Assembly (NCBI RefSeq): GCF_004362865.1
Contig: NZ_SNYI01000002.1
Location: forward strand, 62,001-126,000
Length of the DNA: 64,000 nt
Reading direction: 5' to 3'
From: Zeaxanthinibacter enoshimensis
GTDB taxonomy: Bacteria; Bacteroidota; Bacteroidia; Flavobacteriales; Flavobacteriaceae
Made by a program: the position numbers and the translations under genes. The notes under the pieces were generated by a model. That model had not been told where the DNA came from. It made no database searches and saw only the letters and a program-made list of their open reading frames with translations. This document shows positions 1-64,000 of the stretch, one piece after another. Numbering within the stretch: the first letter of the stretch is position 1; every line of letters begins with the position of its first letter.

Positions 1-300
1 GAAGATCCCAGGCACGTCATTTTTACAGAACAGGTAAAACTGGAACCTTTCCGCAGGGCCATGGCAGAACACCGGCCTGATGTCTGGTTCACCAACCTCA
101 GGAAGGGTCAGACCGCCCACCGCGATACCCTGGACATCCTCAGCCTGGATAAACAGGGAGTGCTCAAGGTGAGTCCTTTCTACCATTGGAACGATGCCCA
201 GCTGGATGCCTATTTGCAGGAAGCAGGCCTTCCTAACGAGCATACTTATTTTGACCCGACAAAAGTTCTTGCGAACCGGGAATGTGGTCTGCACAGCTAG
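1..300 (+). CDS. cysH: phosphoadenylyl-sulfate reductase, C-terminal part (cut by window edge)
   Basis: The reading frame is open from base 1, so the N-terminus lies outside the window; about 99 residues are visible. The enzyme reduces PAPS (or APS) to sulfite with thioredoxin. The C-terminal ECGLHS carries the conserved cysteine that forms the enzyme-sulfite intermediate, and WFTNLRKGQT is a typical family stretch. The visible part has only that one cysteine and a short spacing before it, so the CxxC that binds an iron-sulfur cluster in APS reductases is missing here; this favours a PAPS-type enzyme, but the N-terminal half cannot be seen. The sulfite reductase gene starts 114 bases downstream. 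Confidence 0.88.
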   Translation, partial: EDPRHVIFTEQVKLEPFRRAMAEHRPDVWFTNLRKGQTAHRDTLDILSLDKQGVLKVSPFYHWNDAQLDAYLQEAGLPNEHTYFDPTKVLANRECGLHS

Positions 301-414
301 GCAGGCGGGTTGCATCCACTGATTTAGATATTTGAAAGGAGTAAACGCCTTTTACCAGGCAGTGCCTTTCTTGTTTTTAATATCCTATTAAGTTTATAGG
401 AAAAATAGAGTAAA

Positions 415-2505
415 ATGAGAAGTTTTAGAACAGAAATAGAGAATCCCATAGTAGAGCGAGATATCCTGGAACTGGATCGCAAGATCCGTGAGTTTAAGGA
501 GGGAAAAGTTGACGAGGAGAAATTCAGGAGTCTCAGGCTTGCGCGGGGGGTATATGGCCAGAGACAGCAGGGGGTGCAGATGGTGAGGATCAAACTTCCT
601 TACGGGAAGGTCACGGCACACCAGCTCAGGAGGATTGCCGATGTAGCGGATGAATATTCGACCGGGCGGCTGCATATCACCACCCGCCAGGATATACAGA
701 TCCATTACGTGGACCTGGAACGCACCCCGGAACTATGGGCAGAACTGGAAAGGGACCAGGTTACCCTTAGGGAAGCCTGTGGAAATACGGTTCGTAATGT
801 AACCGCCAGTGAAACGGCCGGTATTGATCCCGAAGAACCCTTTGATGTATCCCCGTATGCCCAGGCAGTATTTGAATATTTCCTGAGAAACCCGGTAGGG
901 CAGGAAATGGGCAGGAAGTTCAAAGTGTCTTTTTCTGCCTCGGACAGGGATACCGGGTTGTCCTATATGCATGATCTTGGCTTTATCGCCAAGCTGCAGC
1001 AAGGGGAAAGAGGTTTTAAAGTAATGCTTGGAGGCGGACTTGGTTCTCAGCCCCGGCATGCTGATACCCTATATGAATTCCTTCCTGCGGACAAGATCAT
1101 TCCCCTGATGGAAGGTGTTATCCGGGTATTTGACCGTTACGGCGAACGCAAGAGCCGGGCTAAGGCACGGATGAAGTTCTTACTGAAAGACCTGGGACTG
1201 CAAGGGTTTAAAACCCTGTTGGAAGAGGAACAGACAGCCCTTCCCCACCGGAATTACCCAATAGATGCCGCAGCATACCCAGCGGTTAAAGAGCCGTCCA
1301 GGGAAGCACCACTTGTTGAAATCCAGGATGAAGAGGGTTTTGAATTGTGGAAAAAGACCAATCTCGTCACCCAGAAACAACCCGGGTATGTTGCCATAGG
1401 GATCAAGGTGATGCTAGGTGATTTCTATACAGATAAAGCCAGGCAACTGGCAGACCTGGTAGAACAGTACGCCGGGGGCGAGATACGGCTGTCATTACGG
1501 CAGAATATCCTGTTGCCCTATGTCCCGGAGAATTCCCTTCCTTTCTTCTATGAAGAATTGCGGAAGCTCGGGTTTGCAGAGGCGGGGTATAACAAGGCCC
1601 TTGATATCACTGCCTGCCCCGGAACAGATACCTGTAACCTGGGGATTGCCAGCAGTACCGGTATTGCTGCCGAACTGGAGCGGGTCATCCGCTCAGAGTA
1701 CCCGCACTATACAGCCAACCCGGATGTGGTCATTAAGATCAGTGGTTGTATGAATGCCTGTGGCCAGCATAATATGGCCCATATCGGTTTCCAGGGCATG
1801 TCTGTCCGGACCCCTGATAAAAAGGTAGCGCCTGCCTTACAGGTATTGCTGGGGGGTGGCAACCTGGGGAACGGCCGGGGGAGGTTTGCCGATAAGGTGA
1901 TCAAGGTCCCGAGTAAAAGAGGGCCGGCTGCGCTGAGGTTGATCCTGGATGATTACGAAGCTCATGGTAAGGGAGCGAGCTACGACGATTACTATGCCGA
2001 AAAGGGCCAGCTGTATTTTTACGAATTCCTGAAACCATTGTCCGATACGGATAACCTGGTCGCAGAAGATTTTATAGACTGGGGTAATGAAGAGCGTTAT
2101 GAACAGGCTATCGGGGTAGGGGAATGTGCAGGAGTGGTCATCGACCTGGTGGCAACCTTATTATTTGAAAGCGAGGAGAAACTGGAACATTCAGCGCAAT
2201 CTCTGCAAGCCGGGAAATGGGCCGCATCTGTCTTTTACAGTTATTCGGCCATGGTGAATGCGGCAAAGGCATTGCTCACCTCGGAAAACACCAAGACCAA
2301 TACTCATGCGTCCATCATCAAAGATTTTGATAGCTGTTTTATCGAGTCCGGGAAACTTGAACTGGGCGGTTCCTTTGAACAACTCGTTCTGCAGATCAAT
2401 AAGAACACTCCTTCCGGGGAATTTGCCGAAGCCTACCTGCAGCAGGCAGAAGCATTTATAGAGAAAGCGAAAGCGTACCGGGAAGTCGAATTAACAGAAG
2501 CCTGA
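415..2505 (+). CDS. sulfite reductase (ferredoxin type, siroheme) with C-terminal helical extension
   Basis: This 696-residue protein belongs to the siroheme and [4Fe-4S] sulfite/nitrite reductase family and should reduce sulfite to sulfide in the cytoplasm. Two ferredoxin-like/siroheme half repeats fill roughly residues 35-540. The four cluster and siroheme cysteines are C401, C407, C445 and C449 (ACPGTDTC and GCMNAC). The last 130 or so residues (about 565-696) are not part of the usual fold and look like an alpha-helical HEPN-like domain. Placement between cysH and siroheme genes argues for sulfite rather than nitrite as substrate. The electron donor is probably ferredoxin, given the ferredoxin-NADP reductase gene downstream. 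The ATG at 415 follows an AT-rich stretch without a clear Shine-Dalgarno site, as is common in this phylum. Confidence 0.88.
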   Translation: MRSFRTEIENPIVERDILELDRKIREFKEGKVDEEKFRSLRLARGVYGQRQQGVQMVRIKLPYGKVTAHQLRRIADVADEYSTGRLHITTRQDIQIHYVDLERTPELWAELERDQVTLREACGNTVRNVTASETAGIDPEEPFDVSPYAQAVFEYFLRNPVGQEMGRKFKVSFSASDRDTGLSYMHDLGFIAKLQQGERGFKVMLGGGLGSQPRHADTLYEFLPADKIIPLMEGVIRVFDRYGERKSRAKARMKFLLKDLGLQGFKTLLEEEQTALPHRNYPIDAAAYPAVKEPSREAPLVEIQDEEGFELWKKTNLVTQKQPGYVAIGIKVMLGDFYTDKARQLADLVEQYAGGEIRLSLRQNILLPYVPENSLPFFYEELRKLGFAEAGYNKALDITACPGTDTCNLGIASSTGIAAELERVIRSEYPHYTANPDVVIKISGCMNACGQHNMAHIGFQGMSVRTPDKKVAPALQVLLGGGNLGNGRGRFADKVIKVPSKRGPAALRLILDDYEAHGKGASYDDYYAEKGQLYFYEFLKPLSDTDNLVAEDFIDWGNEERYEQAIGVGECAGVVIDLVATLLFESEEKLEHSAQSLQAGKWAASVFYSYSAMVNAAKALLTSENTKTNTHASIIKDFDSCFIESGKLELGGSFEQLVLQINKNTPSGEFAEAYLQQAEAFIEKAKAYREVELTEA

Positions 2506-2509
2506 AACC

Positions 2510-3322
2510 ATGGAGAAGAGTATTACTTATAAAGAAAATTTGATCCCCGGGGGAGTTGCCGATGTGCAACCCAGGCTGACAGTTGTCGGTGCGGGTCCAG
2601 GCGATACAGAACTCATCACGATAAAAGCAATTAAGGCGCTGCAGTCTGCTGCTGTGATCCTGTACGATGCCTTGGTTGATACCGAACTGTTGGCGTACGC
2701 CCCGGCTGCGGAGCATATTTTTGTCGGGAAGCGCAAAGGGTGTTACGCCTACCAGCAGGAACAGATCAACGAACTAATCGTCAGCAGGGCCAGGTCTCAC
2801 GGCCACGTGGTCAGGCTGAAAGGTGGAGACCCGTTCGTCTTTGGCCGGGGAGCGGAGGAGATGGAGTATGCGGCGAAAGAAGGTTTATCCGTCGCCATGG
2901 TTCCGGGTATTTCCTCCTGTCTCGCTGTTCCTGCATCCCAGCATATACCTACAACAAAAAGGGGAGCATCGGAAAGTTTCTGGGTGATCACCGGGACTAC
3001 CAGGTCTCACAAGATCTCGGCCGATGTCGCACTTGCAGCAAGATCATCGGCTACCGTGATCATCCTGATGGGGATGTCCAAACTGGGAGAAATATGTGAA
3101 CTGTTCCGTGAGCAGGGGAAAGGCGACTTGCCGTTAGCCATCATACAGAACGGCACCCTGCCGGATGAAAAAATTGGAATTGGCTCTGTGAATAGTATTG
3201 AGCAGGTGGTAAAGCAAAAACAGCTCGCCAACCCTGCCATCATAATTCTCGGGGAAGTTGTCAACCACCGCGCCGGGTTGTTAGCACTGACCTCCGGGAT
3301 ACACCAAGAGATACACGCATGA
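2510..3322 (+). CDS. cobA: uroporphyrinogen-III C-methyltransferase
   Basis: This enzyme of 270 residues moves two methyl groups from SAM to uroporphyrinogen III to give precorrin-2, the first step of siroheme synthesis. The SAM-binding glycine-rich loop VVGAGPGD is at residues 25-32 and the family signature GGDPFVFGRG at 105-114. The first 20 residues form a short N-terminal extension. It starts 4 bases after the sulfite reductase stop and overlaps the next gene by 4 bases, so it is translated within the same operon and supplies the cofactor of the upstream enzyme. Confidence 0.93.
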   Translation: MEKSITYKENLIPGGVADVQPRLTVVGAGPGDTELITIKAIKALQSAAVILYDALVDTELLAYAPAAEHIFVGKRKGCYAYQQEQINELIVSRARSHGHVVRLKGGDPFVFGRGAEEMEYAAKEGLSVAMVPGISSCLAVPASQHIPTTKRGASESFWVITGTTRSHKISADVALAARSSATVIILMGMSKLGEICELFREQGKGDLPLAIIQNGTLPDEKIGIGSVNSIEQVVKQKQLANPAIIILGEVVNHRAGLLALTSGIHQEIHA

Positions 3323-3921
3323 AAGAAAGAAACAATTTATACCCTGTCTTCTTAAAGACAAATACCCTGAAGATTCTCATTGTAGGTGGGGGCAACGTGG
3401 CTGAAGAAAAACTTCATTTCCTGACTAAATCCAGTCCGGATGCCGTAGTTACCATGGTTGCCCCATTTTTCAGGGACGGGACCAGGGAACTGGCGCTGGA
3501 ATTTAACGTAGAACTCATCGAGGACGTTTACCAAACTTTCCACCTGCAAGGCAAACACCTGGTGATCGCTGCTACAGACCAGCCGGAGGTCAATATAAGG
3601 GTATACCGGGAATGCAGGGAACGCGATAAGCTGGTGAACGTCGCAGATAATCCCCCTTACTGCGATTTCTACATGGGCGGGATCGTGACCAAGGGTAATG
3701 TAAAGGTGGCTATCTCTACTAATGGAACCTCGCCCACGACTGCCAAGAGATTAAGACAATTCTTCGAGGAGGTGATCCCGGAAGAAATAGACCAGATGGT
3801 CCTGAACCTTAACGCTTACAGGAAGAAGCTGAAGGGAGACTTTGAGTATAAAGTGAAAGAGATGAACAAAGTAACCCGGAGCCTGGTCGGGGATGAAGTA
3901 TTCCGGGATAAGCAGAATTGA
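3319..3921 (+). CDS. precorrin-2 dehydrogenase / sirohydrochlorin ferrochelatase
   Basis: This 200-residue protein corresponds to the N-terminal half of CysG and to yeast Met8p. It oxidises precorrin-2 with NAD+ and inserts iron to give siroheme. The Rossmann motif IVGGGNVAEEK is at residues 21-31, and a conserved NG(T/R)SP-type segment (STNGTSPTTAKRLR) follows near residue 135. Together with cobA it makes up the functions that enterobacteria carry in one CysG polypeptide. The ATG overlaps the cobA stop (ATGA), which suggests translational coupling. Confidence 0.88.
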   Translation: MKERNNLYPVFLKTNTLKILIVGGGNVAEEKLHFLTKSSPDAVVTMVAPFFRDGTRELALEFNVELIEDVYQTFHLQGKHLVIAATDQPEVNIRVYRECRERDKLVNVADNPPYCDFYMGGIVTKGNVKVAISTNGTSPTTAKRLRQFFEEVIPEEIDQMVLNLNAYRKKLKGDFEYKVKEMNKVTRSLVGDEVFRDKQN

Positions 3922-3943
3922 GAATTAAGAACAGAAAAATATT

Positions 3944-5008
3944 ATGATCAAGACAGATATCATCATCATAGGGGCGGGTCCCACCGGTTTGTTTACGGTC
4001 TTTGAAGCCGGATTACTTAAGCTGAAAACACATCTCATCGATGCGCTTCCACAACCGGGAGGGCAATGCTCCGAGATCTATCCCAAGAAACCCATTTACG
4101 ACATCCCGGCCTACCCGGAGATCCTGGCCGGGGACCTGGTAGATCGCTTAATGGAACAGATAAAACCCTTTAGCCCCGGCTTTACCCTCGGCGAACGGGC
4201 ACAAAACCTGGAAACCCTGGAAGACGGAACTTTCGTGGTAACCACCAATAAAGGGACTGCCCATAACGCTCCCGTTGTGGTCATTGCAGGCGGACTGGGG
4301 TCTTTTGAACCCCGGAAACCCCCGATCGGGAATATAGATGATTTTGAAGACAAAGGGGTCGCCTATATGATAAAGGACCCTGAGGTCTACCGTGACAAAA
4401 AGGTGGTGATCGCAGGCGGCGGGGATTCGGCCCTGGATTGGTCTATTTACCTGTCCGATATTGCAGCAGAAGTATCTCTTGTACATCGCAGAAACGAATT
4501 CCGCGGTGCCCTGGATTCTGTAGAGAAAGCAGCGGCACTGGCCAAGGCGGGCAAGATCAAATTATTTACAGAAGCCGAGGTGAAGAAGCTGTACGGGGAT
4601 GAACACCTGGAAGCCGTCGTGGTAGAGCACAACGATAAGGCCAGGGGAGAATCTTACGTAGAAGCAGATCATTTTATTCCCCTCTTCGGGTTGTCACCGA
4701 AATTAGGGCCCATAGGGGATTGGGGGCTGGAGATCGAAAAGAATGCGATAAAGGTCAATAATTCGTACGATTACCAGACCAATATTCCAGGGGTATACGC
4801 CGTGGGGGATGTGAATACCTACCCCGGTAAATTAAAGCTCATCCTTTCCGGCTTCCACGAGGCCGCGGTTATGTGCCAGAGTGCTTACCAGAGGATCAAT
4901 CCGGGTAAGCGGTTTGTAATGAAATATACCACGGTAGGAGGGGTCACCGGTTTTGACGGTTCGGTGAAGGAAGCCAAGAAAGAAGTGGTACAGAGTATCC
5001 TTGCCTGA
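3944..5008 (+). CDS. ferredoxin-NADP reductase, thioredoxin reductase-like type
   Basis: The 354-residue flavoprotein has an FAD-binding GAGPTG at residues 10-15, an NADP-binding GGGDSA at 158-163, and a C-terminal FAD segment with GVYAVGDV. It lacks the CxxC disulfide of thioredoxin reductases, which marks the ferredoxin/flavodoxin-NADP reductase subgroup. It probably passes electrons from NADPH to ferredoxin. As last gene of the sulfite reductase/siroheme group (22 bases after the previous stop), it most likely powers the six-electron reduction of sulfite. A strong hairpin follows. Confidence 0.88.
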   Translation: MIKTDIIIIGAGPTGLFTVFEAGLLKLKTHLIDALPQPGGQCSEIYPKKPIYDIPAYPEILAGDLVDRLMEQIKPFSPGFTLGERAQNLETLEDGTFVVTTNKGTAHNAPVVVIAGGLGSFEPRKPPIGNIDDFEDKGVAYMIKDPEVYRDKKVVIAGGGDSALDWSIYLSDIAAEVSLVHRRNEFRGALDSVEKAAALAKAGKIKLFTEAEVKKLYGDEHLEAVVVEHNDKARGESYVEADHFIPLFGLSPKLGPIGDWGLEIEKNAIKVNNSYDYQTNIPGVYAVGDVNTYPGKLKLILSGFHEAAVMCQSAYQRINPGKRFVMKYTTVGGVTGFDGSVKEAKKEVVQSILA

Positions 5009-5032
5009 TCGTTCGGCAAATAGTTATCAGAT

Positions 5033-5059
5033 ACCGGCCACAGGATAAAAGTGGCCGGT
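5033..5059 (+). terminator. hairpin after the sulfate assimilation genes
   Basis: A 9-bp perfect stem (ACCGGCCAC with GTGGCCGGT) encloses a 9-base loop, 24 bases after the reductase stop codon. The downstream side is A-rich (TAAAATAAA) rather than a T run, so it may be a weak or non-canonical terminator, or an RNA 3' end stabiliser. Confidence 0.5.
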
Positions 5060-5079
5060 TAAAATAAACGGCCAAATTC

Positions 5080-5110
5080 TTGCTTTTAAAAAGGCCGTAC
5101 TGTTTCTTTG
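5080..5110 (+). promoter_or_regulatory. putative promoter of the metH-metF operon
   Basis: TTG at 5080-5082 is followed after 20 bases by TTTCTTTG at 5103-5110, close to the Bacteroidetes TAnnTTTG element with one mismatch. A start near 5117 would place the SAM riboswitch about 20 bases into the transcript. The same TTTCTTTG octamer lies just ahead of rsgA (20092-20099). Confidence 0.5.
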
Positions 5111-5135
5111 TACCAGTTCATTACCACATTGAAAG

Positions 5136-5238
5136 GTTATCAAGAAAGGTGGAGGGAATAGACCCTGTGAAACCTTAGCAACCCTTTATCTTTAAAGAAG
5201 GTGCTACATTCTATCCCGTACAGACGGGAATAGATAAC
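5136..5238 (+). promoter_or_regulatory. SAM-I (S-box) riboswitch
   Basis: The P1 stem is GTTATC (5136-5141) with GATAAC (5233-5238). Between them lie the S-box signatures: AAGAAAGGTGGAGGGA, then CCTGTGAAACCTTAGCAACC, and AAGGTGCTACATTC in the right order. P4 can form from the ATTCTATCCCGT-ACAGACGGGAATAG region. The element sits about 80 bases ahead of the split methionine synthase, so high SAM should lower expression of metH and metF. I see no clear rho-independent terminator between it and the start codon, so control may act on translation or by a weaker terminator. Confidence 0.93.
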
Positions 5239-5318
5239 AAAAAGAAAGGACTCCCTGTCCGTTCCCATCCCTGTCTTGATATATCCTTTCCTTGCTAAAT
5301 ACATTAAGAATTAGCTGT

Positions 5319-6338
5319 ATGAGTAGGATAGAAGATATTTTAAAAAAACGCATCCTGGTTCTGGATGGTGCCATGGGTACCATGCTTCAACGCTATAAAT
5401 TTGAAGAAAAGGACTTCCGGGGGGAGCGTTTTAAAGACTGGCCCAGCGACCTGCAGGGGAACAATGACCTGCTTTCCCTCACCCAGCCGGATGCTATTGC
5501 AGACATCCACAGGAAATATTTTGAAGCGGGGGCAGATATCGTGGAAACCAACACCTTCTCAGGCACCAGTATTGCCATGGCTGATTACGGGATGGAATCC
5601 CTGGTATACGAACTGAACTACGAATCAGCTCGTATCGCCCGCGAGGTCGCGGACGAATTCACCCGTAAGGATCCGGAGAAACCCCGTTTTGTCGCAGGGA
5701 GTATTGGTCCTACCAATAAAACGGCCAGTATGTCGCCCGATGTGAACGACCCTGGATTCAGGGCTGTTTCTTTCGAGGAACTAAAGGTGGCATACCGGGA
5801 ACAGGCAGAAGCTCTGCTGGAAGGAGGAGTAGACCTGCTTCTCGTGGAAACCGTCTTTGATACCCTGAATGCCAAAGCTGCCCTCTTTGCCATCGAAGAG
5901 GTAAAAGAGGAAAAAGGTTCTGATGTCCCCGTCATGATTAGTGGTACTATAACAGATGCCTCGGGGCGTACCTTGTCCGGTCAGACCGCGGAGGCTTTCC
6001 TCATCTCCGTTTCGCATATCCCGATTCTTTCTATCGGTTTTAACTGTGCCCTAGGAGCCAGTCAACTGGTACCCCACCTGGAAGTCTTGTCAGCAAGGAC
6101 CCGGGCAGCGGTTTCTGCCCACCCCAATGCGGGACTTCCCAACGCCTTTGGTGCCTACGATCAGTCGGCCCGGCAAATGGCAGACCAGATCAGGGAATAC
6201 CTGGAAAAGAGCCTGGTGAATATAGTGGGCGGTTGCTGTGGCACCACCCCCGAACACATCAAAGCCATCGCAGAACTTTCTGCGCAATATAAACCCAGAC
6301 CCTTTAGCCCGGTGTCTGATAAAGTAATACATCAGTAA
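5319..6338 (+). CDS. metH: methionine synthase, homocysteine-binding domain subunit (split MetH, N part)
   Basis: The 339-residue protein is the homocysteine S-methyltransferase barrel, which in most organisms is the first domain of cobalamin-dependent Met[13 protein letters not shown] opens the barrel, and the zinc ligands are C243 (GFNCALG) and C306-C307 (GGCCGTT). The start was set at the ATG at 5319 (MSRIEDIL); an in-frame upstream ATG at 5292 would add only nine residues of weak similarity. It is followed after one base by the gene for the remaining MetH domains, so the two polypeptides probably act as one enzyme. It is under the SAM-I riboswitch. An alternative role as a stand-alone homocysteine methyltransferase is less likely given the neighbour. 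Confidence 0.88.
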
Positions 6339-6339
6339 T

Positions 6340-9102
6340 ATGGGCAAAGATCCAGCAGTACATACCAAAACCGGTGCCACGGAAGCTCCGCGCTATTTAA
6401 AATTATCCGGGTTGGAACCCCTGGTGGTCACCCCCGAAAGCAATTTCGTAAACGTAGGGGAACGCACCAACGTGGCCGGGTCCCGGAAATTCCTGAGGCT
6501 GATCAAAGAGGACAGGTTTGAAGAAGCCCTCGAAATTGCCAGGGAACAGGTAGAAGGAGGGGCCCAGATCATTGATATTAACATGGATGATGGCCTGATC
6601 GACGGGAAAGAAGCCATGGTCCGGTTCCTGAACCTGGTGGTTGCTGAACCTGATATTGCCCGGGTTCCCATTATGATCGACAGTTCTAAATGGGAGATCA
6701 TAGAGGCCGGCTTGCAGGTGGTGCAGGGAAAATGCGTTGTGAACTCCATCAGCCTGAAAGAAGGAGAAGAAGAATTCCTGCGGCAGGCAAAACTCATCCG
6801 GCGTTACGGTGCGGCCGTCATCGTCATGGCTTTTGACGAGGTCGGACAGGCAGATAATTACGAGAGACGGATAGAGATTGCGAAGCGTTCTTACGAACTC
6901 CTGACAGAGAAGGCGAATTTTCCGCCTGAGGATATCATTTTTGACCTGAATGTTTTCCCCGTCGCCACAGGGATGGAAGAGCATAAGAGGAACGCGCTCG
7001 ATTTTATCGAGGCTACCGCCTGGGTACGCCAGAATTTACCGTACTGCAGCGTCAGCGGGGGGGTCAGTAATGTATCCTTCAGTTTCAGGGGAAACAATCC
7101 CGTGCGCGAGGCTATGCATTCCGTTTTCCTGTACCACGCCATCCAGGCAGGAATGAATATTGGCATAGTAAACCCTACTATGCTCGAAGTTTATGACGAT
7201 ATCCCGCCAGAACTGCTGGAGAAAGTAGAAGACGTGATCCTTAACCGGCGGGATGATGCGACAGAACGGCTGCTCGAATTTGCGGAGACCGTGGTGGGCA
7301 AGGCCCGGGAAAACAAGACCGATCTCAGCTGGAGGGAAGAACCCCTGCAATCCCGTATCACAAGGGCCCTGGTTAAAGGTATAGACCAGTATATAGAAGA
7401 AGACGTGGAGGAAGCCAGGCAAAATGCCAAGCGGCCGATCGAAGTCATTGAAGGGCAGCTGATGACGGGGATGAACGTGGTGGGAGATCTTTTTGGAAGT
7501 GGAAAAATGTTCCTTCCCCAGGTGGTGAAGTCGGCGAGGGTCATGAAGAAGGCAGTAGCTTACCTGCTGCCTTACATAGAGGAAGAGAAGAAATCCTTAC
7601 CACTGGCAGAACAGGGGAATGGAAATAACGGTAAGATCCTGATGGCGACCGTGAAAGGTGATGTCCATGATATCGGGAAGAATATCGTAAGTGTGGTCCT
7701 GGCGTGTAATAATTACGAGATCGTTGACCTGGGAGTAATGGTGCCCCCGGAAAAGATCATTCAAAAAGCCAAAGAAGAACAGGTAGATGTGATCGGGCTT
7801 AGTGGGCTGATCACCCCTTCCCTGGACGAGATGGTCTTTTTGGCCAAAGAAATGGAACGGCAGGGCTTCACGGTGCCTTTGTTGATCGGCGGAGCTACGA
7901 CCAGTAAGGCGCATACCGCGGTGAAGATAGACCCGCAGTACAGTTCGGCCGTGGTGCATGTCAATGATGCATCCCGTGCCGTGACCGTCGTGGGAGACCT
8001 GCTTCAGAAAGAGCATTCGGCCCGCTACAAATCTGAACTTAAACTGGATTACGAATCCTTCAGGGAGAAATTTCTGAAGAGGGGCAAACAGAAAGAGTAC
8101 CTGGATATCCGTGATGCCAGGGAAAACAAGTTCCGTATTGATTGGGAAAAGGATTCCCTGGTGGCGCCTGAGCAACCCGGCATACATGTCCTGGAGAACC
8201 AGGCCCTGGAGCCCTTGCTGGAATTTATTGACTGGACCCCTTTTTTCAGGAGCTGGGACCTGCATGGAAAATACCCGCAGATCCTCGACGATGAAGTGGT
8301 AGGGGCGCAGGCACGCGAACTCTTTGAGGATGCCCAGCTGATCTTGAAACGCATCCTGCAGGAGAAGCTGCTCAAGGCCAAAGCAGTGTGGGGGATCTTC
8401 CCGGCCAATACGGTAGCCGATGATGATATCAAAGTAGTTGTGCCCGAAGAGCTGCGTAAGGAAACCGGGAGTGATACCCTCACCTTCCACACCCTGAGAC
8501 AGCAGCTGAAGAAGAGGGCTGGGGTGCCCAATTTTGCCCTGGCCGACTTTATTGTACCTGAGAGCAGTGGCCTCCGGGACCATATTGGCTGCTTCTGTGT
8601 GACTACAGGCTTTGGTACCCAGGAGCTGGCCTCAAAATTTGAGGAAGAACTGGACGATTATAACTCGATCATGGTCAAAGCCCTGGCAGACCGCCTTGCG
8701 GAAGCATTCGCAGAATACCTGCACCGGGAAGTCCGCAAGAAATACTGGGGATACAGCGCTGCTGAGAGCCTGGACAACAATGCCCTGATCGCAGAAGAAT
8801 ATTGCGGAATCAGGCCGGCGCCCGGCTACCCTGCCTGCCCGGACCACCTGGAAAAGAAGACGATCTGGAAGTTGCTGCAGGTAGAAGAGAGGATAGGGGT
8901 GACCCTGACAGAAAGCCTCGCCATGTGGCCTGCGGCCAGTGTGAGCGGCTATTACTTTGCACACCCGGAATCACGGTATTTCGGGGTTGGGAAAATTACG
9001 GAACAGCAACTCGCCGATTATGCAAACAGGAAAGGAATAGCGCTGGAAGAGGCCAGGAAATGGCTGGCACCTAACCTGGCCGAAGAAACCGATCAGAAAT
9101 AA
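6340..9102 (+). CDS. metH: methionine synthase, folate/cobalamin/activation domains (split MetH, C part)
   Basis: The 920 residues cover the methyltetrahydrofolate-binding pterin barrel (about 25-290), the cobalamin cap and B12 domain (about 330-570), and the C-terminal SAM-dependent reactivation domain (about 600-915). The cobalamin ligand is H443 in GDVHDIGKN, followed by the conserved [13 protein letters not shown]. The reactivation domain shows [12 protein letters not shown] and ends in the family's usual way. It lacks only the homocysteine barrel, which the preceding gene encodes. The ATG begins one base after the upstream stop, which implies coupled translation and equal amounts. The product regenerates methionine from homocysteine. 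Confidence 0.93.
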
Positions 9103-9122
9103 AAATAAGCAAGCATTCCCAG

Positions 9123-10076
9123 ATGAAAGTAACAGAACACATAGGAAACGCCAAAGGGGAAACCCTTTTCTCTTTCGAGATCATTCCGCCGGTCAAGGGG
9201 CATAATATCCAGGAGTTATATGATAATATTGATCCCCTGATGGAATTTAACCCTCCGTTTATAGACGTGACCACCTCCCGGGAGGAGTATGTCTATATAG
9301 ACCGCGACGGCCTGCTGGATAAAAAGCTGACCCGCATGCGACCGGGAACCGTTGGTATATGTGCATCTATCAAGCATAAATATAACGTGGATACGATCCC
9401 CCATGTATTATGCGGGGGTTTTACAAAGGAAGAAACCGAGTACCTGCTTATTGATTGCCACTACCTGGGGATACAGAACGTGATGGCACTACGGGGGGAT
9501 GCGATGAAGGAAGAGAAATATTTTGAACCCACCAGCGGGGGACATGCTTATGCCTCCGACCTGGTTCAACAGATTCATAAACTGAATTGCGGGGAGTACC
9601 TGCATGAAGTGGTAGAGCGGGATCATTGTGCCGACTTTTGTATTGGCGTGGCCGGTTACCCTGAAAAACATATGGAAGCACCATCGCTGCAGACAGACCT
9701 CAAGCGGCTGAAACAAAAGGTAGATGAGGGAGCGCATTACGTGGTCACCCAGATGTTCTTCGATAATAAGAAATACTTCGAATTTGTGGATGCAGCCCGG
9801 GCAGCGGGCATTACGGTTCCCATCATTCCCGGTATCAAACCGGTAGCGGTAAAACGTCACCTGCAGTTACTGCCCCAGGTCTTCCGCATAGACCTGCCCC
9901 AGGAGCTGATCGATGCCGTAGAGGCCTGCAAGAATAATAAACAGGTAAGGCAGGTGGGCATAGAATGGGCCATCGAGCAATCGCGCGAATTAAAACAAGC
10001 CGGGGTACCCGTACTGCATTATTATTCTATGGGTAAATCGGACAATATCAAGGCTATAGCGGAAGCAGTGTTCTAA
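9123..10076 (+). CDS. metF: 5,10-methylenetetrahydrofolate reductase
   Basis: This 317-residue FAD enzyme makes 5-methyltetrahydrofolate, the methyl donor for the methionine synthase encoded just upstream. It shows the expected TIM-barrel segments: FSFEIIPPVKG near the N-terminus with the catalytic Glu, NVMALRGD near residue 120 and GAHYVVTQMFFDN near 205. It starts 20 bases after metH and has no promoter of its own that I can see, so the SAM riboswitch probably controls it too. The length fits bacterial MetF with a short extra segment around residues 135-160. Confidence 0.93.
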   Translation: MKVTEHIGNAKGETLFSFEIIPPVKGHNIQELYDNIDPLMEFNPPFIDVTTSREEYVYIDRDGLLDKKLTRMRPGTVGICASIKHKYNVDTIPHVLCGGFTKEETEYLLIDCHYLGIQNVMALRGDAMKEEKYFEPTSGGHAYASDLVQQIHKLNCGEYLHEVVERDHCADFCIGVAGYPEKHMEAPSLQTDLKRLKQKVDEGAHYVVTQMFFDNKKYFEFVDAARAAGITVPIIPGIKPVAVKRHLQLLPQVFRIDLPQELIDAVEACKNNKQVRQVGIEWAIEQSRELKQAGVPVLHYYSMGKSDNIKAIAEAVF

Positions 10077-10138
10077 AGACATTTCCAATTTGAATCCGGT
10101 AGGCAGCGAATCCCTTGTTTTTCCTACTTTTATGCCTC

Positions 10139-11236
10139 ATGAAAAACCGCTTCCTTATCGTCTTGTTCTTCCAGTGTTTGCTGCTCTCTGCCCAGCAGCA
10201 GGAAGCTTCTCCCGCTTACACCCTCGGTACGGATGTGTTCTATGGCTCTATCCTGCTGCATAACACGGATATCAGCCACCTGATCAGGTCTCACCCTTCC
10301 GGGCTTATCCTGGCCTTTAACCGGGAAACCTATGGTGAGCAGGCCTGGCACAGCACCTTCAATTACCCGGATGTCGGGTATTCCTTTATTTACCAGGATA
10401 TGCGCAACTCCGTCCTGGGCGAGAACTACGGGCTGTATGCCCATTATAATTTCTACCTGCTGAACCGGGCCTTGCAGTTCCGGGTAGGACAGGGCATTGC
10501 GTACAATACCAACCCCTATGACCGGGAGGAGAATTTCAGGAATAACGCCTACGGCACGGCCTTCATGAGCTCAACATACCTTATGCTCAATTACCGGAAA
10601 ATGCGGCTGCTGGGTACCCTTGGAGTAAAGGCAGGATTATCCCTGGTTCATTATTCGAATGCCAATGTAAAAGCGCCCAATACTTCCACGAATACCATTG
10701 CCTTTAATGCAGGACTGGTCTATGACCTGGATGCTGAAGGGAAAAGGGAATATAAAATAACGGAACCCGGGGAGACAGACCGGGACATGGCATACAACCT
10801 GGCATTCAGTACAGGGATCAATGAAAGCGATGTGATCGGGTCCGGGCAGTTTCCTTTCTATATTTTTACCGTCTCTGCAGAGAAGCGCCTGGGACGTGTC
10901 AGTTCAGTACAACTAGGAACAGATATTTTCTTCTCCAACTTCCTTAAAAAACTGATTCGCTTTCAATCAACCTCCTTCCCGGAGCTGCAGGTAGATCCGG
11001 ACACTGATTATAAGAGGGTAGGTATCTTTGCAGGGCACGAACTCTATATCAACAGGATGAGTATTGTCACGCAGTTGGGGTATTATCTTTATTATCCTTT
11101 CGATTTTGAAGGCCGGGTGTATAACAGGGTAGGACTAAAGCGATATTTTGGTGATCGGTACTACGCTACCCTCAGTTTAAAATCACATGCCGCCAAAGCC
11201 GAAGCGGTAGAACTTGGATTCGGGATACGCATATGA
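10139..11236 (+). CDS. acyloxyacyl hydrolase / PagL-like lipid A deacylase
   Basis: The 365-residue protein begins with a signal peptide (KNRFLIVLFFQCLLLSAQ) and then has repeated amphipathic strands, as expected for an outer-membrane barrel. HYSNANVKAPNTSTN near residue 175 resembles the His-x-Ser catalytic segment of PagL, which removes the 3-O-acyl chain of lipid A. It is much longer than PagL, about 150-190 residues, which is common for the Bacteroidetes homologues. The start was set at 10139 because the upstream in-frame ATG adds residues ahead of the signal peptide. The next gene overlaps by 4 bases, so the two are coupled. Substrate and activity are inferred. Confidence 0.72.
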   Translation: MKNRFLIVLFFQCLLLSAQQQEASPAYTLGTDVFYGSILLHNTDISHLIRSHPSGLILAFNRETYGEQAWHSTFNYPDVGYSFIYQDMRNSVLGENYGLYAHYNFYLLNRALQFRVGQGIAYNTNPYDREENFRNNAYGTAFMSSTYLMLNYRKMRLLGTLGVKAGLSLVHYSNANVKAPNTSTNTIAFNAGLVYDLDAEGKREYKITEPGETDRDMAYNLAFSTGINESDVIGSGQFPFYIFTVSAEKRLGRVSSVQLGTDIFFSNFLKKLIRFQSTSFPELQVDPDTDYKRVGIFAGHELYINRMSIVTQLGYYLYYPFDFEGRVYNRVGLKRYFGDRYYATLSLKSHAAKAEAVELGFGIRI

Positions 11237-12018
11237 AAAGCCAGCATCACATAGTAAGATGGATTGCCGGGACAATTCCCGGTATTATCCTTTTATTTCT
11301 CCTCTCGGCATGTAACTCGGAGAATGCCCCGGATTGTATACAGGCAACGGGCGATATTCTTTCCGAAGAGCTGGATGTCAGTGCCTTTGACCAGGTCGAG
11401 GTGTATGAAAATATCCGGCTGGTGGTACGTTACGGGGAAATACAAAAGGTGGAGCTGCAGACCGGGGCCAGCCTTAGACAGGAGGTGACGGCCAGGGTCG
11501 TGAACGGGGTGTTACAGCTGAGAGATGGCAATGATTGCAACTATTTCAGGGCTTACGGGACCACTGTGTTCACCGTGACATCTCCCGATCTCAGGAGCAT
11601 AAGGAGCAGTACAGGATTCCCGGTAGAAAGCCAGGGCGTTCTTCCTTATGAATCCCTCTCCCTGCTGTCCGAAAGTTTTAATAACCCGGAAGCCGAAACC
11701 ACGGATGGCTCTTTTGACCTGGAGCTCGATGTAGGTGAACTTTCAATTGTATCCAACGGCTTAGCCTATTTTTCATTGCGCGGGGAGGCAGAGGTATTCA
11801 GGGTGACTATTGCTGCCGGGGATTCCCGGGTAGAAGCCCAGGAGCTCCTGGCCTCCCAGGTACAATTGAATCATCGCGGGAGCAATGACATCCTGGTGCA
11901 CCCGGTTAATATACTGTCGGGAACGCTGAGGGGTACAGGGAATGCCCTCATCTATAACCGGCCCGGTACTGTTGATGTAGAACAACTTTTTACCGGGAAA
12001 CTGGTCTATATGGACTAA
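11233..12018 (+). CDS. lipoprotein with GIN domain (DUF2807)
   Basis: The 261-residue product has an N-terminal hydrophobic stretch ending in the lipobox LLSAC (Cys near residue 27), so it is probably a lipoprotein. The remainder is rich in short beta strands with hydrophobic-Gly patterns and begins with VSAFDQVEVYENIRLVV, which matches the putative auto-transporter adhesin head GIN domain found in many Bacteroidetes. The function of this family is not settled. The ATG overlaps the stop of the PagL-like gene (ATGA), pointing to a shared envelope role. Confidence 0.75.
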   Translation: MKSQHHIVRWIAGTIPGIILLFLLSACNSENAPDCIQATGDILSEELDVSAFDQVEVYENIRLVVRYGEIQKVELQTGASLRQEVTARVVNGVLQLRDGNDCNYFRAYGTTVFTVTSPDLRSIRSSTGFPVESQGVLPYESLSLLSESFNNPEAETTDGSFDLELDVGELSIVSNGLAYFSLRGEAEVFRVTIAAGDSRVEAQELLASQVQLNHRGSNDILVHPVNILSGTLRGTGNALIYNRPGTVDVEQLFTGKLVYMD

Positions 12019-12065
12019 TCGCCCGGAGCGTATGGTCAATGGTGTAACAGCTTATTTAGAAACTG

Positions 12066-13067
12066 ATGGAGAAAGTTCAACTATTTGAAGCCCTGGCCAG
12101 GGATGGGAAACTCCCCGGGATGGCTGTCAAGGTTTTGCAGGATGGAGCTACTATGCTGGAAGCCGGGTTCGGCCTGGCAGATATAGATTCCGCCACCCCG
12201 GTAAATCCCGCCCGGACCGTTTTCAGGGTGGCCAGTATTTCCAAACCTATTGCGGCAACTGCCCTGCTGAAACTGGTCGGTGAAGGGAAGATTGGATTGG
12301 ATGATTCCCTTTATAAATACCTCCCTGCTTACCCGCCCAAACAGTTTGACTTTACCATTCGCCAACTGGCTTCCCATACTGCCGGTATACGAACTTATAA
12401 GGGAAAGGAATACGCCCTGGATAAACCCTACAGTATAGCCGAAGGATTACAGGTATTCCAGGACGACCCCCTGGAATTTGAACCCGGGAAAGGATACCTG
12501 TATAACAGCTTTGACTGGGTCCTGCTCTCCAGGGTGATGGAGGTGGTGAGCGGAATTCCTTTCCGGGATTATGTGTCCCGGGAGGTGTTGGAGCCGCTGG
12601 GGATGGTACATACCTGTCCCGAGATTCCGGGACATTTGCCGGAGCATACCGCGACCTTCTACACCCGCAATTTCAGTGGTTTCAGGAAGGCAGTTCCCGT
12701 GGATAACCGTTATAAACTTGCCGGCGGGGGATACCTGAGTACAGTGGGCGATATTGCCCGGCTGGGCGAGGCATACCGTACAGGGCAACTGGAATACTCC
12801 GGGTTGCAAACGGAATTTCTCACTTCAGATACTATAGACGGCAAACCTACCTATTACGGGCTGGGTTGGGAGGTCAGCCGGGATAGTGAAGGCAGGGACT
12901 TCTATGGGCATACCGGTAACAGCGTAGGGGCCTATAGTCTTTTCCGCGTCTATCCTGAAGAAAGGGTGGTGGTGGTGATCCTGGTCAATTGTACCAATCC
13001 CGGGGTGGAAAATCACCTGGAGTCGGGGATCAACGCGATTTTCAGGGAAATATCACCCCTGGCCTAG
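12066..13067 (+). CDS. serine hydrolase, beta-lactamase class C family
   Basis: This 333-residue protein has the three active-site motifs of the class C beta-lactamase / D-alanyl carboxypeptidase fold: S57-I-S-K60, Y146-N-S148 and H282-T-G284 (replacing KTG, as in many esterases and peptidases of the family). I see no signal peptide, so it is probably cytoplasmic. The substrate is unknown; homologues include esterases and D-amino acid peptidases, so a beta-lactam resistance role should not be assumed. It starts 48 bases after the lipoprotein gene and could share its transcript. Confidence 0.82.
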   Translation: MEKVQLFEALARDGKLPGMAVKVLQDGATMLEAGFGLADIDSATPVNPARTVFRVASISKPIAATALLKLVGEGKIGLDDSLYKYLPAYPPKQFDFTIRQLASHTAGIRTYKGKEYALDKPYSIAEGLQVFQDDPLEFEPGKGYLYNSFDWVLLSRVMEVVSGIPFRDYVSREVLEPLGMVHTCPEIPGHLPEHTATFYTRNFSGFRKAVPVDNRYKLAGGGYLSTVGDIARLGEAYRTGQLEYSGLQTEFLTSDTIDGKPTYYGLGWEVSRDSEGRDFYGHTGNSVGAYSLFRVYPEERVVVVILVNCTNPGVENHLESGINAIFREISPLA

Positions 13068-13105
13068 TCATAACTTTCGTATTTTTAATCAAATCCAAAT
13101 CGCGA

Positions 13106-13537
13106 ATGAAACCTATAATCGTCTCACAAACCCTTAATGCACCCCGGGAGAAAGTTTGGTCTGCCCTCACTAACCATGAAGAAATGGTACAATGGTACTT
13201 TGAACAGATCGTGGATTTTAAACCGGTCATTGGTTTTTCCACCGATTTTGATGTTACATCAGGGGGGCGGATCTTCCGCCACCAATGGGAGGTTACCGAA
13301 GTCGTTCCCGGCGAACGTATCACCTATACCTGGAACTACCCGGACTACCCCGGGGAAGGATTGGTCACTTTTGAACTGGAAGAAGATGGGGATGGCACCC
13401 TTGTCCGGGTACTGAACTGGGGAATTGAGACCTTTCCACAGGAGATCCCCGAATTCTCCAGTGCCAGCTGCAAAGCCGGCTGGGAATATTTTATACAAGG
13501 CAGGCTGAAAGAATACATCGAGCAAGAAACTTCCTAA
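13106..13537 (+). CDS. SRPBCC (AHSA1-like) domain protein
   Basis: The 143-residue product is a single START/Bet v1-like domain: QTLNAPREKVWSALTNHEEMVQWYF near the N-terminus and GWEYFIQGRLKEYIE at the C-terminal helix are characteristic. The family binds hydrophobic ligands or assists Hsp90-like proteins; no specific function can be given. The start at 13106 (MKPIIVSQTL) fits the domain, whereas the longer frame overlaps the preceding gene. Its stop lies two bases before the next ATG. Confidence 0.8.
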   Translation: MKPIIVSQTLNAPREKVWSALTNHEEMVQWYFEQIVDFKPVIGFSTDFDVTSGGRIFRHQWEVTEVVPGERITYTWNYPDYPGEGLVTFELEEDGDGTLVRVLNWGIETFPQEIPEFSSASCKAGWEYFIQGRLKEYIEQETS

Positions 13538-13539
13538 AC

Positions 13540-14199
13540 ATGAGGCTCACAGAAGTACACCTGCAAAGTAACGACCTGGATGCCACCCTGGATTTCTACA
13601 GGGGACAATTAGGCCTGGCTGTGGTGGAATCTAAAGACCACATGGTAATCCGGGCAGGGGAGACCCTTCTCAGGTTTGAAGAGACCCGGGATCCCGACCC
13701 TGTCTATCACTTTGCTTTCGAGATCCCTCATAACCAGGTAGAAGAGGCATTTGAGTGGATAGGGGACAGGGCAGAAATTATCCCGGTTCAACCCGGGGCT
13801 CCTTTCGCGGAATTCACTTCCTGGGATGCACGTTCTTTCTATTTCTACGATAATAATGGAAATATCCTGGAATGTATTGGCAGGTTTGAACAGCCCACCC
13901 GGTCAGATCATGCCTTTAATCCAGACAGTTTATTATACCTGAGCGAAATGGGGATGGTGACAGCTGATGTAGCAAAATTATACGCGGAGATCCATAAGGC
14001 CTCCGGTATTCCATTGTTCCACAAGCAACCACCGCTCGAGAATTTCTGTGCGGCCGGGGAAGAGTCCGGGCTGCTGATCGTGGTGCAGAACGGCAAGAAC
14101 TGGTACCCCACCGGGGTGCCGGCACGATCGTTCAAAAGCCGGATCTGTTGTACGTATGAGGGCAAGGAATATGTTTTCAGTACGGAGTCCAACGCCTGA
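13540..14199 (+). CDS. VOC (glyoxalase/dioxygenase) superfamily protein
   Basis: The N-terminal 115 residues form a vicinal oxygen chelate module: EVHLQSNDLDATLDFYRGQLGL at the start and SFYFYDNNGNILECIGR near residue 105 with the Glu ligand. A further 100 residues follow that I cannot assign. The family includes glyoxalases, dioxygenases and resistance proteins, and the substrate is not predictable. It is tightly linked to the SRPBCC gene (2-base gap). Its stop codon and that of the convergent gldA are one base apart, leaving no room for a separate terminator. Confidence 0.78.
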   Translation: MRLTEVHLQSNDLDATLDFYRGQLGLAVVESKDHMVIRAGETLLRFEETRDPDPVYHFAFEIPHNQVEEAFEWIGDRAEIIPVQPGAPFAEFTSWDARSFYFYDNNGNILECIGRFEQPTRSDHAFNPDSLLYLSEMGMVTADVAKLYAEIHKASGIPLFHKQPPLENFCAAGEESGLLIVVQNGKNWYPTGVPARSFKSRICCTYEGKEYVFSTESNA

Positions 14200-14200
14200 T

Positions 14201-15097
14201 TCAGGCCTGTGTCAATTCGCTGAAGAGACTTTCCAGGTTCTTGTTCTTCCTGCTCAGCTGCAGGGTTTTTAAGCGGTTGTCATGGGCGAAATCGAAAACC
14301 GCCGGGCGCATATCCTGCTGGGTGCTGAAGACGATCTCGTAGACAAACCCACCGGTATTTCTCACTTCCCTGGCATGGGGTAATTTTTGCAGCAGCACTT
14401 CTTCTACCCGGTAATCAAATTCCACTTCAATGATCTGCTCATCTTTATCCCGCAGGTCTGCAAGCTTTTTATCCGCTACCAGTCGGCCTTTGTTCAGTAC
14501 CAGTACCCGGTCACAAACCGCTTCTACCTCTTTCATGATGTGCGTAGATAATAGTATCGTTTTCTCCTTACCGATCTCCCTGATCAGTTTTCGTATTTCC
14601 TGTAGTTGATTGGGGTCAAGGCCGGTTGTCGGCTCATCCAGCAGCAGGACCTCCGGATCGTGTAGCAAGGCAGCTGCGAGTCCCACCCTTTGTTTATATC
14701 CCTTAGAGAGTTGCCCGATCTTCTTATGGGCTTCGGGCTGCAGCCCGGTCTGCTCAATAACAAGTTGTATCCTGTCCCTGGAAGCACCGTAGACTTCGGC
14801 ATTGAACTGCAGGTATTCGCGCACGTACATCTCCGGGTACAATGGGTTGTTTTCTGGCAGGTATCCGATAGATCTCTGGACCGCTCTCTGCTCCTTTTGC
14901 ACATCGTGCTGGTTCACCGTCGCGCTGCCGCTGTCGGCCGGGAGATAGGTGGTCAGTATCTTCATCAGGGTCGATTTACCTGCACCGTTAGGGCCGAGGA
15001 AGCCAACGATCTCTCCTTTTGCAATTTCAAAACTCACGTTGTGAAGGGCTTTCTGTGAGCCGTAAGATTTCTCGAGCTGCTGTACCGATAATGACAT
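14201..15097 (-). CDS. gldA: gliding motility ABC transporter ATP-binding protein
   Basis: The 298-residue ATPase has Walker A GPNGAGKST at 35-43, the signature LSKGYKQRVGLA near 130, and Walker B VLLLDEPTTGLD near 155, followed by a GldA-type C-terminal region of about 80 residues. In Flavobacterium, GldA with GldF and GldG forms an ABC transporter linked to gliding; gldF and gldG are not in this window. Without them, a generic ABC ATPase cannot be excluded, but length and overall sequence fit GldA well. It is divergent from the aromatic amino acid operon. Confidence 0.82.
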   Translation of the reverse strand: MSLSVQQLEKSYGSQKALHNVSFEIAKGEIVGFLGPNGAGKSTLMKILTTYLPADSGSATVNQHDVQKEQRAVQRSIGYLPENNPLYPEMYVREYLQFNAEVYGASRDRIQLVIEQTGLQPEAHKKIGQLSKGYKQRVGLAAALLHDPEVLLLDEPTTGLDPNQLQEIRKLIREIGKEKTILLSTHIMKEVEAVCDRVLVLNKGRLVADKKLADLRDKDEQIIEVEFDYRVEEVLLQKLPHAREVRNTGGFVYEIVFSTQQDMRPAVFDFAHDNRLKTLQLSRKNKNLESLFSELTQA

Positions 15098-15113
15098 ATA
15101 TACCTGTTTTGAA

Positions 15114-15121
15114 CAAAAATA
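15114..15121 (-). promoter_or_regulatory. putative -7 promoter element of gldA
   Basis: Read on the minus strand this is TATTTTTG, a perfect match to the TAnnTTTG element, ending 17 bases before the gldA start codon. I do not see a clear TTTG partner further upstream. Confidence 0.45.
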
Positions 15122-15281
15122 AACAAAAGCGGGCAGCGGTTAGCCGGTTTTTATACCTACCGCTGTATTCCATTATTCTCAATACCCCTGTATTTTTATA
15201 ATAGATATTTCAAAAAATGTCAGGATGAAACCGGAATTCAAAAAAAAACATAGCAAAAGATGGTCATGTAAATTTAATAAG

Positions 15282-15289
15282 TACCTTAG
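15282..15289 (+). promoter_or_regulatory. possible -7 promoter element of the aromatic operon leader
   Basis: TACCTTAG differs from TAnnTTTG at one position and lies 18 bases before the leader peptide ATG. The rest of 15122-15307, between gldA and the leader, is AT-rich with several A runs and no other feature that I can name. Confidence 0.3.
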
Positions 15290-15307
15290 TCAGAGATTAC
15301 AACGACT

Positions 15308-15379
15308 ATGACACGCACGTATTTCTGGAACCGTTTCTATTTTTACTTCTTTTACCAAAGAGGTGCGGGACTGTTCTAG
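15308..15379 (+). CDS. aromatic-rich leader peptide of the pheA operon
   Basis: This short frame encodes 23 residues, of which 11 are aromatic (six Phe, four Tyr, one Trp); residues 5-16 read YFWNRFYFYFFY. It begins with ATG and ends with TAG directly before a terminator that precedes the prephenate dehydratase gene. The pattern is that of the enterobacterial pheL and trpL leader peptides, where ribosome stalling at scarce charged tRNA blocks terminator formation. The peptide itself probably has no function once made. It is too short to show in ordinary gene finding. The call rests on composition, position and the matching RNA structures; nothing was measured. Confidence 0.85.
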   Translation: MTRTYFWNRFYFYFFYQRGAGLF

Positions 15380-15434
15380 TATATGGTAATACACTATATG
15401 ATAAAGTCCCGATAAAAATCGGGACTTTTTTTTT
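15366..15434 (+). terminator. transcription attenuator of the aromatic operon
   Basis: The terminator has a perfect 10-bp stem, AAGTCCCGAT (15404-15413) with ATCGGGACTT (15418-15427), a 4-base loop and a run of nine T (15426-15434). Its 5' arm can pair instead with CGGGACT (15366-15372), giving a 7-bp antiterminator with AGTCCCG (15405-15411). The upstream strand of that antiterminator lies in the last codons of the leader peptide. A ribosome that reaches the TAG at 15377 would cover it and let the terminator form; one stalled in the aromatic codons would leave it free. GTGCG (15363-15367) could also pair with CGCAC (15314-15318) as a weak protecting hairpin. Confidence 0.85.
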
Positions 15435-15490
15435 ACCGTCACCGGAAATTAGCAACGTGCTGAAAGGACACAACAGATTACAAGTAATAA

Positions 15491-16318
15491 GTGGGAAAAC
15501 GAATTGCAATACAAGGAATTAAAGGGTCTAACCACCACCAGGTGGCTAGCCAGTATTTTGATCAAGGCATAGAACTGGTTGAGTGCATGTCTTTTGATTC
15601 GCTAGTGGGTCATCTCCTGGATGGTACTGCGGACCAGGGGGTAATGGCCATAGAGAATTCGATTGCCGGCTCTATCCTGCCTAACTATAACCTTGTTTAC
15701 AGGCACCAGCTGCATATCATAGGGGAGCACTACCTGAATATCCATCATCACCTGATGGGTCTTAATGGCCAAAGCCTGGAGGAGATCGCCGAAGTACATT
15801 CGCACCCTATGGCACTCTTACAGTGTATGGACTTCCTGGGAGGGCATCCGCATCTGAAACTGGTAGAAGATGTGGATACGGCCGAAACGGCCCGTCGCAT
15901 CCAGCAGGGACAGCTGAAAGGGATCGCCGCAATAGCCCCCAGGATGGCAGCAGAATTGTATGGGCTATCGATTATTGAAGACGAGATACAGACCATCAAG
16001 AATAACGCTACGCGCTTTATCATCGTCAAAACAAGGAACAAGGAATGGCCTAAGGAAGAGATCAACAAGGCTTCCCTGAGGTTCATTACAGATCATAAAA
16101 GAGGAAGTCTTGCAACGGTGCTGAACGTTATGAGCGATTGCAACCTGAACCTGACCAAGATCCAATCCCTCCCGGTTATTGAATCCCCGTGGAAATACGC
16201 CTTTTTCGTGGATGTAACCTTTGAAGAGTACAGGAATTTTGAAAAGGCCAAGGCCTTATTGGGAATCATGTCCGAGGATTTCAGGGTACTTGGAGAATAT
16301 AAAAATGCAAAACCATGA
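15491..16318 (+). CDS. pheA: prephenate dehydratase
   Basis: The 275-residue enzyme converts prephenate to phenylpyruvate in phenylalanine synthesis. The N-terminal catalytic domain has GIKGSNHHQVA near residue 10 and the catalytic TRF at 174-176; a C-terminal ACT domain (about 190-270) carries ITDHKRGSLATVLNV and should bind phenylalanine for feedback inhibition. No chorismate mutase domain is attached. The start is GTG at 15491, directly after an in-frame TAA, so no longer start is possible. It is the first structural gene after the attenuator. Confidence 0.92.
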   Translation: MGKRIAIQGIKGSNHHQVASQYFDQGIELVECMSFDSLVGHLLDGTADQGVMAIENSIAGSILPNYNLVYRHQLHIIGEHYLNIHHHLMGLNGQSLEEIAEVHSHPMALLQCMDFLGGHPHLKLVEDVDTAETARRIQQGQLKGIAAIAPRMAAELYGLSIIEDEIQTIKNNATRFIIVKTRNKEWPKEEINKASLRFITDHKRGSLATVLNVMSDCNLNLTKIQSLPVIESPWKYAFFVDVTFEEYRNFEKAKALLGIMSEDFRVLGEYKNAKP

Positions 16319-17460
16319 TTAGTACTGCAGATCGTTTACATACCGTAGAGGAATACTACTTCTCCAGGAAACTGCGGGAGGTCAGGGAATTGATCAGTGA
16401 AGGTAAACCTATCATCAATATGGGGATCGGCAGCCCGGATCTTGCTCCCTCGCCGGAAGTGTTGCAAACCCTTACCACGGCCATGACAGAACCCGGTGCC
16501 CACCAGTACCAGAGTTACCAGGGGCTCCCGGAACTGAGGGAGGCAGTAGCGCGATTCTATACCGAGAAATTTGGGGTCGATATGGATCCTGCCAAAGAGA
16601 TCCTGCCCCTTATGGGGTCTAAGGAAGGGATCATGCACATCAGTCTCGCTTTCCTGAATGCAGGAGACGAGGTTTTGATCCCTAACCCGGGTTACCCGAC
16701 ATACAGTTCTGTCACCAGGTTGGTAGGGGCGGTGGCCCGGACCTACGAGTTGTCCGAGTCACGGGGATGGTTCCCGGACTTAGAGGCCCTGGAAAAGCAG
16801 GACCTGCAAAAGGTAAAACTGATGTGGGTGAGCTATCCCCATATGCCTACCGGGGCCATGGCGAGCAGGGAGCAATTTGAAGCCCTGGTCGAATTTGCCA
16901 AAAGGAACCGCATCTTGCTGGTCAATGATAATCCTTACAGTTTTGTGCTGGGGAAAGATCCGCTGAGCCTTTTGTCTGTAAAAGGGGCTAAAGAAATCTC
17001 CCTGGAACTGAATTCCCTGAGTAAAACCTTTAATATGGCCGGGTGGAGAGTAGGAATGGTCCTGGGGAACGATAAGCATATCAATGCAATTCTCAAGGTG
17101 AAAAGCAATATGGATTCAGGGATGTTCTACGGGATACAGAAAGGAGCAATTGCTGCACTGAACAGTGGAAAAATTTGGTTTGAACAGCTGGATGCCATTT
17201 ACCAGAAGCGCAGGCAGCTGCTATGCCAGCTGGCGGATAAATTAGGGTGTACGTATGACCCTGAAGCCGTGGGCATGTTCATCTGGGCGCGATTGCCCGA
17301 AGGGGCAGGTAATTCAGAAGCATTCATAGACAAGATACTTCTGGAAAAGCACCTGTTCATCGCACCGGGAACCATTTTCGGAAGTTGCGGGGAGGGCTAT
17401 ATCCGTTTCTCACTGTGCGTCCCAGAAGAAAAGATCAGAGAAGCAATAAAAAGAATATAG
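16315..17460 (+). CDS. class I/II aminotransferase, probably aromatic
   Basis: This 381-residue PLP enzyme has the Schiff-base lysine K237 in SLSKTFNMAGWR, the family segment PNPGYPTY near residue 123 and a C-terminal IRFSLCVP with the substrate carboxylate-binding Arg. Its place between prephenate dehydratase and prephenate dehydrogenase suggests that it transaminates phenylpyruvate and hydroxyphenylpyruvate. The fold alone does not fix specificity; aspartate, alanine or diaminopimelate-related activity is possible. The ATG overlaps the pheA stop (ATGA). Confidence 0.85.
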   Translation: MISTADRLHTVEEYYFSRKLREVRELISEGKPIINMGIGSPDLAPSPEVLQTLTTAMTEPGAHQYQSYQGLPELREAVARFYTEKFGVDMDPAKEILPLMGSKEGIMHISLAFLNAGDEVLIPNPGYPTYSSVTRLVGAVARTYELSESRGWFPDLEALEKQDLQKVKLMWVSYPHMPTGAMASREQFEALVEFAKRNRILLVNDNPYSFVLGKDPLSLLSVKGAKEISLELNSLSKTFNMAGWRVGMVLGNDKHINAILKVKSNMDSGMFYGIQKGAIAALNSGKIWFEQLDAIYQKRRQLLCQLADKLGCTYDPEAVGMFIWARLPEGAGNSEAFIDKILLEKHLFIAPGTIFGSCGEGYIRFSLCVPEEKIREAIKRI

Positions 17461-17473
17461 AGAAAGAGAAAAC

Positions 17474-18337
17474 ATGAATGTATTCATCATAGGAATTGGA
17501 CTGATCGGGGGGTCTTACGCCCGGGATATCAGGCAGATAAGGCCTGGCTGTCGTATCTTTGGGATCGATGCTGATCCTGAACACCTGCAGCAGGCATTGT
17601 CCATGGACCTGATAGACGAAGCTGCCACCTACGGGGACCTGGTGAAGGCAGACCTGGTATTGGTCAGTATACCGGTAGATGCCCTGGTCCGCGAGTTACC
17701 GGTTATCCTGGATTCCATAGGGGAACAGACCCTGGTACTGGATGCAGGTTCTACCAAGAACCTGGTCTGCAAGGCGGTGGAAGATCATGACAACAGGAGG
17801 AACTTCCTGGCCTGTCATCCAATTGCCGGTACAGAGTTCAGCGGGCCCTCCGCAGCCATCTCCGGTCTGTACCAGGGGAAGACCAATATCATCTGCGAAG
17901 TTGAGAAAACGGCCTTCAAATTACAGGAGAGAGCACTGGACCTGTTCAGGGACCTGGGAATGAGAATACGGTACATGAACCCCGATGCCCATGATAAGCA
18001 TATTGCTTATGTTTCCCACCTCTCCCATATCAGTTCATTTATGCTTGGGAAGACGGTAATCGAAAAGGAGAAGAACGAACGGGACATCTTTGATATGGCA
18101 GGCAGTGGATTTGAAAGTACAGTGCGGCTGGCGAAGAGTTCCCCGGCCATGTGGACGCCAATATTCCGGCAGAACAAGGAATACGTCCTGGAAATACTGA
18201 ATGAATATATAGCCAACCTGGAAGGGTTCAAGGCCCAGATGCTGGCCGACGATTTTGATGGCATTTACCGGGAGATGGACAATACGAATAAGATCAGGGA
18301 GATCCTGGACGGGATACCCCTGAACAAAGTGAAATAA
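17474..18337 (+). CDS. tyrA: prephenate dehydrogenase
   Basis: The 287-residue protein converts prephenate to 4-hydroxyphenylpyruvate for tyrosine synthesis, using NAD(P)+. It has the Rossmann motif GIGLIGGSYA at residues 7-16, the active-site region CHPIAGTEFSGP near 115 and the helical segment HDKHIAYVSHLSH near 177. No ACT or chorismate mutase domain is attached. It starts 13 bases after the aminotransferase gene, in the same operon. Confidence 0.92.
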   Translation: MNVFIIGIGLIGGSYARDIRQIRPGCRIFGIDADPEHLQQALSMDLIDEAATYGDLVKADLVLVSIPVDALVRELPVILDSIGEQTLVLDAGSTKNLVCKAVEDHDNRRNFLACHPIAGTEFSGPSAAISGLYQGKTNIICEVEKTAFKLQERALDLFRDLGMRIRYMNPDAHDKHIAYVSHLSHISSFMLGKTVIEKEKNERDIFDMAGSGFESTVRLAKSSPAMWTPIFRQNKEYVLEILNEYIANLEGFKAQMLADDFDGIYREMDNTNKIREILDGIPLNKVK

Positions 18338-18397
18338 TGGAATTTGCTCCGGGAGGAGATCAACATATAACGGAATTACAATTTAAAATCAGATGTA

Positions 18398-19504
18398 GTG
18401 GAAAATTCAAAAGAGTTAAGATCATGGTTAGATGAGATGGCATTATCCCATCCCCTGGTAATCGCAGGACCATGCAGCGCGGAAACAGAAGAGCAGGTGT
18501 TGCGCATTGCACATGAGCTCAAGGATACCGATGTTAATTATTACCGTGCAGGTATCTGGAAACCGCGTACCCGTCCCGGGAACTTTGAAGGGGTAGGCGC
18601 CATCGGCTTAAAGTGGCTGAAGAAGGTCAAGGAAGAGACAGGGTTGAAGACCGCTACGGAGGTTGCCAATAAGACCCATGTAGACCTGGCCCTGGAGCAC
18701 GATGTGGACCTGCTGTGGATAGGGGCCCGTTCTACCGTGAGCCCGTTTATCATTCAGGAGATCGCCGACGCCCTTGAGGGAACGGATAAGATCGTCCTGG
18801 TGAAGAACCCTGTAAACCCTGACCTTTCCCTTTGGCTTGGGGCTGTAGAAAGGCTTCATAAGGCGGGAATAAAGAAACTTGGGGTGATCCACCGCGGCTT
18901 CTCTACCTATGAAAAGACCAAATACAGGAATATCCCGGAATGGCAGCTGGCGATCGAATTGCAGACGCGCTTCCCGGACCTGCCTTTGATCAATGACCCA
19001 TCACACATCACGGGGAAGAGAGACATGATCTTTGATGTATCCCAGACCGCGCTCGATCTCAATTTCGACGGGCTGATGATAGAGACCCATCACGATCCGG
19101 ACAATGCCTGGAGCGATGCTGCACAACAAGTTACGCCACAGAAACTGGTACAGATCATGAAAGACCTCCGTATCCGTAAAGAGACTGACGAAGAAACCGA
19201 ATACAAGAACAGCCTGAGCAACTGCCGCGCCCAGATCGATATCCTGGATAACCAGCTGATCGAGACCCTTGGAAAAAGGATGAAGGTAGCAGACCAGATC
19301 GGGGAACTGAAGAAACAGCGGAATGTCGCCGTACTGCAGACCAACCGCTGGAATGCCATCCTGGGTAAAATGATCCTGGAAGGCGAGAGTAAGGGGCTTA
19401 GTGAAGAATTTGTTTTAAAAATGTTCAAGGCAATCCACCAGGAATCCATCAACCACCAGGAGAAGATCGTCAATGCTGCCAAAGCAGAGGTAGTGCAGAA
19501 ATAG
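18398..19504 (+). CDS. bifunctional DAHP synthase / chorismate mutase
   Basis: The 368 residues hold an AroG-beta/KdsA-type 3-deoxy-7-phosphoheptulonate synthase (about 1-265; motifs VIAGPCSAE, AGIWKPRTRPGNFEG, INDPSHITGKRD) and a C-terminal AroQ chorismate mutase (about 275-365; RAQIDILDNQLIETLGKRM). The product thus controls both entry to the shikimate pathway and the branch to prephenate. The mutase half is where such fusions usually sense prephenate or chorismate. The start is GTG at 18398. It is the last gene of the operon and supplies the chorismate mutase that pheA and tyrA here lack. Confidence 0.92.
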   Translation: MENSKELRSWLDEMALSHPLVIAGPCSAETEEQVLRIAHELKDTDVNYYRAGIWKPRTRPGNFEGVGAIGLKWLKKVKEETGLKTATEVANKTHVDLALEHDVDLLWIGARSTVSPFIIQEIADALEGTDKIVLVKNPVNPDLSLWLGAVERLHKAGIKKLGVIHRGFSTYEKTKYRNIPEWQLAIELQTRFPDLPLINDPSHITGKRDMIFDVSQTALDLNFDGLMIETHHDPDNAWSDAAQQVTPQKLVQIMKDLRIRKETDEETEYKNSLSNCRAQIDILDNQLIETLGKRMKVADQIGELKKQRNVAVLQTNRWNAILGKMILEGESKGLSEEFVLKMFKAIHQESINHQEKIVNAAKAEVVQK

Positions 19505-19542
19505 ATATGGTTTCCTGCAGGTGGTGCTAATTGGATCCCATG

Positions 19543-19566
19543 CTTCCCCGGGTGTTCCCGGGGAAG
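19543..19566. terminator. perfect 10-bp hairpin between convergent genes
   Basis: CTTCCCCGGG and CCCGGGGAAG form a perfect stem around TGTT, 38 bases after the DAHP synthase stop and 14 bases beyond the stop of the convergent small gene. There is no T run on either side, so it is a strong hairpin that may end or protect both transcripts rather than a textbook terminator. Confidence 0.5.
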
Positions 19567-19579
19567 GGATTCTATGGGT

Positions 19580-20020
19580 TTACTTGCGGAAGATGTAGCG
19601 GGTGATAAAGATCCCCTGCCCGTCCTCTTTTCCTGCGTCGCTTTCCACGGCGCTGGTCACAAAGGCGAGCTCCCATCCGTCAGCTACCATACTGTTGATC
19701 ATAGAGCTCAGCATTGCGTCATTAGCTGCGATGTTCTGGAAACGGATACCACCGATGTTGAAGAAGTTCAGCAGCTTGGTTTCCTCGAAATTCCGGACCC
19801 GGATCTCATCCCGGTCAGATTTGTTCCGCGAGTTGTCATCTTCGGTCTGGACGCTGGTGAACTCCTTGTAGTCTTTCTCTTCCTGGGCGTTGATGATCCG
19901 CGATCGGCCAAGGCCGCTGGGAATGATAGACTCTACACTGGTGATGACCTTGTACTGCTGGGCCATGGCATCTACGCCAGCCAACAGGAACAGGCAACTG
20001 ATTAACATTAATTTTTTCAT
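19580..20020 (-). CDS. small secreted protein of unknown function
   Basis: I do not recognise a family. The 146-residue product begins with a clear signal peptide (KKLMLISCLFLLAGVDAMA, cleavage before QQYK). The mature part has a charged centre (about residues 48-75) and ends in a segment, MVADGWELAFVTSAVES, that resembles the DUF4177-like pattern of a helix followed by GWEL and strands. It lies alone between the convergent aromatic operon and the divergent rsgA, whose start is 96 bases away. Confidence 0.65.
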   Translation of the reverse strand: MKKLMLISCLFLLAGVDAMAQQYKVITSVESIIPSGLGRSRIINAQEEKDYKEFTSVQTEDDNSRNKSDRDEIRVRNFEETKLLNFFNIGGIRFQNIAANDAMLSSMINSMVADGWELAFVTSAVESDAGKEDGQGIFITRYIFRK

Positions 20021-20091
20021 TGGCTTGTCAGATTATAAGTGAATGAGCTTATTTACAGTCAAATATACTCCATAGTTTAATGCTAAAATTG

Positions 20092-20099
20092 TTTCTTTG
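20092..20099 (+). promoter_or_regulatory. possible -7 promoter element of rsgA-dtd
   Basis: TTTCTTTG ends 17 bases before the rsgA start and equals the element in front of the SAM riboswitch. It differs from TAnnTTTG at the second base. I see no clear TTG partner. Confidence 0.35.
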
Positions 20100-20116
20100 C
20101 AGAGAAATATAAGAAC

Positions 20117-21067
20117 ATGAAAGGGACCGTTTACAAGTCGACCGGCAGTTGGTACACCGTCAAAACCAGGGAGGGTGAAACCTATGATTGCCGCATCAAG
20201 GGAAAGTTCCGGATACAGGGGATCAAGAGTACCAATCCTGTGGCTGTAGGCGATGAAGTTTCCTTTATGCTTGAAGATGCCGGGGACGAGACTTTCGGGA
20301 TCATCACAGAAATAGAGGACCGTAAGAATTATATTATCCGGAAGTCTGTAAACCTCTCTAAGCAGACCCATATAATCGCCGCAAACCTGGACCAGGTCTT
20401 CCTGGTGGTGACCCTGAACAATCCAAAGACCTATACGAACTTTATAGACCGCTTCCTGGCCACTTCAGAGGCCTATGATGTGCCTGCCGTGTTATTATTC
20501 AACAAGGTTGATGTCTATGACCCTGAAGAATTGGGGGAGATTAAATACCTGGCAGCCCTCTACCGCGATATCGGCTACACCTGTATCGGGATCTCTGCGA
20601 AGACCGGTAAGAACGTGGATAAAGTACGCGAGATGATGAAAGGAAAGACCAGTATGTTTGCCGGCCATTCCGGGGTAGGGAAATCCACCCTCATAAATTA
20701 TATAGCACCGGACCTGGCGCTCAAAACTGCTGAAATCTCCGCCCAGCACATGCAGGGACAACATACCACTACCTTCGCCGAAATGTTCGACCTGGAAGAC
20801 GACATCCGTATCATAGATACCCCGGGGATAAAAGGTTTCGGACTTGTGGATATGGAGAAAGAAGAGATCGGGGACTATTTCCCGGAATTCTTCGAATTGA
20901 AAGAACACTGTAAGTTCAATAATTGCCTGCACCTCGATGAACCCCAGTGTGCGGTTAAAGAGGCTCTGGATAATGATGAACTGGCATGGAGTCGTTATAA
21001 GAGTTATGTCGCCATGGTCACCGGGGAAGAAGACACCCACCGGCAGGATAATTACCAGGGAGTATGA
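20117..21067 (+). CDS. rsgA: ribosome biogenesis GTPase RsgA
   Basis: The 316-residue protein shows the circularly permuted GTPase order of the family: an N-terminal OB fold, then G4 (FNKVDV), G5 (SAKTG), G1 (GHSGVGKST, 183-191), G3 (DTPG) and a C-terminal zinc site with CKFNNCLHLDEPQC (Cys, Cys, His, Cys). It acts late in 30S subunit maturation. The next gene starts inside its stop codon region (4-base overlap). Confidence 0.94.
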   Translation: MKGTVYKSTGSWYTVKTREGETYDCRIKGKFRIQGIKSTNPVAVGDEVSFMLEDAGDETFGIITEIEDRKNYIIRKSVNLSKQTHIIAANLDQVFLVVTLNNPKTYTNFIDRFLATSEAYDVPAVLLFNKVDVYDPEELGEIKYLAALYRDIGYTCIGISAKTGKNVDKVREMMKGKTSMFAGHSGVGKSTLINYIAPDLALKTAEISAQHMQGQHTTTFAEMFDLEDDIRIIDTPGIKGFGLVDMEKEEIGDYFPEFFELKEHCKFNNCLHLDEPQCAVKEALDNDELAWSRYKSYVAMVTGEEDTHRQDNYQGV

Positions 21068-21516
21068 GGGCAGTAGTGCAGCGCGTTTCCCGTGCCGGGG
21101 TAACGGTAGAAGGAGAACAGATTTCTGCTATCTCAGGGGGGCTATTGATCCTGCTGGGGGTAGAGGAAGCAGACACCCGGGAAGATATCACCTGGTTGTC
21201 CCGAAAGATTGCTAACCTCAGGATATTTAATGATGAGGATGGGGTGATGAACAGGTCCTTGTTAGAGGAGGATGGGGATGCCATAGTGGTCAGCCAATTC
21301 ACCCTGCACGCCTCGACCAAGAAAGGAAACCGACCCTCTTACACCAGGGCGGCCAAACCGGATACAGCCATCCCCCTGTATGAACAATTCGTTCGCCAGC
21401 TCGAGGATGATCTGGGTAAAAAAGTAGGCACGGGCAGCTTCGGGGCGGATATGAAAGTGGAATTACTTAATGACGGTCCTGTCACGATAATAATCGACAC
21501 CAGACAACGAGAATAG
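21064..21516 (+). CDS. dtd: D-aminoacyl-tRNA deacylase
   Basis: The 150-residue enzyme hydrolyses D-amino acids wrongly joined to tRNA. The N-terminal MRAVVQRVSRAGV, the active-site SQFTLHA (about 79-85) and the C-terminal GPVTIIIDT are family hallmarks; the second active-site motif near NRPSYTRAAKP is also present. It overlaps rsgA by 4 bases and so shares its transcript. Confidence 0.94.
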   Translation: MRAVVQRVSRAGVTVEGEQISAISGGLLILLGVEEADTREDITWLSRKIANLRIFNDEDGVMNRSLLEEDGDAIVVSQFTLHASTKKGNRPSYTRAAKPDTAIPLYEQFVRQLEDDLGKKVGTGSFGADMKVELLNDGPVTIIIDTRQRE

Positions 21517-21596
21517 CGTATTTAATCGATTTTTTTTGGGTTTTTTGTAGGAAAATATTCATATTGTGCCCTGCAAAGCCAACCAAACCCACCTTA

Positions 21597-23507
21597 ATGC
21601 GCCTCTATTTATCCCTGCTTCTCATCGGAAGTTGCCTGTATCTGCAGGCCCAGACCTCTGAATACCAATCTCTTTTATTAAAAGCTGATCTTGCTGAAAA
21701 TGCCCATTCAATTGTCCGGCTGGAAGAAAGGATAGTGAATATCAATGCTCTGGACGAGATGACCATTGAAGAAAAGCGGGTCATAACCGTTAAAAATAAG
21801 CATGGAAATGAACAGGTGATGGCGTATGCGGGCTACGATAATTCTACAAAGATCAAGCATATACAGGCAATTATCTATGATGCTTACGGCAAAGAGATCG
21901 AGAAGGTAAAAGAGAAGGATTTTATGGATGTAAGTGCAGTTCCCGGGGGAACATTATATTCAGACAATCGCGTTAAATACCTGAGATACACCCCCACCCA
22001 GTACCCTTATACTATAGAATTCACTTACGAACTTGCTACGAAGAACACGGCTTTTATTCCTACCTGGACCTTCTTTCATTTATTTCATCAGAGTATAGAG
22101 AAAAGTCATTTTAAGATCAATTATGCTTCCCCTGAATTAAAACCAATACTGAAGGAACTGAATCTTGAGGGGATAGAAGTTGAGCGGACAGAAAACCCGG
22201 GCAGTATTGCATTCACGGCTACGGGGATTAAAGCAATTAAAGAGGAACCCTTTACTCCTCCCACCTTGGAGTGGATGCCTATGGTACAAGTGCGTATGGA
22301 ATCCTTTCAGTATGAAGACTACCTCGGGCAGATGAGGGATTGGAAAGAAGTAGGTGCGTGGATGTATAACACCATACTGCAAGGTCGTGATCAACTTTCA
22401 GACGCCACACTCACCCAGGTAAGAACACTGACTAAGGGTAAAAATGACCCTGTTGAAAAAGCGAAGATCATATATGATTTTGTGCAGAGGAATACCCGCT
22501 ACATCAGCGTGCAGGTAGGGATCGGGGGAATACAACCGATAAGTGCTTCAGAGGTTGACCGACTTAAGTATGGAGATTGTAAGGGTCTCTCCAATTATAC
22601 TATGGCACTCCTGGCAGCCGTAGGAGTCCCGGCATATTACACCCATGTGGAAGCCGGCCCTGAGAAAATTGATTTTATGGAGGATTTTGCCGACCTGAAA
22701 CAAGGTAACCACGTGATCCTTGCAATTCCGGACGAATCGGGATACCATTGGATAGACTGTACCTCACAGGTACATCCTTTTGGGTTCCTGGGTGATTTCA
22801 CCGACGACCGGACCGTGTTGGTAATGAAACCTGAAGGAGGAGAACTTACGCGTACCCCGGTGTACAGGAACGAAGATAATTATCAAAATACCGAAGCAGA
22901 TTATACTCTGGATTCGCAGGGAAATATTATTGGCAATGTTGAGATAACAACCAGGGGTATACAGTACGATAACCATTTCACCCTGGAGAACGAGGCCTAT
23001 GATGAGCAGCAGAAATATTATAAGAAATACTGGTCGTATATCAACAACCTTTCCGTCACTGATATAGTAATGAGTAACGATAAGGAGACTATTGTCTTTA
23101 AGGAGAAAGTTACCCTTAAGGCTGAAAATTATGCTAACCAGAGTGGGCAGCTGTTATTCCTGAATCCCAATGCATTTAACAGGAATACCAATGTACCGGA
23201 CCGGGTCAGGAACCGAAAACTGCCCTTCCAAATTTCCAGGGGTTACCTGGATGAAGATGTCTTCAGCATTCAACTACCTCCCGGTTTTGAAATTGAAGCT
23301 ATGCCGGAATTTGAATCCATCCGTAATGAGTTTGGTGAATATGAAGCACAAATCGAATACGATAAAACTAAACACCAGCTACAGTACCGACGAAAACTGC
23401 TTGTGAAGGAAGGTTCCTATGAACCCGCTAAATATAATACTTACCGTGAATTCAGGAAAAAAGTCGCCCGGAATGACAGTGCGCATCTTGTATTGAAAAA
23501 AATATAA
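21597..23507 (+). CDS. secreted DUF3857 / transglutaminase-like protein
   Basis: After a signal peptide (RLYLSLLLIGSCLYLQA), the 636-residue protein has an N-terminal DUF3857 beta domain, a transglutaminase-like papain fold, and a C-terminal beta domain. The catalytic Cys is C328 in KYGDCKGLSNY, with a His-Trp-Ile-Asp segment (YHWIDCTS) further on, so it appears active. It is probably periplasmic or on the cell surface; the reaction (peptidase, amidase or crosslinking) is unknown. The start at 21597 was chosen because the signal peptide follows at once; an upstream TTG gives no sensible extension. A related gene follows after 24 bases. Confidence 0.8.
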   Translation: MRLYLSLLLIGSCLYLQAQTSEYQSLLLKADLAENAHSIVRLEERIVNINALDEMTIEEKRVITVKNKHGNEQVMAYAGYDNSTKIKHIQAIIYDAYGKEIEKVKEKDFMDVSAVPGGTLYSDNRVKYLRYTPTQYPYTIEFTYELATKNTAFIPTWTFFHLFHQSIEKSHFKINYASPELKPILKELNLEGIEVERTENPGSIAFTATGIKAIKEEPFTPPTLEWMPMVQVRMESFQYEDYLGQMRDWKEVGAWMYNTILQGRDQLSDATLTQVRTLTKGKNDPVEKAKIIYDFVQRNTRYISVQVGIGGIQPISASEVDRLKYGDCKGLSNYTMALLAAVGVPAYYTHVEAGPEKIDFMEDFADLKQGNHVILAIPDESGYHWIDCTSQVHPFGFLGDFTDDRTVLVMKPEGGELTRTPVYRNEDNYQNTEADYTLDSQGNIIGNVEITTRGIQYDNHFTLENEAYDEQQKYYKKYWSYINNLSVTDIVMSNDKETIVFKEKVTLKAENYANQSGQLLFLNPNAFNRNTNVPDRVRNRKLPFQISRGYLDEDVFSIQLPPGFEIEAMPEFESIRNEFGEYEAQIEYDKTKHQLQYRRKLLVKEGSYEPAKYNTYREFRKKVARNDSAHLVLKKI

Positions 23508-23531
23508 TCAATCCAACCAAAACCATTATTT

Positions 23532-25592
23532 ATGAGACCCAGACAGCAGTTTTTTCTTACCCTGGCCATGTTGTGTGCCGCCTTCGGGTATGCCCAGGAT
23601 ATTAAGTTCGGGAAAATAACCAGTGAAGAATTAGAAGAAAAAATTTACCCGAATGATTCTACTGCCCCTGCCGCTGTACTTTATCGTGACCTGGACGTTC
23701 GATATCATTACAATGAAGCTACCGGTTTCCAGGTAATTACCGCTGTGCATGAGCGAATTAAGATCTATGACCAGGAAGGCTTTGATTATGCAACCATTGC
23801 TCAAAGGCTATACCAGGGTAAAAGCAAGGAAGAGTCGCTCTCGAAACTCAAGGGATACACCTATAACCTTGTAAATGGCGAGGTAGAGAAAACCAAGCTT
23901 AAAGGGTCCGATACCTTTTCCCGGGATGTCAATAAGTATTATAAAGAGGAAACTTTTACCATGCCCCAGGTAAAAGAGGGGAGTGTTATAGAATACCAGT
24001 ACAACGTTATTTCCCCCTATTCCTATAGCTTGGATGATATTGTTTTGCAGTATGATATTCCCATCCGGGAACAGCATATCAAGATCGCAATCCCGGAATA
24101 TTATTCTTTCAAGACTAAGATGAAAGGATACTTGGGAATCAATCCGTCTTATGGCAAGGAATCCGGGAAAATAAATTTCACGACTACCACAACAACTAGG
24201 GGTGGAATGAACCCCGGTGGTTCTACAATGAGGAATAATTCTGTCGATTACTTTATTAATACTACCACTTTCAGTATGAAGGAGGTGCCGGCATTGGAGG
24301 AAGAACCTTTCGTGAACGACATGGATAATTATCGAAGTGTAATTAGCTACGAGCTGCAGCAGGTTCGATTCCCTGGCTCCGCCATGGAAGACTTCTCTAC
24401 TTCCTGGGAAAAAGTCGTTAAAACCATCTATGACAGTGACAATTTTGGTCGTCAGATGAAGATAGACCGCTATTACAAGGATGTACTTCCCGGGTTGATC
24501 GCAGATGCATCTTCCGAAAAGGAAAAGATGGCTGCTGTTTTTAAGCACGTGCAAGAGCATATGACCTGGAATAGTTATAATGGATATTTTACAGATAAAG
24601 GCGTAAAAGAGGCCTACGAGGAGAAAAGCGGTAACATCGCGGATATTAACCTGATGCTAATTTCCATGCTGAGGTCGGCAGGGATAGAGGCCAACCCTGT
24701 CCTTGTCAGTACCCGGGATAATGGGATACCCTTGTTTCCTACAGTGGATGGTTTTAATTACGTGATCGCCGCAGCCGAAGTGGATGGGGCCAGGATACTG
24801 TTAGATGCCGCTAACTCCTATACCAAACCCAACCTTATTCGCACCCCTGCACTGAACTGGGATGGAAAACTGGTGAAGGAGGACGGAACTATTCTCTCCG
24901 TATCCCTTTTTCCAACCAGGCCGTCTGCGGATATCTACAATATTAACGTGGAAATGGATGCTGGTGGAGACATCAGTGGGAAGATGCGTATCGTTCATAC
25001 GGAATACAGGGCTTATGGCTTCAGGAATTCAAACAACAGCTTAAGTGAAGAGGAATACCTGGAGGATTTTGAAAACGAACAGGAAGGCCTGGAGGTGGTC
25101 GAATACGATGTGAAGAACAGTAAGGCAGTAGGGAAGCCCGTCATGGAAAACCTGGAGTTCATAATGGAGAACCAGGCTAATGTCGCCGGGGATAAGATCT
25201 ATTTTGCCCCTCTGTTCTATCATGCCCTGACCACCAACCCGTTCAAAAGAGAGGAGAGGAATTATCCAATCGACTTTAATTATCCCTGGCAGGAGAAATA
25301 CATGTTAAATATCAGTATTCCTGAAGGATTCGAGATCAGTAGCTACCCGGAGAGTGTTAAGTACGCCTTACCAAATGATACAGGCAGTTTTATATACCGG
25401 GTGGGGAAGATTTCAGACAATCATTTGCAGGTAGTCGCCGATATAAAAATAAACCGGGTAGTAATTCCGTCCATGGAATACGCTGTTATCAAAAAATTCT
25501 TTAAAAATATTATCGAAAAAGAGGCAGAACAAGTAGTTTTAACTAAAATTACTTCGGATGAACATACAGGGAGCGCAGCTGGCGGTAGATAA
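23532..25592 (+). CDS. secreted DUF3857 / transglutaminase-like protein, probably inactive
   Basis: The 686-residue protein has a signal peptide ending near AFGYAQD and the same domain order as its upstream neighbour. At the position of the catalytic GDCKG motif it has KSGNIADINLML, so the Cys is gone, and the His-containing strand reads NYVIAAAEVDGARILLDAA, so the His is also replaced. It is therefore likely a non-catalytic partner or a binding protein. The pair probably arose by duplication and may act together. A low-complexity TTTTTTRGG stretch near residue 220 interrupts the first domain. Its last 35 bases overlap the next gene. Confidence 0.78.
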   Translation: MRPRQQFFLTLAMLCAAFGYAQDIKFGKITSEELEEKIYPNDSTAPAAVLYRDLDVRYHYNEATGFQVITAVHERIKIYDQEGFDYATIAQRLYQGKSKEESLSKLKGYTYNLVNGEVEKTKLKGSDTFSRDVNKYYKEETFTMPQVKEGSVIEYQYNVISPYSYSLDDIVLQYDIPIREQHIKIAIPEYYSFKTKMKGYLGINPSYGKESGKINFTTTTTTRGGMNPGGSTMRNNSVDYFINTTTFSMKEVPALEEEPFVNDMDNYRSVISYELQQVRFPGSAMEDFSTSWEKVVKTIYDSDNFGRQMKIDRYYKDVLPGLIADASSEKEKMAAVFKHVQEHMTWNSYNGYFTDKGVKEAYEEKSGNIADINLMLISMLRSAGIEANPVLVSTRDNGIPLFPTVDGFNYVIAAAEVDGARILLDAANSYTKPNLIRTPALNWDGKLVKEDGTILSVSLFPTRPSADIYNINVEMDAGGDISGKMRIVHTEYRAYGFRNSNNSLSEEEYLEDFENEQEGLEVVEYDVKNSKAVGKPVMENLEFIMENQANVAGDKIYFAPLFYHALTTNPFKREERNYPIDFNYPWQEKYMLNISIPEGFEISSYPESVKYALPNDTGSFIYRVGKISDNHLQVVADIKINRVVIPSMEYAVIKKFFKNIIEKEAEQVVLTKITSDEHTGSAAGGR

Positions 25593-25884
25593 ATGGATCC
25601 AGGCCCATGGGGTGCGATATTTTAACGAGCTCACCAATATGGCCCAACTTACCGAGGAGGTAGGGGAAGTGGCCAGGATCATTGCAAGGCGTTACGGCGA
25701 ACAAAGTGAAAAGCCCAGCGATAAGGAAAAGGACCTGGGGGAAGAATTGGCGGATGTACTATTCGTAGTGCTCTGCCTTGCCAACCAGACGGGGATAGAC
25801 CTGCAACAAGCATTTGATAAAAAGCTGGACCTGAAAACCAAACGCGACCACGACCGTCACCAGAATAACGAGAAATTGAAATAA
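25558..25884 (+). CDS. MazG-like nucleotide pyrophosphohydrolase
   Basis: The 108-residue protein belongs to the MazG/dUTPase-like all-alpha NTP pyrophosphatases, which cut NTPs or dNTPs to NMP and pyrophosphate. The metal-binding EExxE (LTEEVGEV) is near residue 31 and ExxD (GEELADVLF) near 60. The start overlaps the end of the upstream gene by 35 bases, but the N-terminal AVDKWIQ..GVRYFNELTNM is part of the fold, so a later start is unlikely. A terminator follows. Confidence 0.85.
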   Translation: MNIQGAQLAVDKWIQAHGVRYFNELTNMAQLTEEVGEVARIIARRYGEQSEKPSDKEKDLGEELADVLFVVLCLANQTGIDLQQAFDKKLDLKTKRDHDRHQNNEKLK

Positions 25885-25896
25885 ATACATTTTACG

Positions 25897-25927
25897 AACC
25901 ACTACCCCGGAAGAGGTAGTGGTTTTT
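25897..25927 (+). terminator. rho-independent terminator after mazG
   Basis: A perfect 10-bp stem, AACCACTACC with GGTAGTGGTT, with an 8-base loop (CCGGAAGA) is followed by TTTAG TTTG. It lies 13 bases after the stop codon and separates this group from aroA. Confidence 0.8.
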
Positions 25928-25946
25928 AGTTTGTATCTATACACCA

Positions 25947-27203
25947 TTGATTAATCCAATAAAAAAATCTGCTTTGGACATAGCATTAACCGGACCCGAT
26001 AACCACCTCCTGAAAGCCCAGGTCAGTATTACCGGCTCCAAAAGTGAATCGAACCGGCTGCTGCTGCTCGGGGCCTTGTTCCCCGGGCTGCAGATCGTGA
26101 ATCTTTCAAATTCTGCCGATACCACGGTAATGCAGGAAGGCCTGCGGAAAAAGAACGGGACAGTGGATATCCATCACGCCGGTACCGCCATGCGGTTCCT
26201 GACAGCCTATTTTGCCTCCCAACCCGGGACAGATGTTCTGCTTACCGGCTCCCAACGGATGACCGAAAGACCGATCGGGATCCTGGTAGATGCGCTGCGA
26301 TCCCTGGGAGCCGATATCAGTTATGCCGAAAAGGAGGGATTTCCCCCCTTACACATCAAAGGCAAAAAGTTGGAGGGAAAAGCAACCAGCCTGCCCGCAA
26401 ATATCAGCAGCCAGTATATATCTGCCCTGCTGCTGATCGCACCCTCCCTGCAAGATGGCCTGGAACTGGAGCTCGTAGGTAAGATCACATCGGTCCCTTA
26501 CATCCGGATGACCCTTTCGCTCCTGGATCATCTGGGTATTCCGAATAAATTCGAGGGTTCAACCATAACGGTTGGCGCCGCATCAAGCGTGAATTCTAAA
26601 AAGATGGTGGTAGAGTCGGACTGGAGTTCGGCCTCTTACTTTTACAGCATTGTTGCGTTGGCGGAACCGGGATCGGCACTGGTGCTGTCCTCTTACCATG
26701 AAAAGAGTTTACAGGGCGACAGCGTCCTGAAAGAGATCTACAGGGATTTTGGCGTGGAAACCCGTTTTAAAGGCCACTCCCTGCGTTTAATGCGGACGGA
26801 GCAAAAGCCAGCAGAGGTGCTGGAATACGACCTGGCGAATGCACCTGATATCGCCCAGACCATAGCGGTGACCTGTTTTGGCCTGGGACTGGGTTGCAGG
26901 CTCACGGGCCTTCATACGCTCAAGATCAAGGAAACCGACAGGCTGGTAGCCCTACAGAACGAACTCGGGAAACTGGGAGCTGAAGTGGAAATAACCGGGG
27001 ACAGCCTTGATCTGAAGCCTTCTTCCGGAATTAAAGCCGATGTAAGCATAGCTACCTATAACGACCATCGTATGGCCATGGCCTTTGCTCCCCTTGCTCT
27101 GAAAACCCGGATACAAATAGCAGATGCGGGGGTGGTAGAGAAGTCGTACCCGGATTACTGGAGTGATTTGCAGGCATTAGGATTCGGTCTCCGTGAGTTA
27201 TGA
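25947..27203 (+). CDS. aroA: 3-phosphoshikimate 1-carboxyvinyltransferase (EPSP synthase)
   Basis: The 418-residue enzyme joins shikimate-3-phosphate and PEP, the sixth step to chorismate. It shows the N-terminal ITGSKSESNRLLLLGAL substrate loop, HAGTAMRFLTAY near residue 73 and a C-terminal NDHRMAMAFA. No ATG is available near the N-terminus: the frame starts with TTG at 25947 (a second TTG lies at 25974), so a non-ATG start is used. It stands apart from the aromatic operon at 15.3-19.5 kb. AroA proteins of this phylum are shorter and more divergent than the enterobacterial form. Confidence 0.9.
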   Translation: MINPIKKSALDIALTGPDNHLLKAQVSITGSKSESNRLLLLGALFPGLQIVNLSNSADTTVMQEGLRKKNGTVDIHHAGTAMRFLTAYFASQPGTDVLLTGSQRMTERPIGILVDALRSLGADISYAEKEGFPPLHIKGKKLEGKATSLPANISSQYISALLLIAPSLQDGLELELVGKITSVPYIRMTLSLLDHLGIPNKFEGSTITVGAASSVNSKKMVVESDWSSASYFYSIVALAEPGSALVLSSYHEKSLQGDSVLKEIYRDFGVETRFKGHSLRLMRTEQKPAEVLEYDLANAPDIAQTIAVTCFGLGLGCRLTGLHTLKIKETDRLVALQNELGKLGAEVEITGDSLDLKPSSGIKADVSIATYNDHRMAMAFAPLALKTRIQIADAGVVEKSYPDYWSDLQALGFGLREL

Positions 27204-27226
27204 TTCAGATTTAAATGGCTATTTAC

Positions 27227-27258
27227 TTGACAACCCCTGTTCCCGGGTCGTATATTTG
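27227..27258 (+). promoter_or_regulatory. putative promoter of queA
   Basis: TTG (27227-27229), 21 bases, then TATATTTG (27251-27258) is a perfect -7 element at good spacing. Transcription from about 27265 would leave a 140-base leader before the queA ATG. Confidence 0.6.
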
Positions 27259-27405
27259 CAGCCGCTATAATCATTATCAAAATTTGTACAGGAAATATTA
27301 AGGCTTCAGCATGTCGGCCTCCACTCCGGGAATTAAATTAGTTCACGGGGTCGGGCGCATTTTGCCATTTGAATAGTTTCCATAACCCTATTTCAGAAAA
27401 CATCT

Positions 27406-28458
27406 ATGAAATTATCACATTTTAACTTCGAGTTGCCTAAAGAATTACTGGCGGAATATCCATCAGAGAACAGGGATGAATCCAAACTGATGGTAGTGCA
27501 TCGAAAAAGCGGTAAAATTGAGCACAAGATGTTCAAAGACCTGATCGATTATTTTGACGAGGGTGATGTAATGGTGCTGAACAACACCAAGGTGTTTCCT
27601 GCCAGGTTATATGGAAACAAGGAAAAGACAGGAGCGCGGATCGAGGTATTCCTGTTGCGCGAACTGAACGAAGAGCAAAGATTATGGGATGTGCTGGTAG
27701 ACCCTGCAAGGAAGATCCGGATTGGTAACAAACTGTACTTCGGGGAAGATGAAAGCCTTGTGGCCGAGGTGATAGACAATACCACTTCCAGGGGAAGAAC
27801 CCTGCGTTTCCTTTACGATGGATCGTATACCGATTTCAGGCGTAAACTCAGGGAGCTGGGTGAAACCCCGCTGCCTAAGTATATCAAAAGGGAAGTTGAA
27901 CCGGAAGATGAAAATCGCTACCAGACCATTTATGCCAAATACGAAGGAGCTGTAGCTGCCCCAACGGCCGGATTGCATTTCTCCAAACACCTGTTGAAAC
28001 GTTTGGAGATCAAAGGGATCGACTTCGCTGAGCTTACCCTCCACGTTGGTTTGGGGACATTTAACCCTGTTGAGGTAGAAGACCTTTCCAAGCACAAGAT
28101 GGACAGCGAGGAGCTGGTGATCGATGAGAAAGCGACAGAGATCGTCAACAACGCAAAGAAGAATAAACGCCGAATCTGTGCCGTGGGTACCACCGCAATG
28201 CGAGGATTGGAAAGTGCTGTATCTTCTGAGCATATGCTGAATACTTTTGAAGGATGGACCAATAAATTCATATTCCCTCCTTATGATTTCAGTATCGCCA
28301 ACGCCATGGTGACCAACTTCCACCTGCCAAAATCTACCCTCCTGATGATGGTTTCAGCCTTTATGGGGCACGACCTTATGAAGCGGGCGTACAAGGAGGC
28401 TATCCTGGAAGGATACCGGTTCTATTCCTACGGGGATGCCATGCTTATTATCGATTAA
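27406..28458 (+). CDS. queA: S-adenosylmethionine:tRNA ribosyltransferase-isomerase
   Basis: This 350-residue enzyme transfers the ribose part of SAM to preQ1 in tRNA to make epoxyqueuosine. Family features are the N-terminal [28 protein letters not shown] near residue 60, [10 protein letters not shown] near 187 and [18 protein letters not shown] near 305. The ATG at 27406 is well placed. No other queuosine gene is next to it. The next gene, rlmN, also acts on RNA and follows after 58 bases. Confidence 0.95.
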
Positions 28459-28516
28459 TAATACCGGGGGAACGCCCCCCTGAACAGGCCTTCCCTGGTC
28501 TGAAAAAGCCAATGAA

Positions 28517-29563
28517 GTGGACACACAAGTGAAGAAAGACATACGGGCGCTGACAAGGGATCAGTTAAGGACCTTTTTTAAGGACCAGGGAGACCATACT
28601 TACAGGGGAGACCAGGTATATGAATGGCTGTGGCAGAAATCGGCTCACTCCTTCGAAGCGATGACGAACCTCTCCAAAGCGACGAGGGAAATGCTGGCCG
28701 ATAATTTCGTGATCAACCATATCAAGGTAGATAAGATGCAGCGCAGTAATGATGGCACCATCAAGAACGCGATCAGGCTGCATGATGACCTTGTGGTGGA
28801 GTCGGTTCTTATTCCCACCAGCAGCAGGACTACCGCCTGTGTGTCCAGCCAGGTGGGTTGCAGCCTGGACTGCAGGTTTTGTGCTACGGCAAAGCTGAAG
28901 CGGATGCGTAACCTGAACCCGGATGAGATCTATGACCAGGTGGTGGCCATCGACAATGAAAGCAGGCTGTATTTTGACCGGCCGCTCAGCAACATCGTTT
29001 TCATGGGAATGGGAGAACCCCTGATGAACTACAATAACGTGCTGAAGGCAATAGATAAGATCACCTCTCCTGAAGGTCTTGGGATGTCCCCGAAACGTAT
29101 CACGGTTTCCACCTCGGGAGTGCCAAAGATGATCAGGAAACTGGCCGATGAGGAGGTGAAATTTAAACTGGCGGTTTCCCTGCATTCAGCCATAGACAGT
29201 ATCCGCACCAGTATCATGCCCTTCAATTCCACTTTTCCCCTGGCAGATCTCAGGGAAGCGCTGGAATACTGGTATGCCAAGACAAAAAGCAGGATCACCT
29301 ATGAGTATGTGGTCTGGGAAGGCATCAACGACCGGCAGGAAGACGCCGATGCATTGGTGGCCTTTTGTAAGTTCGCACCCTCTAAGGTTAACCTGATAGA
29401 ATATAACCCCATAGAGGACGGGGACGATTTCCGGCAGGCATCCAATGCCGCCATAGACCTTTATGTGCATACCCTTGAACGCAACGGGATCACGGTCACG
29501 GTGAGGCGGTCCCGCGGGAAGGATATCGATGCGGCATGTGGTCAACTTGCCAATAAATCCTAA
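28517..29563 (+). CDS. rlmN: 23S rRNA (adenine-2503-C2)-methyltransferase, radical SAM
   Basis: The 348-residue enzyme methylates A2503 of 23S rRNA (and A37 of some tRNAs). The radical-SAM cluster cysteines are C115, C119 and C122 (CSLDCRFC), ahead of the conserved NIVFMGMGEPLMNY. A conserved Cys near the C-terminus (DAACGQL) is the second catalytic Cys. The start is GTG at 28517; the ATG five bases upstream is out of frame. Family members with an extra domain such as Cfr are excluded by overall match to RlmN. Confidence 0.95.
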   Translation: MDTQVKKDIRALTRDQLRTFFKDQGDHTYRGDQVYEWLWQKSAHSFEAMTNLSKATREMLADNFVINHIKVDKMQRSNDGTIKNAIRLHDDLVVESVLIPTSSRTTACVSSQVGCSLDCRFCATAKLKRMRNLNPDEIYDQVVAIDNESRLYFDRPLSNIVFMGMGEPLMNYNNVLKAIDKITSPEGLGMSPKRITVSTSGVPKMIRKLADEEVKFKLAVSLHSAIDSIRTSIMPFNSTFPLADLREALEYWYAKTKSRITYEYVVWEGINDRQEDADALVAFCKFAPSKVNLIEYNPIEDGDDFRQASNAAIDLYVHTLERNGITVTVRRSRGKDIDAACGQLANKS

Positions 29564-29600
29564 GCCCTTCTGCAATGCCCGGAACCTTTTTATTTTTACC

Positions 29601-29608
29601 TACTTTTG
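29601..29608 (+). promoter_or_regulatory. -7 promoter element of the polyprenyl synthase gene
   Basis: TACTTTTG is a perfect TAnnTTTG match 19 bases before the TTG start codon, with no clear -33 partner. The transcript leader would be very short, about a dozen bases. Confidence 0.5.
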
Positions 29609-29627
29609 AGTTCATAAAACAAGTCTG

Positions 29628-30605
29628 TTGAACGTCGTAGAGCAAATCAAGGAGCCGGTAAACAAGGAGATGGAACTTTTTGAAAAGAAGTTCTATGATT
29701 CCATGTCCTCCAAGGTGGCCTTACTGAACCGGATCACCTATTATATCGTGAACCGCAAGGGGAAACAGATGCGCCCCATGTTTGTCTTTCTTACCGCAAA
29801 ACTGCTGAACGATGGCCAGGTCAACGAACGTACCTACCGGGGAGCATCGGTCATAGAGCTTATCCATACGGCTTCGCTGGTTCATGACGATGTTGTTGAC
29901 GATTCCAATAAACGCAGGGGATTCTTCTCTATCAACGCCCTCTGGAAGAACAAGATCGCCGTGTTGGTCGGGGATTACCTGTTGTCTAAAGGCATGCTCC
30001 TATCCGTGGACCACGATGACTTTGACCTCTTAAAGATCATTTCCGTAGCTATCAGGGAGATCAGTGAAGGGGAATTACTGCAGATAGAAAAAGCCAGGAG
30101 ACTGGACATTACCGAAGAAGTATATTACGAGATCATCCGGCAGAAGACTGCTACCCTGATTGCTGCCTGTTGTAGCCTGGGCGCCTGTTCCGTGCAACCG
30201 GGTACTTCACACGTGGAAACCTTCCGGAAATTCGGGGAGCTCTGCGGGATGGCTTTCCAGATCAAGGACGACCTGTTCGACTACGGGGAAGAAAAGATCG
30301 GAAAGCCCACGGGAATAGACATCAAGGAACAGAAAATGACCCTCCCGCTGATCTACGTGCTCAATACCTGTGATGATAAGGACCGGAAGTGGCTGATCAA
30401 CTCGGTTAAAAAATATAACAAGGATAAGAAAAGGGTAAAGGAAGTGATAGCCTTTGTAAAAGCAAACGGTGGCCTGGCCTACGCGGAGGAGAAAATGAAC
30501 GGTTTTAAGGAGGAGGCGTTAGAACTGTTGTCTGCATATCCCGAATCTCCCTACAGGTCTGCGCTGGAGCTGATGGTGAATTACGTGGTGGATCGAAAAA
30601 AATAG
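29628..30605 (+). CDS. polyprenyl diphosphate synthase (octaprenyl type)
   Basis: The 325-residue enzyme extends isoprenoid chains, probably for menaquinone side chains. Both Asp-rich motifs are present: DDVVDD from D87 and KDDLFD from D214. The GKQMRPMFVFL segment near residue 46 is the usual substrate-binding start. The frame begins with TTG at 29628 (MNVVEQIKEPV), shortly after the promoter element; the next in-frame ATG would remove the first helix. Chain length cannot be told by eye; octa- or heptaprenyl is likely. Confidence 0.9.
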   Translation: MNVVEQIKEPVNKEMELFEKKFYDSMSSKVALLNRITYYIVNRKGKQMRPMFVFLTAKLLNDGQVNERTYRGASVIELIHTASLVHDDVVDDSNKRRGFFSINALWKNKIAVLVGDYLLSKGMLLSVDHDDFDLLKIISVAIREISEGELLQIEKARRLDITEEVYYEIIRQKTATLIAACCSLGACSVQPGTSHVETFRKFGELCGMAFQIKDDLFDYGEEKIGKPTGIDIKEQKMTLPLIYVLNTCDDKDRKWLINSVKKYNKDKKRVKEVIAFVKANGGLAYAEEKMNGFKEEALELLSAYPESPYRSALELMVNYVVDRKK

Positions 30606-30616
30606 CAGCTCCGGTC

Positions 30617-30856
30617 TTATGGGAGAGCCTGTTTCATTTCTTCTGTGAATTCCTCTTTGTAATACACCCGTTTACAATGGCTGCATTCAACGAGACGACT
30701 TGTATATACGGGAAAGATCTTGATCCAGAAAAGGTGGAAATAATGCGGGGTGTTGTGTAATGCCATGGTTTGCGTATTGCCGCAATGCGGGCAGGAAACA
30801 CCCTGGAGCTGGATGATCTCACTTTTGCCGGGACGTACCCCAAGGAACAGGATCAT
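30617..30856 (-). CDS. small zinc-ribbon protein
   Basis: This 79-residue protein has two knuckles, CPHC (about residues 22-25) and CSHC (about 58-61), which should form a zinc ribbon. The middle HNTPHYFHLFWIKIFPVY is hydrophobic and aromatic. The function is unknown. It is convergent with the polyprenyl synthase gene (11-base gap between stops) and divergent from dnaG. Confidence 0.7.
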   Translation of the reverse strand: MILFLGVRPGKSEIIQLQGVSCPHCGNTQTMALHNTPHYFHLFWIKIFPVYTSRLVECSHCKRVYYKEEFTEEMKQALP

Positions 30857-30981
30857 TTCTAATGAATTTTTACAATGGTTAATGCGAAATTAAGATATTG
30901 TACGGATAATTTTATTCCTCCAAAGGAAAGCTGCCTTAGAAGCAGTTTTTATATTTTTACCATACCCATAAACGCCGAGAT

Positions 30982-32955
30982 TTGATTTCAAAGACCACCA
31001 TAGATAATGTATATGAAACCGCCCGGGTAGAGGAGGTGATCGGTGATTTTGTCAATCTTAAAAAATCGGGTTCCAATTTCAAGGGACTGAGTCCCTTTAC
31101 GGATGAGCGCACCCCGAGTTTCATGGTTTCCCCGGTGAAACAGATCTGGAAGGATTTCAGTAGCGGGAAAGGGGGGAACGTCGTCGCGTTTCTTATGGAA
31201 CACGAACATTTCACTTATCCCGAAGCCATAAGATACCTCGCAAAGAAATACGGGATAGAGATAGAGGAAACCGAGCAGACAGATGAGCAACGGGAACAGG
31301 CAGACGAGCGGGAAAGCATGTTCCTGGTTACCACCTATGCCCAGCAGTATTTTGAGAAGGTGCTGTGGAAGACCGAAACGGGCAAAGCCATAGGGTTGAG
31401 CTATTTCAAAGAGCGCGGGTTCTCTGATGATACGATCAGGAAGTTTGGCCTGGGCTACAGCCCGGACCAGTGGGAAGCTTTTACTAAGACGGCCTTGGGC
31501 GACGGCTACAAACTGGAATACCTGGAAAAGACCGGTCTTACGATCGTGAAGGATGGCGTATCGGGGGAGAAGAAGACCTTTGACCGGTTCAAAGGGAGAG
31601 TGATGTTCCCCATCCACTCCATGAGTGGACGTGTCCTCGGGTTCGGGGGGCGGATCTTAGGAAACGATAAAAAAGCCGCGAAATATCTGAACTCCCCGGA
31701 GAGCGATATCTATCACAAAAGCAAGGTACTTTACGGTATTAACTTCGCAAAACAGGCTATAGCCAGGGAAGATAACTGCTACCTGGTGGAAGGATATACG
31801 GATGTGATCCAGCTTTACCAAAGCGGGGTAGAGAACGTAGTGTCTTCCAGCGGTACCGCCCTTACCCCGGAGCAGATACGCCTGGTCAACCGGCTGACCA
31901 GGAACATCACCGTACTATTTGACGGGGATGCAGCAGGACAGCGGGCCTCCCTGCGGGGTATAGACCTGATCCTGGAGCAGGGGATGAATGTAAAGGTGGT
32001 CACCTTCCCGGATGGAGAAGATCCGGATAGTTTTGCACGGGGGCACTCAGATGATGAACTGAAGGATTACCTGAAGTCAGAAGCTAAGGATTTTATACAG
32101 TTTAAGACCTCGCTCCTGGCGAAAGAAGCAGCTAATGACCCGATTAAGAAGGCAGACACGGTCAGGGAGATCGTACAGAGTATTTCCAGGATTCCCGACC
32201 GCATACAGCGCGAAATTTACATCCAGGAATGTGCGTCTATGATGAACATTTCCGAAGCGGTCTTGTTCAACACCCTGGCACAGATGGGAAAGAAACACGG
32301 GGCGGATGCGGCTAAGAAAGCCAGGGAAGAACAAAAATCCTTCCAGGTAGTCAGGGACGATGCCCCGGCAGATAAGGTAGATGTGCAGTACGAACTGGAG
32401 CGGAAGATCATAGAAGTTTTACTCCTGTACGGGAAGCAACAGCAGGAATTTGAAGACCTGGTGCTTAAGGAAAATGAAGAAGGTGACCTGGTCCTGGAAC
32501 CCGAGCAGTATAAGGCGAGGGTTTTTGAGAAGATCTACCTGGACCTGCAGGACGACGAGATCGAACTGGCGCATGAGCAATTCCGGAAGATCTATGCCCG
32601 GCTGATCACTGAAATGAATGAAAACGAGGAATTCTCCCTGAACAGTTTCCTGAATACGCTGGACCAGAACCTCAGTGCAGAAATATCGTCCATACTGATG
32701 GAAGAAGAAAAATATATGCTGCACGACTGGGAGCGGAAAGATATCTATCCCAAGGAAAAGGAGAACGGGGTGGCCCAATTGGTCAGTGAAACCATTCTTA
32801 CCCTTCGGTGTTACCTGATCAAGAAAAGGATTGCTGCCCTGCAGAAGGATACAGAATCGGGGGAGGAAGATCATCGCGAGATCCTGGAAGAGATCATCAA
32901 TTACCTTCAACTGACAAAACTACTGAACAAGAAGCTCAACAGGGTTATAGCCTGA
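30982..32955 (+). CDS. dnaG: DNA primase
   Basis: The 657-residue primase makes RNA primers for replication. The order is an N-terminal zinc-binding-type domain (about 1-100), the RNA polymerase core with TOPRIM (EGYTDVIQ near residue 273, FDGDAAGQR near 313), and a C-terminal helicase-interaction region. The N-terminal domain keeps the fold's sequence (KGLSPFTDERTPSF and KQIWKDFSSGKGGN) but all zinc ligands (usual CPFH and CFGC) are replaced. The start is TTG at 30982, giving MISKTTIDNVYETA. It is preceded by a T-rich segment with a possible TATATTTTT promoter element. Confidence 0.93.
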   Translation: MISKTTIDNVYETARVEEVIGDFVNLKKSGSNFKGLSPFTDERTPSFMVSPVKQIWKDFSSGKGGNVVAFLMEHEHFTYPEAIRYLAKKYGIEIEETEQTDEQREQADERESMFLVTTYAQQYFEKVLWKTETGKAIGLSYFKERGFSDDTIRKFGLGYSPDQWEAFTKTALGDGYKLEYLEKTGLTIVKDGVSGEKKTFDRFKGRVMFPIHSMSGRVLGFGGRILGNDKKAAKYLNSPESDIYHKSKVLYGINFAKQAIAREDNCYLVEGYTDVIQLYQSGVENVVSSSGTALTPEQIRLVNRLTRNITVLFDGDAAGQRASLRGIDLILEQGMNVKVVTFPDGEDPDSFARGHSDDELKDYLKSEAKDFIQFKTSLLAKEAANDPIKKADTVREIVQSISRIPDRIQREIYIQECASMMNISEAVLFNTLAQMGKKHGADAAKKAREEQKSFQVVRDDAPADKVDVQYELERKIIEVLLLYGKQQQEFEDLVLKENEEGDLVLEPEQYKARVFEKIYLDLQDDEIELAHEQFRKIYARLITEMNENEEFSLNSFLNTLDQNLSAEISSILMEEEKYMLHDWERKDIYPKEKENGVAQLVSETILTLRCYLIKKRIAALQKDTESGEEDHREILEEIINYLQLTKLLNKKLNRVIA

Positions 32956-32975
32956 CGAGGATCTTTACCATAAAA

Positions 32976-32998
32976 AAACCCGGTCACAGACCGGGTTT
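32976..32998 (-). terminator. terminator between dnaG and the LuxR-type regulator gene
   Basis: AAACCCGGT and ACCGGGTTT form a 9-bp stem with a 5-base loop. The plus strand has seven A just before it, so on the minus strand the hairpin is followed by a T run; it therefore best serves the regulator gene that ends at 33019, and may also act on dnaG. Confidence 0.75.
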
Positions 32999-33018
32999 CC
33001 AGTTTTGGCATGTTTGGT

Positions 33019-33648
33019 TTAGTATAGTTCTAATGCTTTGGCCTGTTGCAGCAGGTCTACCATATTATCTACATTCAGCTTCTTCATTAAACGCGCCTTA
33101 TAGGTGCTCACAGTCTTTTCGTTGAGGTTCAGCCCCTGGGCGACTTCCTTATTTCTCTTACCGCTGGCAAGTAGTTTAAGGACTTCCACTTCCCGTGTAG
33201 AGAGTTTCCTGAAGAATCTCCGGGGTTTTTGAGTGCCTTCATCAAAAGCAAGCCTCTGGGCAAGTTCGTTGGTGATGAACATACTTCCTGAACTGACCCT
33301 TCTTACGGCCTTGGTTAGATATTCCAGCTCGGCTGTTTTGGACAGGTATCCATAGGCGCCTGCCCTGATGGTACTTAAGGCGTAAACATCTTCAGATTGA
33401 CCACTGTAGATCAGGACCTTTACGTCCGGGTGCTCCTGTTTCATCTTACGGAGCGTGGCGATACCGTTAATTTCAGGAATATCCATTTCTAGGATAAGAA
33501 CGTCGGGGGACAGTTCGTCTAATTTTTCAAAAAGTTCGGTGGTTGTGGCAGCGTCTTCGATGACCCTGATGTCAGTGGCATCGCTAAGAATTTGCCTGAT
33601 CCCCATACGTACTATTGGATGATTGTCAGCAACTAATACGTTGATCAT
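33019..33648 (-). CDS. LuxR/NarL-type response regulator with altered receiver pocket
   Basis: The 209 residues comprise a receiver domain (about 1-120) and a LuxR-type HTH (about 145-205; LSTREVEVLKLLASGKRNKEVA). In the receiver the acidic pair is D8-N9 instead of D-D, and the phosphorylated Asp of DVLLD-x-MP is E54 (PDVLILEMDIP). S82 and K104 are kept. It may act without phosphorylation or be fixed in an active-like state. The start at 33648 (MINVLVAD) fits the receiver domain; the frame extends 49 codons further without family-like sequence. No histidine kinase is nearby. Confidence 0.85.
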   Translation of the reverse strand: MINVLVADNHPIVRMGIRQILSDATDIRVIEDAATTTELFEKLDELSPDVLILEMDIPEINGIATLRKMKQEHPDVKVLIYSGQSEDVYALSTIRAGAYGYLSKTAELEYLTKAVRRVSSGSMFITNELAQRLAFDEGTQKPRRFFRKLSTREVEVLKLLASGKRNKEVAQGLNLNEKTVSTYKARLMKKLNVDNMVDLLQQAKALELY

Positions 33649-33814
33649 GTTTGGTGTGTTTGCAAAATTTAACGTCTCGTCTTCACGGTGTTCAGAAATA
33701 CACGATTTGGCGTTAAATTCCCTGGTTTCTTCAGTAAAATTGTAATTTTTTTCCCAAACCTCTCCAATTTCAGGTGGTTTATTCGTTTTAAACACTTGAT
33801 TCTTAGGTGAGCGG

Positions 33815-34603
33815 TCATTTTAGCTCATCCGGAATCTTACAAATAGGGATGGGAACCATCTTATGTTTGTTGGCCGAATGAAACCTGTTAAATATAAGAA
33901 AAACTTCCTTTTCTCTGCCCGAAAAATCCGATGAATTTTTCCCTTCGTCCTTCATTCTCATGGCCCACTCCAGTTCCGGGTAGCTTGCACCGATCTGATC
34001 TTCGTCGGTTCTGTCGTCTCCCCAAAGCCCGTCTGTGGGTGCGGCTGTCATGATAGATTCAATGATCCCAAGTTCCTCGCCCAGGGCATATACTTCGGTT
34101 TTCAGGAGATCGGCAATAGGGCTCAGATCCACACCGCCATCCCCGTACTTAGTGAAGAAACCGATCCCAAAATCCTCTACTTTATTCCCTGTACCGGCAA
34201 CCAGGTATTTTTCCAAAGCAGCGAAATAGTATAAAGTTGTCATGCGGAGGCGAGCCCGTGTATTGGCCAGGGACATAAACCGATCCTCTTCCTTTTCCAC
34301 GTCGGGCAGGGCGTCGACGAGTTCGTCAAAGATCGGGGTCAGCTCCACTTTTTGACGCCTGACATTCGGAAAATTCTTTTGCAACCAGTTGATATGGTCA
34401 TCGGCACGGGTAACCTGGTTTTCTCCCTGGTGGATGGGCATTTCTACACAGAGGAGGTCTAATCCCGTTCTGGCGCAAAGCGTTGAGGTGACGGCAGAAT
34501 CTATTCCTCCTGACACGCCGATAACGAATCCTTTCATTCCGGCTTGCTCGGCATAGGATCGCAGCCAGTCGGTTATATGGTCAACTACTTTTTTGGTTTG
34601 CAT
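33815..34603 (-). CDS. nadE: NAD+ synthetase, ammonia-dependent
   Basis: The 262-residue enzyme makes NAD+ from deamido-NAD+, ATP and ammonia. The PP-loop SGGIDSA is at residues 31-37, and the deamido-NAD site shows GTGNKVEDFGIGFFTKYGDGG near 140 and PTDGLWGDDRTDE near 190. It lacks an N-terminal glutaminase domain. It is divergent from gldB with 93 bases between, a neighbourhood also known from other gliding flavobacteria. Confidence 0.94.
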   Translation of the reverse strand: MQTKKVVDHITDWLRSYAEQAGMKGFVIGVSGGIDSAVTSTLCARTGLDLLCVEMPIHQGENQVTRADDHINWLQKNFPNVRRQKVELTPIFDELVDALPDVEKEEDRFMSLANTRARLRMTTLYYFAALEKYLVAGTGNKVEDFGIGFFTKYGDGGVDLSPIADLLKTEVYALGEELGIIESIMTAAPTDGLWGDDRTDEDQIGASYPELEWAMRMKDEGKNSSDFSGREKEVFLIFNRFHSANKHKMVPIPICKIPDELK

Positions 34604-34696
34604 TGAGGTCGGTTTTACAGTGAAAACAATTAACTTTACCCCCGTAAAAATAACCCCTGCACGCTTAATATTAAAACTTAAAACAGAATAGTTTAG

Positions 34697-35662
34697 ATGT
34701 ATAGAACCTTATTGTCTCTTCTTGCTTTGATATGTTTCATGCATAGCTGCAAAACCGATAAAGCACATGTGAAGCAAGAGGTGCAAGAGATCCCGGTAGA
34801 TCTTGTGGTACATCGTTTTGATCGGGAATTCGCCGCAGCAAGTGCCGGGGAGTTACCGACACTGAAAGCCAAATACCCTTATCTTTTTCCTGTGCAGTAC
34901 ACAGATTCTGTTTGGATCGCCAAAATGAGCGATACCCTGCAGCGCGAATTGCTCAGTGAGGTAGACCTGGCATTCCGGAATTTTGAACCCATTGAAGAGG
35001 AACTGGAATTGTTTTTCAAGCATGCGGTTTATTATTTTCCCGGGTTCACGGTGCCCCAGGTGGTCACCGTGATTTCGGATGTGGACTATGCTAACCGGGT
35101 CATTTTGACAGACAGCCTGTTATTACTGGGTCTGGATAATTACCTGGGGGAGGAGCACAGGTTCTACGGCGGGATAGATCGTTATATTGCGGAAAGTTTG
35201 GATAAGGAATACCTGGTCAGTGATGTAGCTGCTGCCTTTGCGAAACGTGTAGTGCCACGCCCCCGCGACCGGTCTTTTCTTTCCAGGATGGTGTATTACG
35301 GGAAAGAACTCTACCTTAAGGACCGGATGATGCCAATGTCCTCAGATGAGGAAAAGATCGGGTATAGTTCTGAAGAAATGGAGTGGGCCAGGGCTAATGA
35401 AGAGCAGATCTGGAGATACTTTATAGAGAGAGAACTGCTTTACAGCACAGACCCCAAGCTCGGTCCGCGTTTCCTGGACCCGGCACCTTTCTCCAAGTTC
35501 CGGCTGGAGCTGGATAATGAATCACCGGGTCGGCTGGGCAGGTATATTGGCTGGCAGATCGTAAGGGCATTCATGGAGAAAGAAAAGCTGGATCTCCAAA
35601 CGATGTTATCGCTCCCGGGAGAGCAGATTTTTAAAGAATCCAATTATAAACCAAAGAAATAA
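34697..35662 (+). CDS. gldB: gliding motility lipoprotein GldB
   Basis: The 321-residue protein starts with a hydrophobic segment ending in a lipobox (FMHSC, Cys at residue 18), so it is a lipoprotein. The sequence around VDLVVHRFDREFAAA and PRPRDRSFLSRMVYYGKELYLKD is typical of GldB, which is needed for gliding in Flavobacterium. Its molecular role is not known. gldC follows after 3 bases, as in other members of the family, which strengthens the call. Confidence 0.88.
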   Translation: MYRTLLSLLALICFMHSCKTDKAHVKQEVQEIPVDLVVHRFDREFAAASAGELPTLKAKYPYLFPVQYTDSVWIAKMSDTLQRELLSEVDLAFRNFEPIEEELELFFKHAVYYFPGFTVPQVVTVISDVDYANRVILTDSLLLLGLDNYLGEEHRFYGGIDRYIAESLDKEYLVSDVAAAFAKRVVPRPRDRSFLSRMVYYGKELYLKDRMMPMSSDEEKIGYSSEEMEWARANEEQIWRYFIERELLYSTDPKLGPRFLDPAPFSKFRLELDNESPGRLGRYIGWQIVRAFMEKEKLDLQTMLSLPGEQIFKESNYKPKK

Positions 35663-35665
35663 AGC

Positions 35666-36001
35666 ATGGGAAAGTTACACACCTCTGAAATCACGCTTAA
35701 AGTGGGGTTAGATGAGAACAGGGTTCCGGAAACCCTTACCTGGTCTGCCGAAGACGGAGGAATAACCAATGAAGAGGCAAAGGCAATGTTATTGTCTGTC
35801 TGGGATAGCAAGAACCAGGAGTCCCTGAAAATAGATCTGTGGACCAAAGATATGCCGGTAGACGAGATGAAGGTGTTCTTTCACCAGACCCTTGTTTCTA
35901 TGGCGGATACGTTCATGAAAGCAACACAGGACGATAAGATGACCGCAACCATGAAGGATTTCTGTGATTATTTTGCGGAAAAGCTTGAACTGAAGAAATA
36001 A
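35666..36001 (+). CDS. gldC: gliding motility protein GldC
   Basis: The 111-residue protein has no signal peptide and contains HTSEITLKVGLDENRVPE..TWSAEDGG, characteristic of GldC. GldC helps gliding in Flavobacterium without being strictly needed. It sits immediately after gldB. Its stop is two bases from the stop of the convergent pirin gene. Confidence 0.88.
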   Translation: MGKLHTSEITLKVGLDENRVPETLTWSAEDGGITNEEAKAMLLSVWDSKNQESLKIDLWTKDMPVDEMKVFFHQTLVSMADTFMKATQDDKMTATMKDFCDYFAEKLELKK

Positions 36002-36003
36002 GC

Positions 36004-36717
36004 CTACAATTTCATAGGTACTTCCATCAGGAGGATCTTTGCAGCCCCGGGAAAGCTGAAATCCACGCTGTCTGTCTCCTGTATCGCGAGCCCATCACGA
36101 CTGGAGAGCCGGGTGTCACCGACAGCAGTATTTCCCTCCAGAACGAAGACGTAAAGGCCGTTATCCTTTTTCTTGAGGTCGTACCGGGCATCCTGCCCGG
36201 CTTCAAAATGCCCAATATGAAACCAGGCGTCCTGGTGGATCCAGACCCCGCCATCATCGGGAGTAGGGGACAAGACCTGGTAAAAACGGTTTTTTAATTT
36301 TTCTTGCCGGAGCGTGATCTGGTCATACCTGGGCACAACATCCTCTGCTTTAGGGATTATCCATATCTGCAGGAATTTCACCGGTTTGTCCTTGTTCCTG
36401 TTGTATTCGCTGTGACGAACGCCGGTGCCGGCACTCATCACCTGTATATCTCCTTCCCGGATCACTTCGGTGTTGCCCATACTGTCTTTATGTTCCAGGT
36501 CCCCCTGGAGCGGGATAGAAATGATCTCCATATTCTTATGGGGATGGGTGCCAAAACCCATGCCCGGGGCCACTTCATCATCGTTAAGCACCCGTAGTAC
36601 CCCGAAATTCATTCGCTCCGGGTTGTAATAACTGGCAAAACTGAAGGTGTGATAACTGTTGAGCCATCCGTGGTTTGCGTGTCCTCGGCTGGCGGCAGTA
36701 TGTAGATCCTTTTTCAT
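36004..36717 (-). CDS. pirin family protein
   Basis: The 237-residue protein is a bicupin of the pirin/YhhW group. The N-terminal cupin carries the metal site FGTHPHKNMEIISIPLQGDLEHKDSMGN (His, His and a later Glu/His), and MSAGTGVRHSEYN follows. Homologues show quercetinase activity in vitro or act as regulators; the real role here is unknown. It stands alone, convergent with gldC, with 130 bases of spacer toward engB. Confidence 0.88.
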   Translation of the reverse strand: MKKDLHTAASRGHANHGWLNSYHTFSFASYYNPERMNFGVLRVLNDDEVAPGMGFGTHPHKNMEIISIPLQGDLEHKDSMGNTEVIREGDIQVMSAGTGVRHSEYNRNKDKPVKFLQIWIIPKAEDVVPRYDQITLRQEKLKNRFYQVLSPTPDDGGVWIHQDAWFHIGHFEAGQDARYDLKKKDNGLYVFVLEGNTAVGDTRLSSRDGLAIQETDSVDFSFPGAAKILLMEVPMKL

Positions 36718-36847
36718 ATCTCCTTATTTTATTGCGATCCAGGCGTTGTGCGTTCGCTGAATCCTTTATATAAAATTACGGAAATCCGGGTGGGTGTGGA
36801 AAGCCAGACAATCGAATCTGCCTATGAGCTATTGCTGAAATAAAGGC

Positions 36848-37468
36848 TTAGTTTGATGAAGTCTGCTCGTAAAAAGCTTTGTTGATACTGTCTATGTATT
36901 GCAGCAACTCTTCCCTGCCTTCGTAGCTGCTGGAGGAGGTGATAAAATAGACCGGTGCCTCTTCCCAGGCCTCTTGTAAAAGATGATCCAGGTAGGCAGC
37001 AACTTTAGTTTCCTTTTCACTTGGTTTAAGTTTATCTGCCTTGGTGAAAATGATGGAGAAAGGGATGCCCTCCAGGCCTAACCAGCTCATGAATTCTGTA
37101 TCGATCTTTTGTGGCTCATGGCGGATATCAACCAGAACAAAGGCGTTCACCAGTTGTTTGCGTTTCCTGAAATAATCGGTGATATACTTCTGGAAGGTAT
37201 TTTTGGATTTCTTGGAAACCCGTGCATATCCATAACCAGGAAGGTCTACCAGGAACCAGTTGTTGTTGATCTTGAAATGGTTGATCAGCTGGGTCTTCCC
37301 AGGTCTGCCAGAAGTTTTTGCCAGTGATTTACGTTCGGTGAGCATATTGATCAATGACGACTTCCCTACATTGGAACGCCCGATAAAAGCGTACTCCGGC
37401 AGGGGTTCATTGGGACATTTGAGCACGTTGGAGTTACTCATTACAAAGTCGGCCGACTTGATCTTCAT
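36848..37468 (-). CDS. engB: ribosome biogenesis GTPase EngB (YsxC/YihA)
   Basis: The 206-residue GTPase is needed for 50S assembly. Motifs: G1 GRSNVGKSS (30-38), G2 near GRPGKTQ, G3 DLPGYG, G4 TKAD, and a C-terminal FITSSSSYEGREEL containing G5. The start at 37468 (MKIKSADFVMSN) is the family start; the frame goes further up but into the preceding gene, whose end overlaps. The hydrolase gene upstream ends 18 bases before it, so they are co-transcribed. Confidence 0.93.
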   Translation of the reverse strand: MKIKSADFVMSNSNVLKCPNEPLPEYAFIGRSNVGKSSLINMLTERKSLAKTSGRPGKTQLINHFKINNNWFLVDLPGYGYARVSKKSKNTFQKYITDYFRKRKQLVNAFVLVDIRHEPQKIDTEFMSWLGLEGIPFSIIFTKADKLKPSEKETKVAAYLDHLLQEAWEEAPVYFITSSSSYEGREELLQYIDSINKAFYEQTSSN

Positions 37469-37485
37469 ATACTTTTTTAAGGAGT

Positions 37486-38250
37486 TTAGAAATTCCTTTT
37501 CCTGAGCCAGCTGTACAGCAGCTCGTTGAATTGATCGGGATGCTCCATCATGGGTGCATGTCCGCATTTTTCGATCCAGTACAGGTCTGAATCAGGCAAT
37601 AGCTCGTGGAATTCCTTTGCCACATTTGGCGGGGTCACGGAATCGTTCTCACCCCAGATGATACAGGTCGGTGTTTTCATCTTGGGAAGATCCTTTGCCA
37701 TATTGTGACGAATTGCGCTTTTGGCTATGGCAAGGGTCCGTATGATCTTATTCCGGTCGTTTACCGTGGCAAAGACCTCGTCTACGATCTCTTTGGTGGC
37801 TATGGCCGGATCATAAAAGACATTTTCAGCTTTCTTCTTGATGAACTCGTAATCTCCCCGTCTCGGGTACCCGTCCCCCATGGCGCTTTCATAGAGTCCC
37901 GAACTGCCAGTGATACAGAGCGCCCGGACCATTTCCGGGTACAACTTGGTGTGCAGCAGCCCGATATGTCCGCCGAGGGAATTACCCAACAGGATAACAT
38001 CGTGTAGATTCTTGTATTCCAGGAATCCCTCGAGGAATTTGGCGAAGTTCTTGACATTAGTCTTCAGGACCGGCATCTCGTAAATAGGGAGTTCCGGGAT
38101 CAAGACTTTGTAGCCTTTTTCAGGAAAGAAGTCAGTTACACCGTGGAAATTGCTCAGTCCGCCCATGAGCCCGTGTAATATGATTATAGGGGTACCTTCC
38201 CCTATTTCTATATACCTGTATTTTCCATCGGTAATAAAATTGTCTTTCAT
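37486..38250 (-). CDS. alpha/beta hydrolase
   Basis: The 254-residue protein has the hydrolase fold with the oxyanion HGLMGG near residue 26, nucleophile S91 in GNSLGGH, the acid in WGENDSVTPP and the catalytic His in CGHAPMMEHP. No signal peptide is seen. The substrate is unknown; the sequence is nearest to C-C hydrolases and esterases of the family. The start at 38250 (MKDNFITDG) was preferred over a start nine codons earlier. It is divergent from the dcw cluster. Confidence 0.85.
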   Translation of the reverse strand: MKDNFITDGKYRYIEIGEGTPIIILHGLMGGLSNFHGVTDFFPEKGYKVLIPELPIYEMPVLKTNVKNFAKFLEGFLEYKNLHDVILLGNSLGGHIGLLHTKLYPEMVRALCITGSSGLYESAMGDGYPRRGDYEFIKKKAENVFYDPAIATKEIVDEVFATVNDRNKIIRTLAIAKSAIRHNMAKDLPKMKTPTCIIWGENDSVTPPNVAKEFHELLPDSDLYWIEKCGHAPMMEHPDQFNELLYSWLRKRNF

Positions 38251-38443
38251 GCAGGTCAGCTTGGCGTCAGTTGGCAAATATAGGCAATTCCATGTAATGC
38301 GAATTGTCTCAAATTATTCTCAAAAGCAATACTGGGGATTGCGCTTGCCTTAAAATAACGAAAATTTCCAGAGTTCTCCGCCAACTTTTTTGCATGAATT
38401 ATCACGTCGATGAAGGCCCGGGAGCCAGAAATTTATCAACAAA

Positions 38444-38470
38444 GTGGTAATAAGTGGTAAATTGTGGTAA
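38444..38470 (+). promoter_or_regulatory. MraZ operator: three direct repeats at 10-bp spacing
   Basis: GTGGTAA occurs at 38444-38450, 38454-38460 and 38464-38470, giving TGGTA-N5-TGGTA-N5-TGGTA. MraZ proteins elsewhere bind three or four such repeats (TGGGA-N5 in E. coli, AAAGTGT/G-type in mollicutes) upstream of their own gene. The third repeat overlaps the expected -33 region, so binding would block the promoter. Confidence 0.85.
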
Positions 38471-38479
38471 TAAATTTCA

Positions 38480-38487
38480 TATTTTTG
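38480..38487 (+). promoter_or_regulatory. -7 promoter element of the dcw cluster
   Basis: TATTTTTG matches TAnnTTTG exactly and lies 9 bases after the last operator repeat. A start near 38494 leaves a leader of about 20 bases before the GTG of mraZ. Confidence 0.65.
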
Positions 38488-38516
38488 AGTTAAGAATTAG
38501 TAAACCAACCAATTCA

Positions 38517-38981
38517 GTGATAGGATTCATAGGGACATATGAGTGTAAGGCCGATGCCAAAGGGCGTGTCATGATTCCTGTTACCCTGAAAAACCAATTG
38601 GCCCCTCTTATCAACCAGGGGTTCGTCATCAAAAGATCCGTTTTTCATCCTTGCCTTGAGCTCTACCCTATGGAAGAGTGGCAGAAGCTCATGCAGAAAA
38701 TGAACAAGAAAAACAGGTTCAAGAAGAAGAACAATGATTTCATCCGCAGGTTTTCTGCAGGGGTGAAGCCGGTAGAAATAGATGCTACCGGGAGGTTATT
38801 GATTCCAAAGAACCTGGTGTCTATTGCGGGGATAGAAAAAGAGGTTGTGCTGAGCTCGGCGATCAATATCATCGAGATCTGGGACAAAGATAGTTATGAA
38901 AAGGTCATTGAGGAAACTGCAGAGGACTTTGCGGACCTGGCCGAAGAAGTAATGGGTGACGATGGAGATGAATTATCATAA
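38517..38981 (+). CDS. mraZ: transcriptional repressor MraZ
   Basis: The 154-residue product has two SpoVT-AbrB-like halves: IGTYECKADAKGRVMIPVTL at the start and VEIDATGRLLIPKNLVSIAG in the second half. MraZ controls the dcw cluster by binding repeats ahead of its own gene. The start chosen is GTG at 38517, which gives the usual N-terminus; an earlier in-frame GTG at 38454 lies in the operator and before the promoter element. The end overlaps rsmH. Confidence 0.93.
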   Translation: MIGFIGTYECKADAKGRVMIPVTLKNQLAPLINQGFVIKRSVFHPCLELYPMEEWQKLMQKMNKKNRFKKKNNDFIRRFSAGVKPVEIDATGRLLIPKNLVSIAGIEKEVVLSSAINIIEIWDKDSYEKVIEETAEDFADLAEEVMGDDGDELS

Positions 38982-39864
38982 CCCGGTTTTGCTGGAGGCC
39001 TCTGTTGATGGTCTCGATATCGTGCCTGATGGCGTCTATGTGGATGTCACCTTTGGTGGCGGCGGGCATTCCCGGGAAATACTGAAGAGGTTAGGACCTG
39101 GTGGAAAATTATACGCATTTGACCAGGATGAGGATGCCTTGCAGAACAAGATCGATGATGAGCGGTTTACGCTGATCCATGAGAACTTCAGGCATATAAG
39201 GCAATTCCTGAAGTTTTACGGGGTGCGGCAGGTGAATGGGATCCTGGCCGATTTCGGGGTTTCATCTCACCAGTTCGATATTCCGGAGCGTGGATTTTCA
39301 ACCCGCTTTGATGCCGACCTGGATATGCGGATGAGTCAGCGCAGTTCGCTGTCGGCCTATGAGGTGATCAACGATTACGAAGAAGGAGCTATCCGTGATG
39401 TGCTTTTTCAATATGGAGAGTTACGGAATGCCGGGGCAATGGCAAAGGCGATAGTTGTTGCCAGGGAAACCGGGCCAATCAAGACAACTGCTGCCCTGAA
39501 GGAGGTATTAAAGCGATTTCTCCCGGGGCACAAAGAGCATAAGATCCTGGCGCAGGTCTACCAGGCGGTAAGGATAGAGGTAAACCAGGAGATCGCGGTC
39601 ATTCGGGAGTTCCTGTTGCAGTGCCCTGAATTACTGATCCAGGGAGGCAGGCTGTCTGTTATCAGCTATCACTCCCTGGAAGACCGGTTGGTAAAGCGGT
39701 TTATCCGGACGGGGAAATTCGAGGGCGAGGCAGAAAAGGATTTCTACGGGAATATTAGTGTTCCTATGAAGAAAGTTGGAGGGCTGATCGTTCCTTCGGC
39801 AGAGGAGATCAGGCAGAATAGCCGGGCCAGGAGTGCAAAGCTCCGGATCGCGGAAAAATTATAG
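38968..39864 (+). CDS. rsmH: 16S rRNA (cytosine-1402-N4)-methyltransferase
   Basis: The 298-residue SAM enzyme methylates C1402 in the 30S decoding centre. NYHNPVLLEASVDGL, DVTFGGGGHSREIL and DFGVSSHQFDIPERGFS are family hallmarks, and RSAKLRIAE closes the protein. The start at 38968 gives MNYHNPVLL; GTG 38956 and ATG 38962 in the same frame are possible and would add four or two residues. It overlaps mraZ by 14 bases. Confidence 0.94.
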   Translation: MNYHNPVLLEASVDGLDIVPDGVYVDVTFGGGGHSREILKRLGPGGKLYAFDQDEDALQNKIDDERFTLIHENFRHIRQFLKFYGVRQVNGILADFGVSSHQFDIPERGFSTRFDADLDMRMSQRSSLSAYEVINDYEEGAIRDVLFQYGELRNAGAMAKAIVVARETGPIKTTAALKEVLKRFLPGHKEHKILAQVYQAVRIEVNQEIAVIREFLLQCPELLIQGGRLSVISYHSLEDRLVKRFIRTGKFEGEAEKDFYGNISVPMKKVGGLIVPSAEEIRQNSRARSAKLRIAEKL

Positions 39865-39937
39865 GCGGGAAGCACAGCAGCTATACCTTAATATATAGGT
39901 GCTGTCGGTAAGTATAGAATCTTAAGGATAACTGACC

Positions 39938-40258
39938 ATGAAAAAGGGAATTGTAGACATTTTAAGGGGGAAATTCCTGATCAGCAGTGATGCACCCAAG
40001 AACTGGACATTCATCATTTTCACATCTTTCCTGGCGACCGTCATGATTGCCAGTGCGCACAGCGCAGACAGGAAAGTGCACAAGGTGGCAGCCCTAAACG
40101 AAGAAGTAAAAGAATTGAGAAGCCAGTTCGTGGATATGCGTTCTGATGTGCAGAAACTAAAGCTGGAATCCACTATACGCGAAAGCGTAAAAGAAGACGG
40201 GTTATTGCCTTCTGAGAATCCTCCAAAGAAGATCAAGGTAAAAGCTAAAAAGAGCTAA
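39938..40258 (+). CDS. FtsL-like cell division protein
   Basis: This 106-residue protein has a short cytoplasmic N-terminus, one membrane segment (WTFIIFTSFLATVMIASA, about residues 23-40) and a C-terminal coiled coil (AALNEEVKELRSQFVDMRSDV). Size, topology and position between rsmH and ftsI are those of FtsL, which joins FtsQ and FtsB at the septum. Sequence similarity to FtsL of other phyla is low, so the call rests on context. The stop is directly followed by the ftsI ATG. Confidence 0.8.
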   Translation: MKKGIVDILRGKFLISSDAPKNWTFIIFTSFLATVMIASAHSADRKVHKVAALNEEVKELRSQFVDMRSDVQKLKLESTIRESVKEDGLLPSENPPKKIKVKAKKS

Positions 40259-42265
40259 ATGGCTGTTACGGAGAAAAAAATATTAAACCGTATGTACCTG
40301 GTGGCAGGAAGCCTTTTCCTGTTTGCCTTGGCCGTGGTATTTAAGCTGGTCACTATACAGATGGTGGACGGTGATAAATACCGCGACCTCGCCATGCAGC
40401 GCACGGAGAAGATGTTCACGATTGCCCCTAACCGGGGTAACCTGTATTCTGATGACGGGAGTTTGCTGGCTACATCGGTTTCGCGCTATACCATCCGTTT
40501 TGACGCGGTTACAGTGAAAGACTCCGATTTCGAGGCCCAGGTAAAGCCTTTATCCAAGGCGCTTTCCGGCTTACTGGGTAAACCAACAGCTCATTACGAA
40601 AGGTTGCTTCGCAAGGCGAAGATCAATAAGAACCGTTATGCTTTAATCGCCAGGAACCTGGATTATTCGGACTATATGGAACTCCGTGAATTCCCATTGT
40701 TCAATATGGGCCCCTATAAAGGAGGGGTGATCGTGGAGCAGAAGACCGTTCGCGAGCATCCCTTAGGTAAGATCGCAGAACGAAGTGTGGGATATGAACG
40801 CTTTGATGAGAACGGCTACGCTACCAGGGTGGGACTCGAGGGTGCTTTCGGGCAATACCTGAGAGGAGTTGAGGGTAAGCGGATGAAGCAAAAGATCGCC
40901 AAAGGCCAGTGGAAGCCGATCGGTTTTGATAACCTGGTTGAGCCGAAAGATGGTTATGACGTTATCTCCACCATCGACATCAACATACAGGACATCGCCC
41001 ATCACGCCCTGCTCTCGCAATTAGAAAAATATAAAGCAGAACACGGCAGTGTTATCGTGATGGAGACGGAAACAGGGGAGATCAAAGCGATCTCTAACCT
41101 TGGGAGAACAGAAGAAGGAAAATATTACGAGCGTTTAAATTACGCTATTGGGGAATCCCATGAGCCGGGTTCTACCTTTAAATTAATGTCACTGGTCGCT
41201 GCCCTGGAAGACGGGGTGGTTGATACCAGTACCGTAATCGATACCGAAAAAGGCCGGTGGAGAATTTTTGACAGGACTGTCCGGGATTCTAAGCACGGCG
41301 GCTATGGTAAGATCAGTATGGGAAAGGCATTCGAAGTTTCTTCGAATACGGCTTTCGCAAAAATGATTCATTACGGTTATAAGGACAACCCAAAAGCCTA
41401 TGTGAACCGTCTTCGCAGTATGGGTCTTCATGAAAAACTGGGTCTTCCTATTAAAGGGGAGGGCGAGCCGGTGATTCGTATGCCGGGTGATAAAGGATGG
41501 TCAGGAATTTCTCTTGCCTGGATGTCGCACGGCTATGAAGTTTCTCTTACTCCTTTGCAGACCCTTGCATTTTACAATGCCATTGCGAATGGGGGAGAGT
41601 TGCTGAGGCCAAGGTTAATAAAGGAAGTAAGGGAGTGGGACCGTACCATACAGGTATTTGAAAAGGAAGTGCTGAATCCTGCCATCTGTTCCGAGGAAAC
41701 TGCAGCCAAGGTAAAACAACTTTTAAGTAACGTGGTTTCCAAGAAACACGGTACCGGGCATGGTCTGTACTCCTCCCAGTTCTCAATGGCTGGGAAAACA
41801 GGAACCGCCCAGAAGAATTATGTTTCCAAGGACCCGGATAAACTGAAATACATCTCCACGTTTGCCGGTTTCTTCCCTGTTGAAAACCCAAAATATTCCT
41901 GTATCGTAGTGATCCACGAACCTGATAAAAGTGTAGGGTACTATGGAGCAGATGTTTCCGGCCCGGTATTTAAATCGGTTGCTCAAAAGATCTATGCCAA
42001 TAACCCCATGGTGGATGAAGTGGAATCCCTGGATCCTACTACCAAGGAACTGGAAGAAGAATACGAGGCCTATTATGCCAAGGTCCAGAAAGACTACAAC
42101 CAGGTCCCTGATGTAAAGGGAATGAGTGGTATGGACGCTATCTCTATCCTGGAAAACCTCGGGCTGGAGGTAGAGGTCAGGGGTAATGGAAAAGTTAGGA
42201 GACAATCGGTCAACAAAGGGACAGACCTTAAGCAGGTTAAAAAAATTGTACTGGAACTTTCATGA
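40259..42265 (+). CDS. ftsI: division transpeptidase FtsI (PBP3) with PASTA domain
   Basis: The 668-residue penicillin-binding protein crosslinks septal peptidoglycan. A single N-terminal membrane helix (about 13-32) is followed by the dimerisation domain, the transpeptidase with S305-x-x-K308, S361-S-N363 and K513-T-G515, and one PASTA domain at the end (about 610-668, VPDVKGMSGMDAISILENLG). The PASTA domain is common in Bacteroidetes FtsI but absent from E. coli. It starts the base after the FtsL-like stop and overlaps murE by 4 bases. Confidence 0.94.
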   Translation: MAVTEKKILNRMYLVAGSLFLFALAVVFKLVTIQMVDGDKYRDLAMQRTEKMFTIAPNRGNLYSDDGSLLATSVSRYTIRFDAVTVKDSDFEAQVKPLSKALSGLLGKPTAHYERLLRKAKINKNRYALIARNLDYSDYMELREFPLFNMGPYKGGVIVEQKTVREHPLGKIAERSVGYERFDENGYATRVGLEGAFGQYLRGVEGKRMKQKIAKGQWKPIGFDNLVEPKDGYDVISTIDINIQDIAHHALLSQLEKYKAEHGSVIVMETETGEIKAISNLGRTEEGKYYERLNYAIGESHEPGSTFKLMSLVAALEDGVVDTSTVIDTEKGRWRIFDRTVRDSKHGGYGKISMGKAFEVSSNTAFAKMIHYGYKDNPKAYVNRLRSMGLHEKLGLPIKGEGEPVIRMPGDKGWSGISLAWMSHGYEVSLTPLQTLAFYNAIANGGELLRPRLIKEVREWDRTIQVFEKEVLNPAICSEETAAKVKQLLSNVVSKKHGTGHGLYSSQFSMAGKTGTAQKNYVSKDPDKLKYISTFAGFFPVENPKYSCIVVIHEPDKSVGYYGADVSGPVFKSVAQKIYANNPMVDEVESLDPTTKELEEEYEAYYAKVQKDYNQVPDVKGMSGMDAISILENLGLEVEVRGNGKVRRQSVNKGTDLKQVKKIVLELS

Positions 42266-43725
42266 AGTCATTAAAGGACATACTATACGGAGTACGCCTC
42301 TCGGCAGTGACCGGTTCTACGGCCAAAATGGTGAACGCCATTTGTTTTGACAGCAGGGCTGTAGGTATGGACGATGTATTCGTGGCTATACGGGGAACAC
42401 AGGCAGATGGTCACGAATTTATCGACAAGGCAATCAGCTCTGGAGCAAACACCGTGGTTTGCGAAGAATTACCGGGGAACCTGGTGAACGAGGTGACCTA
42501 TGTGCAGGTAGAAAATACGCAATCGGCTCTCGCCGTGATGGCGGCCAATTATTATGGGAATCCCTCGAGAAACCTGAAACTGGTCGGGGTAACCGGCACC
42601 AATGGTAAAACGACGGTCAGCAGCCTGCTCTATCAACTCTTCAAAAAGGCCGGTTTTAAAGTCGGCCTAATTTCTACCATAAAGATCATGGTAGACGACC
42701 AGGAACACGCTACCCGCCATACGACCCCGGATGCGCTGGTCATCAACAAGCACCTGGCTATGATGAACGAAGCCGGGGTGGAGTTCTGTTTTATGGAGGT
42801 GAGTTCTCACGGGATCGCCCAGAAAAGGACAGAGGGACTTTATTTTGCGGGGGCAATTTTCACCAATTTGTCTCATGATCACCTGGATTACCACAAGACA
42901 TTCGCAGAATACCGGGACACCAAGAAACTACTCTTCGACAACCTGCCTAAGACGGCATTCGCTTTATCCAACATTGACGATAAGAACGGCTTTGTCATGT
43001 TGCAGAATACCCGTGCAAAAAAACACACATACGCCCTTAAAACCTATGCCGACTTCAGGGCGCAGATCCTGGAGAATCAATTCAGTGGGCAGTTGCTTAA
43101 AATCGGGGAAAACGAATTCTGGACCCGTTTGATCGGTCACTTTAATGCATATAACGTTCTGGCCATTTACGCCGCGGCGGAACTTCTCGGGCTTGAGACC
43201 CTGGAGATACTGAGACTGATCAGTGAACTGGAAACCGTGGACGGGAGGTTCCAGTATTTTATATCCGATAAGAAGATTACAGCGATAGTTGATTATGCCC
43301 ATACACCGGATGCACTTAAAAATGTATTGATTACTATCAATGCATTGAGGACTGGAAATGAAAACGTCATTACCGTAGTGGGGTGCGGTGGTGATCGTGA
43401 CAAGTCTAAGCGTCCGGTTATGGGTCATATCGCAACCGAATTAAGCACCCAGGTGATATTCACCTCTGACAATCCCCGGTCAGAAGATCCCTCCAAGATC
43501 ATCGAGGACATGGAAGCCGGGGTGGAGCCCCAGAATACCCGCAAGGTGTTGGCTATTGAAAGCAGGGAGCAGGCTATTAAAACAGCCTGTAAGATGGCAA
43601 GTGAACTGGACATAATCCTGATAGCCGGGAAGGGGCATGAAACCTACCAGGAGACAAAAGGAACCCGGGTAGACTTTGATGATTTTAAGAAGGTCAGGGA
43701 TATGCTGACCGAATTGCAAAAATAA
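42262..43725 (+). CDS. murE: UDP-MurNAc-L-Ala-D-Glu:meso-diaminopimelate ligase
   Basis: The 487-residue ATP-dependent ligase adds the third amino acid of the peptidoglycan stem. The ATP loop TGTNGKTT has its lysine at K116. D403-N-P-R406 is the motif that marks diaminopimelate rather than lysine specificity, so the wall is of the A1-gamma type. GKGHETYQ near residue 456 is also conserved. The ATG overlaps the ftsI stop. Confidence 0.95.
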   Translation: MKSLKDILYGVRLSAVTGSTAKMVNAICFDSRAVGMDDVFVAIRGTQADGHEFIDKAISSGANTVVCEELPGNLVNEVTYVQVENTQSALAVMAANYYGNPSRNLKLVGVTGTNGKTTVSSLLYQLFKKAGFKVGLISTIKIMVDDQEHATRHTTPDALVINKHLAMMNEAGVEFCFMEVSSHGIAQKRTEGLYFAGAIFTNLSHDHLDYHKTFAEYRDTKKLLFDNLPKTAFALSNIDDKNGFVMLQNTRAKKHTYALKTYADFRAQILENQFSGQLLKIGENEFWTRLIGHFNAYNVLAIYAAAELLGLETLEILRLISELETVDGRFQYFISDKKITAIVDYAHTPDALKNVLITINALRTGNENVITVVGCGGDRDKSKRPVMGHIATELSTQVIFTSDNPRSEDPSKIIEDMEAGVEPQNTRKVLAIESREQAIKTACKMASELDIILIAGKGHETYQETKGTRVDFDDFKKVRDMLTELQK

Positions 43726-43775
43726 AAAACCAGGCCGGTGCTCCTTGTAGCCCGGTTACCTAGATAACTGACAAG

Positions 43776-44996
43776 ATGCTGTATTATCTGTTCGAATACT
43801 TAGAAAAACAATACCAGTTCCCCGGGGCTACGCTGTTCCAGTTCCTCTCGTTCCGTGCGGCAATGTCGGTATTGCTTTCCCTTGTCCTCGCAACGGTCTA
43901 TGGAAAGCGGATCATCCTTTTGCTGCGGCGTAAACAGATCGGTGAAACCGTAAGGGATCTTGGACTTGAAGGCCAGGAGCAGAAAGCAGGGACTCCTACT
44001 ATGGGAGGGCTCATCATCATCATGTCTACCCTGGTGCCGGTCTTACTGTTCACAAAGCTGGATAATGTCTATATCCTGCTCCTGATCGTCACTACCCTCT
44101 GGATGGGGGCCATAGGTTTTATCGACGATTACATCAAGATATTCAAGAAGAACAAGCAGGGACTTAAAGGGCGGTTCAAAGTGATGGGGCAGGTGATGCT
44201 CGGGCTGATGGTGGGGGCAACCCTCTACTTTCACCCGGAGGTGACCATGAAAGATAATGACAGCAGCCGGATCACGGAACGGTTTACCGTAGAACAGGTT
44301 GAAGGAAAAGAGATCAAATCGATCAAGACGAATGTTCCTTTTTTCAAGGACAACGAATTGGATTACAGTGAGCTGCTGGGCTGGATGGGTGAAGGAGCTA
44401 CGGATTATGCCTGGTTACTGTTTATTCCCATCGTGATCTTTATTGTCACGGCAGTCTCTAACGGGGCGAACCTTACCGATGGAATAGATGGGCTGGCAGC
44501 AGGTACCTCGGCCATAATCGTACTTACCCTTGGAATATTTGCATGGGTCTCGGGTAACATCATTTTCTCTGATTACCTGGACATCTTCTTTATCCCGCGA
44601 GCGGGAGAATTGGTAGTATTTATTGCTGCCTTCGTGGGGGCCCTGGTAGGATTCCTCTGGTATAATGCATTCCCTGCCCAGGTGTTTATGGGTGATACGG
44701 GCAGCCTTACTATTGGGGGTGTGATCGCGGTAATTGCCCTGATCGTAAGGAAAGAATTACTGATCCCTCTTTTATGCGGGATCTTCTTTGCCGAGTCGCT
44801 CTCGGTGATGATACAGGTGAGCTATTTTAAATATACCAAGCGGAAGTTCGGGGAGGGGAGGAGAATCTTCCTGATGTCTCCGCTGCATCACCACTACCAG
44901 AAGAAAGGATACCACGAGAGTAAGATCGTGACCAGGTTCTGGATTATAGGAATACTCCTGGCCATTGTCACCATTGTGACCCTAAAAGTCCGCTGA
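43776..44996 (+). CDS. mraY: phospho-MurNAc-pentapeptide transferase
   Basis: The 406-residue membrane enzyme transfers phospho-MurNAc-pentapeptide to undecaprenyl phosphate to make lipid I. There are about ten membrane segments with the Mg-binding [27 protein letters not shown] and MGDTGSL motifs and the C-terminal [12 protein letters not shown] hydrophilic insert of about 60 residues (about 155-210) enlarges one loop compared with E. coli, as is common in Bacteroidetes. The stop and the murD ATG share a base. Confidence 0.95.
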
Positions 44997-46330
44997 TGCA
45001 GAAACTGGTGGTACTTGGCGGAGGAGAAAGTGGTGTGGGAACCGCCATCCTGGGAAAGCAGCAAGGATTCGAGGTATTTGTATCCGACAAGGGCAGGATA
45101 GCAAAAAAATATAAGGACGTTCTTATACATCTTGGAGTTGATTGGGAAGAGGAGAGACATTCGGAAAACAGGATCCTGGAGGCAGACCTGGTAATGAAGA
45201 GTCCCGGTATACCGGATAAGGTGCCGCTGGTAAAAGCGTTGGTGGCTAAAGGGATCCCGGTGATATCAGAGATCGAGTTTGCGGCAAGGTTCACGGATGC
45301 GACCCTGATCGGAATAACGGGTAGTAATGGAAAAACCACTACCACCATGCTTACCTACCATATCCTGAAAGAGGCTGGTTTAAATGTCGGGATGGCAGGT
45401 AACATCGGGGATAGTTTCGCAAAAATGGTCGCTGAAGAACAATACGATTATTACGTATTAGAGATCAGCAGCTTCCAGTTAGACGGGATAAGAGATTTCA
45501 GGCCGCATATAGCCATGATCACAAATATCTCGGAAGACCACCTGGACAGGTACGATTACAAGTTTGAGAATTATATCGCCTCTAAATTCCGGATAACCGA
45601 AAATCAACAAGAAGAGGATTATTTCATCTACGACGCCGATGACGAAGTATCGGTGAATTGGCTGGAAAACCACCCGGTACGGGCAACTGTACTTCCTTTT
45701 TCCATTGAAAAGGAACTGGAACAGGGAGCCTGGCTGGACAAAGAGAACATACGGATTAAGACAAATGAAAACACTATTGATATGAAAAACGAAGCATTGG
45801 CCCTGGAAGGCAAGCATAACTTAAAGAATACTATGGCTGCAGCTACGGTTGCTAAGCTGGTAAGTATCCGGAAGGAGACTATCCGCCAGAGTATTCAGAA
45901 TTTCCAGGGAGCCCCGCATCGCCTGGAAAAGGTGTTGAAAATTCACCATGTGCAGTACATCAATGACTCCAAAGCGACGAACGTCAATGCTACCTATTAC
46001 GCCCTGGACAGTATGACCGGGCCTACGATCTGGATCGTCGGGGGTATTGATAAGGGAAATGATTATAAGTCACTGATGCCGCTGGTGCGTGAAAAAGTCA
46101 AAGCGATCATCTGCTTAGGAGTGGACAATTCAAAGATCGTGGAGACCTTCGGAAATGCCGTAGACCTGGTGGTGGAGACCTTTGCCATGCAGGAAGCAGT
46201 AAAAGTGGCATACAAAATCTCTGAAAGGGGAGATACCGTTTTGTTATCTCCGGCCTGTGCGAGCTTCGACCTTTTTAACAATTACGAAGACAGGGGAGAC
46301 CAATTTAAAGAAGCTGTAAAGAATTTATAA
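44996..46330 (+). CDS. murD: UDP-MurNAc-L-alanine:D-glutamate ligase
   Basis: The 444-residue ligase adds D-glutamate to UDP-MurNAc-L-Ala. It shows the N-terminal VLGGGESGVGTA Rossmann segment, the ATP loop GITGSNGKTTTT near residue 108, a NISEDHLDRYD segment and HRLEKV near 310. It overlaps mraY by a single base (TGATG arrangement) and ends 4 bases before ftsW. Confidence 0.95.
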   Translation: MQKLVVLGGGESGVGTAILGKQQGFEVFVSDKGRIAKKYKDVLIHLGVDWEEERHSENRILEADLVMKSPGIPDKVPLVKALVAKGIPVISEIEFAARFTDATLIGITGSNGKTTTTMLTYHILKEAGLNVGMAGNIGDSFAKMVAEEQYDYYVLEISSFQLDGIRDFRPHIAMITNISEDHLDRYDYKFENYIASKFRITENQQEEDYFIYDADDEVSVNWLENHPVRATVLPFSIEKELEQGAWLDKENIRIKTNENTIDMKNEALALEGKHNLKNTMAAATVAKLVSIRKETIRQSIQNFQGAPHRLEKVLKIHHVQYINDSKATNVNATYYALDSMTGPTIWIVGGIDKGNDYKSLMPLVREKVKAIICLGVDNSKIVETFGNAVDLVVETFAMQEAVKVAYKISERGDTVLLSPACASFDLFNNYEDRGDQFKEAVKNL

Positions 46331-46334
46331 TACC

Positions 46335-47534
46335 ATGACCGGATTATTCCAGAACATAAAAGGAGATAAGGTAATATGGGCCGTGGTGGCCCTGCTGGCC
46401 TTGTTTTCGTTCCTGCCTGTGTACAGTGCCAGTAGTAACCTGGTGTACGTAGTAGGAACCGGTACCACCATTGGATACCTGCTGAAACACGCTATGCTCT
46501 TATTTCTTGGGTTTGGAATTATCTTCGCGGTCCATAAGATTCCAACACATTTCTTTAAAGGGCTATCTATTATCGCTATGCCGGTAGTACTGGTGCTCCT
46601 GGTCTATACCCTTGCGCAAGGAACTACTATTGACGGTGCCAATGCCAGTCGCTGGATCCGCCTTCCCGTGGTGGGGATATCGTTCCAGACATCCAACCTT
46701 GCAGCCGTGGTACTGATGATCTATGTGGCCCGGTACCTGACCAAGGTAAAAGATAAAGTGGTGAGCTTTAAGGAAAGCCTTTTGCCACTGTGGGTCCCCG
46801 TGTTCCTGGTGATCATGCTGATACTACCTGCAAACTTTTCAACTGCAGCCATCATATTTTTCATGGTAATGGTGCTCTGTTTTATGGGCGGGTACCCAAT
46901 TAAATACCTGCTGGGAATGGTAGGGGCCGGGATCGCGATGTTGTGCATATTCATTTTGCTGGCCAAAGCTGTTCCGGATCTTATCCCGAACCGGATCGAT
47001 ACCTGGGTCAGCAGGATAGAAAGTTTCTGGGACCCGGCGGATACCGAGTCGGATTACCAGATCGAAAAAGCCAAGATAGCTATTGCCACCGGCGGTATCA
47101 TGGGTAACGGCGCGGGGAAGAGTGTGATGAAGAATTTCCTGCCGCAGAGTTCCTCGGATTTTATCTATGCGATCATCATTGAGGAATATGGATTATTGGG
47201 AGGACTGGCCCTTTTGTTCTTTTATATGCTGCTGCTTTTCAGGATAGTAGTGGTTGCCAATGCGCACGAAAGTATTTTCGGGAAGTTACTCGTAGTAGGA
47301 GTAGGCATTCCTATTGTATTCCAGGCCCTGATCAATATGGCTGTAGCGGTTGAGCTGTTCCCGGTGACGGGACAGACCCTCCCGCTGATCAGTAGCGGGG
47401 GAACCTCTATCTGGATGACCTGCCTGGCCATAGGGATCATATTAAGCGCCAGTATCAAACGGGAGAAAAAGGCAGAAGAGACCGTAGAGAATGATGAGAC
47501 GAACCCTTTAGAGATATTGAGTGGGCAATTATAG
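46335..47534 (+). CDS. ftsW: septal peptidoglycan polymerase FtsW
   Basis: This 399-residue SEDS protein has about ten membrane segments. The SEDS glycosyltransferase residue lies in the [22 protein letters not shown] segment near residue 100, and [11 protein letters not shown] and [17 protein letters not shown] are further family motifs. It acts with FtsI, encoded upstream. Its position between murD and murG is the classical one. The last 14 bases overlap murG. Confidence 0.94.
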
Positions 47535-48618
47535 ATTCATATTATCAGGGGGAGGAACAGGGGGTCATATTTACCCGGCCATCGCGATTGCCAACGAGTT
47601 GAAAAAGAGGTACCCGGATGCCCGGTTCCTTTTCGTAGGAGCCAAGGGGAGAATGGAAATGGAAAAAGTGCCACAGGCCGGTTACGAGATAAAGGGGTTG
47701 TGGATCACAGGACTGCAACGGAAACTCAGTCTGAAGAATTTAATGTTTCCGGTAAAACTGATACAGAGCTTGATCAAAGCAGGTAACATAGTAGCTGAAT
47801 TTAAACCGCACGTCGCTATTGGCACGGGTGGATTTGCCAGTGGTCCAGTATTACAGGTGGCTTCCAGGAAGGGAATACCTTGTGTGCTGCAGGAACAGAA
47901 TTCCTTTGCAGGGATAACTAATAAGTTGCTGGCCAAGAAGGCTGAAAAGATCTGCGTTGCTTATGATGGGATGGAGAAATTCTTCCCCGCGGATAAAGTT
48001 GTAAAGACCGGCAACCCTGTTCGTGAATCATTGATCCGGGAAGCGGGTTCCAAGCAGGAAGCAGCCGCGTACTTTAACCTGGAAGCAGAAAGGACCACCC
48101 TGGTAGTGCTCGGTGGCAGCCTGGGGTCAAAGCGGATCAACGAACTTCTGGCTGATAACCTGGGGCTCATAGAAGAATTGGGGATACAGCTGGTGTGGCA
48201 ATGCGGGAAAGGATATTACGAAACATATAAAGACCTGGGAACGGAGCATATAAAAGTTTATGATTTCCTGAACCGGATGGACCTGGCATATGCCATGGCA
48301 GACATGATCATTTCCCGGGCCGGTGCAGGGGCAGTCTCAGAATTGTCACTGGTAGGAAAACCGGTGATTCTTATACCCTCTCCCCACGTGGCAGAGGATC
48401 ACCAGACCAAGAATGCACAGGCCATGGTGGATAAGGATGCCGCAATCATGCTCAGGGAAAGCGAGCTGGACAGCAGGTTTGAAGCCGTATTCAGGAAGCT
48501 GGCGAGCTCCCCTGAAGACCGTCATAGGCTGGGGAATAATATCAGGAAGATGGCAATGCCGGATGCCACAAGAAGAATAGCAGACGAAATAGAAAAATTA
48601 CTGCCGACAGCAATATGA
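47521..48618 (+). CDS. murG: UDP-GlcNAc:lipid I GlcNAc transferase
   Basis: The 365-residue peripheral membrane enzyme turns lipid I into lipid [17 protein letters not shown] near the N-terminus is the lipid-phosphate loop; [11 protein letters not shown] and [12 protein letters not shown] are the UDP-GlcNAc site motifs. The start is GTG at 47521, inside the ftsW end (14-base overlap). It overlaps murC by 4 bases. Confidence 0.95.
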
Positions 48619-49967
48619 ATTTAAAGGAAATACATAACGTCTATTTCATTGGTATCGGGGGGATAGGTATGTCTGCCCTTGCGAGGTATTTCCATTTTAT
48701 CGGGAAAGAAGTCGGGGGTTATGATAAGACTCCTTCCCCGTTGACCAGGGAGTTGGAGGAGATGGGGATGATCATTCATTATACAGACGAGGTTTCCGAG
48801 ATCAAGGGTAGATTCAGGGATGCGGCTACTACCCTGGTGGTTTATACTCCGGCTGTACCAAAGGATCACAAGGAGCTGGCATATTTTACCGCCCGGGGGT
48901 TCAATGTAAAAAAACGATCCGATGTACTCGGGGCGGTGACCAGGGATTCATTTTGTTTTGCGGTTGCAGGTACCCACGGGAAAACGACTACCTCCACTAT
49001 ACTGGCGCATTTACTAAAGGAGACCAAGGTTCCGTTGATGGCATTTTTAGGAGGAATATCCGAAGATTTTCACAGCAACTTCATCCTGGAAGGCACAACT
49101 TATTCCGTGGTAGAGGCAGACGAATACGACCGGTCTTTCCTGAGGTTAAGTCCTGATGTAGCCTGTGTTACCTCTATGGAGGCAGATCATTTAGATATTT
49201 ATGGCGATGGGGAACAACTGGTGCAATCGTTCCACGAATTCGCCGGGAAGCTGAAACCGGGAGGAAAACTTTTCGTCAGGAAAGGTCTCTCCATGAAAGG
49301 GCTTACCTATGGAATTGAAGAGCCTGCCGATTACAGCATACAAAATTTAAAGATCTCAGAAGGGCGGTATCACTTTGATATCCATACCCCTGATACAGAG
49401 GTTCCCGGGGTCACCTTCAACCTGCCCGGCAGGCATAACCTGCTCAATGCACTGGTGGCATTTGCCATGGCCCTTGAAGCGGGACCGACCGCGGAAGATC
49501 TGGCTAAAGCCCTGGAGACTTTTAAAGGAGTTTCCAGGCGGTTCTCTTACAGGATCAAGCGAGACAACCTGGTTTTTATCGATGATTATGCCCATCACCC
49601 GGGCGAGATCGATGCGGTTTACCAGGCGGTGACAGAAATGCACCCGGGAAAGAAGACATTGGTGGTATTTCAGCCCCATTTGTTTTCCCGTACGCGCGAC
49701 TTTGCAGAGGGGTTTGCGCAGAGCCTGTCCAGGTTTGACAGTCTGCTCTTGCTGGATATCTACCCTGCCCGGGAATTACCCATCCCCGGTATCACCTCTT
49801 CCTGGTTACTGGAACAGGTAGATACGGATGAAAAAAGCCTGGTTAAAAAGGAGGACCTGATCACTGAAATTAAGAAAAGGCAACCCGAAATACTGATCAC
49901 CATGGGTGCCGGGGATATTGGACTGGAAGTTGTAAAAATTCAAAAAGAACTGGAATATGAAGGCTAA
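48615..49967 (+). CDS. murC: UDP-MurNAc:L-alanine ligase
   Basis: The 450-residue ligase adds L-alanine to UDP-MurNAc. Motifs: [14 protein letters not shown] at the start, the ATP loop GTHGKTTTS near residue 118, [10 protein letters not shown] near 165, and [10 protein letters not shown] near 322. It is a stand-alone MurC, not fused to Ddl. The end overlaps ftsQ by 11 bases. Confidence 0.95.
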
Positions 49968-50676
49968 ACTGAACTACCTCAAGCTTGCTGGATTAATGAT
50001 CTGTGTTACAGGTCTTTTCGCTTTTTCCTCGATCAGAAGTGCTGCTCGTAATGTAGAGGGGATCCGGATCTCTTTTGTCGGCAGTGATAACTTGTATGTC
50101 ACTGAAGAAACGGTTAATAAATTGTTAATACAAAAATTCGGCCGTCTCTCAAACGTCCCTAAAGAAAATATAGCTTTGAATACTATTGAGGAGGTCATCG
50201 AGACTAACGAAATGGTGAAAGACGCCCAGGTTTTTCTGACCGTAAACGGTGAACTCACAACCAAGATCGAACAAAGGCAACCCATAGGTCGCATAGAGGG
50301 ATATACCAAATATTACCTTGATGAGGAGGGAAAGCGTATGCCTTTATCGAATAACCATTCAGCCCGCGTACCAATTATAACAGGTAAGATCACAGGCAAA
50401 GCTTTAGAAGATGCCTATGTAATCCTGAAATACATTAACACGGACGACTTTCTGCGAAAGAACGTCATAGGTATCCATATCCTCGAGGAAGGGAATTACC
50501 AGCTGAAGTTCAGGGTGGAGAATTTTGTAGTTAACCTGGGGGGTGTAGAGGACCTTCAGAAGAAGTTTAACAATTTCAAGGCCTTTTATGCAAAGGCTGC
50601 TAAGGACAGGACATTAAAGGAATACGATATCGTAAGCCTGGAGTTTAACAATCAAGTAGTGTGCACCAAAATATAG
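49957..50676 (+). CDS. ftsQ: cell division protein FtsQ/DivIB
   Basis: The 239-residue protein has one N-terminal membrane helix (about 8-24), a POTRA-like domain starting near residue 30 (VEGIRISFVGSDNLYVTEETV) and the FtsQ beta domain. It links early and late divisome parts. Sequence is weakly conserved across phyla, but position between murC and ftsA is decisive. The end precedes ftsA by 5 bases. Confidence 0.9.
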   Translation: MKAKLNYLKLAGLMICVTGLFAFSSIRSAARNVEGIRISFVGSDNLYVTEETVNKLLIQKFGRLSNVPKENIALNTIEEVIETNEMVKDAQVFLTVNGELTTKIEQRQPIGRIEGYTKYYLDEEGKRMPLSNNHSARVPIITGKITGKALEDAYVILKYINTDDFLRKNVIGIHILEEGNYQLKFRVENFVVNLGGVEDLQKKFNNFKAFYAKAAKDRTLKEYDIVSLEFNNQVVCTKI

Positions 50677-50681
50677 AACAT

Positions 50682-52010
50682 ATGGAACAAGGGAATTATT
50701 CAGTCGGACTCGACATTGGGACCACCAAGATCGTTGCCATCATTGGAAAAGAAAATGAATATGGCAAGATTGAAGTGGTTGGGATCGGCAGGTCTAAGAG
50801 CCTGGGGGTTCATCGCGGGGTGGTCAATAATATCACCCAGACGATACAATCTATCCAGCAGGCCGTGGAACAGGCCGAAGCTAATTCCGGTTTAAAAATA
50901 GGTTCTGTAGTGGTGGGCATAGCCGGGCAGCATATCCGCAGCTTACAGCACAGTGACTATATCACCAGGGCTAACTCTGAAGAAGTGATCAACGAGGACG
51001 ACCTGGACAAACTCTGTAACCAGGTCTATAAGCTGGTGATGTTACCCGGGGAAGAGATCATCCATGTGCTTCCGCAGGAATACCGCATAGACGGGCAGGG
51101 AGAGATCAAGCAACCTATGGGGATGTACGGAGGCAGGCTGGAAGCTAATTTCCATGTAGTGGTAGGCCAGGTTTCTTCGATAAAAAATGTAGGTCGCTGT
51201 ATCAAGAGTGCAGGTCTGGACCTGGGAAATATCACCCTGGAACCCCTGGCATCTTCTGACGCTGTACTTAGCCAGGAAGAAAAAGAAGCCGGTGTGGCAC
51301 TGATCGATATAGGAGGCGGAACCACGGACCTCGCCATCTTCAAGGATGGGATCATCAGGCATACCGCGGTTATTCCATTTGGAGGGAACGTCATTACCGA
51401 AGATATCAAGGAAGGATGTTCTATAATTGAGAAGCAGGCCGAATTACTGAAGATCAAATTTGGATCAGCATGGCCAGGAGAAAACAAGGATAACGAGATC
51501 GTAAGTATACCCGGCCTTAGAGGCAGGGAGCCAAAAGAGATCACCCTGAAGAATTTGTCTAAGATCATTCATGCCAGGGTAGTGGAGATCATCGAGCAGG
51601 TCTACGTGGAGATCAAGAACTACGGGCACGAAGAACAAAAGAAAAAATTAATTGCTGGTATTGTCCTCACAGGGGGAGGCAGCCAGTTAAAGCACCTGAA
51701 ACAACTGGTAGAGTATATCACCGGGATGGATACCCGCATCGGGTACCCGAACGAGCACCTGGCAGGCGACTCTGACGAGGAGATCGCAAGTCCGCTTTAC
51801 GCCACTGCCGTCGGATTACTGATGAATGCTGTCAAAAACCAGGGGCGTAAGAAGCAGGAGGCTGAAGAGGCCCAGCAGGAGCTCGATACAGAAATGGTAC
51901 TGGAGACCTCGATGGAATCAGGTACCCAGACCGAAGTCCGGAAGGAAAGGAAATCGGTCTTTGATCGTTGGTCTGAGAAATTAAAAGATTTCTTAGATAA
52001 CGCAGAATAA
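50682..52010 (+). CDS. ftsA: cell division protein FtsA
   Basis: This 442-residue actin-like ATPase tethers FtsZ to the membrane. It has the phosphate-1 motif VGLDIGTTKIVAI, a phosphate-2 motif IDIGGGTTDLAIF near residue 208, and GIVLTGGGSQL near 326. A C-terminal WSEKLKDFLDN helix (last 15 residues) is the membrane-binding amphipathic end, preceded by an acidic linker. The start at 50682 (MEQGNYSVGL) follows the ftsQ stop; an earlier GTG at 50661 would lie inside ftsQ. Confidence 0.95.
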   Translation: MEQGNYSVGLDIGTTKIVAIIGKENEYGKIEVVGIGRSKSLGVHRGVVNNITQTIQSIQQAVEQAEANSGLKIGSVVVGIAGQHIRSLQHSDYITRANSEEVINEDDLDKLCNQVYKLVMLPGEEIIHVLPQEYRIDGQGEIKQPMGMYGGRLEANFHVVVGQVSSIKNVGRCIKSAGLDLGNITLEPLASSDAVLSQEEKEAGVALIDIGGGTTDLAIFKDGIIRHTAVIPFGGNVITEDIKEGCSIIEKQAELLKIKFGSAWPGENKDNEIVSIPGLRGREPKEITLKNLSKIIHARVVEIIEQVYVEIKNYGHEEQKKKLIAGIVLTGGGSQLKHLKQLVEYITGMDTRIGYPNEHLAGDSDEEIASPLYATAVGLLMNAVKNQGRKKQEAEEAQQELDTEMVLETSMESGTQTEVRKERKSVFDRWSEKLKDFLDNAE

Positions 52011-52053
52011 TCAGAATACACAGAAGCACATAAAAACCTCAAAATTATTGATC

Positions 52054-53985
52054 ATGAGCAGCAACACCGAATTTGACAACATCGCCTTTGATTTGCCCAA
52101 GAATCAGAGCAACGTAATAAAAGTGATCGGAGTAGGTGGAGGCGGAAGCAACGCCATCAACCACATGTTCCAGGCCGGTATTAACGGCGTGGACTTTGTA
52201 ATCTGTAATACCGATGCTCAGGCATTGCAGAACAGCCCGGTTCCCAATAAGATCCAGCTAGGAGTTTCCCTGACAGAAGGATTAGGAGCAGGGGCTAACC
52301 CGGAAGTGGGCGAACAAGCCGCACTGGAAAGTATGGAAGAGATCAAGCAGATGCTTGACACCACGACCAAGATGATATTTATCACCGCGGGGATGGGTGG
52401 AGGAACCGGTACAGGAGCTGCTCCTGTCATCGCGAAACTAGCCATGGAAATGGATGTTTTAACGGTGGGGATCGTTACCATGCCATTCCAGTTTGAAGGA
52501 AAGAGTCGTTGTAAGCAAGCGCAGATAGGGATCGAAAAATTACGTGCCAATGTGGATTCCCTGATCGTGATCAATAATAACAAGCTAAGAGAAGTATACG
52601 GTAACCTTGGGTTTAAAGCCGGGTTCTCCAAAGCAGATGAAGTGCTGGCAACTGCGGCAAGGGGGATAGCCGAGGTAATTACCCATCATTACACCCAGAA
52701 TATTGACCTCAGGGATGCAAAGACCGTATTGTCTAACAGCGGTACCGCCATTATGGGGTCTGCGGTATCCTCCGGGTCTAACAGGGCCAACGAGGCCATT
52801 ATGAAAGCACTGGATTCGCCATTGCTGAATGACAATAAGATTACAGGAGCTAAAAACGTGCTGCTGTTGATCGTATCCGGCGCCCAGGAGATTACCATAG
52901 ATGAGATCGGAGAGATCAATGATCACATCCAGATCGAAGCCGGTCATGGTGCTAATATCATTATGGGTGTAGGGGAAGATGAAAACCTTGGTGAAGCCAT
53001 CGCTGTAACGGTGATCGCCACGGGTTTTAATATAGACCAGCAGGATGAGATCGTAAATACCGAGTCCAAAAAGATCATCCATACGCTGGAGGATGAACAA
53101 AAGGCAACCCGTAACCTTACCCAGGAACAAGTAGTTCACGTACTGGAAGATGAAGAGATCGTTCAGAAGCCGGCACAAAGGCAGCAGCCTAAAGCCAGCA
53201 AGGAGGACGAGATGGACCTGATCCCAACCACTAACTATATCCGGAACTTTAATGTTTTCTACGACGAGGTAGTAGCCACTAATGTTAAAGAAGAGGATTT
53301 CATTATTATCGATTCCAAGGAGTCGCTGGAGTCTATAGAAGTGATAGATCCTGAGGTAGTTTCTTCTAAAAGGACCGATAAGGACCAGATCGCGTTCAGT
53401 TTTGATATGCCGATCCAAAAAGAAGAATCCATTCAGGAAGAAGAAAAGGAACACACCATCACCTTCAGCCTCGATGATGAGGTCAGGGAAATGGATGTGG
53501 AGGATCATATAGAGGTTATCCCGGTCCTGGAGTATAACAAGGAAGGTGAGACCAGGTACAGCCTGGATGATTATATGGACCTGGAAAAGAAACTGACCGG
53601 GGCTAAATCCAAGGCTGAAAAATTTGAGCCTAAATTAAAGGACAGTGAACTGGTATTTGAAAAAAAGACCGTACGCCAGGAAGAACCTCAGAAAATGGTA
53701 GCTGAGACCGAGGAGCCGGACCCGATGAATAGCCCTATCGAAGTATTGCTCAAGGAGCGTGCGGCTGAGCGAAGGAAAAAGCTCAAAGATTTCAACTACA
53801 AGTTTCAGAATAATGTAAACAACATTGATGAAATTGAAAAGGAGCCTGCTTACAAGCGACAAGGTGTAGACCTTTCTGCCCATAATAAAGAAGGAAAGAT
53901 CTCCAGGACTTCGCTGGGTGAAGACAGTAACGATGAAATACAGATACGCTCTAATAACTCATTCCTGCACGACAACGTGGACTAA
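52054..53985 (+). CDS. ftsZ: cell division protein FtsZ with long C-terminal tail
   Basis: The 643-residue tubulin homologue forms the Z ring. The GTPase domain (about 15-325) has GVGGGGSNAINHM, the GTP signature GGGTGTG at 115-121 and NVDSLIVINNNKL. The remaining 310 residues are a charged, Glu/Lys-rich tail with low complexity, against about 65 after the core in E. coli. The last residues, IQIRSNNSFLHDNVD, replace the usual DxPxFLR peptide and are probably the contact for FtsA. The start at 52054 (MSSNTEFDN) was preferred to a TTG two codons upstream. A terminator follows. Confidence 0.95.
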   Translation: MSSNTEFDNIAFDLPKNQSNVIKVIGVGGGGSNAINHMFQAGINGVDFVICNTDAQALQNSPVPNKIQLGVSLTEGLGAGANPEVGEQAALESMEEIKQMLDTTTKMIFITAGMGGGTGTGAAPVIAKLAMEMDVLTVGIVTMPFQFEGKSRCKQAQIGIEKLRANVDSLIVINNNKLREVYGNLGFKAGFSKADEVLATAARGIAEVITHHYTQNIDLRDAKTVLSNSGTAIMGSAVSSGSNRANEAIMKALDSPLLNDNKITGAKNVLLLIVSGAQEITIDEIGEINDHIQIEAGHGANIIMGVGEDENLGEAIAVTVIATGFNIDQQDEIVNTESKKIIHTLEDEQKATRNLTQEQVVHVLEDEEIVQKPAQRQQPKASKEDEMDLIPTTNYIRNFNVFYDEVVATNVKEEDFIIIDSKESLESIEVIDPEVVSSKRTDKDQIAFSFDMPIQKEESIQEEEKEHTITFSLDDEVREMDVEDHIEVIPVLEYNKEGETRYSLDDYMDLEKKLTGAKSKAEKFEPKLKDSELVFEKKTVRQEEPQKMVAETEEPDPMNSPIEVLLKERAAERRKKLKDFNYKFQNNVNNIDEIEKEPAYKRQGVDLSAHNKEGKISRTSLGEDSNDEIQIRSNNSFLHDNVD

Positions 53986-54014
53986 GTTGCCAAACGTTTC
54001 CCCAACAGGTGCGG

Positions 54015-54053
54015 ATAAACCCGGAGAGCAATGCTTATCCGGGTTTATTTTTT
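54015..54053 (+). terminator. terminator of the dcw cluster
   Basis: ATAAACCCGG (54015-54024) pairs with CCGGGTTTAT (54039-54048) over a 14-base loop and runs into six T. It lies 30 bases after the ftsZ stop. No similar strong terminator is seen inside the cluster. Confidence 0.8.
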
Positions 54054-54060
54054 ATCTTCG
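54053..54060 (+). promoter_or_regulatory. possible -7 promoter element of the YqeY-family gene
   Basis: TATCTTCG differs from TAnnTTTG at one base, directly after the ftsZ terminator and 20 bases before the start codon of the next gene. Confidence 0.4.
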
Positions 54061-54080
54061 TAGCCCTAAAAATGGTGGAT

Positions 54081-54530
54081 ATGGCTTTACAGGAAAAACT
54101 GCTGACAGAGATGAAGAACGCGATGAAATCCAAGGATGCAGTTCGCTTGGAATCGCTGCGGGCTATCAAGGCAGCACTCTTATTAGCGAAAACAGAAAAA
54201 TCGGCGGGCAGCGAGCTGTCTGAAGAGGAAGAGATCAAGATCGTTCAGCGCCTGGTGAAGCAGCGCAAAGACAGCGCGGCAATATATAAGGAGCAGGGCA
54301 GGGCAGACCTGGCAGAGCCGGAACTTGCCCAGGCCAAGGTCATTGAATCATTTTTGCCGGAACAGCTTTCGGAAGCAGAGATCGAAGCCGTGGTAGAAAA
54401 GACAATTGCCTCAGTAAATGCGGAGGGTATGAAAGATATGGGCAAAGTAATGGGAATAGTTTCAAAAGAACTGGCCGGGAAAGCAGATGGCAAAACCATT
54501 TCCACTATTGTGAAGGCAAAATTGCAATAG
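54081..54530 (+). CDS. GatB/YqeY family protein
   Basis: The 149-residue protein is nearly all helical and matches the YqeY family, which resembles the tRNA-binding tail of the GatB amidotransferase subunit (KSKDAVRLESLRAIKAAL, FLPEQLSEAEIEAVVEKTI and MGKVMGIVSKEL). The role is not established. The start at 54081 (MALQEKL) fits the family; ATG 54072 would add three residues. It lies between the dcw terminator and tRNA-Arg. Confidence 0.88.
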   Translation: MALQEKLLTEMKNAMKSKDAVRLESLRAIKAALLLAKTEKSAGSELSEEEEIKIVQRLVKQRKDSAAIYKEQGRADLAEPELAQAKVIESFLPEQLSEAEIEAVVEKTIASVNAEGMKDMGKVMGIVSKELAGKADGKTISTIVKAKLQ

Positions 54531-54650
54531 GGCTTCCTGTATTTTGCCTGTAAATTGGAATAAATTTTTTAATGCCGGGTTGCAGTTTTTATGTAAATTG
54601 CGCTCCCTAAGGAAAAAGGGTTAATTCCAATATTTCCTGGAAATACAGGC

Positions 54651-54724
54651 GGCCGCGTAGTTCAACTGGATAGAATATCAGATTTCGGCTCTGAGGGTTG
54701 GGGGTTCGAATCCTCCCGCGGTCA
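54651..54724 (+). tRNA. tRNA-Arg (anticodon UCG)
   Basis: The 74 bases fold into a complete cloverleaf: acceptor GGCCGCG with CGCGGTC (one G-U), D stem GTTC/GAAT, anticodon stem TCAGA/TCTGA with loop TTTCGGC, T stem GGGGG/CCTCC with TTCGAAT. The anticodon reads TCG, which decodes CGA and CGG. A20 in the D loop, an arginine identity base, is present. CCA is not encoded (ends A then C). A terminator follows after 11 bases. Confidence 0.95.
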
Positions 54725-54735
54725 CTACAACCAAA

Positions 54736-54766
54736 AAGTCCACAACGAAAGTTGTGGACTTTTTTT
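54736..54766 (+). terminator. terminator of tRNA-Arg
   Basis: AAGTCCACAAC and GTTGTGGACTT form an 11-bp stem around GAAA, running into a run of T. The T run and the following ATGCCCC (54760-54773) are an inverted copy of GGGGCATAAAAAAA at 54808-54821 in the first 108-bp repeat. Confidence 0.85.
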
Positions 54767-54791
54767 ATGCCCCGCTGCGAACCGAGCCACA

Positions 54792-55530
54792 GGCTCAGGG
54801 GAGCCAAGGGGCATAAAAAAATACCACGGCGAACAGCCATGGCCTTTTTGTATTGCAAAGGGGAGGGTAGTGAGGATCAACGCAGTTCATCCTCCCACAG
54901 GCTCAGGGGAGCCAAGGGGCATAAAAAAATACCACGGCGAACAGCCGTGGCCTTTTTGTATTGCAAAGGGGAGGGTAGTGAGGATCAACGCAGTTCATCC
55001 TCCCACAGGCTCAGGGGAGCCAAGGGGCATAAAAAAATACCACGGCGAACAGCCGTGGCCTTTTTGTATTGCAAAGGGGAGGGTAGTGAGGAACAACGCA
55101 GTTCATCCTCCCACAGGCTCAGGGGAGCCAAGGGGCATAAAAAAATACCACGGCGAATAGCCGTGGCCTTTTTGTATTGCAAAGGGGAGTGTTGTGAGGA
55201 TCAACGCAGTTCATCCTCCCGTGGTCTCAGGGGAGCCAAGGGGCATAAAAAAATACCACGGCGAACAGCCGTGGCCTTTTTGTATTGCAAAGGGGAGGGT
55301 AGTGAGGATCAACGCAGTTCATCCTCCCCCAGGCTCAGGGGAGCCAAGGGGCATAAAAAAATACCACGGCGAACAGCCGTGGCCTTTTTGTATTGCAAAG
55401 GGGAGTGTAGTGAGGATCAACGCAGTATATCCTCTCACAGGCTCAGGGGAGCCAAGGGGCATAAAAAAATACAGCGTTGAACAGCTCTCGCCTATATATT
55501 TTGCAGAGGGGAGTGCAGGGGGGCAATATC
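54792..55530 (+). repeat. 108-bp tandem array of hairpin-bearing units, seven copies
   Basis: Units begin at 54792, 54900, 55008, 55116, 55224, 55332 and 55440, at exactly 108 bases each; the last is degenerate after about 40 bases. Each has three inverted repeats: GGCTC-AGGG-GAGCC; an A7 tract, CCACGGC-GAACA-GCCGTGG and CCTTTTTG, which resembles a two-way terminator; and GAGGAT...ATCCTC around an 11-base loop. Copy 1 has a mismatch in the second hairpin (GCCATGG) and copy 4 a changed loop. Because 108 is a multiple of three, several frames stay open on both strands, but I see no start signal or protein pattern, so I treat it as non-coding. Confidence 0.9.
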
Positions 55531-55586
55531 ATTACTATGTGTCCTGATCCCTGCAGCAATTGATCATAAAGCATTATTTTTACAAC

Positions 55587-55904
55587 ATGCGTTGGGGTGT
55601 TTACATAGTCACATTCATCATTCTCCTGTTTTCGGGCATGCCTTGCTGTGCTTCAGAACTATTGTGCGATGATACTGCACAAACGGTCTGCACCTCGGAA
55701 ACCGGACACGGGGAAGAACCGGGAAGTAATGAACCCTGCTCCCCATTTAATATGTGTGGCACCTGCGTGGGATTTATACAGGTCAATGGAGTAGCATTTG
55801 ATTCCCCGGTTGTAGCCCTTGTTGAACGGAATATTATTTTATTTCCTGCGAGAATATTCCCGGGAACCTATGTACAGCGTCATTTCCGCCCTCCCATTAT
55901 ATAA
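55587..55904 (+). CDS. small Cys-rich secreted protein (DUF6660-like)
   Basis: The 105-residue product begins with a hydrophobic signal segment (RWGVYIVTFIILLFSGMPCCA) and then has Cys at spaced positions (LLCDD, TVCTSE, PCSPFNMCGTC). Size, SPF-x-x-C pattern and position directly before a TonB-dependent receptor resemble the DUF6660 family, whose members are thought to be linked with metal uptake; this is inference. The start at 55587 gives the signal segment at once; a TTG at 55560 would add nine residues. The receptor gene follows after 81 bases. Confidence 0.62.
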   Translation: MRWGVYIVTFIILLFSGMPCCASELLCDDTAQTVCTSETGHGEEPGSNEPCSPFNMCGTCVGFIQVNGVAFDSPVVALVERNIILFPARIFPGTYVQRHFRPPII

Positions 55905-55985
55905 TTGGATTTTTCTAGATGAATATGCAGGCAGACCCATGCCTGCATTTAAGTGTACCACATTCAAAATCTAATTTTACACAAC

Positions 55986-58160
55986 ATGAATATCAAAATT
56001 TTTTTGACGGGCCTGGCCTTCTTTGTACTCTGTGGTCTCAGTGCCCAAAATACTTTTAAGACAAGGATCGTTGATGCCGAAAGTGCAGAACCCATGTTGG
56101 GGGTAAGTGTTTTCTTCCCGGAATTACAGATCGGGGGAACAACGGACGATGCGGGGAGAGTATCCATTACGGGTATTCCGGATGGCCCTCATTTGTTGCG
56201 TATAAGTTACGTGGGCTACGAAACTATTGAGAAGGATTTGTCATTCCCGCTGGAGGATGATCAACAGGATCAGACTATCAGGCTTCATGCCTCCCATGAG
56301 GAGATGGATGAAGTGGTTATACAATCAACGCGGAGTACCAGGACCATTCAGGATATACCAACGCGGGTCGAATTTATTGCCGGGGAGGAATTAGCCGAAA
56401 AAGGGAATATGAAACCCGGGGATATCCGCATGTTATTAAATGAAAGTACCGGGATCCAAACGCAACAAACCTCTGCTACCAGTTACAACTCGAGCATCCG
56501 CATCCAGGGACTGGATGGTAAATACACCCAGCTGCTGCGGGATGGGATGCCATTATACTCTGGGTTTTCCGGGGGTCTGAGTTTAATGCAGATAGCCCCT
56601 TTAGACCTTAAACAGGTCGAAGTAATAAAAGGAGCATCATCGACCCTGTACGGTGGCGGTGCCATCGCCGGTCTGGTGAACCTGATCACCAAGACACCGG
56701 GGGAGGAAAAAGAGCTGAGTTTTATGCTCAATGGAACTTCTGCGCTTGGCCTGGATATCAGTGGGTTTTATTCGGAGAAGTATGGCAAAGTAGGGACAAC
56801 GATCTTTGCTTCCTATAATAAAGGAACCCCGTATGATCCCGCTGAGATTGGTCTGACCGCTATACCAGAGTTTGATCGATTTACATTGAATCCAAAGCTT
56901 TTCTTATACCTGGGAGATGACACCCGGATGAATGCCGGGGTGAATATAGTTACTGAACGTCGATTAGGGGGGAACCTGGATTTTGTAAAAGGAGAACCGG
57001 TAGAAGATCCCTACTTTGAAAGTAATAAGACCGATCGTATCTCCACACAATACCAGCTGACAAGTGATTTAAGCGATTCAGTCAGGTTAGAGATCAAGAA
57101 CAGCCTGAATTTCTACGACCGGCTGGTGGCCATCCCGGAGTATAGTTTTGGTGGGCAGCAGTTCTCTTCATTCAGCGAAATAAACCTGATCTGGGGGAAC
57201 AGTACCTCCGAATGGATATCCGGACTAAATCTCTGGACAGACCAGTTTAAACAGTCCGACGGTCAATCAGCACAGGACCTGAGCTTCTCTAATTCGACCT
57301 GGGGAGCCTTTGCCCAGAATACCTGGTCTGTAAGTGAGAAATGGACCCTGGAATCCGGGTTCAGGCTGGACTACCAGAATGAATATGGTTGGTTTCCCTT
57401 ACCCCGCTTGTCCCTTATGTATGAACCCCTGCCACAACTGACGTTCAGGACAGGAGGAGGACTAGGTTATAAGACACCTACGGTATTCTCAGAAGATGCG
57501 GAACGCAGGCAGTTCCGGAATATTTTACCGCTCGATACAGAAGCACTGAATGCTGAGCGTTCTGTTGGCGGGAACTTTGATATTAATTATAAAGTGCCCC
57601 TCACTGCTGAGATCATCATGTCCTCCAATGTGTTGTTCTTCTACACCCAGATCCAAAACCCACTGGTCCTTACACCGGTCGGCTCGGCTTTCGAATTTGT
57701 ACAGCCGGATGGCAAGGTGGATACCAAAGGGGTGGAGGTGAACCTGAAGTGGAGTTACAGGGATCTGAAATTATTTGTGGGGTATACTTATGCCGATGTG
57801 GAGGAACATTATAATGGTGAGACCTCCGATTTTCCGCTGGTGGCCAAACATCGGCTGAATAATGTACTGATGTACGAGAAGCACGATAATTTTTGGATAG
57901 GCTTAGAAGCGTATTACTACAGTCCGCAGCAACTCAGTGACGGCAGTACAGGACAATCCTACTGGATCACCGGGTTAATGACAGAGAAGAAACTTGGAGA
58001 ACACTTTTCAGTATTCCTTAATTTTGAGAATTTCCTGGATACCCGGCAAACTGCCTTTGATACCATCTACACCGGGAACCTGAGTGACCCTCAGTTCAGG
58101 GATATTTACGCCCCGGTGGACGGATTCGTTGTGAATGGCGGACTGAAATGGAAATTATAA
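55986..58160 (+). CDS. TonB-dependent outer membrane receptor
   Basis: The 724-residue protein has a signal peptide (NIKIFLTGLAFFVLCGLSAQ), a carboxypeptidase-regulatory-like beta domain (about 22-105, ending DQTIRLHASHEEMDEVVIQS with the TonB box region), a plug domain with IRIQGLDGKYTQLLRDGMP and LYGGGAIAGLVNLITKTP, and a 22-strand barrel ending GGLKWKL. It should import a scarce compound across the outer membrane. No SusD partner is present, so glycan uptake is unlikely; a metal or siderophore is more probable given the Cys-rich neighbour. The start at 55986 precedes the signal peptide. Confidence 0.9.
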   Translation: MNIKIFLTGLAFFVLCGLSAQNTFKTRIVDAESAEPMLGVSVFFPELQIGGTTDDAGRVSITGIPDGPHLLRISYVGYETIEKDLSFPLEDDQQDQTIRLHASHEEMDEVVIQSTRSTRTIQDIPTRVEFIAGEELAEKGNMKPGDIRMLLNESTGIQTQQTSATSYNSSIRIQGLDGKYTQLLRDGMPLYSGFSGGLSLMQIAPLDLKQVEVIKGASSTLYGGGAIAGLVNLITKTPGEEKELSFMLNGTSALGLDISGFYSEKYGKVGTTIFASYNKGTPYDPAEIGLTAIPEFDRFTLNPKLFLYLGDDTRMNAGVNIVTERRLGGNLDFVKGEPVEDPYFESNKTDRISTQYQLTSDLSDSVRLEIKNSLNFYDRLVAIPEYSFGGQQFSSFSEINLIWGNSTSEWISGLNLWTDQFKQSDGQSAQDLSFSNSTWGAFAQNTWSVSEKWTLESGFRLDYQNEYGWFPLPRLSLMYEPLPQLTFRTGGGLGYKTPTVFSEDAERRQFRNILPLDTEALNAERSVGGNFDINYKVPLTAEIIMSSNVLFFYTQIQNPLVLTPVGSAFEFVQPDGKVDTKGVEVNLKWSYRDLKLFVGYTYADVEEHYNGETSDFPLVAKHRLNNVLMYEKHDNFWIGLEAYYYSPQQLSDGSTGQSYWITGLMTEKKLGEHFSVFLNFENFLDTRQTAFDTIYTGNLSDPQFRDIYAPVDGFVVNGGLKWKL

Positions 58161-58457
58161 CATTGATTCATTAATACGGGTATAGTAGTGCTGCGGGGTC
58201 TTTTTCCATTTTGAAATAGACCCTGTGGCATTATTCTCGCCTGATATAAATGAGCCGGTTCACCGTCCCACACGGGTTCAAAGTAATGCAGTACGCTGCA
58301 GAAAGCTTGCAGTAGACAAGAAAAATATTTTGTGAACATTTTCCTGCCTGTCCCCATGGATATCCTGCTTCCCGGTACCGGCAGATACCGCTATATTAGC
58401 AGTACCGGGCACAGAATTGCAGGGCAGAGAATGAAAGATTTCTCATGTGAATATTAT

Positions 58458-58524
58458 GGGGGTATCTTAATCCCCCACCCGGTCTTAAGTTAATTGTTTT
58501 CACTGCAGGAAGCTTGCAGTGAAA
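58458..58524 (+). repeat. paired-hairpin repeat, copy A
   Basis: GGGGG (58458-58462) pairs with CCCCC (58472-58476); ACCCGGTCTTAAGTTAATTG links to a second perfect stem, TTTCACTGCA (58498-58507) with TGCAGTGAAA (58515-58524). Copy B repeats this order 294 bases further on. Confidence 0.75.
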
Positions 58525-58751
58525 CAAAGTATCAGATACATAAGAGCAATTCTCATGACCTGGAATATGTTCCCTGGAATGAGAAGATTTTAGTACCGGT
58601 TATTGTGAGGGTTAAGCATAGTCAGCGGAATCCAGACAGTTTGATCATCTGCTAAAACTAACGATCGTGACAAGGTCGTCCGGAGGTGTGTAACGTTTTT
58701 GCCAGGAAATAAAGTTTAACCTTTAAGCCGCGATTAACCATTCTTTTTTTA

Positions 58752-58816
58752 GGGGGACCCAAACCCCCACCCGGTCTCAAGTTAACTGCTTTCCCTGCAA
58801 AAAACATGCAGCGAAA
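58752..58816 (+). repeat. paired-hairpin repeat, copy B
   Basis: GGGGG (58752-58756) pairs with CCCCC (58764-58768); ACCCGGTCTCAAGTTAACTG links to TTTCCCTGCA (58790-58799) with TGCAGCGAAA (58807-58816), which has one mismatch. The linker differs from copy A at two positions; both loops differ more than the stems. Confidence 0.75.
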
Positions 58817-58850
58817 CTATGTGTTCCGGCGACCGTTAAATTAATTATCC

Positions 58851-58948
58851 TACTCTCTACTCTCTACTCTCTACTCTCTACTCTCTACTGTCTACTGTCT
58901 ACTCTCTACTGGCTACTGTATACTGTCTACTGGCTACTGGCTACTGTC
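58851..58948 (+). repeat. 7-bp tandem repeat, 14 units of TACTNNN
   Basis: Fourteen uninterrupted heptads begin TACT; the last three bases are CTC (first five, then one more), GTC, GGC or GTA. The array ends 12 bases beyond the stop of the convergent aldehyde dehydrogenase gene. Seven is not a multiple of three and the repeat is outside any gene. Confidence 0.9.
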
Positions 58949-58960
58949 AACTACCAAATC

Positions 58961-60397
58961 CTAAAACCACTTAAGGGTGATGATCGCTATCTTCTGTTTC
59001 CAGCTGGTGTAAGGTGGAAACAGCAATTGTATAATGCCCCGGTTATATTGTTTTAATACGGCCCGCTGGTTAGAAAATTCCCGGAACCCGTATATGCCGT
59101 TCGACTTTCCGATCCCGCTGTTGTTGACTCCGCCAAATGGCAGGTTTTGATTGGCGTACTGCAGGACATTGGAATTTATACAGCTGCTCCCGGCACGAGT
59201 CTCCCCGAGGATCTTGTTTATATTCTTCTTTCTCCTGCTGTATATATAAAGGGCAAGGGGCCGCTCTTTTGAATTGATATAAGCAATGACCTCTTCCAGC
59301 TCCTTATAGGTCTTTACGGGCAGGACCGGGCCAAAGATCTCTTCCTGCATAAGACTTGCATCCTCGGGCAGATCTTCGATTACAGTGGGACTGATATAAT
59401 TCTCCGCAGCATCGCTTTTGCCCCCGAAGCGGGTTACGCCATTCTTCTCCTCTGCATCCTCCAGGTGTTCCATTAAACGGTCATAATGCCGCTGGTTGAC
59501 TATCCTGCTGTAAGAGCCGGAGCTTTTTGGGTTTGAGGTGAAAAATTTTTGCACCTCGATTTCAATGAGTTTCAGAAAGTCTGCCTTTGCCGAATGATGG
59601 ATCAGCAGGTAATCAGGGCTGACGCAGATCTGACCAGCATTCATGTATTTTCCCCAGGCAATCCGTTTGGCGGCCACCTTCAGATTGGCACTCTCGTCGA
59701 CGATAACGGGGGACTTCCCGCCTAATTCGAGCGTCACAGAGCTCAGGTTTTTAGCTGCTGCGGCCATCACTTTTTTTCCAATGCCCGGCGAACCGGTGAA
59801 GAAGATATGGTTAAAAGGAAGGTCCAGCAGGGCTTTGGCTGTATCGGCATCACCCTGAACCATGGCGATCTCTTCTTCCCGGTACAGGTCTTCAATGATC
59901 TTTTGCATAACCCCGGCAATATGAGGGGTCATTTCCGAGGGTTTCAGGATCACCGTGTTACCTGCCGCTATGGCCGATACCAAAGGTCCAAAGGTCAGGT
60001 TCAGTGGAAAATTCCAGGGCGATAGGATCAGGCAGACCCCTTTAGATTCATAGCGATACCAGGATGAGGTTCCCATAAGGGTCAGGGGAGTCTCAACTCT
60101 TTGTTTTCTCATCCAGCGGTGCAGGTGTTTCCTGGTATGCTTGATTTCTTTTACAATGGGGTAGATCTCTGTAAGATCGGTTTCAGTGTGGGGCTTACCA
60201 AAGTCCTTATAGAGCGCTTCCTGTATCTGTGTCCGGTATGTTTCCCGTACCGCTTTTAAAAGGCGGTTCAGTTTTTCAATCCTGGTCTTCGCAGAACTGT
60301 TCCCGGTAACCAGCATTTGGGCCTGCTGCTTCCTGAAAAGCAGGTCATAGGATATATTAGTGCTGCTGCTGGTTCTTTCCGTCTCTGTCTGGATCAT
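58961..60397 (-). CDS. aldehyde dehydrogenase family protein
   Basis: The 478-residue enzyme oxidises an aldehyde with NAD(P)+. The catalytic residues are N129 (SPWNF), E224 (VTLELGG) and C258 (GQICVSP); K152 (LKPSE) should bind the nucleotide. The C-terminal hydrophobic end (IQLLFPPYTSWKQKIAIITLKWF) resembles the membrane-binding tail of class 3 fatty-aldehyde dehydrogenases, so a long-chain aldehyde is a reasonable guess. It stands alone; the heptad repeat is directly downstream. Confidence 0.9.
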   Translation of the reverse strand: MIQTETERTSSSTNISYDLLFRKQQAQMLVTGNSSAKTRIEKLNRLLKAVRETYRTQIQEALYKDFGKPHTETDLTEIYPIVKEIKHTRKHLHRWMRKQRVETPLTLMGTSSWYRYESKGVCLILSPWNFPLNLTFGPLVSAIAAGNTVILKPSEMTPHIAGVMQKIIEDLYREEEIAMVQGDADTAKALLDLPFNHIFFTGSPGIGKKVMAAAAKNLSSVTLELGGKSPVIVDESANLKVAAKRIAWGKYMNAGQICVSPDYLLIHHSAKADFLKLIEIEVQKFFTSNPKSSGSYSRIVNQRHYDRLMEHLEDAEEKNGVTRFGGKSDAAENYISPTVIEDLPEDASLMQEEIFGPVLPVKTYKELEEVIAYINSKERPLALYIYSRRKKNINKILGETRAGSSCINSNVLQYANQNLPFGGVNNSGIGKSNGIYGFREFSNQRAVLKQYNRGIIQLLFPPYTSWKQKIAIITLKWF

Positions 60398-60471
60398 ATG
60401 CGCGGGGGTATAGTCAGCCTAAGATACGAAACCTTGGTGTTCGTTTAATTCTTTGAGAAAAGAAAACAGGA

Positions 60472-61458
60472 TCAGGAGGGTACCTTGCTTTCCTGTTTTT
60501 CCAGGATGGATGCAATGATCATATCTGCATGGATCCTGGAATTTTCTATAAACCATTTATGGGTCTCCATTCCCCCGCAGATCACCCCGGCGAGGTAGAG
60601 TCCGGCCACATTGGTTTCCATGGTTTCCGGGTCGTATACAGGCAGTTTCTTCTCATCCTCTGATAACTCTATCCCGATCTTTTGCAGGAATCTGAAATTA
60701 GGCTTATAGCCCGTTAGTGCCAGGACAAAGTCGTTTTCGATTACCACTTCCCCCTCCGGGGTGTCAACAACAATTTCATGTTGCCTTATTTCCTTGACCA
60801 CCGAATTATAATATGCCTTAATACTGCCTTCATTGATACGGTTGATGATGTCAGGTCTTACCCAGTATTTAACCCTTTGCCCGACTTCGGGTCCGCGGAT
60901 AATGAGCGACACCTCCGCACCCTTGCGCCAGCATTCCAGCGCAGCGTCTATGGCCGAGTTACTGGCGCCGATCACGGCTAATTTCTGGCTGGCATAGAAG
61001 TGCGGGTCTTTGTAGTAGTGCGACACCTTGGGAAGGTCTTCCCCGGGCACCTCAATCTTGTTGGGAAGGTCATAGAACCCTGTGGCAACAATAACATTTT
61101 TAGCCTGGTATCGGGTCTTCTCCGAGGTGACTATAAAATGATCGTCATTCTTCTCGATACCCTGAACCCGTTCAAACAAGTGGATATTTAACTGGTTAGA
61201 AGTGACAATGCGCCTGTAGTATTCCAAGGCTTCATTTCGTTTGGGTTTGGCTTCCTTACTGATGAAAGGGATCTCTGCGATCTCCAGTTTTTCAGAGGAA
61301 GAAAAGAATTGCATATTGATGGGGTAGTTGAAGAGGGAATTAACGATTGGTCCCTTTTCTACGATCAGGTAAGTCAAACCCTTTTTCTTTGCTTCAAGAC
61401 CGCAGGCGATCCCGATGGGCCCTCCGCCAACGATCAGTACATCATATGCTTCCATCAA
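60472..61458 (-). CDS. YpdA-like FAD/NADPH disulfide reductase
   Basis: The 328-residue flavoprotein has FAD motif VGGGPIGIACGLEA (about 9-22), NADP motif VIGASNSAIDAAL near 163, and a C-terminal VAGLYLAGVICGG. It lacks the CxxC of thioredoxin reductase and fits YpdA, which reduces bacillithiol disulfide in firmicutes. Bacteroidetes with bacillithiol are known, so this role is possible, but no bacillithiol synthesis gene is in view. Its ATG may be at 61458 or one codon later. It follows rpe by 2 bases. Confidence 0.82.
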   Translation of the reverse strand: MMEAYDVLIVGGGPIGIACGLEAKKKGLTYLIVEKGPIVNSLFNYPINMQFFSSSEKLEIAEIPFISKEAKPKRNEALEYYRRIVTSNQLNIHLFERVQGIEKNDDHFIVTSEKTRYQAKNVIVATGFYDLPNKIEVPGEDLPKVSHYYKDPHFYASQKLAVIGASNSAIDAALECWRKGAEVSLIIRGPEVGQRVKYWVRPDIINRINEGSIKAYYNSVVKEIRQHEIVVDTPEGEVVIENDFVLALTGYKPNFRFLQKIGIELSEDEKKLPVYDPETMETNVAGLYLAGVICGGMETHKWFIENSRIHADMIIASILEKQESKVPS

Positions 61459-61460
61459 TC

Positions 61461-62114
61461 CTAACTTTCTTTTAATTTTTCAATCGTGGCGCCGGGATCT
61501 TCACTGCTGAAGACCGCGCTGCCTGCTACCAGGACATCAGCACCGGCCGCTTTGAGTTTTGCGGCATTCTGCAGGCCAACGCCCCCGTCAACCTCTATCA
61601 GGGTGTCGCATCCTTTAGCCGTGATCAGTTCCTTCAGCTTACGGATCTTTTCATAGGTATTTTCTATGAACGATTGACCGCCGAAGCCCGGGTTCACACT
61701 CATCACGAGAACCAGGTCCAGGTCCTGTATGATATCTTCAAGTAAACGGACAGGGGTATGCGGGTTAAGGGCAACCCCGGCCTTCATTCCCTCTGCCTTG
61801 ATCGCCTGTACCGTCCTGTGCAGGTGCTTGCAGGCCTCAAAATGAACAGTAAGTATGTGGGCACCTGAACTGGCGAATTCGCTGATATAGCGATCCGGGT
61901 CTACGATCATCAGGTGTACATCCAGGGGTTTTGAAGCGTATTCGGAGATTGCTTTTACTACCGGCATCCCATAAGAGATATTGGGTACAAATAATCCGTC
62001 CATAATATCCAGGTGATGCCAGTCTGCCTTACTGTTTTCCACAAGTTTCACATCGCGTTCAAGATTGCCGAAATCGGCGGCGAGCAGGGAAGGGGCAATT
62101 TTTAAGTGATTCAT
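61461..62114 (-). CDS. rpe: ribulose-phosphate 3-epimerase
   Basis: The 217-residue TIM-barrel enzyme interconverts ribulose-5-phosphate and xylulose-5-phosphate in the pentose phosphate pathway. Motifs: IAPSLLAADF, WHHLDIMDGLFVPNISYG with metal-binding His and Asp, VMSVNPGFGGQSFI, and EVDGGVGLQNA. It is co-transcribed with the YpdA-like gene downstream. Confidence 0.95.
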   Translation of the reverse strand: MNHLKIAPSLLAADFGNLERDVKLVENSKADWHHLDIMDGLFVPNISYGMPVVKAISEYASKPLDVHLMIVDPDRYISEFASSGAHILTVHFEACKHLHRTVQAIKAEGMKAGVALNPHTPVRLLEDIIQDLDLVLVMSVNPGFGGQSFIENTYEKIRKLKELITAKGCDTLIEVDGGVGLQNAAKLKAAGADVLVAGSAVFSSEDPGATIEKLKES

Positions 62115-62221
62115 AGGCGCTTATCTGATAAAGATAGATACAAAGGTAAGGAATTGAAGTATTCCCTGTAGTCAGGCTGCGAATGGGAAAATTTCAGTCT
62201 CACTGGTATTATAAAATGAAA

Positions 62222-62244
62222 AACTCCGGTAATCAGCCGGAGTT
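62222..62244 (-). terminator. terminator of the sigma factor gene
   Basis: AACTCCGG (62222-62229) and CCGGAGTT (62237-62244) form an 8-bp stem; on the minus strand the hairpin is followed by TTTCATTTTAT. It lies about 110 bases after the stop of the sigma factor gene. Confidence 0.75.
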
Positions 62245-62356
62245 CATTCATCAATCAAAAAACGAACAGTCATGATGTACTGTTGTTGTGGTTACAAATT
62301 ACAATTATTATACCAATGTCACAACTGGTGATAGGCAATAATCGCAACCGTGTTTC

Positions 62357-63220
62357 TTAGCCCAGGTAAGTCTTCAGGATCTTACTCCTGGAGGTGTGTT
62401 TAAGTCTCCTGATGGCTTTTTCCTTGATCTGCCTTACACGTTCCCTGGTCAGGTCAAAGGTTTCACCTATTTCTTCGAGAGTCATAGAGTGCTGACCGGC
62501 AAGACCGAAATACAGCCTGATCACGTCTGCTTCCCTTGGGGTCAGTGTTTCCAGTGCTCTTTCGATCTCCGTACGGAGCGACTCGTGCAAGAGTTCCTTA
62601 TCCGGGTTTGGTGATTCCCCACTGCGAAGTACATCGTATAGGTTAGAATCTTCCCCGTCTATAAGGGGAGCGTCCATGGATACATGGCGGCCGGAGTTCT
62701 TAAGCGACTGCTTTACGTTCTCTACGGTCATGTCCAGTTCCTTGGCGATCTCCTCTGCAGAAGGTACACGTTCGTGGGCCTGCTCCAGGAAAGCGAAGGT
62801 TTTATTGATCTTGTTGATCGATCCGATCTTGTTCAATGGCAGACGGACAATTCGGGATTGCTCGGCAAGTGCCTGCAGTATGGACTGGCGGATCCACCAT
62901 ACGGCGTAAGAGATGAATTTGAATCCACGGGTTTCATCAAAGCGCTGTGCGGCTTTGATCAGTCCAAGGTTTCCTTCATTGATCAAATCAGGCAGGGTCA
63001 GTCCCTGGTTCTGGTACTGTTTAGCAACGGATACCACGAACCGCAGGTTGGCCTTGGTCAGCTTCTCAAGTGCGATCTGGTCCCCGGCTTTGATCCGTTG
63101 TGCCAGTTCTACTTCCTCGTCGGCAGTGATCAGATCCACTTTCCCGATCTCCTGTAAGTACTTGTCAAGTGACGCGGTTTCCCTGTTGGTTACCTGTTTT
63201 GTGATTTTTAATTGTCTCAT
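62357..63220 (-). CDS. rpoD: primary RNA polymerase sigma factor (RpoD/SigA)
   Basis: The 287-residue sigma-70 protein has region 1.2 ([16 protein letters not shown]), region 2 with the core-binding and -10 helices ([29 protein letters not shown]), region 3, and region 4 ([15 protein letters not shown] and [20 protein letters not shown]). It lacks region 1.1 and the long non-conserved insert, as is normal for the Bacteroidetes primary sigma, which uses the TAnnTTTG promoters noted in this window. A purine-rich GAAAGGAAAAAG lies ahead of the ATG. Confidence 0.94.
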
Positions 63221-63341
63221 CTAGCTTTTTCCTTTCAAATTAAGTTGAGTATGCATAGGCTGCATAGACTTATACGTAGAAAACTACCAAATGTTACAAG
63301 ATGCTATTGAAAATTTTTAATAATTGTAGAAGTTCATAAAA

Positions 63342-63364
63342 AAAGCCCCTGAAACAGGGGCTTT
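63342..63364 (-). terminator. terminator of pnp
   Basis: AAAGCCCCTG and CAGGGGCTTT form a 10-bp stem with a 3-base loop; on the minus strand it is followed by a T run. It lies 25 bases after the pnp stop. Confidence 0.85.
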
Positions 63365-63388
63365 AGCTATAAACGACTGGGAATAAGA

Positions 63389-64000
63389 TTAGTCCCTTCT
63401 TTGTTTTGAATGCGGGCGCTTATTGCGATCTCCTCCGCGGTCACGATCATTTCTTGGTGGACGCTCCTTGTAACCTTCCGGTTTAGGAAGCAGTGCTTTC
63501 CTTGAAACTTTCTCTTTACGGGTCCTTGGATCTGTACCCATGTACTTCACATCAAATACATCACCCATGTTTACCACATCGCTGACATTTTCTGTGCGTT
63601 CCCATGCGAGTTCAGAAACGTGCAGCAGTACTTCGTTGCCGGGGGCATCTTTATACTCGACTACAGCTCCGAAATCGAGCATTTTGATCACTTTCACTTC
63701 GTATACACTTCCAACCTCAGGCTTAAAGGTGATAGAATCGATCTTCGCAAGAACGGCATCAATACCGGCCTGGTCTGTACCCAGGATCTCGACGATTCCT
63801 TCTTCTGTAACAGGGTCTTCATTGATTACGATCGTAGTCTTGGTCGCTTTCTGAAGCTCCTGTATCACTTTACCTCCTGGTCCGATCAGGGCACCGATAT
63901 ATTCATTGGCGATGGTAGTCGTTACCATTTTAGGAGCATGAGCTTTTACAGACTCGTTAGGCTCAGAGATGGTTTCATTCAGTTTATCAAGGATGTGTAA
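63389..64000 (-). CDS. pnp: polynucleotide phosphorylase, C-terminal part (cut by window edge)
   Basis: The frame is open to the window end; about 203 residues are visible. They hold the KH domain ([20 protein letters not shown]), the S1 RNA-binding domain ([20 protein letters not shown]) and a basic, Arg/Asp-rich tail. The enzyme degrades RNA from the 3' end with phosphate. The two RNase PH domains lie outside the window. Confidence 0.93.

Follow-up and report, generated by a model that had tools for sequence, protein, structure and literature searches.

Within the window, by which we mean the whole stretch of 64,000 nucleotides of Zeaxanthinibacter enoshimensis DNA that was analyzed, the genes pheA, an aminotransferase, tyrA and a DAHP synthase fused to chorismate mutase follow one another on the forward strand, preceded by a short frame rich in aromatic codons and a putative intrinsic terminator. 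The features, in order of position, are:

15261..15263, + strand: possible promoter -33 element, weak; TGG (TTG in many relatives), 18 bases 5' of the -7 box
15282..15289, + strand: -7 box of the promoter, TACCTTAG, similar to TAnnTTTG of Bacteroidetes and conserved in close relatives
15308..15379, + strand: gene of the leader peptide MTRTYFWNRFYFYFFYQRGAGLF, stop TAG; conserved in relatives
15325..15337, + strand: strand 1, which pairs with 15367-15379 and spans the codons from Trp7-Asn8 onward
15366..15372, + strand: strand 2, the 5' arm of the predicted antiterminator, CGGGACT, in codons 20-22
15403..15434, + strand: intrinsic terminator, an 11-bp stem plus nine T; 95.8% of cells paired
15405..15411, + strand: strand 3, AGTCCCG, which pairs with strand 2 in the antiterminator and with strand 4 in the terminator
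15420..15426, + strand: strand 4, CGGGACT, the 3' arm of the terminator
15491..16318, + strand: pheA, prephenate dehydratase, GTG start; Pfam PF00800 at 194 bits, over its cut-off, the best NCBIfam models being below theirs
16315..17460, + strand: aminotransferase of the operon; the 25 best of 72 models are aminotransferases, all below their cut-offs
17474..18337, + strand: tyrA, prephenate dehydrogenase; NF006307 at 375 bits, over its cut-off
18398..19504, + strand: DAHP synthase fused to chorismate mutase; both kinds of model match, one per half, below their cut-offs

Direct reading of the window placed the leader ATG at 15308 and the end of its TAG stop codon at 15379, giving the peptide MTRTYFWNRFYFYFFYQRGAGLF, with aromatic codons at 11 of its 23 positions and the core YFWNRFYFYFFY. 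The first-pass annotation had this frame correct to the base. It had also described a 10-bp terminator with nine T beginning 24 bases behind the stop codon, which holds when the stem is taken as 10 bp; we counted 11 pairs (15403-15428, loop of 4), leaving an interval of 23 bases, followed by the T run that reaches 15434 (nine T in total). The alternative pairing that it had proposed is likewise there to be read, as CGGGACT (15366-15372) and AGTCCCG (15405-15411) are both present and complementary over 7 bp, and the upstream strand, sitting in codons 20-22, does overlap the last codons of the peptide. Beyond that annotation, we found a third pairing, 1:2, which joins 15325-15337 to 15367-15379. 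The leader as a whole folded with a z-score of -3.8, and none of 200 shuffles was equally stable. The operon also held what had been claimed for it, with the DAHP synthase-chorismate mutase and both branch enzymes encoded between 15491 and 19504; among 20 diverse operons that we read, the DAHP synthase-chorismate mutase lay behind pheA in all 20 and tyrA in 15.

Upstream of the frame, a TAnnTT[T/A]G box occurred in 97 of 108 close relatives versus 15 of 108 shuffled sequences, mostly 25-27 bases 5' of the leader ATG, and transcription in the window would accordingly start at about 15295, with a leader 5' region of about 12 bases. A -33 element was weak: among 94 relatives with the box, TTG stood 17-18 bases upstream in 40 and TGG 16-19 bases upstream in 13. 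The full promoter TTG N17-23 TAnnTTTG was found in 0 of the 108 close relatives, where the box reads TAnnTTAG. Elsewhere in the window, a SAM riboswitch (5134-5240, + strand, 83 bits) lies directly 5' of two frames (5292-6338 and 6340-9102) that look like a predicted split methionine synthase.

The aromatic run is not rare by itself. An 18-base aromatic pattern occurred seven times in the genome, twice at the leader, and its reversed control nine times; with the control at least as frequent, we dropped the run as stand-alone evidence, and the remaining matches of the pattern, inspected by eye, showed no leader with a terminator. We built a covariance model from 94 close relatives, with this leader among them; it gave a single match at E <= 0.001 in the genome, at this leader (126.6 bits), and no second copy of the element was found among the 150 of 1662 first-look candidates that were scored.

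Upon comparing pheA loci across the Flavobacteriaceae, we found all parts of the element together in 193 of 200, a count that includes repeats of the same genomes because two of the searches (30 and 80 loci) overlap. The criteria for this were a leader in which 14 residues include 6 or more aromatics, a terminator downstream of it and a strand 2 with a pairing score of at least 7 located 4-16 nt behind the aromatic run. None of 34 control regions taken from upstream of hisG (10), ilvD (12) and trpE (12) had this combination, nor did any of 200 sequences made by single-base shuffling of the last 350 upstream bases. The upstream DNA came from 120 of the 270 family genomes with pheA, hand-picked to comprise the 30 top matches, 40 with intermediate identity and 50 weaker ones, and from a contig search represented by the best 80 of at least 577 confirmed matches. 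Among the best 80 loci examined, all 79 close loci with more than 158 bases upstream carried the aromatic-rich frame and the terminator, and in the remaining one (L103) the contig begins inside the leader, the rest of the frame being visible. In the diverged family loci (L111-L200), the aromatic frame was present in 88 of 90, and a script placed a terminator between leader and first gene in 197 of the 200 family loci. The seven family loci that failed comprised L166 and L178, which have no leader, L103, cut by the contig end, and L160, L180, L188 and L197, in which leader and terminator are present and the cut-off for pairing or spacing failed. Relatives without an aromatic frame, which the first-pass annotation had named as the observation to look for against its proposal, thus numbered only 2 of 200 inside the family (L166 and L178), while 42 of 73 loci outside it fell short of the full set.

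The pattern of substitutions bears the signature of a coding frame. In the alignment of 94 distinct sequences from 110 close loci (A1, which is made up of loci other than L103 and L057, the latter missed by the regular expression), codons 6, 10 and 12 vary in the third base between T and C while the residue stays Phe, and at codons 5, 7, 11, 13 and 16 Phe, Tyr and Trp interchange among relatives. Codons 13-14 (15344-15349) are nearly frozen, with TAC for Tyr13 in 82 of 94 and TTC for Phe14 in 94 of 94, the other aromatic codons varying at the third base. This fits a hairpin 1:2 in which they pair with codons behind the aromatic run.

Base pairing in the two competing structures was maintained through substitution. 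For the terminator 3:4, 95.8% of cells were paired across the 94 relatives, with both sides changed in 8 of 11 pairs and 0 of 500 shuffles as high; for the antiterminator 2:3, 96.5% of cells were paired, with a double change in 4 of 7 pairs (4 cells) and again 0 of 500 shuffles as high. Slid controls had far fewer cells paired than the true register, although by the count of double-changed cells alone some exceeded it, with 8 cells versus the true 4 for pairing 2:3 in two of six slid controls (in fewer pairs) and 22 versus 17 for pairing 3:4 in one. Pairing 1:2 was paired in 91.3% of cells versus 40-54% in slid controls (94 close relatives), and its covariation was modest, with 4 double-changed pairs versus 3.0 in shuffles and 134 of 500 shuffles reaching that number. 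Among diverged loci, the terminator arm occurs as GTCCCG, GTCTCG, GTCCTG, ACCCGG, ATCCCG and GCCTCG, and strand 2 changes accordingly, pairing best with its own class in each of the six. When strand 2 was scored against its own terminator arm in 87 diverged loci, the mean pairing score was 10.34 versus 7.56 for permuted arms (sd 0.20), and none of 2000 permutations, the highest of which was 8.24, reached the true value, a statistic in which sequence kinship remains. Strands 2, 3 and 4 show three-strand covariation in these sequence comparisons, which bring out the predicted pairings 2:3 and 3:4 with their common strand as well as the coding frame. The alignment of relatives that the first-pass annotation had called for thus revealed, within the family, the aromatic codons, the terminator and double changes in both pairings.

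We found the spacing between the aromatic run and strand 2 to be tightly kept. Upon measuring it in the 173 of 197 loci with a helix score of at least 9, the gap from the last aromatic codon to strand 2 had a median of 10 nt and an sd of 1.9, with strand 2 beginning 9-11 nt behind that codon in 150 of 173 loci, whereas its distance to the stop codon had an sd of 4.1 and ranged from -8 to +25. We then folded the transcript in the state preceding synthesis of strand 4 and masked positions -18 to +12 from the A site to represent a ribosome, the front edge of +12 bases being the value from E. coli. In the window, the probability of pairing 2:3 was 0.86-0.99 with the A site at codons 1-16, up to Tyr16, and at most 0.002 from codon 17 onward (0.002 at Gln17). 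Across the 173 loci, the last permissive codon coincided with the last aromatic codon in 128 and lay within one codon of it in 167. The position of the ribosome on the aromatic run is decisive; the stop codon floats.

Equilibrium folding of the whole leader was uninformative as a test, since once strand 4 exists the terminator always wins wherever the ribosome stands, with a probability of about 0.99 or higher. In the transcript that still lacks strand 4, pairing 2:3 prevails both in the absence of a ribosome and when a ribosome occupies codons 1-3 (probability 0.98-0.99). Taken together, these two results mean that the model requires a kinetic order of events and a fast 1:2 hairpin. A protecting 1:2 hairpin has a known logic, as it blocks the antiterminator when the leader is untranslated.

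We suggest, at a probability of roughly 0.9 and from sequence evidence, that the element is a ribosome-mediated transcription attenuator of the pheA-aminotransferase-tyrA-DAHP synthase/chorismate mutase operon. Transcription would begin near 15295, and a ribosome would follow RNA polymerase, translating the leader. If charged tRNA-Phe and tRNA-Tyr, and perhaps tRNA-Trp as well, were in ample supply, the ribosome would pass codon 16 and cover strand 2, so that strand 3 would pair with strand 4 and transcription would stop near 15434. Were an aromatic aminoacyl-tRNA short, the ribosome would stall on one of codons 5-7 or 10-16 with its front edge ending just 5' of 15366; strand 2 would stay free and pair with strand 3 while strand 4 has yet to be transcribed, and the polymerase would continue into the operon. 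Within this scheme we infer that the leader is translated and that termination occurs and is regulated, as well as the part played by pairing 1:2 and the identity of the amino acids sensed; the spacing rule itself is established by the comparison of loci. Features that mark the attenuator class are present here, namely an upstream frame rich in codons for the products of the pathway, a terminator before the first gene and an antiterminator that shares a strand with it, and the folding calculations supply a further one, that a ribosome on the regulatory codons would free the antiterminator strand and one past them would mask it. The proposal of the first-pass annotation that stalling on aromatic codons chooses between antiterminator and terminator is, on this comparative evidence, strongly supported.

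Other mechanisms would produce some of the same features. Strand 2 might be freed by nascent-peptide arrest, in which free Phe or Tyr or another ligand causes the peptide to block the ribosome tunnel, for which TnaC is the model. The recognizable core YFWNGFYFYFFF in close relatives and the sharp switch codon would agree with this, but arrest peptides usually require fixed residues, and the core residues swap among Phe, Tyr and Trp while the peptide differs widely between families; the near-frozen TAC 13 and TTC 14 are explicable by RNA pairing with the codons behind the run. We regard peptide arrest as very improbable. Slightly more improbable still is a constitutive terminator that happens to lie by an unrelated short frame, serving as the end of a small RNA or giving a fixed level of read-through with no translational control: conservation across families of the frame, the spacing and the match of strand 2 with strand 3 speaks against it, even though the aromatic run alone was no commoner in the genome than its reversed control.

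A structured 5' region with a terminator could also belong to a metabolite riboswitch or a T-box that senses the amino acid or the tRNA directly. Here, what is conserved is the codon pattern, and Rfam matches of the region, whether at the gathering threshold or at E up to 10, included no such family; the T-box model in particular gave no match in the window or in 15250-15500 (E up to 10). The chance of direct sensing is, in our view, close to negligible, and we retain ribosome-mediated attenuation as the reading of the element.

The composition of the leaders points to more than one sensed amino acid. The aromatic runs of the 197 family leaders contain 1159 Phe, 584 Tyr and 136 Trp; every one of the 197 has both Phe and Tyr, and 135 have Trp. 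For comparison, the long frames of the window have 4.45% Phe, 3.97% Tyr and 0.75% Trp, so that the Trp share of the aromatics is about the same in leaders (7.2%) as in these frames (8.2%). The earlier suggestion that more than one aromatic tRNA is sensed is supported to this extent, by composition only. A loss of Tyr codons where the operon lacks tyrA was not borne out, as the leaders of the 5 of 20 diverse operons without tyrA (L341, L346, L348, L350 and L352, none with a tyrA match) retain theirs. These observations would suit a sensor that serves DAHP synthase-chorismate mutase, the entry enzyme common to the branches. Tentatively, and at somewhat less than even odds, a single leader may act as an OR gate for the charging of Phe, Tyr and, in most leaders, Trp tRNA, a shortage of any one opening the operon; with the same reservation, the operon so gated would hold the shared entry enzyme together with the Phe and Tyr branch enzymes, under a leader found in many Bacteroidia families.

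Beyond the Flavobacteriaceae, 31 of 73 loci, from 14 of 25 families of the order and class, passed the full set of criteria, with leaders such as MKLFNTYYFGYFYYFSKSRG and MNTFATYFFFFFYYFYFSNEVKREFVYVR; one of them (L251, family f17) appears weak. The class-level sample was drawn from genomes other than G375, G399, G436, G470, G486 and G516. The 42 failing loci fall mostly into three larger groups, ten in f4 (PheA 30-34% identical), nine in f15 (0.6-Mb genomes) and seven in f26, the rest being four in f14, two each in f30, f29 and f45, and one each in six families. In f14 and f30, the frames are shorter, with 5 aromatics, below the cut-off of 6; four of these loci (L209, L210, L250 and L268) have a terminator and a complementary strand behind the short frame, and L211 has the same short frame but a different one was selected in scoring. 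For the two f45 loci (L273 and L275), the leader is present and the script found no terminator. Two f15 loci of the 0.6-Mb genomes (L217 and L219) keep frames such as KLFFTFNFYFDSANKEKE upstream of pheA, without a terminator behind it in L217, and these are possible relics of the leader in reduced genomes. At the level of the phylum, outside the class, L386 and L391 have aromatic frames upstream of pheA, and no comparable aromatic frame was seen at L392-L396, where PheA is more distant. The genomes of L386 and L391 carry a Bacteroidia-like PheA (43-44% identity), which, together with the aromatic frame, was perhaps acquired by transfer.

Classical attenuation requires a ribosome close behind RNA polymerase on an efficiently initiated leader. 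Bacteroidia ribosomes, as stated in PMC9976891, do not recognize Shine-Dalgarno sequences. Conservation of a three-strand attenuator across many families of the class would provide genetic evidence for a first round of translation that stays near the polymerase, and the leader offers a ready reporter for measuring the closeness of translation and polymerase in Bacteroidia. The spacing rule, by which strand 2 follows the last regulatory codon at ~10 nt, could further be used to seek more leaders in the phylum.

The nearest known system is pheL-pheA of E. coli (Rfam RF01859, Phe_leader), which likewise has an aromatic leader peptide and a terminator before pheA, with a gap of 8 nt from the last Phe codon to strand 2 versus 10 in the window. 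In the same folding, the probability of pairing 2:3 in E. coli K-12 pheL was 0 at codons 1-3, 0.38 at codon 4, 0.995-1.0 at codons 5-13, 0.71 at the last Phe (14) and 0.06 after it. The late edge of the switch is thus alike, as both leaders lose the antiterminator once the ribosome leaves the last aromatic or Phe codon, whereas the early block, by which a ribosome on codons 1-3 stops pairing 2:3 through pairing 1:2, was seen in pheL and not in the folding of the window. The E. coli leader has Phe codons only and precedes pheA alone, while that of the window has Phe and Tyr (and Trp) codons before an operon with tyrA and the DAHP synthase-chorismate mutase, and, unlike in pheL, its strand 2 lies within the coding frame. 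The Rfam model RF01859 gave 22.5 bits over 15307-15434, below its threshold of 55 bits.

In the same phylum, Bacteroid-trp (RF01692, titled "Bacteroidete tryptophan peptide leader RNA" in Rfam and tabulated in PMC2864571) shares the leader peptide and terminator, but has Trp codons (WWW), another operon and another sequence. It matched the trpE leader of this genome at 75.5 bits (threshold 49 bits) and did not match the pheA leader in the window, nor in 15250-15500 at E up to 10. That Trp leader, MKISTVHTWWWKNLRQTS, lies before trpE (L311, G000:C2 near 246748) and is followed by a terminator, as is, by eye, a His leader, MRNQITHHHFYTCPQAS, before hisG (L286, G000:C2 near 1003883), which had no Rfam match at the gathering threshold; no Ile/Leu/Val leader was seen before ilvD of this genome. 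The His (HHH) and Trp leaders resemble the pheA leader in combining a short frame with a terminator, but each carries codons for one amino acid and precedes another operon.

The first-pass annotation knew of no established description in this phylum, a view that the match of RF01692 to the trpE leader and the literature correct. An earlier survey (PMC2965389) listed such peptides for Proteobacteria, Actinobacteria and, as a new finding, Firmicutes only. For Bacteroides thetaiotaomicron, 5' regions with short frames resembling leader peptides have been mentioned (PMC7366714), and work on Flavobacterium psychrophilum from 2021 (PMC9723704) gave strong clues for leader-peptide attenuation before amino-acid operons and named a conserved 5' element ahead of pheA that also occurs in other Flavobacteriaceae genera and has no Rfam match. 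Both are structured 5' regions of pheA, and the element of the window is presumably the same as theirs. Section 19 of PMC9723704 gives no sequence, peptide or pairing for it and does not state pheA as a leader-peptide case; the literature searched yielded no fuller description of the pheA leader, of which the supplement of that paper, outside the search, may hold part. Overall, this is a known kind of element, to which the present analysis contributes the leader peptide, the three RNA pairings with their covariation, the spacing rule and the distribution across many families.
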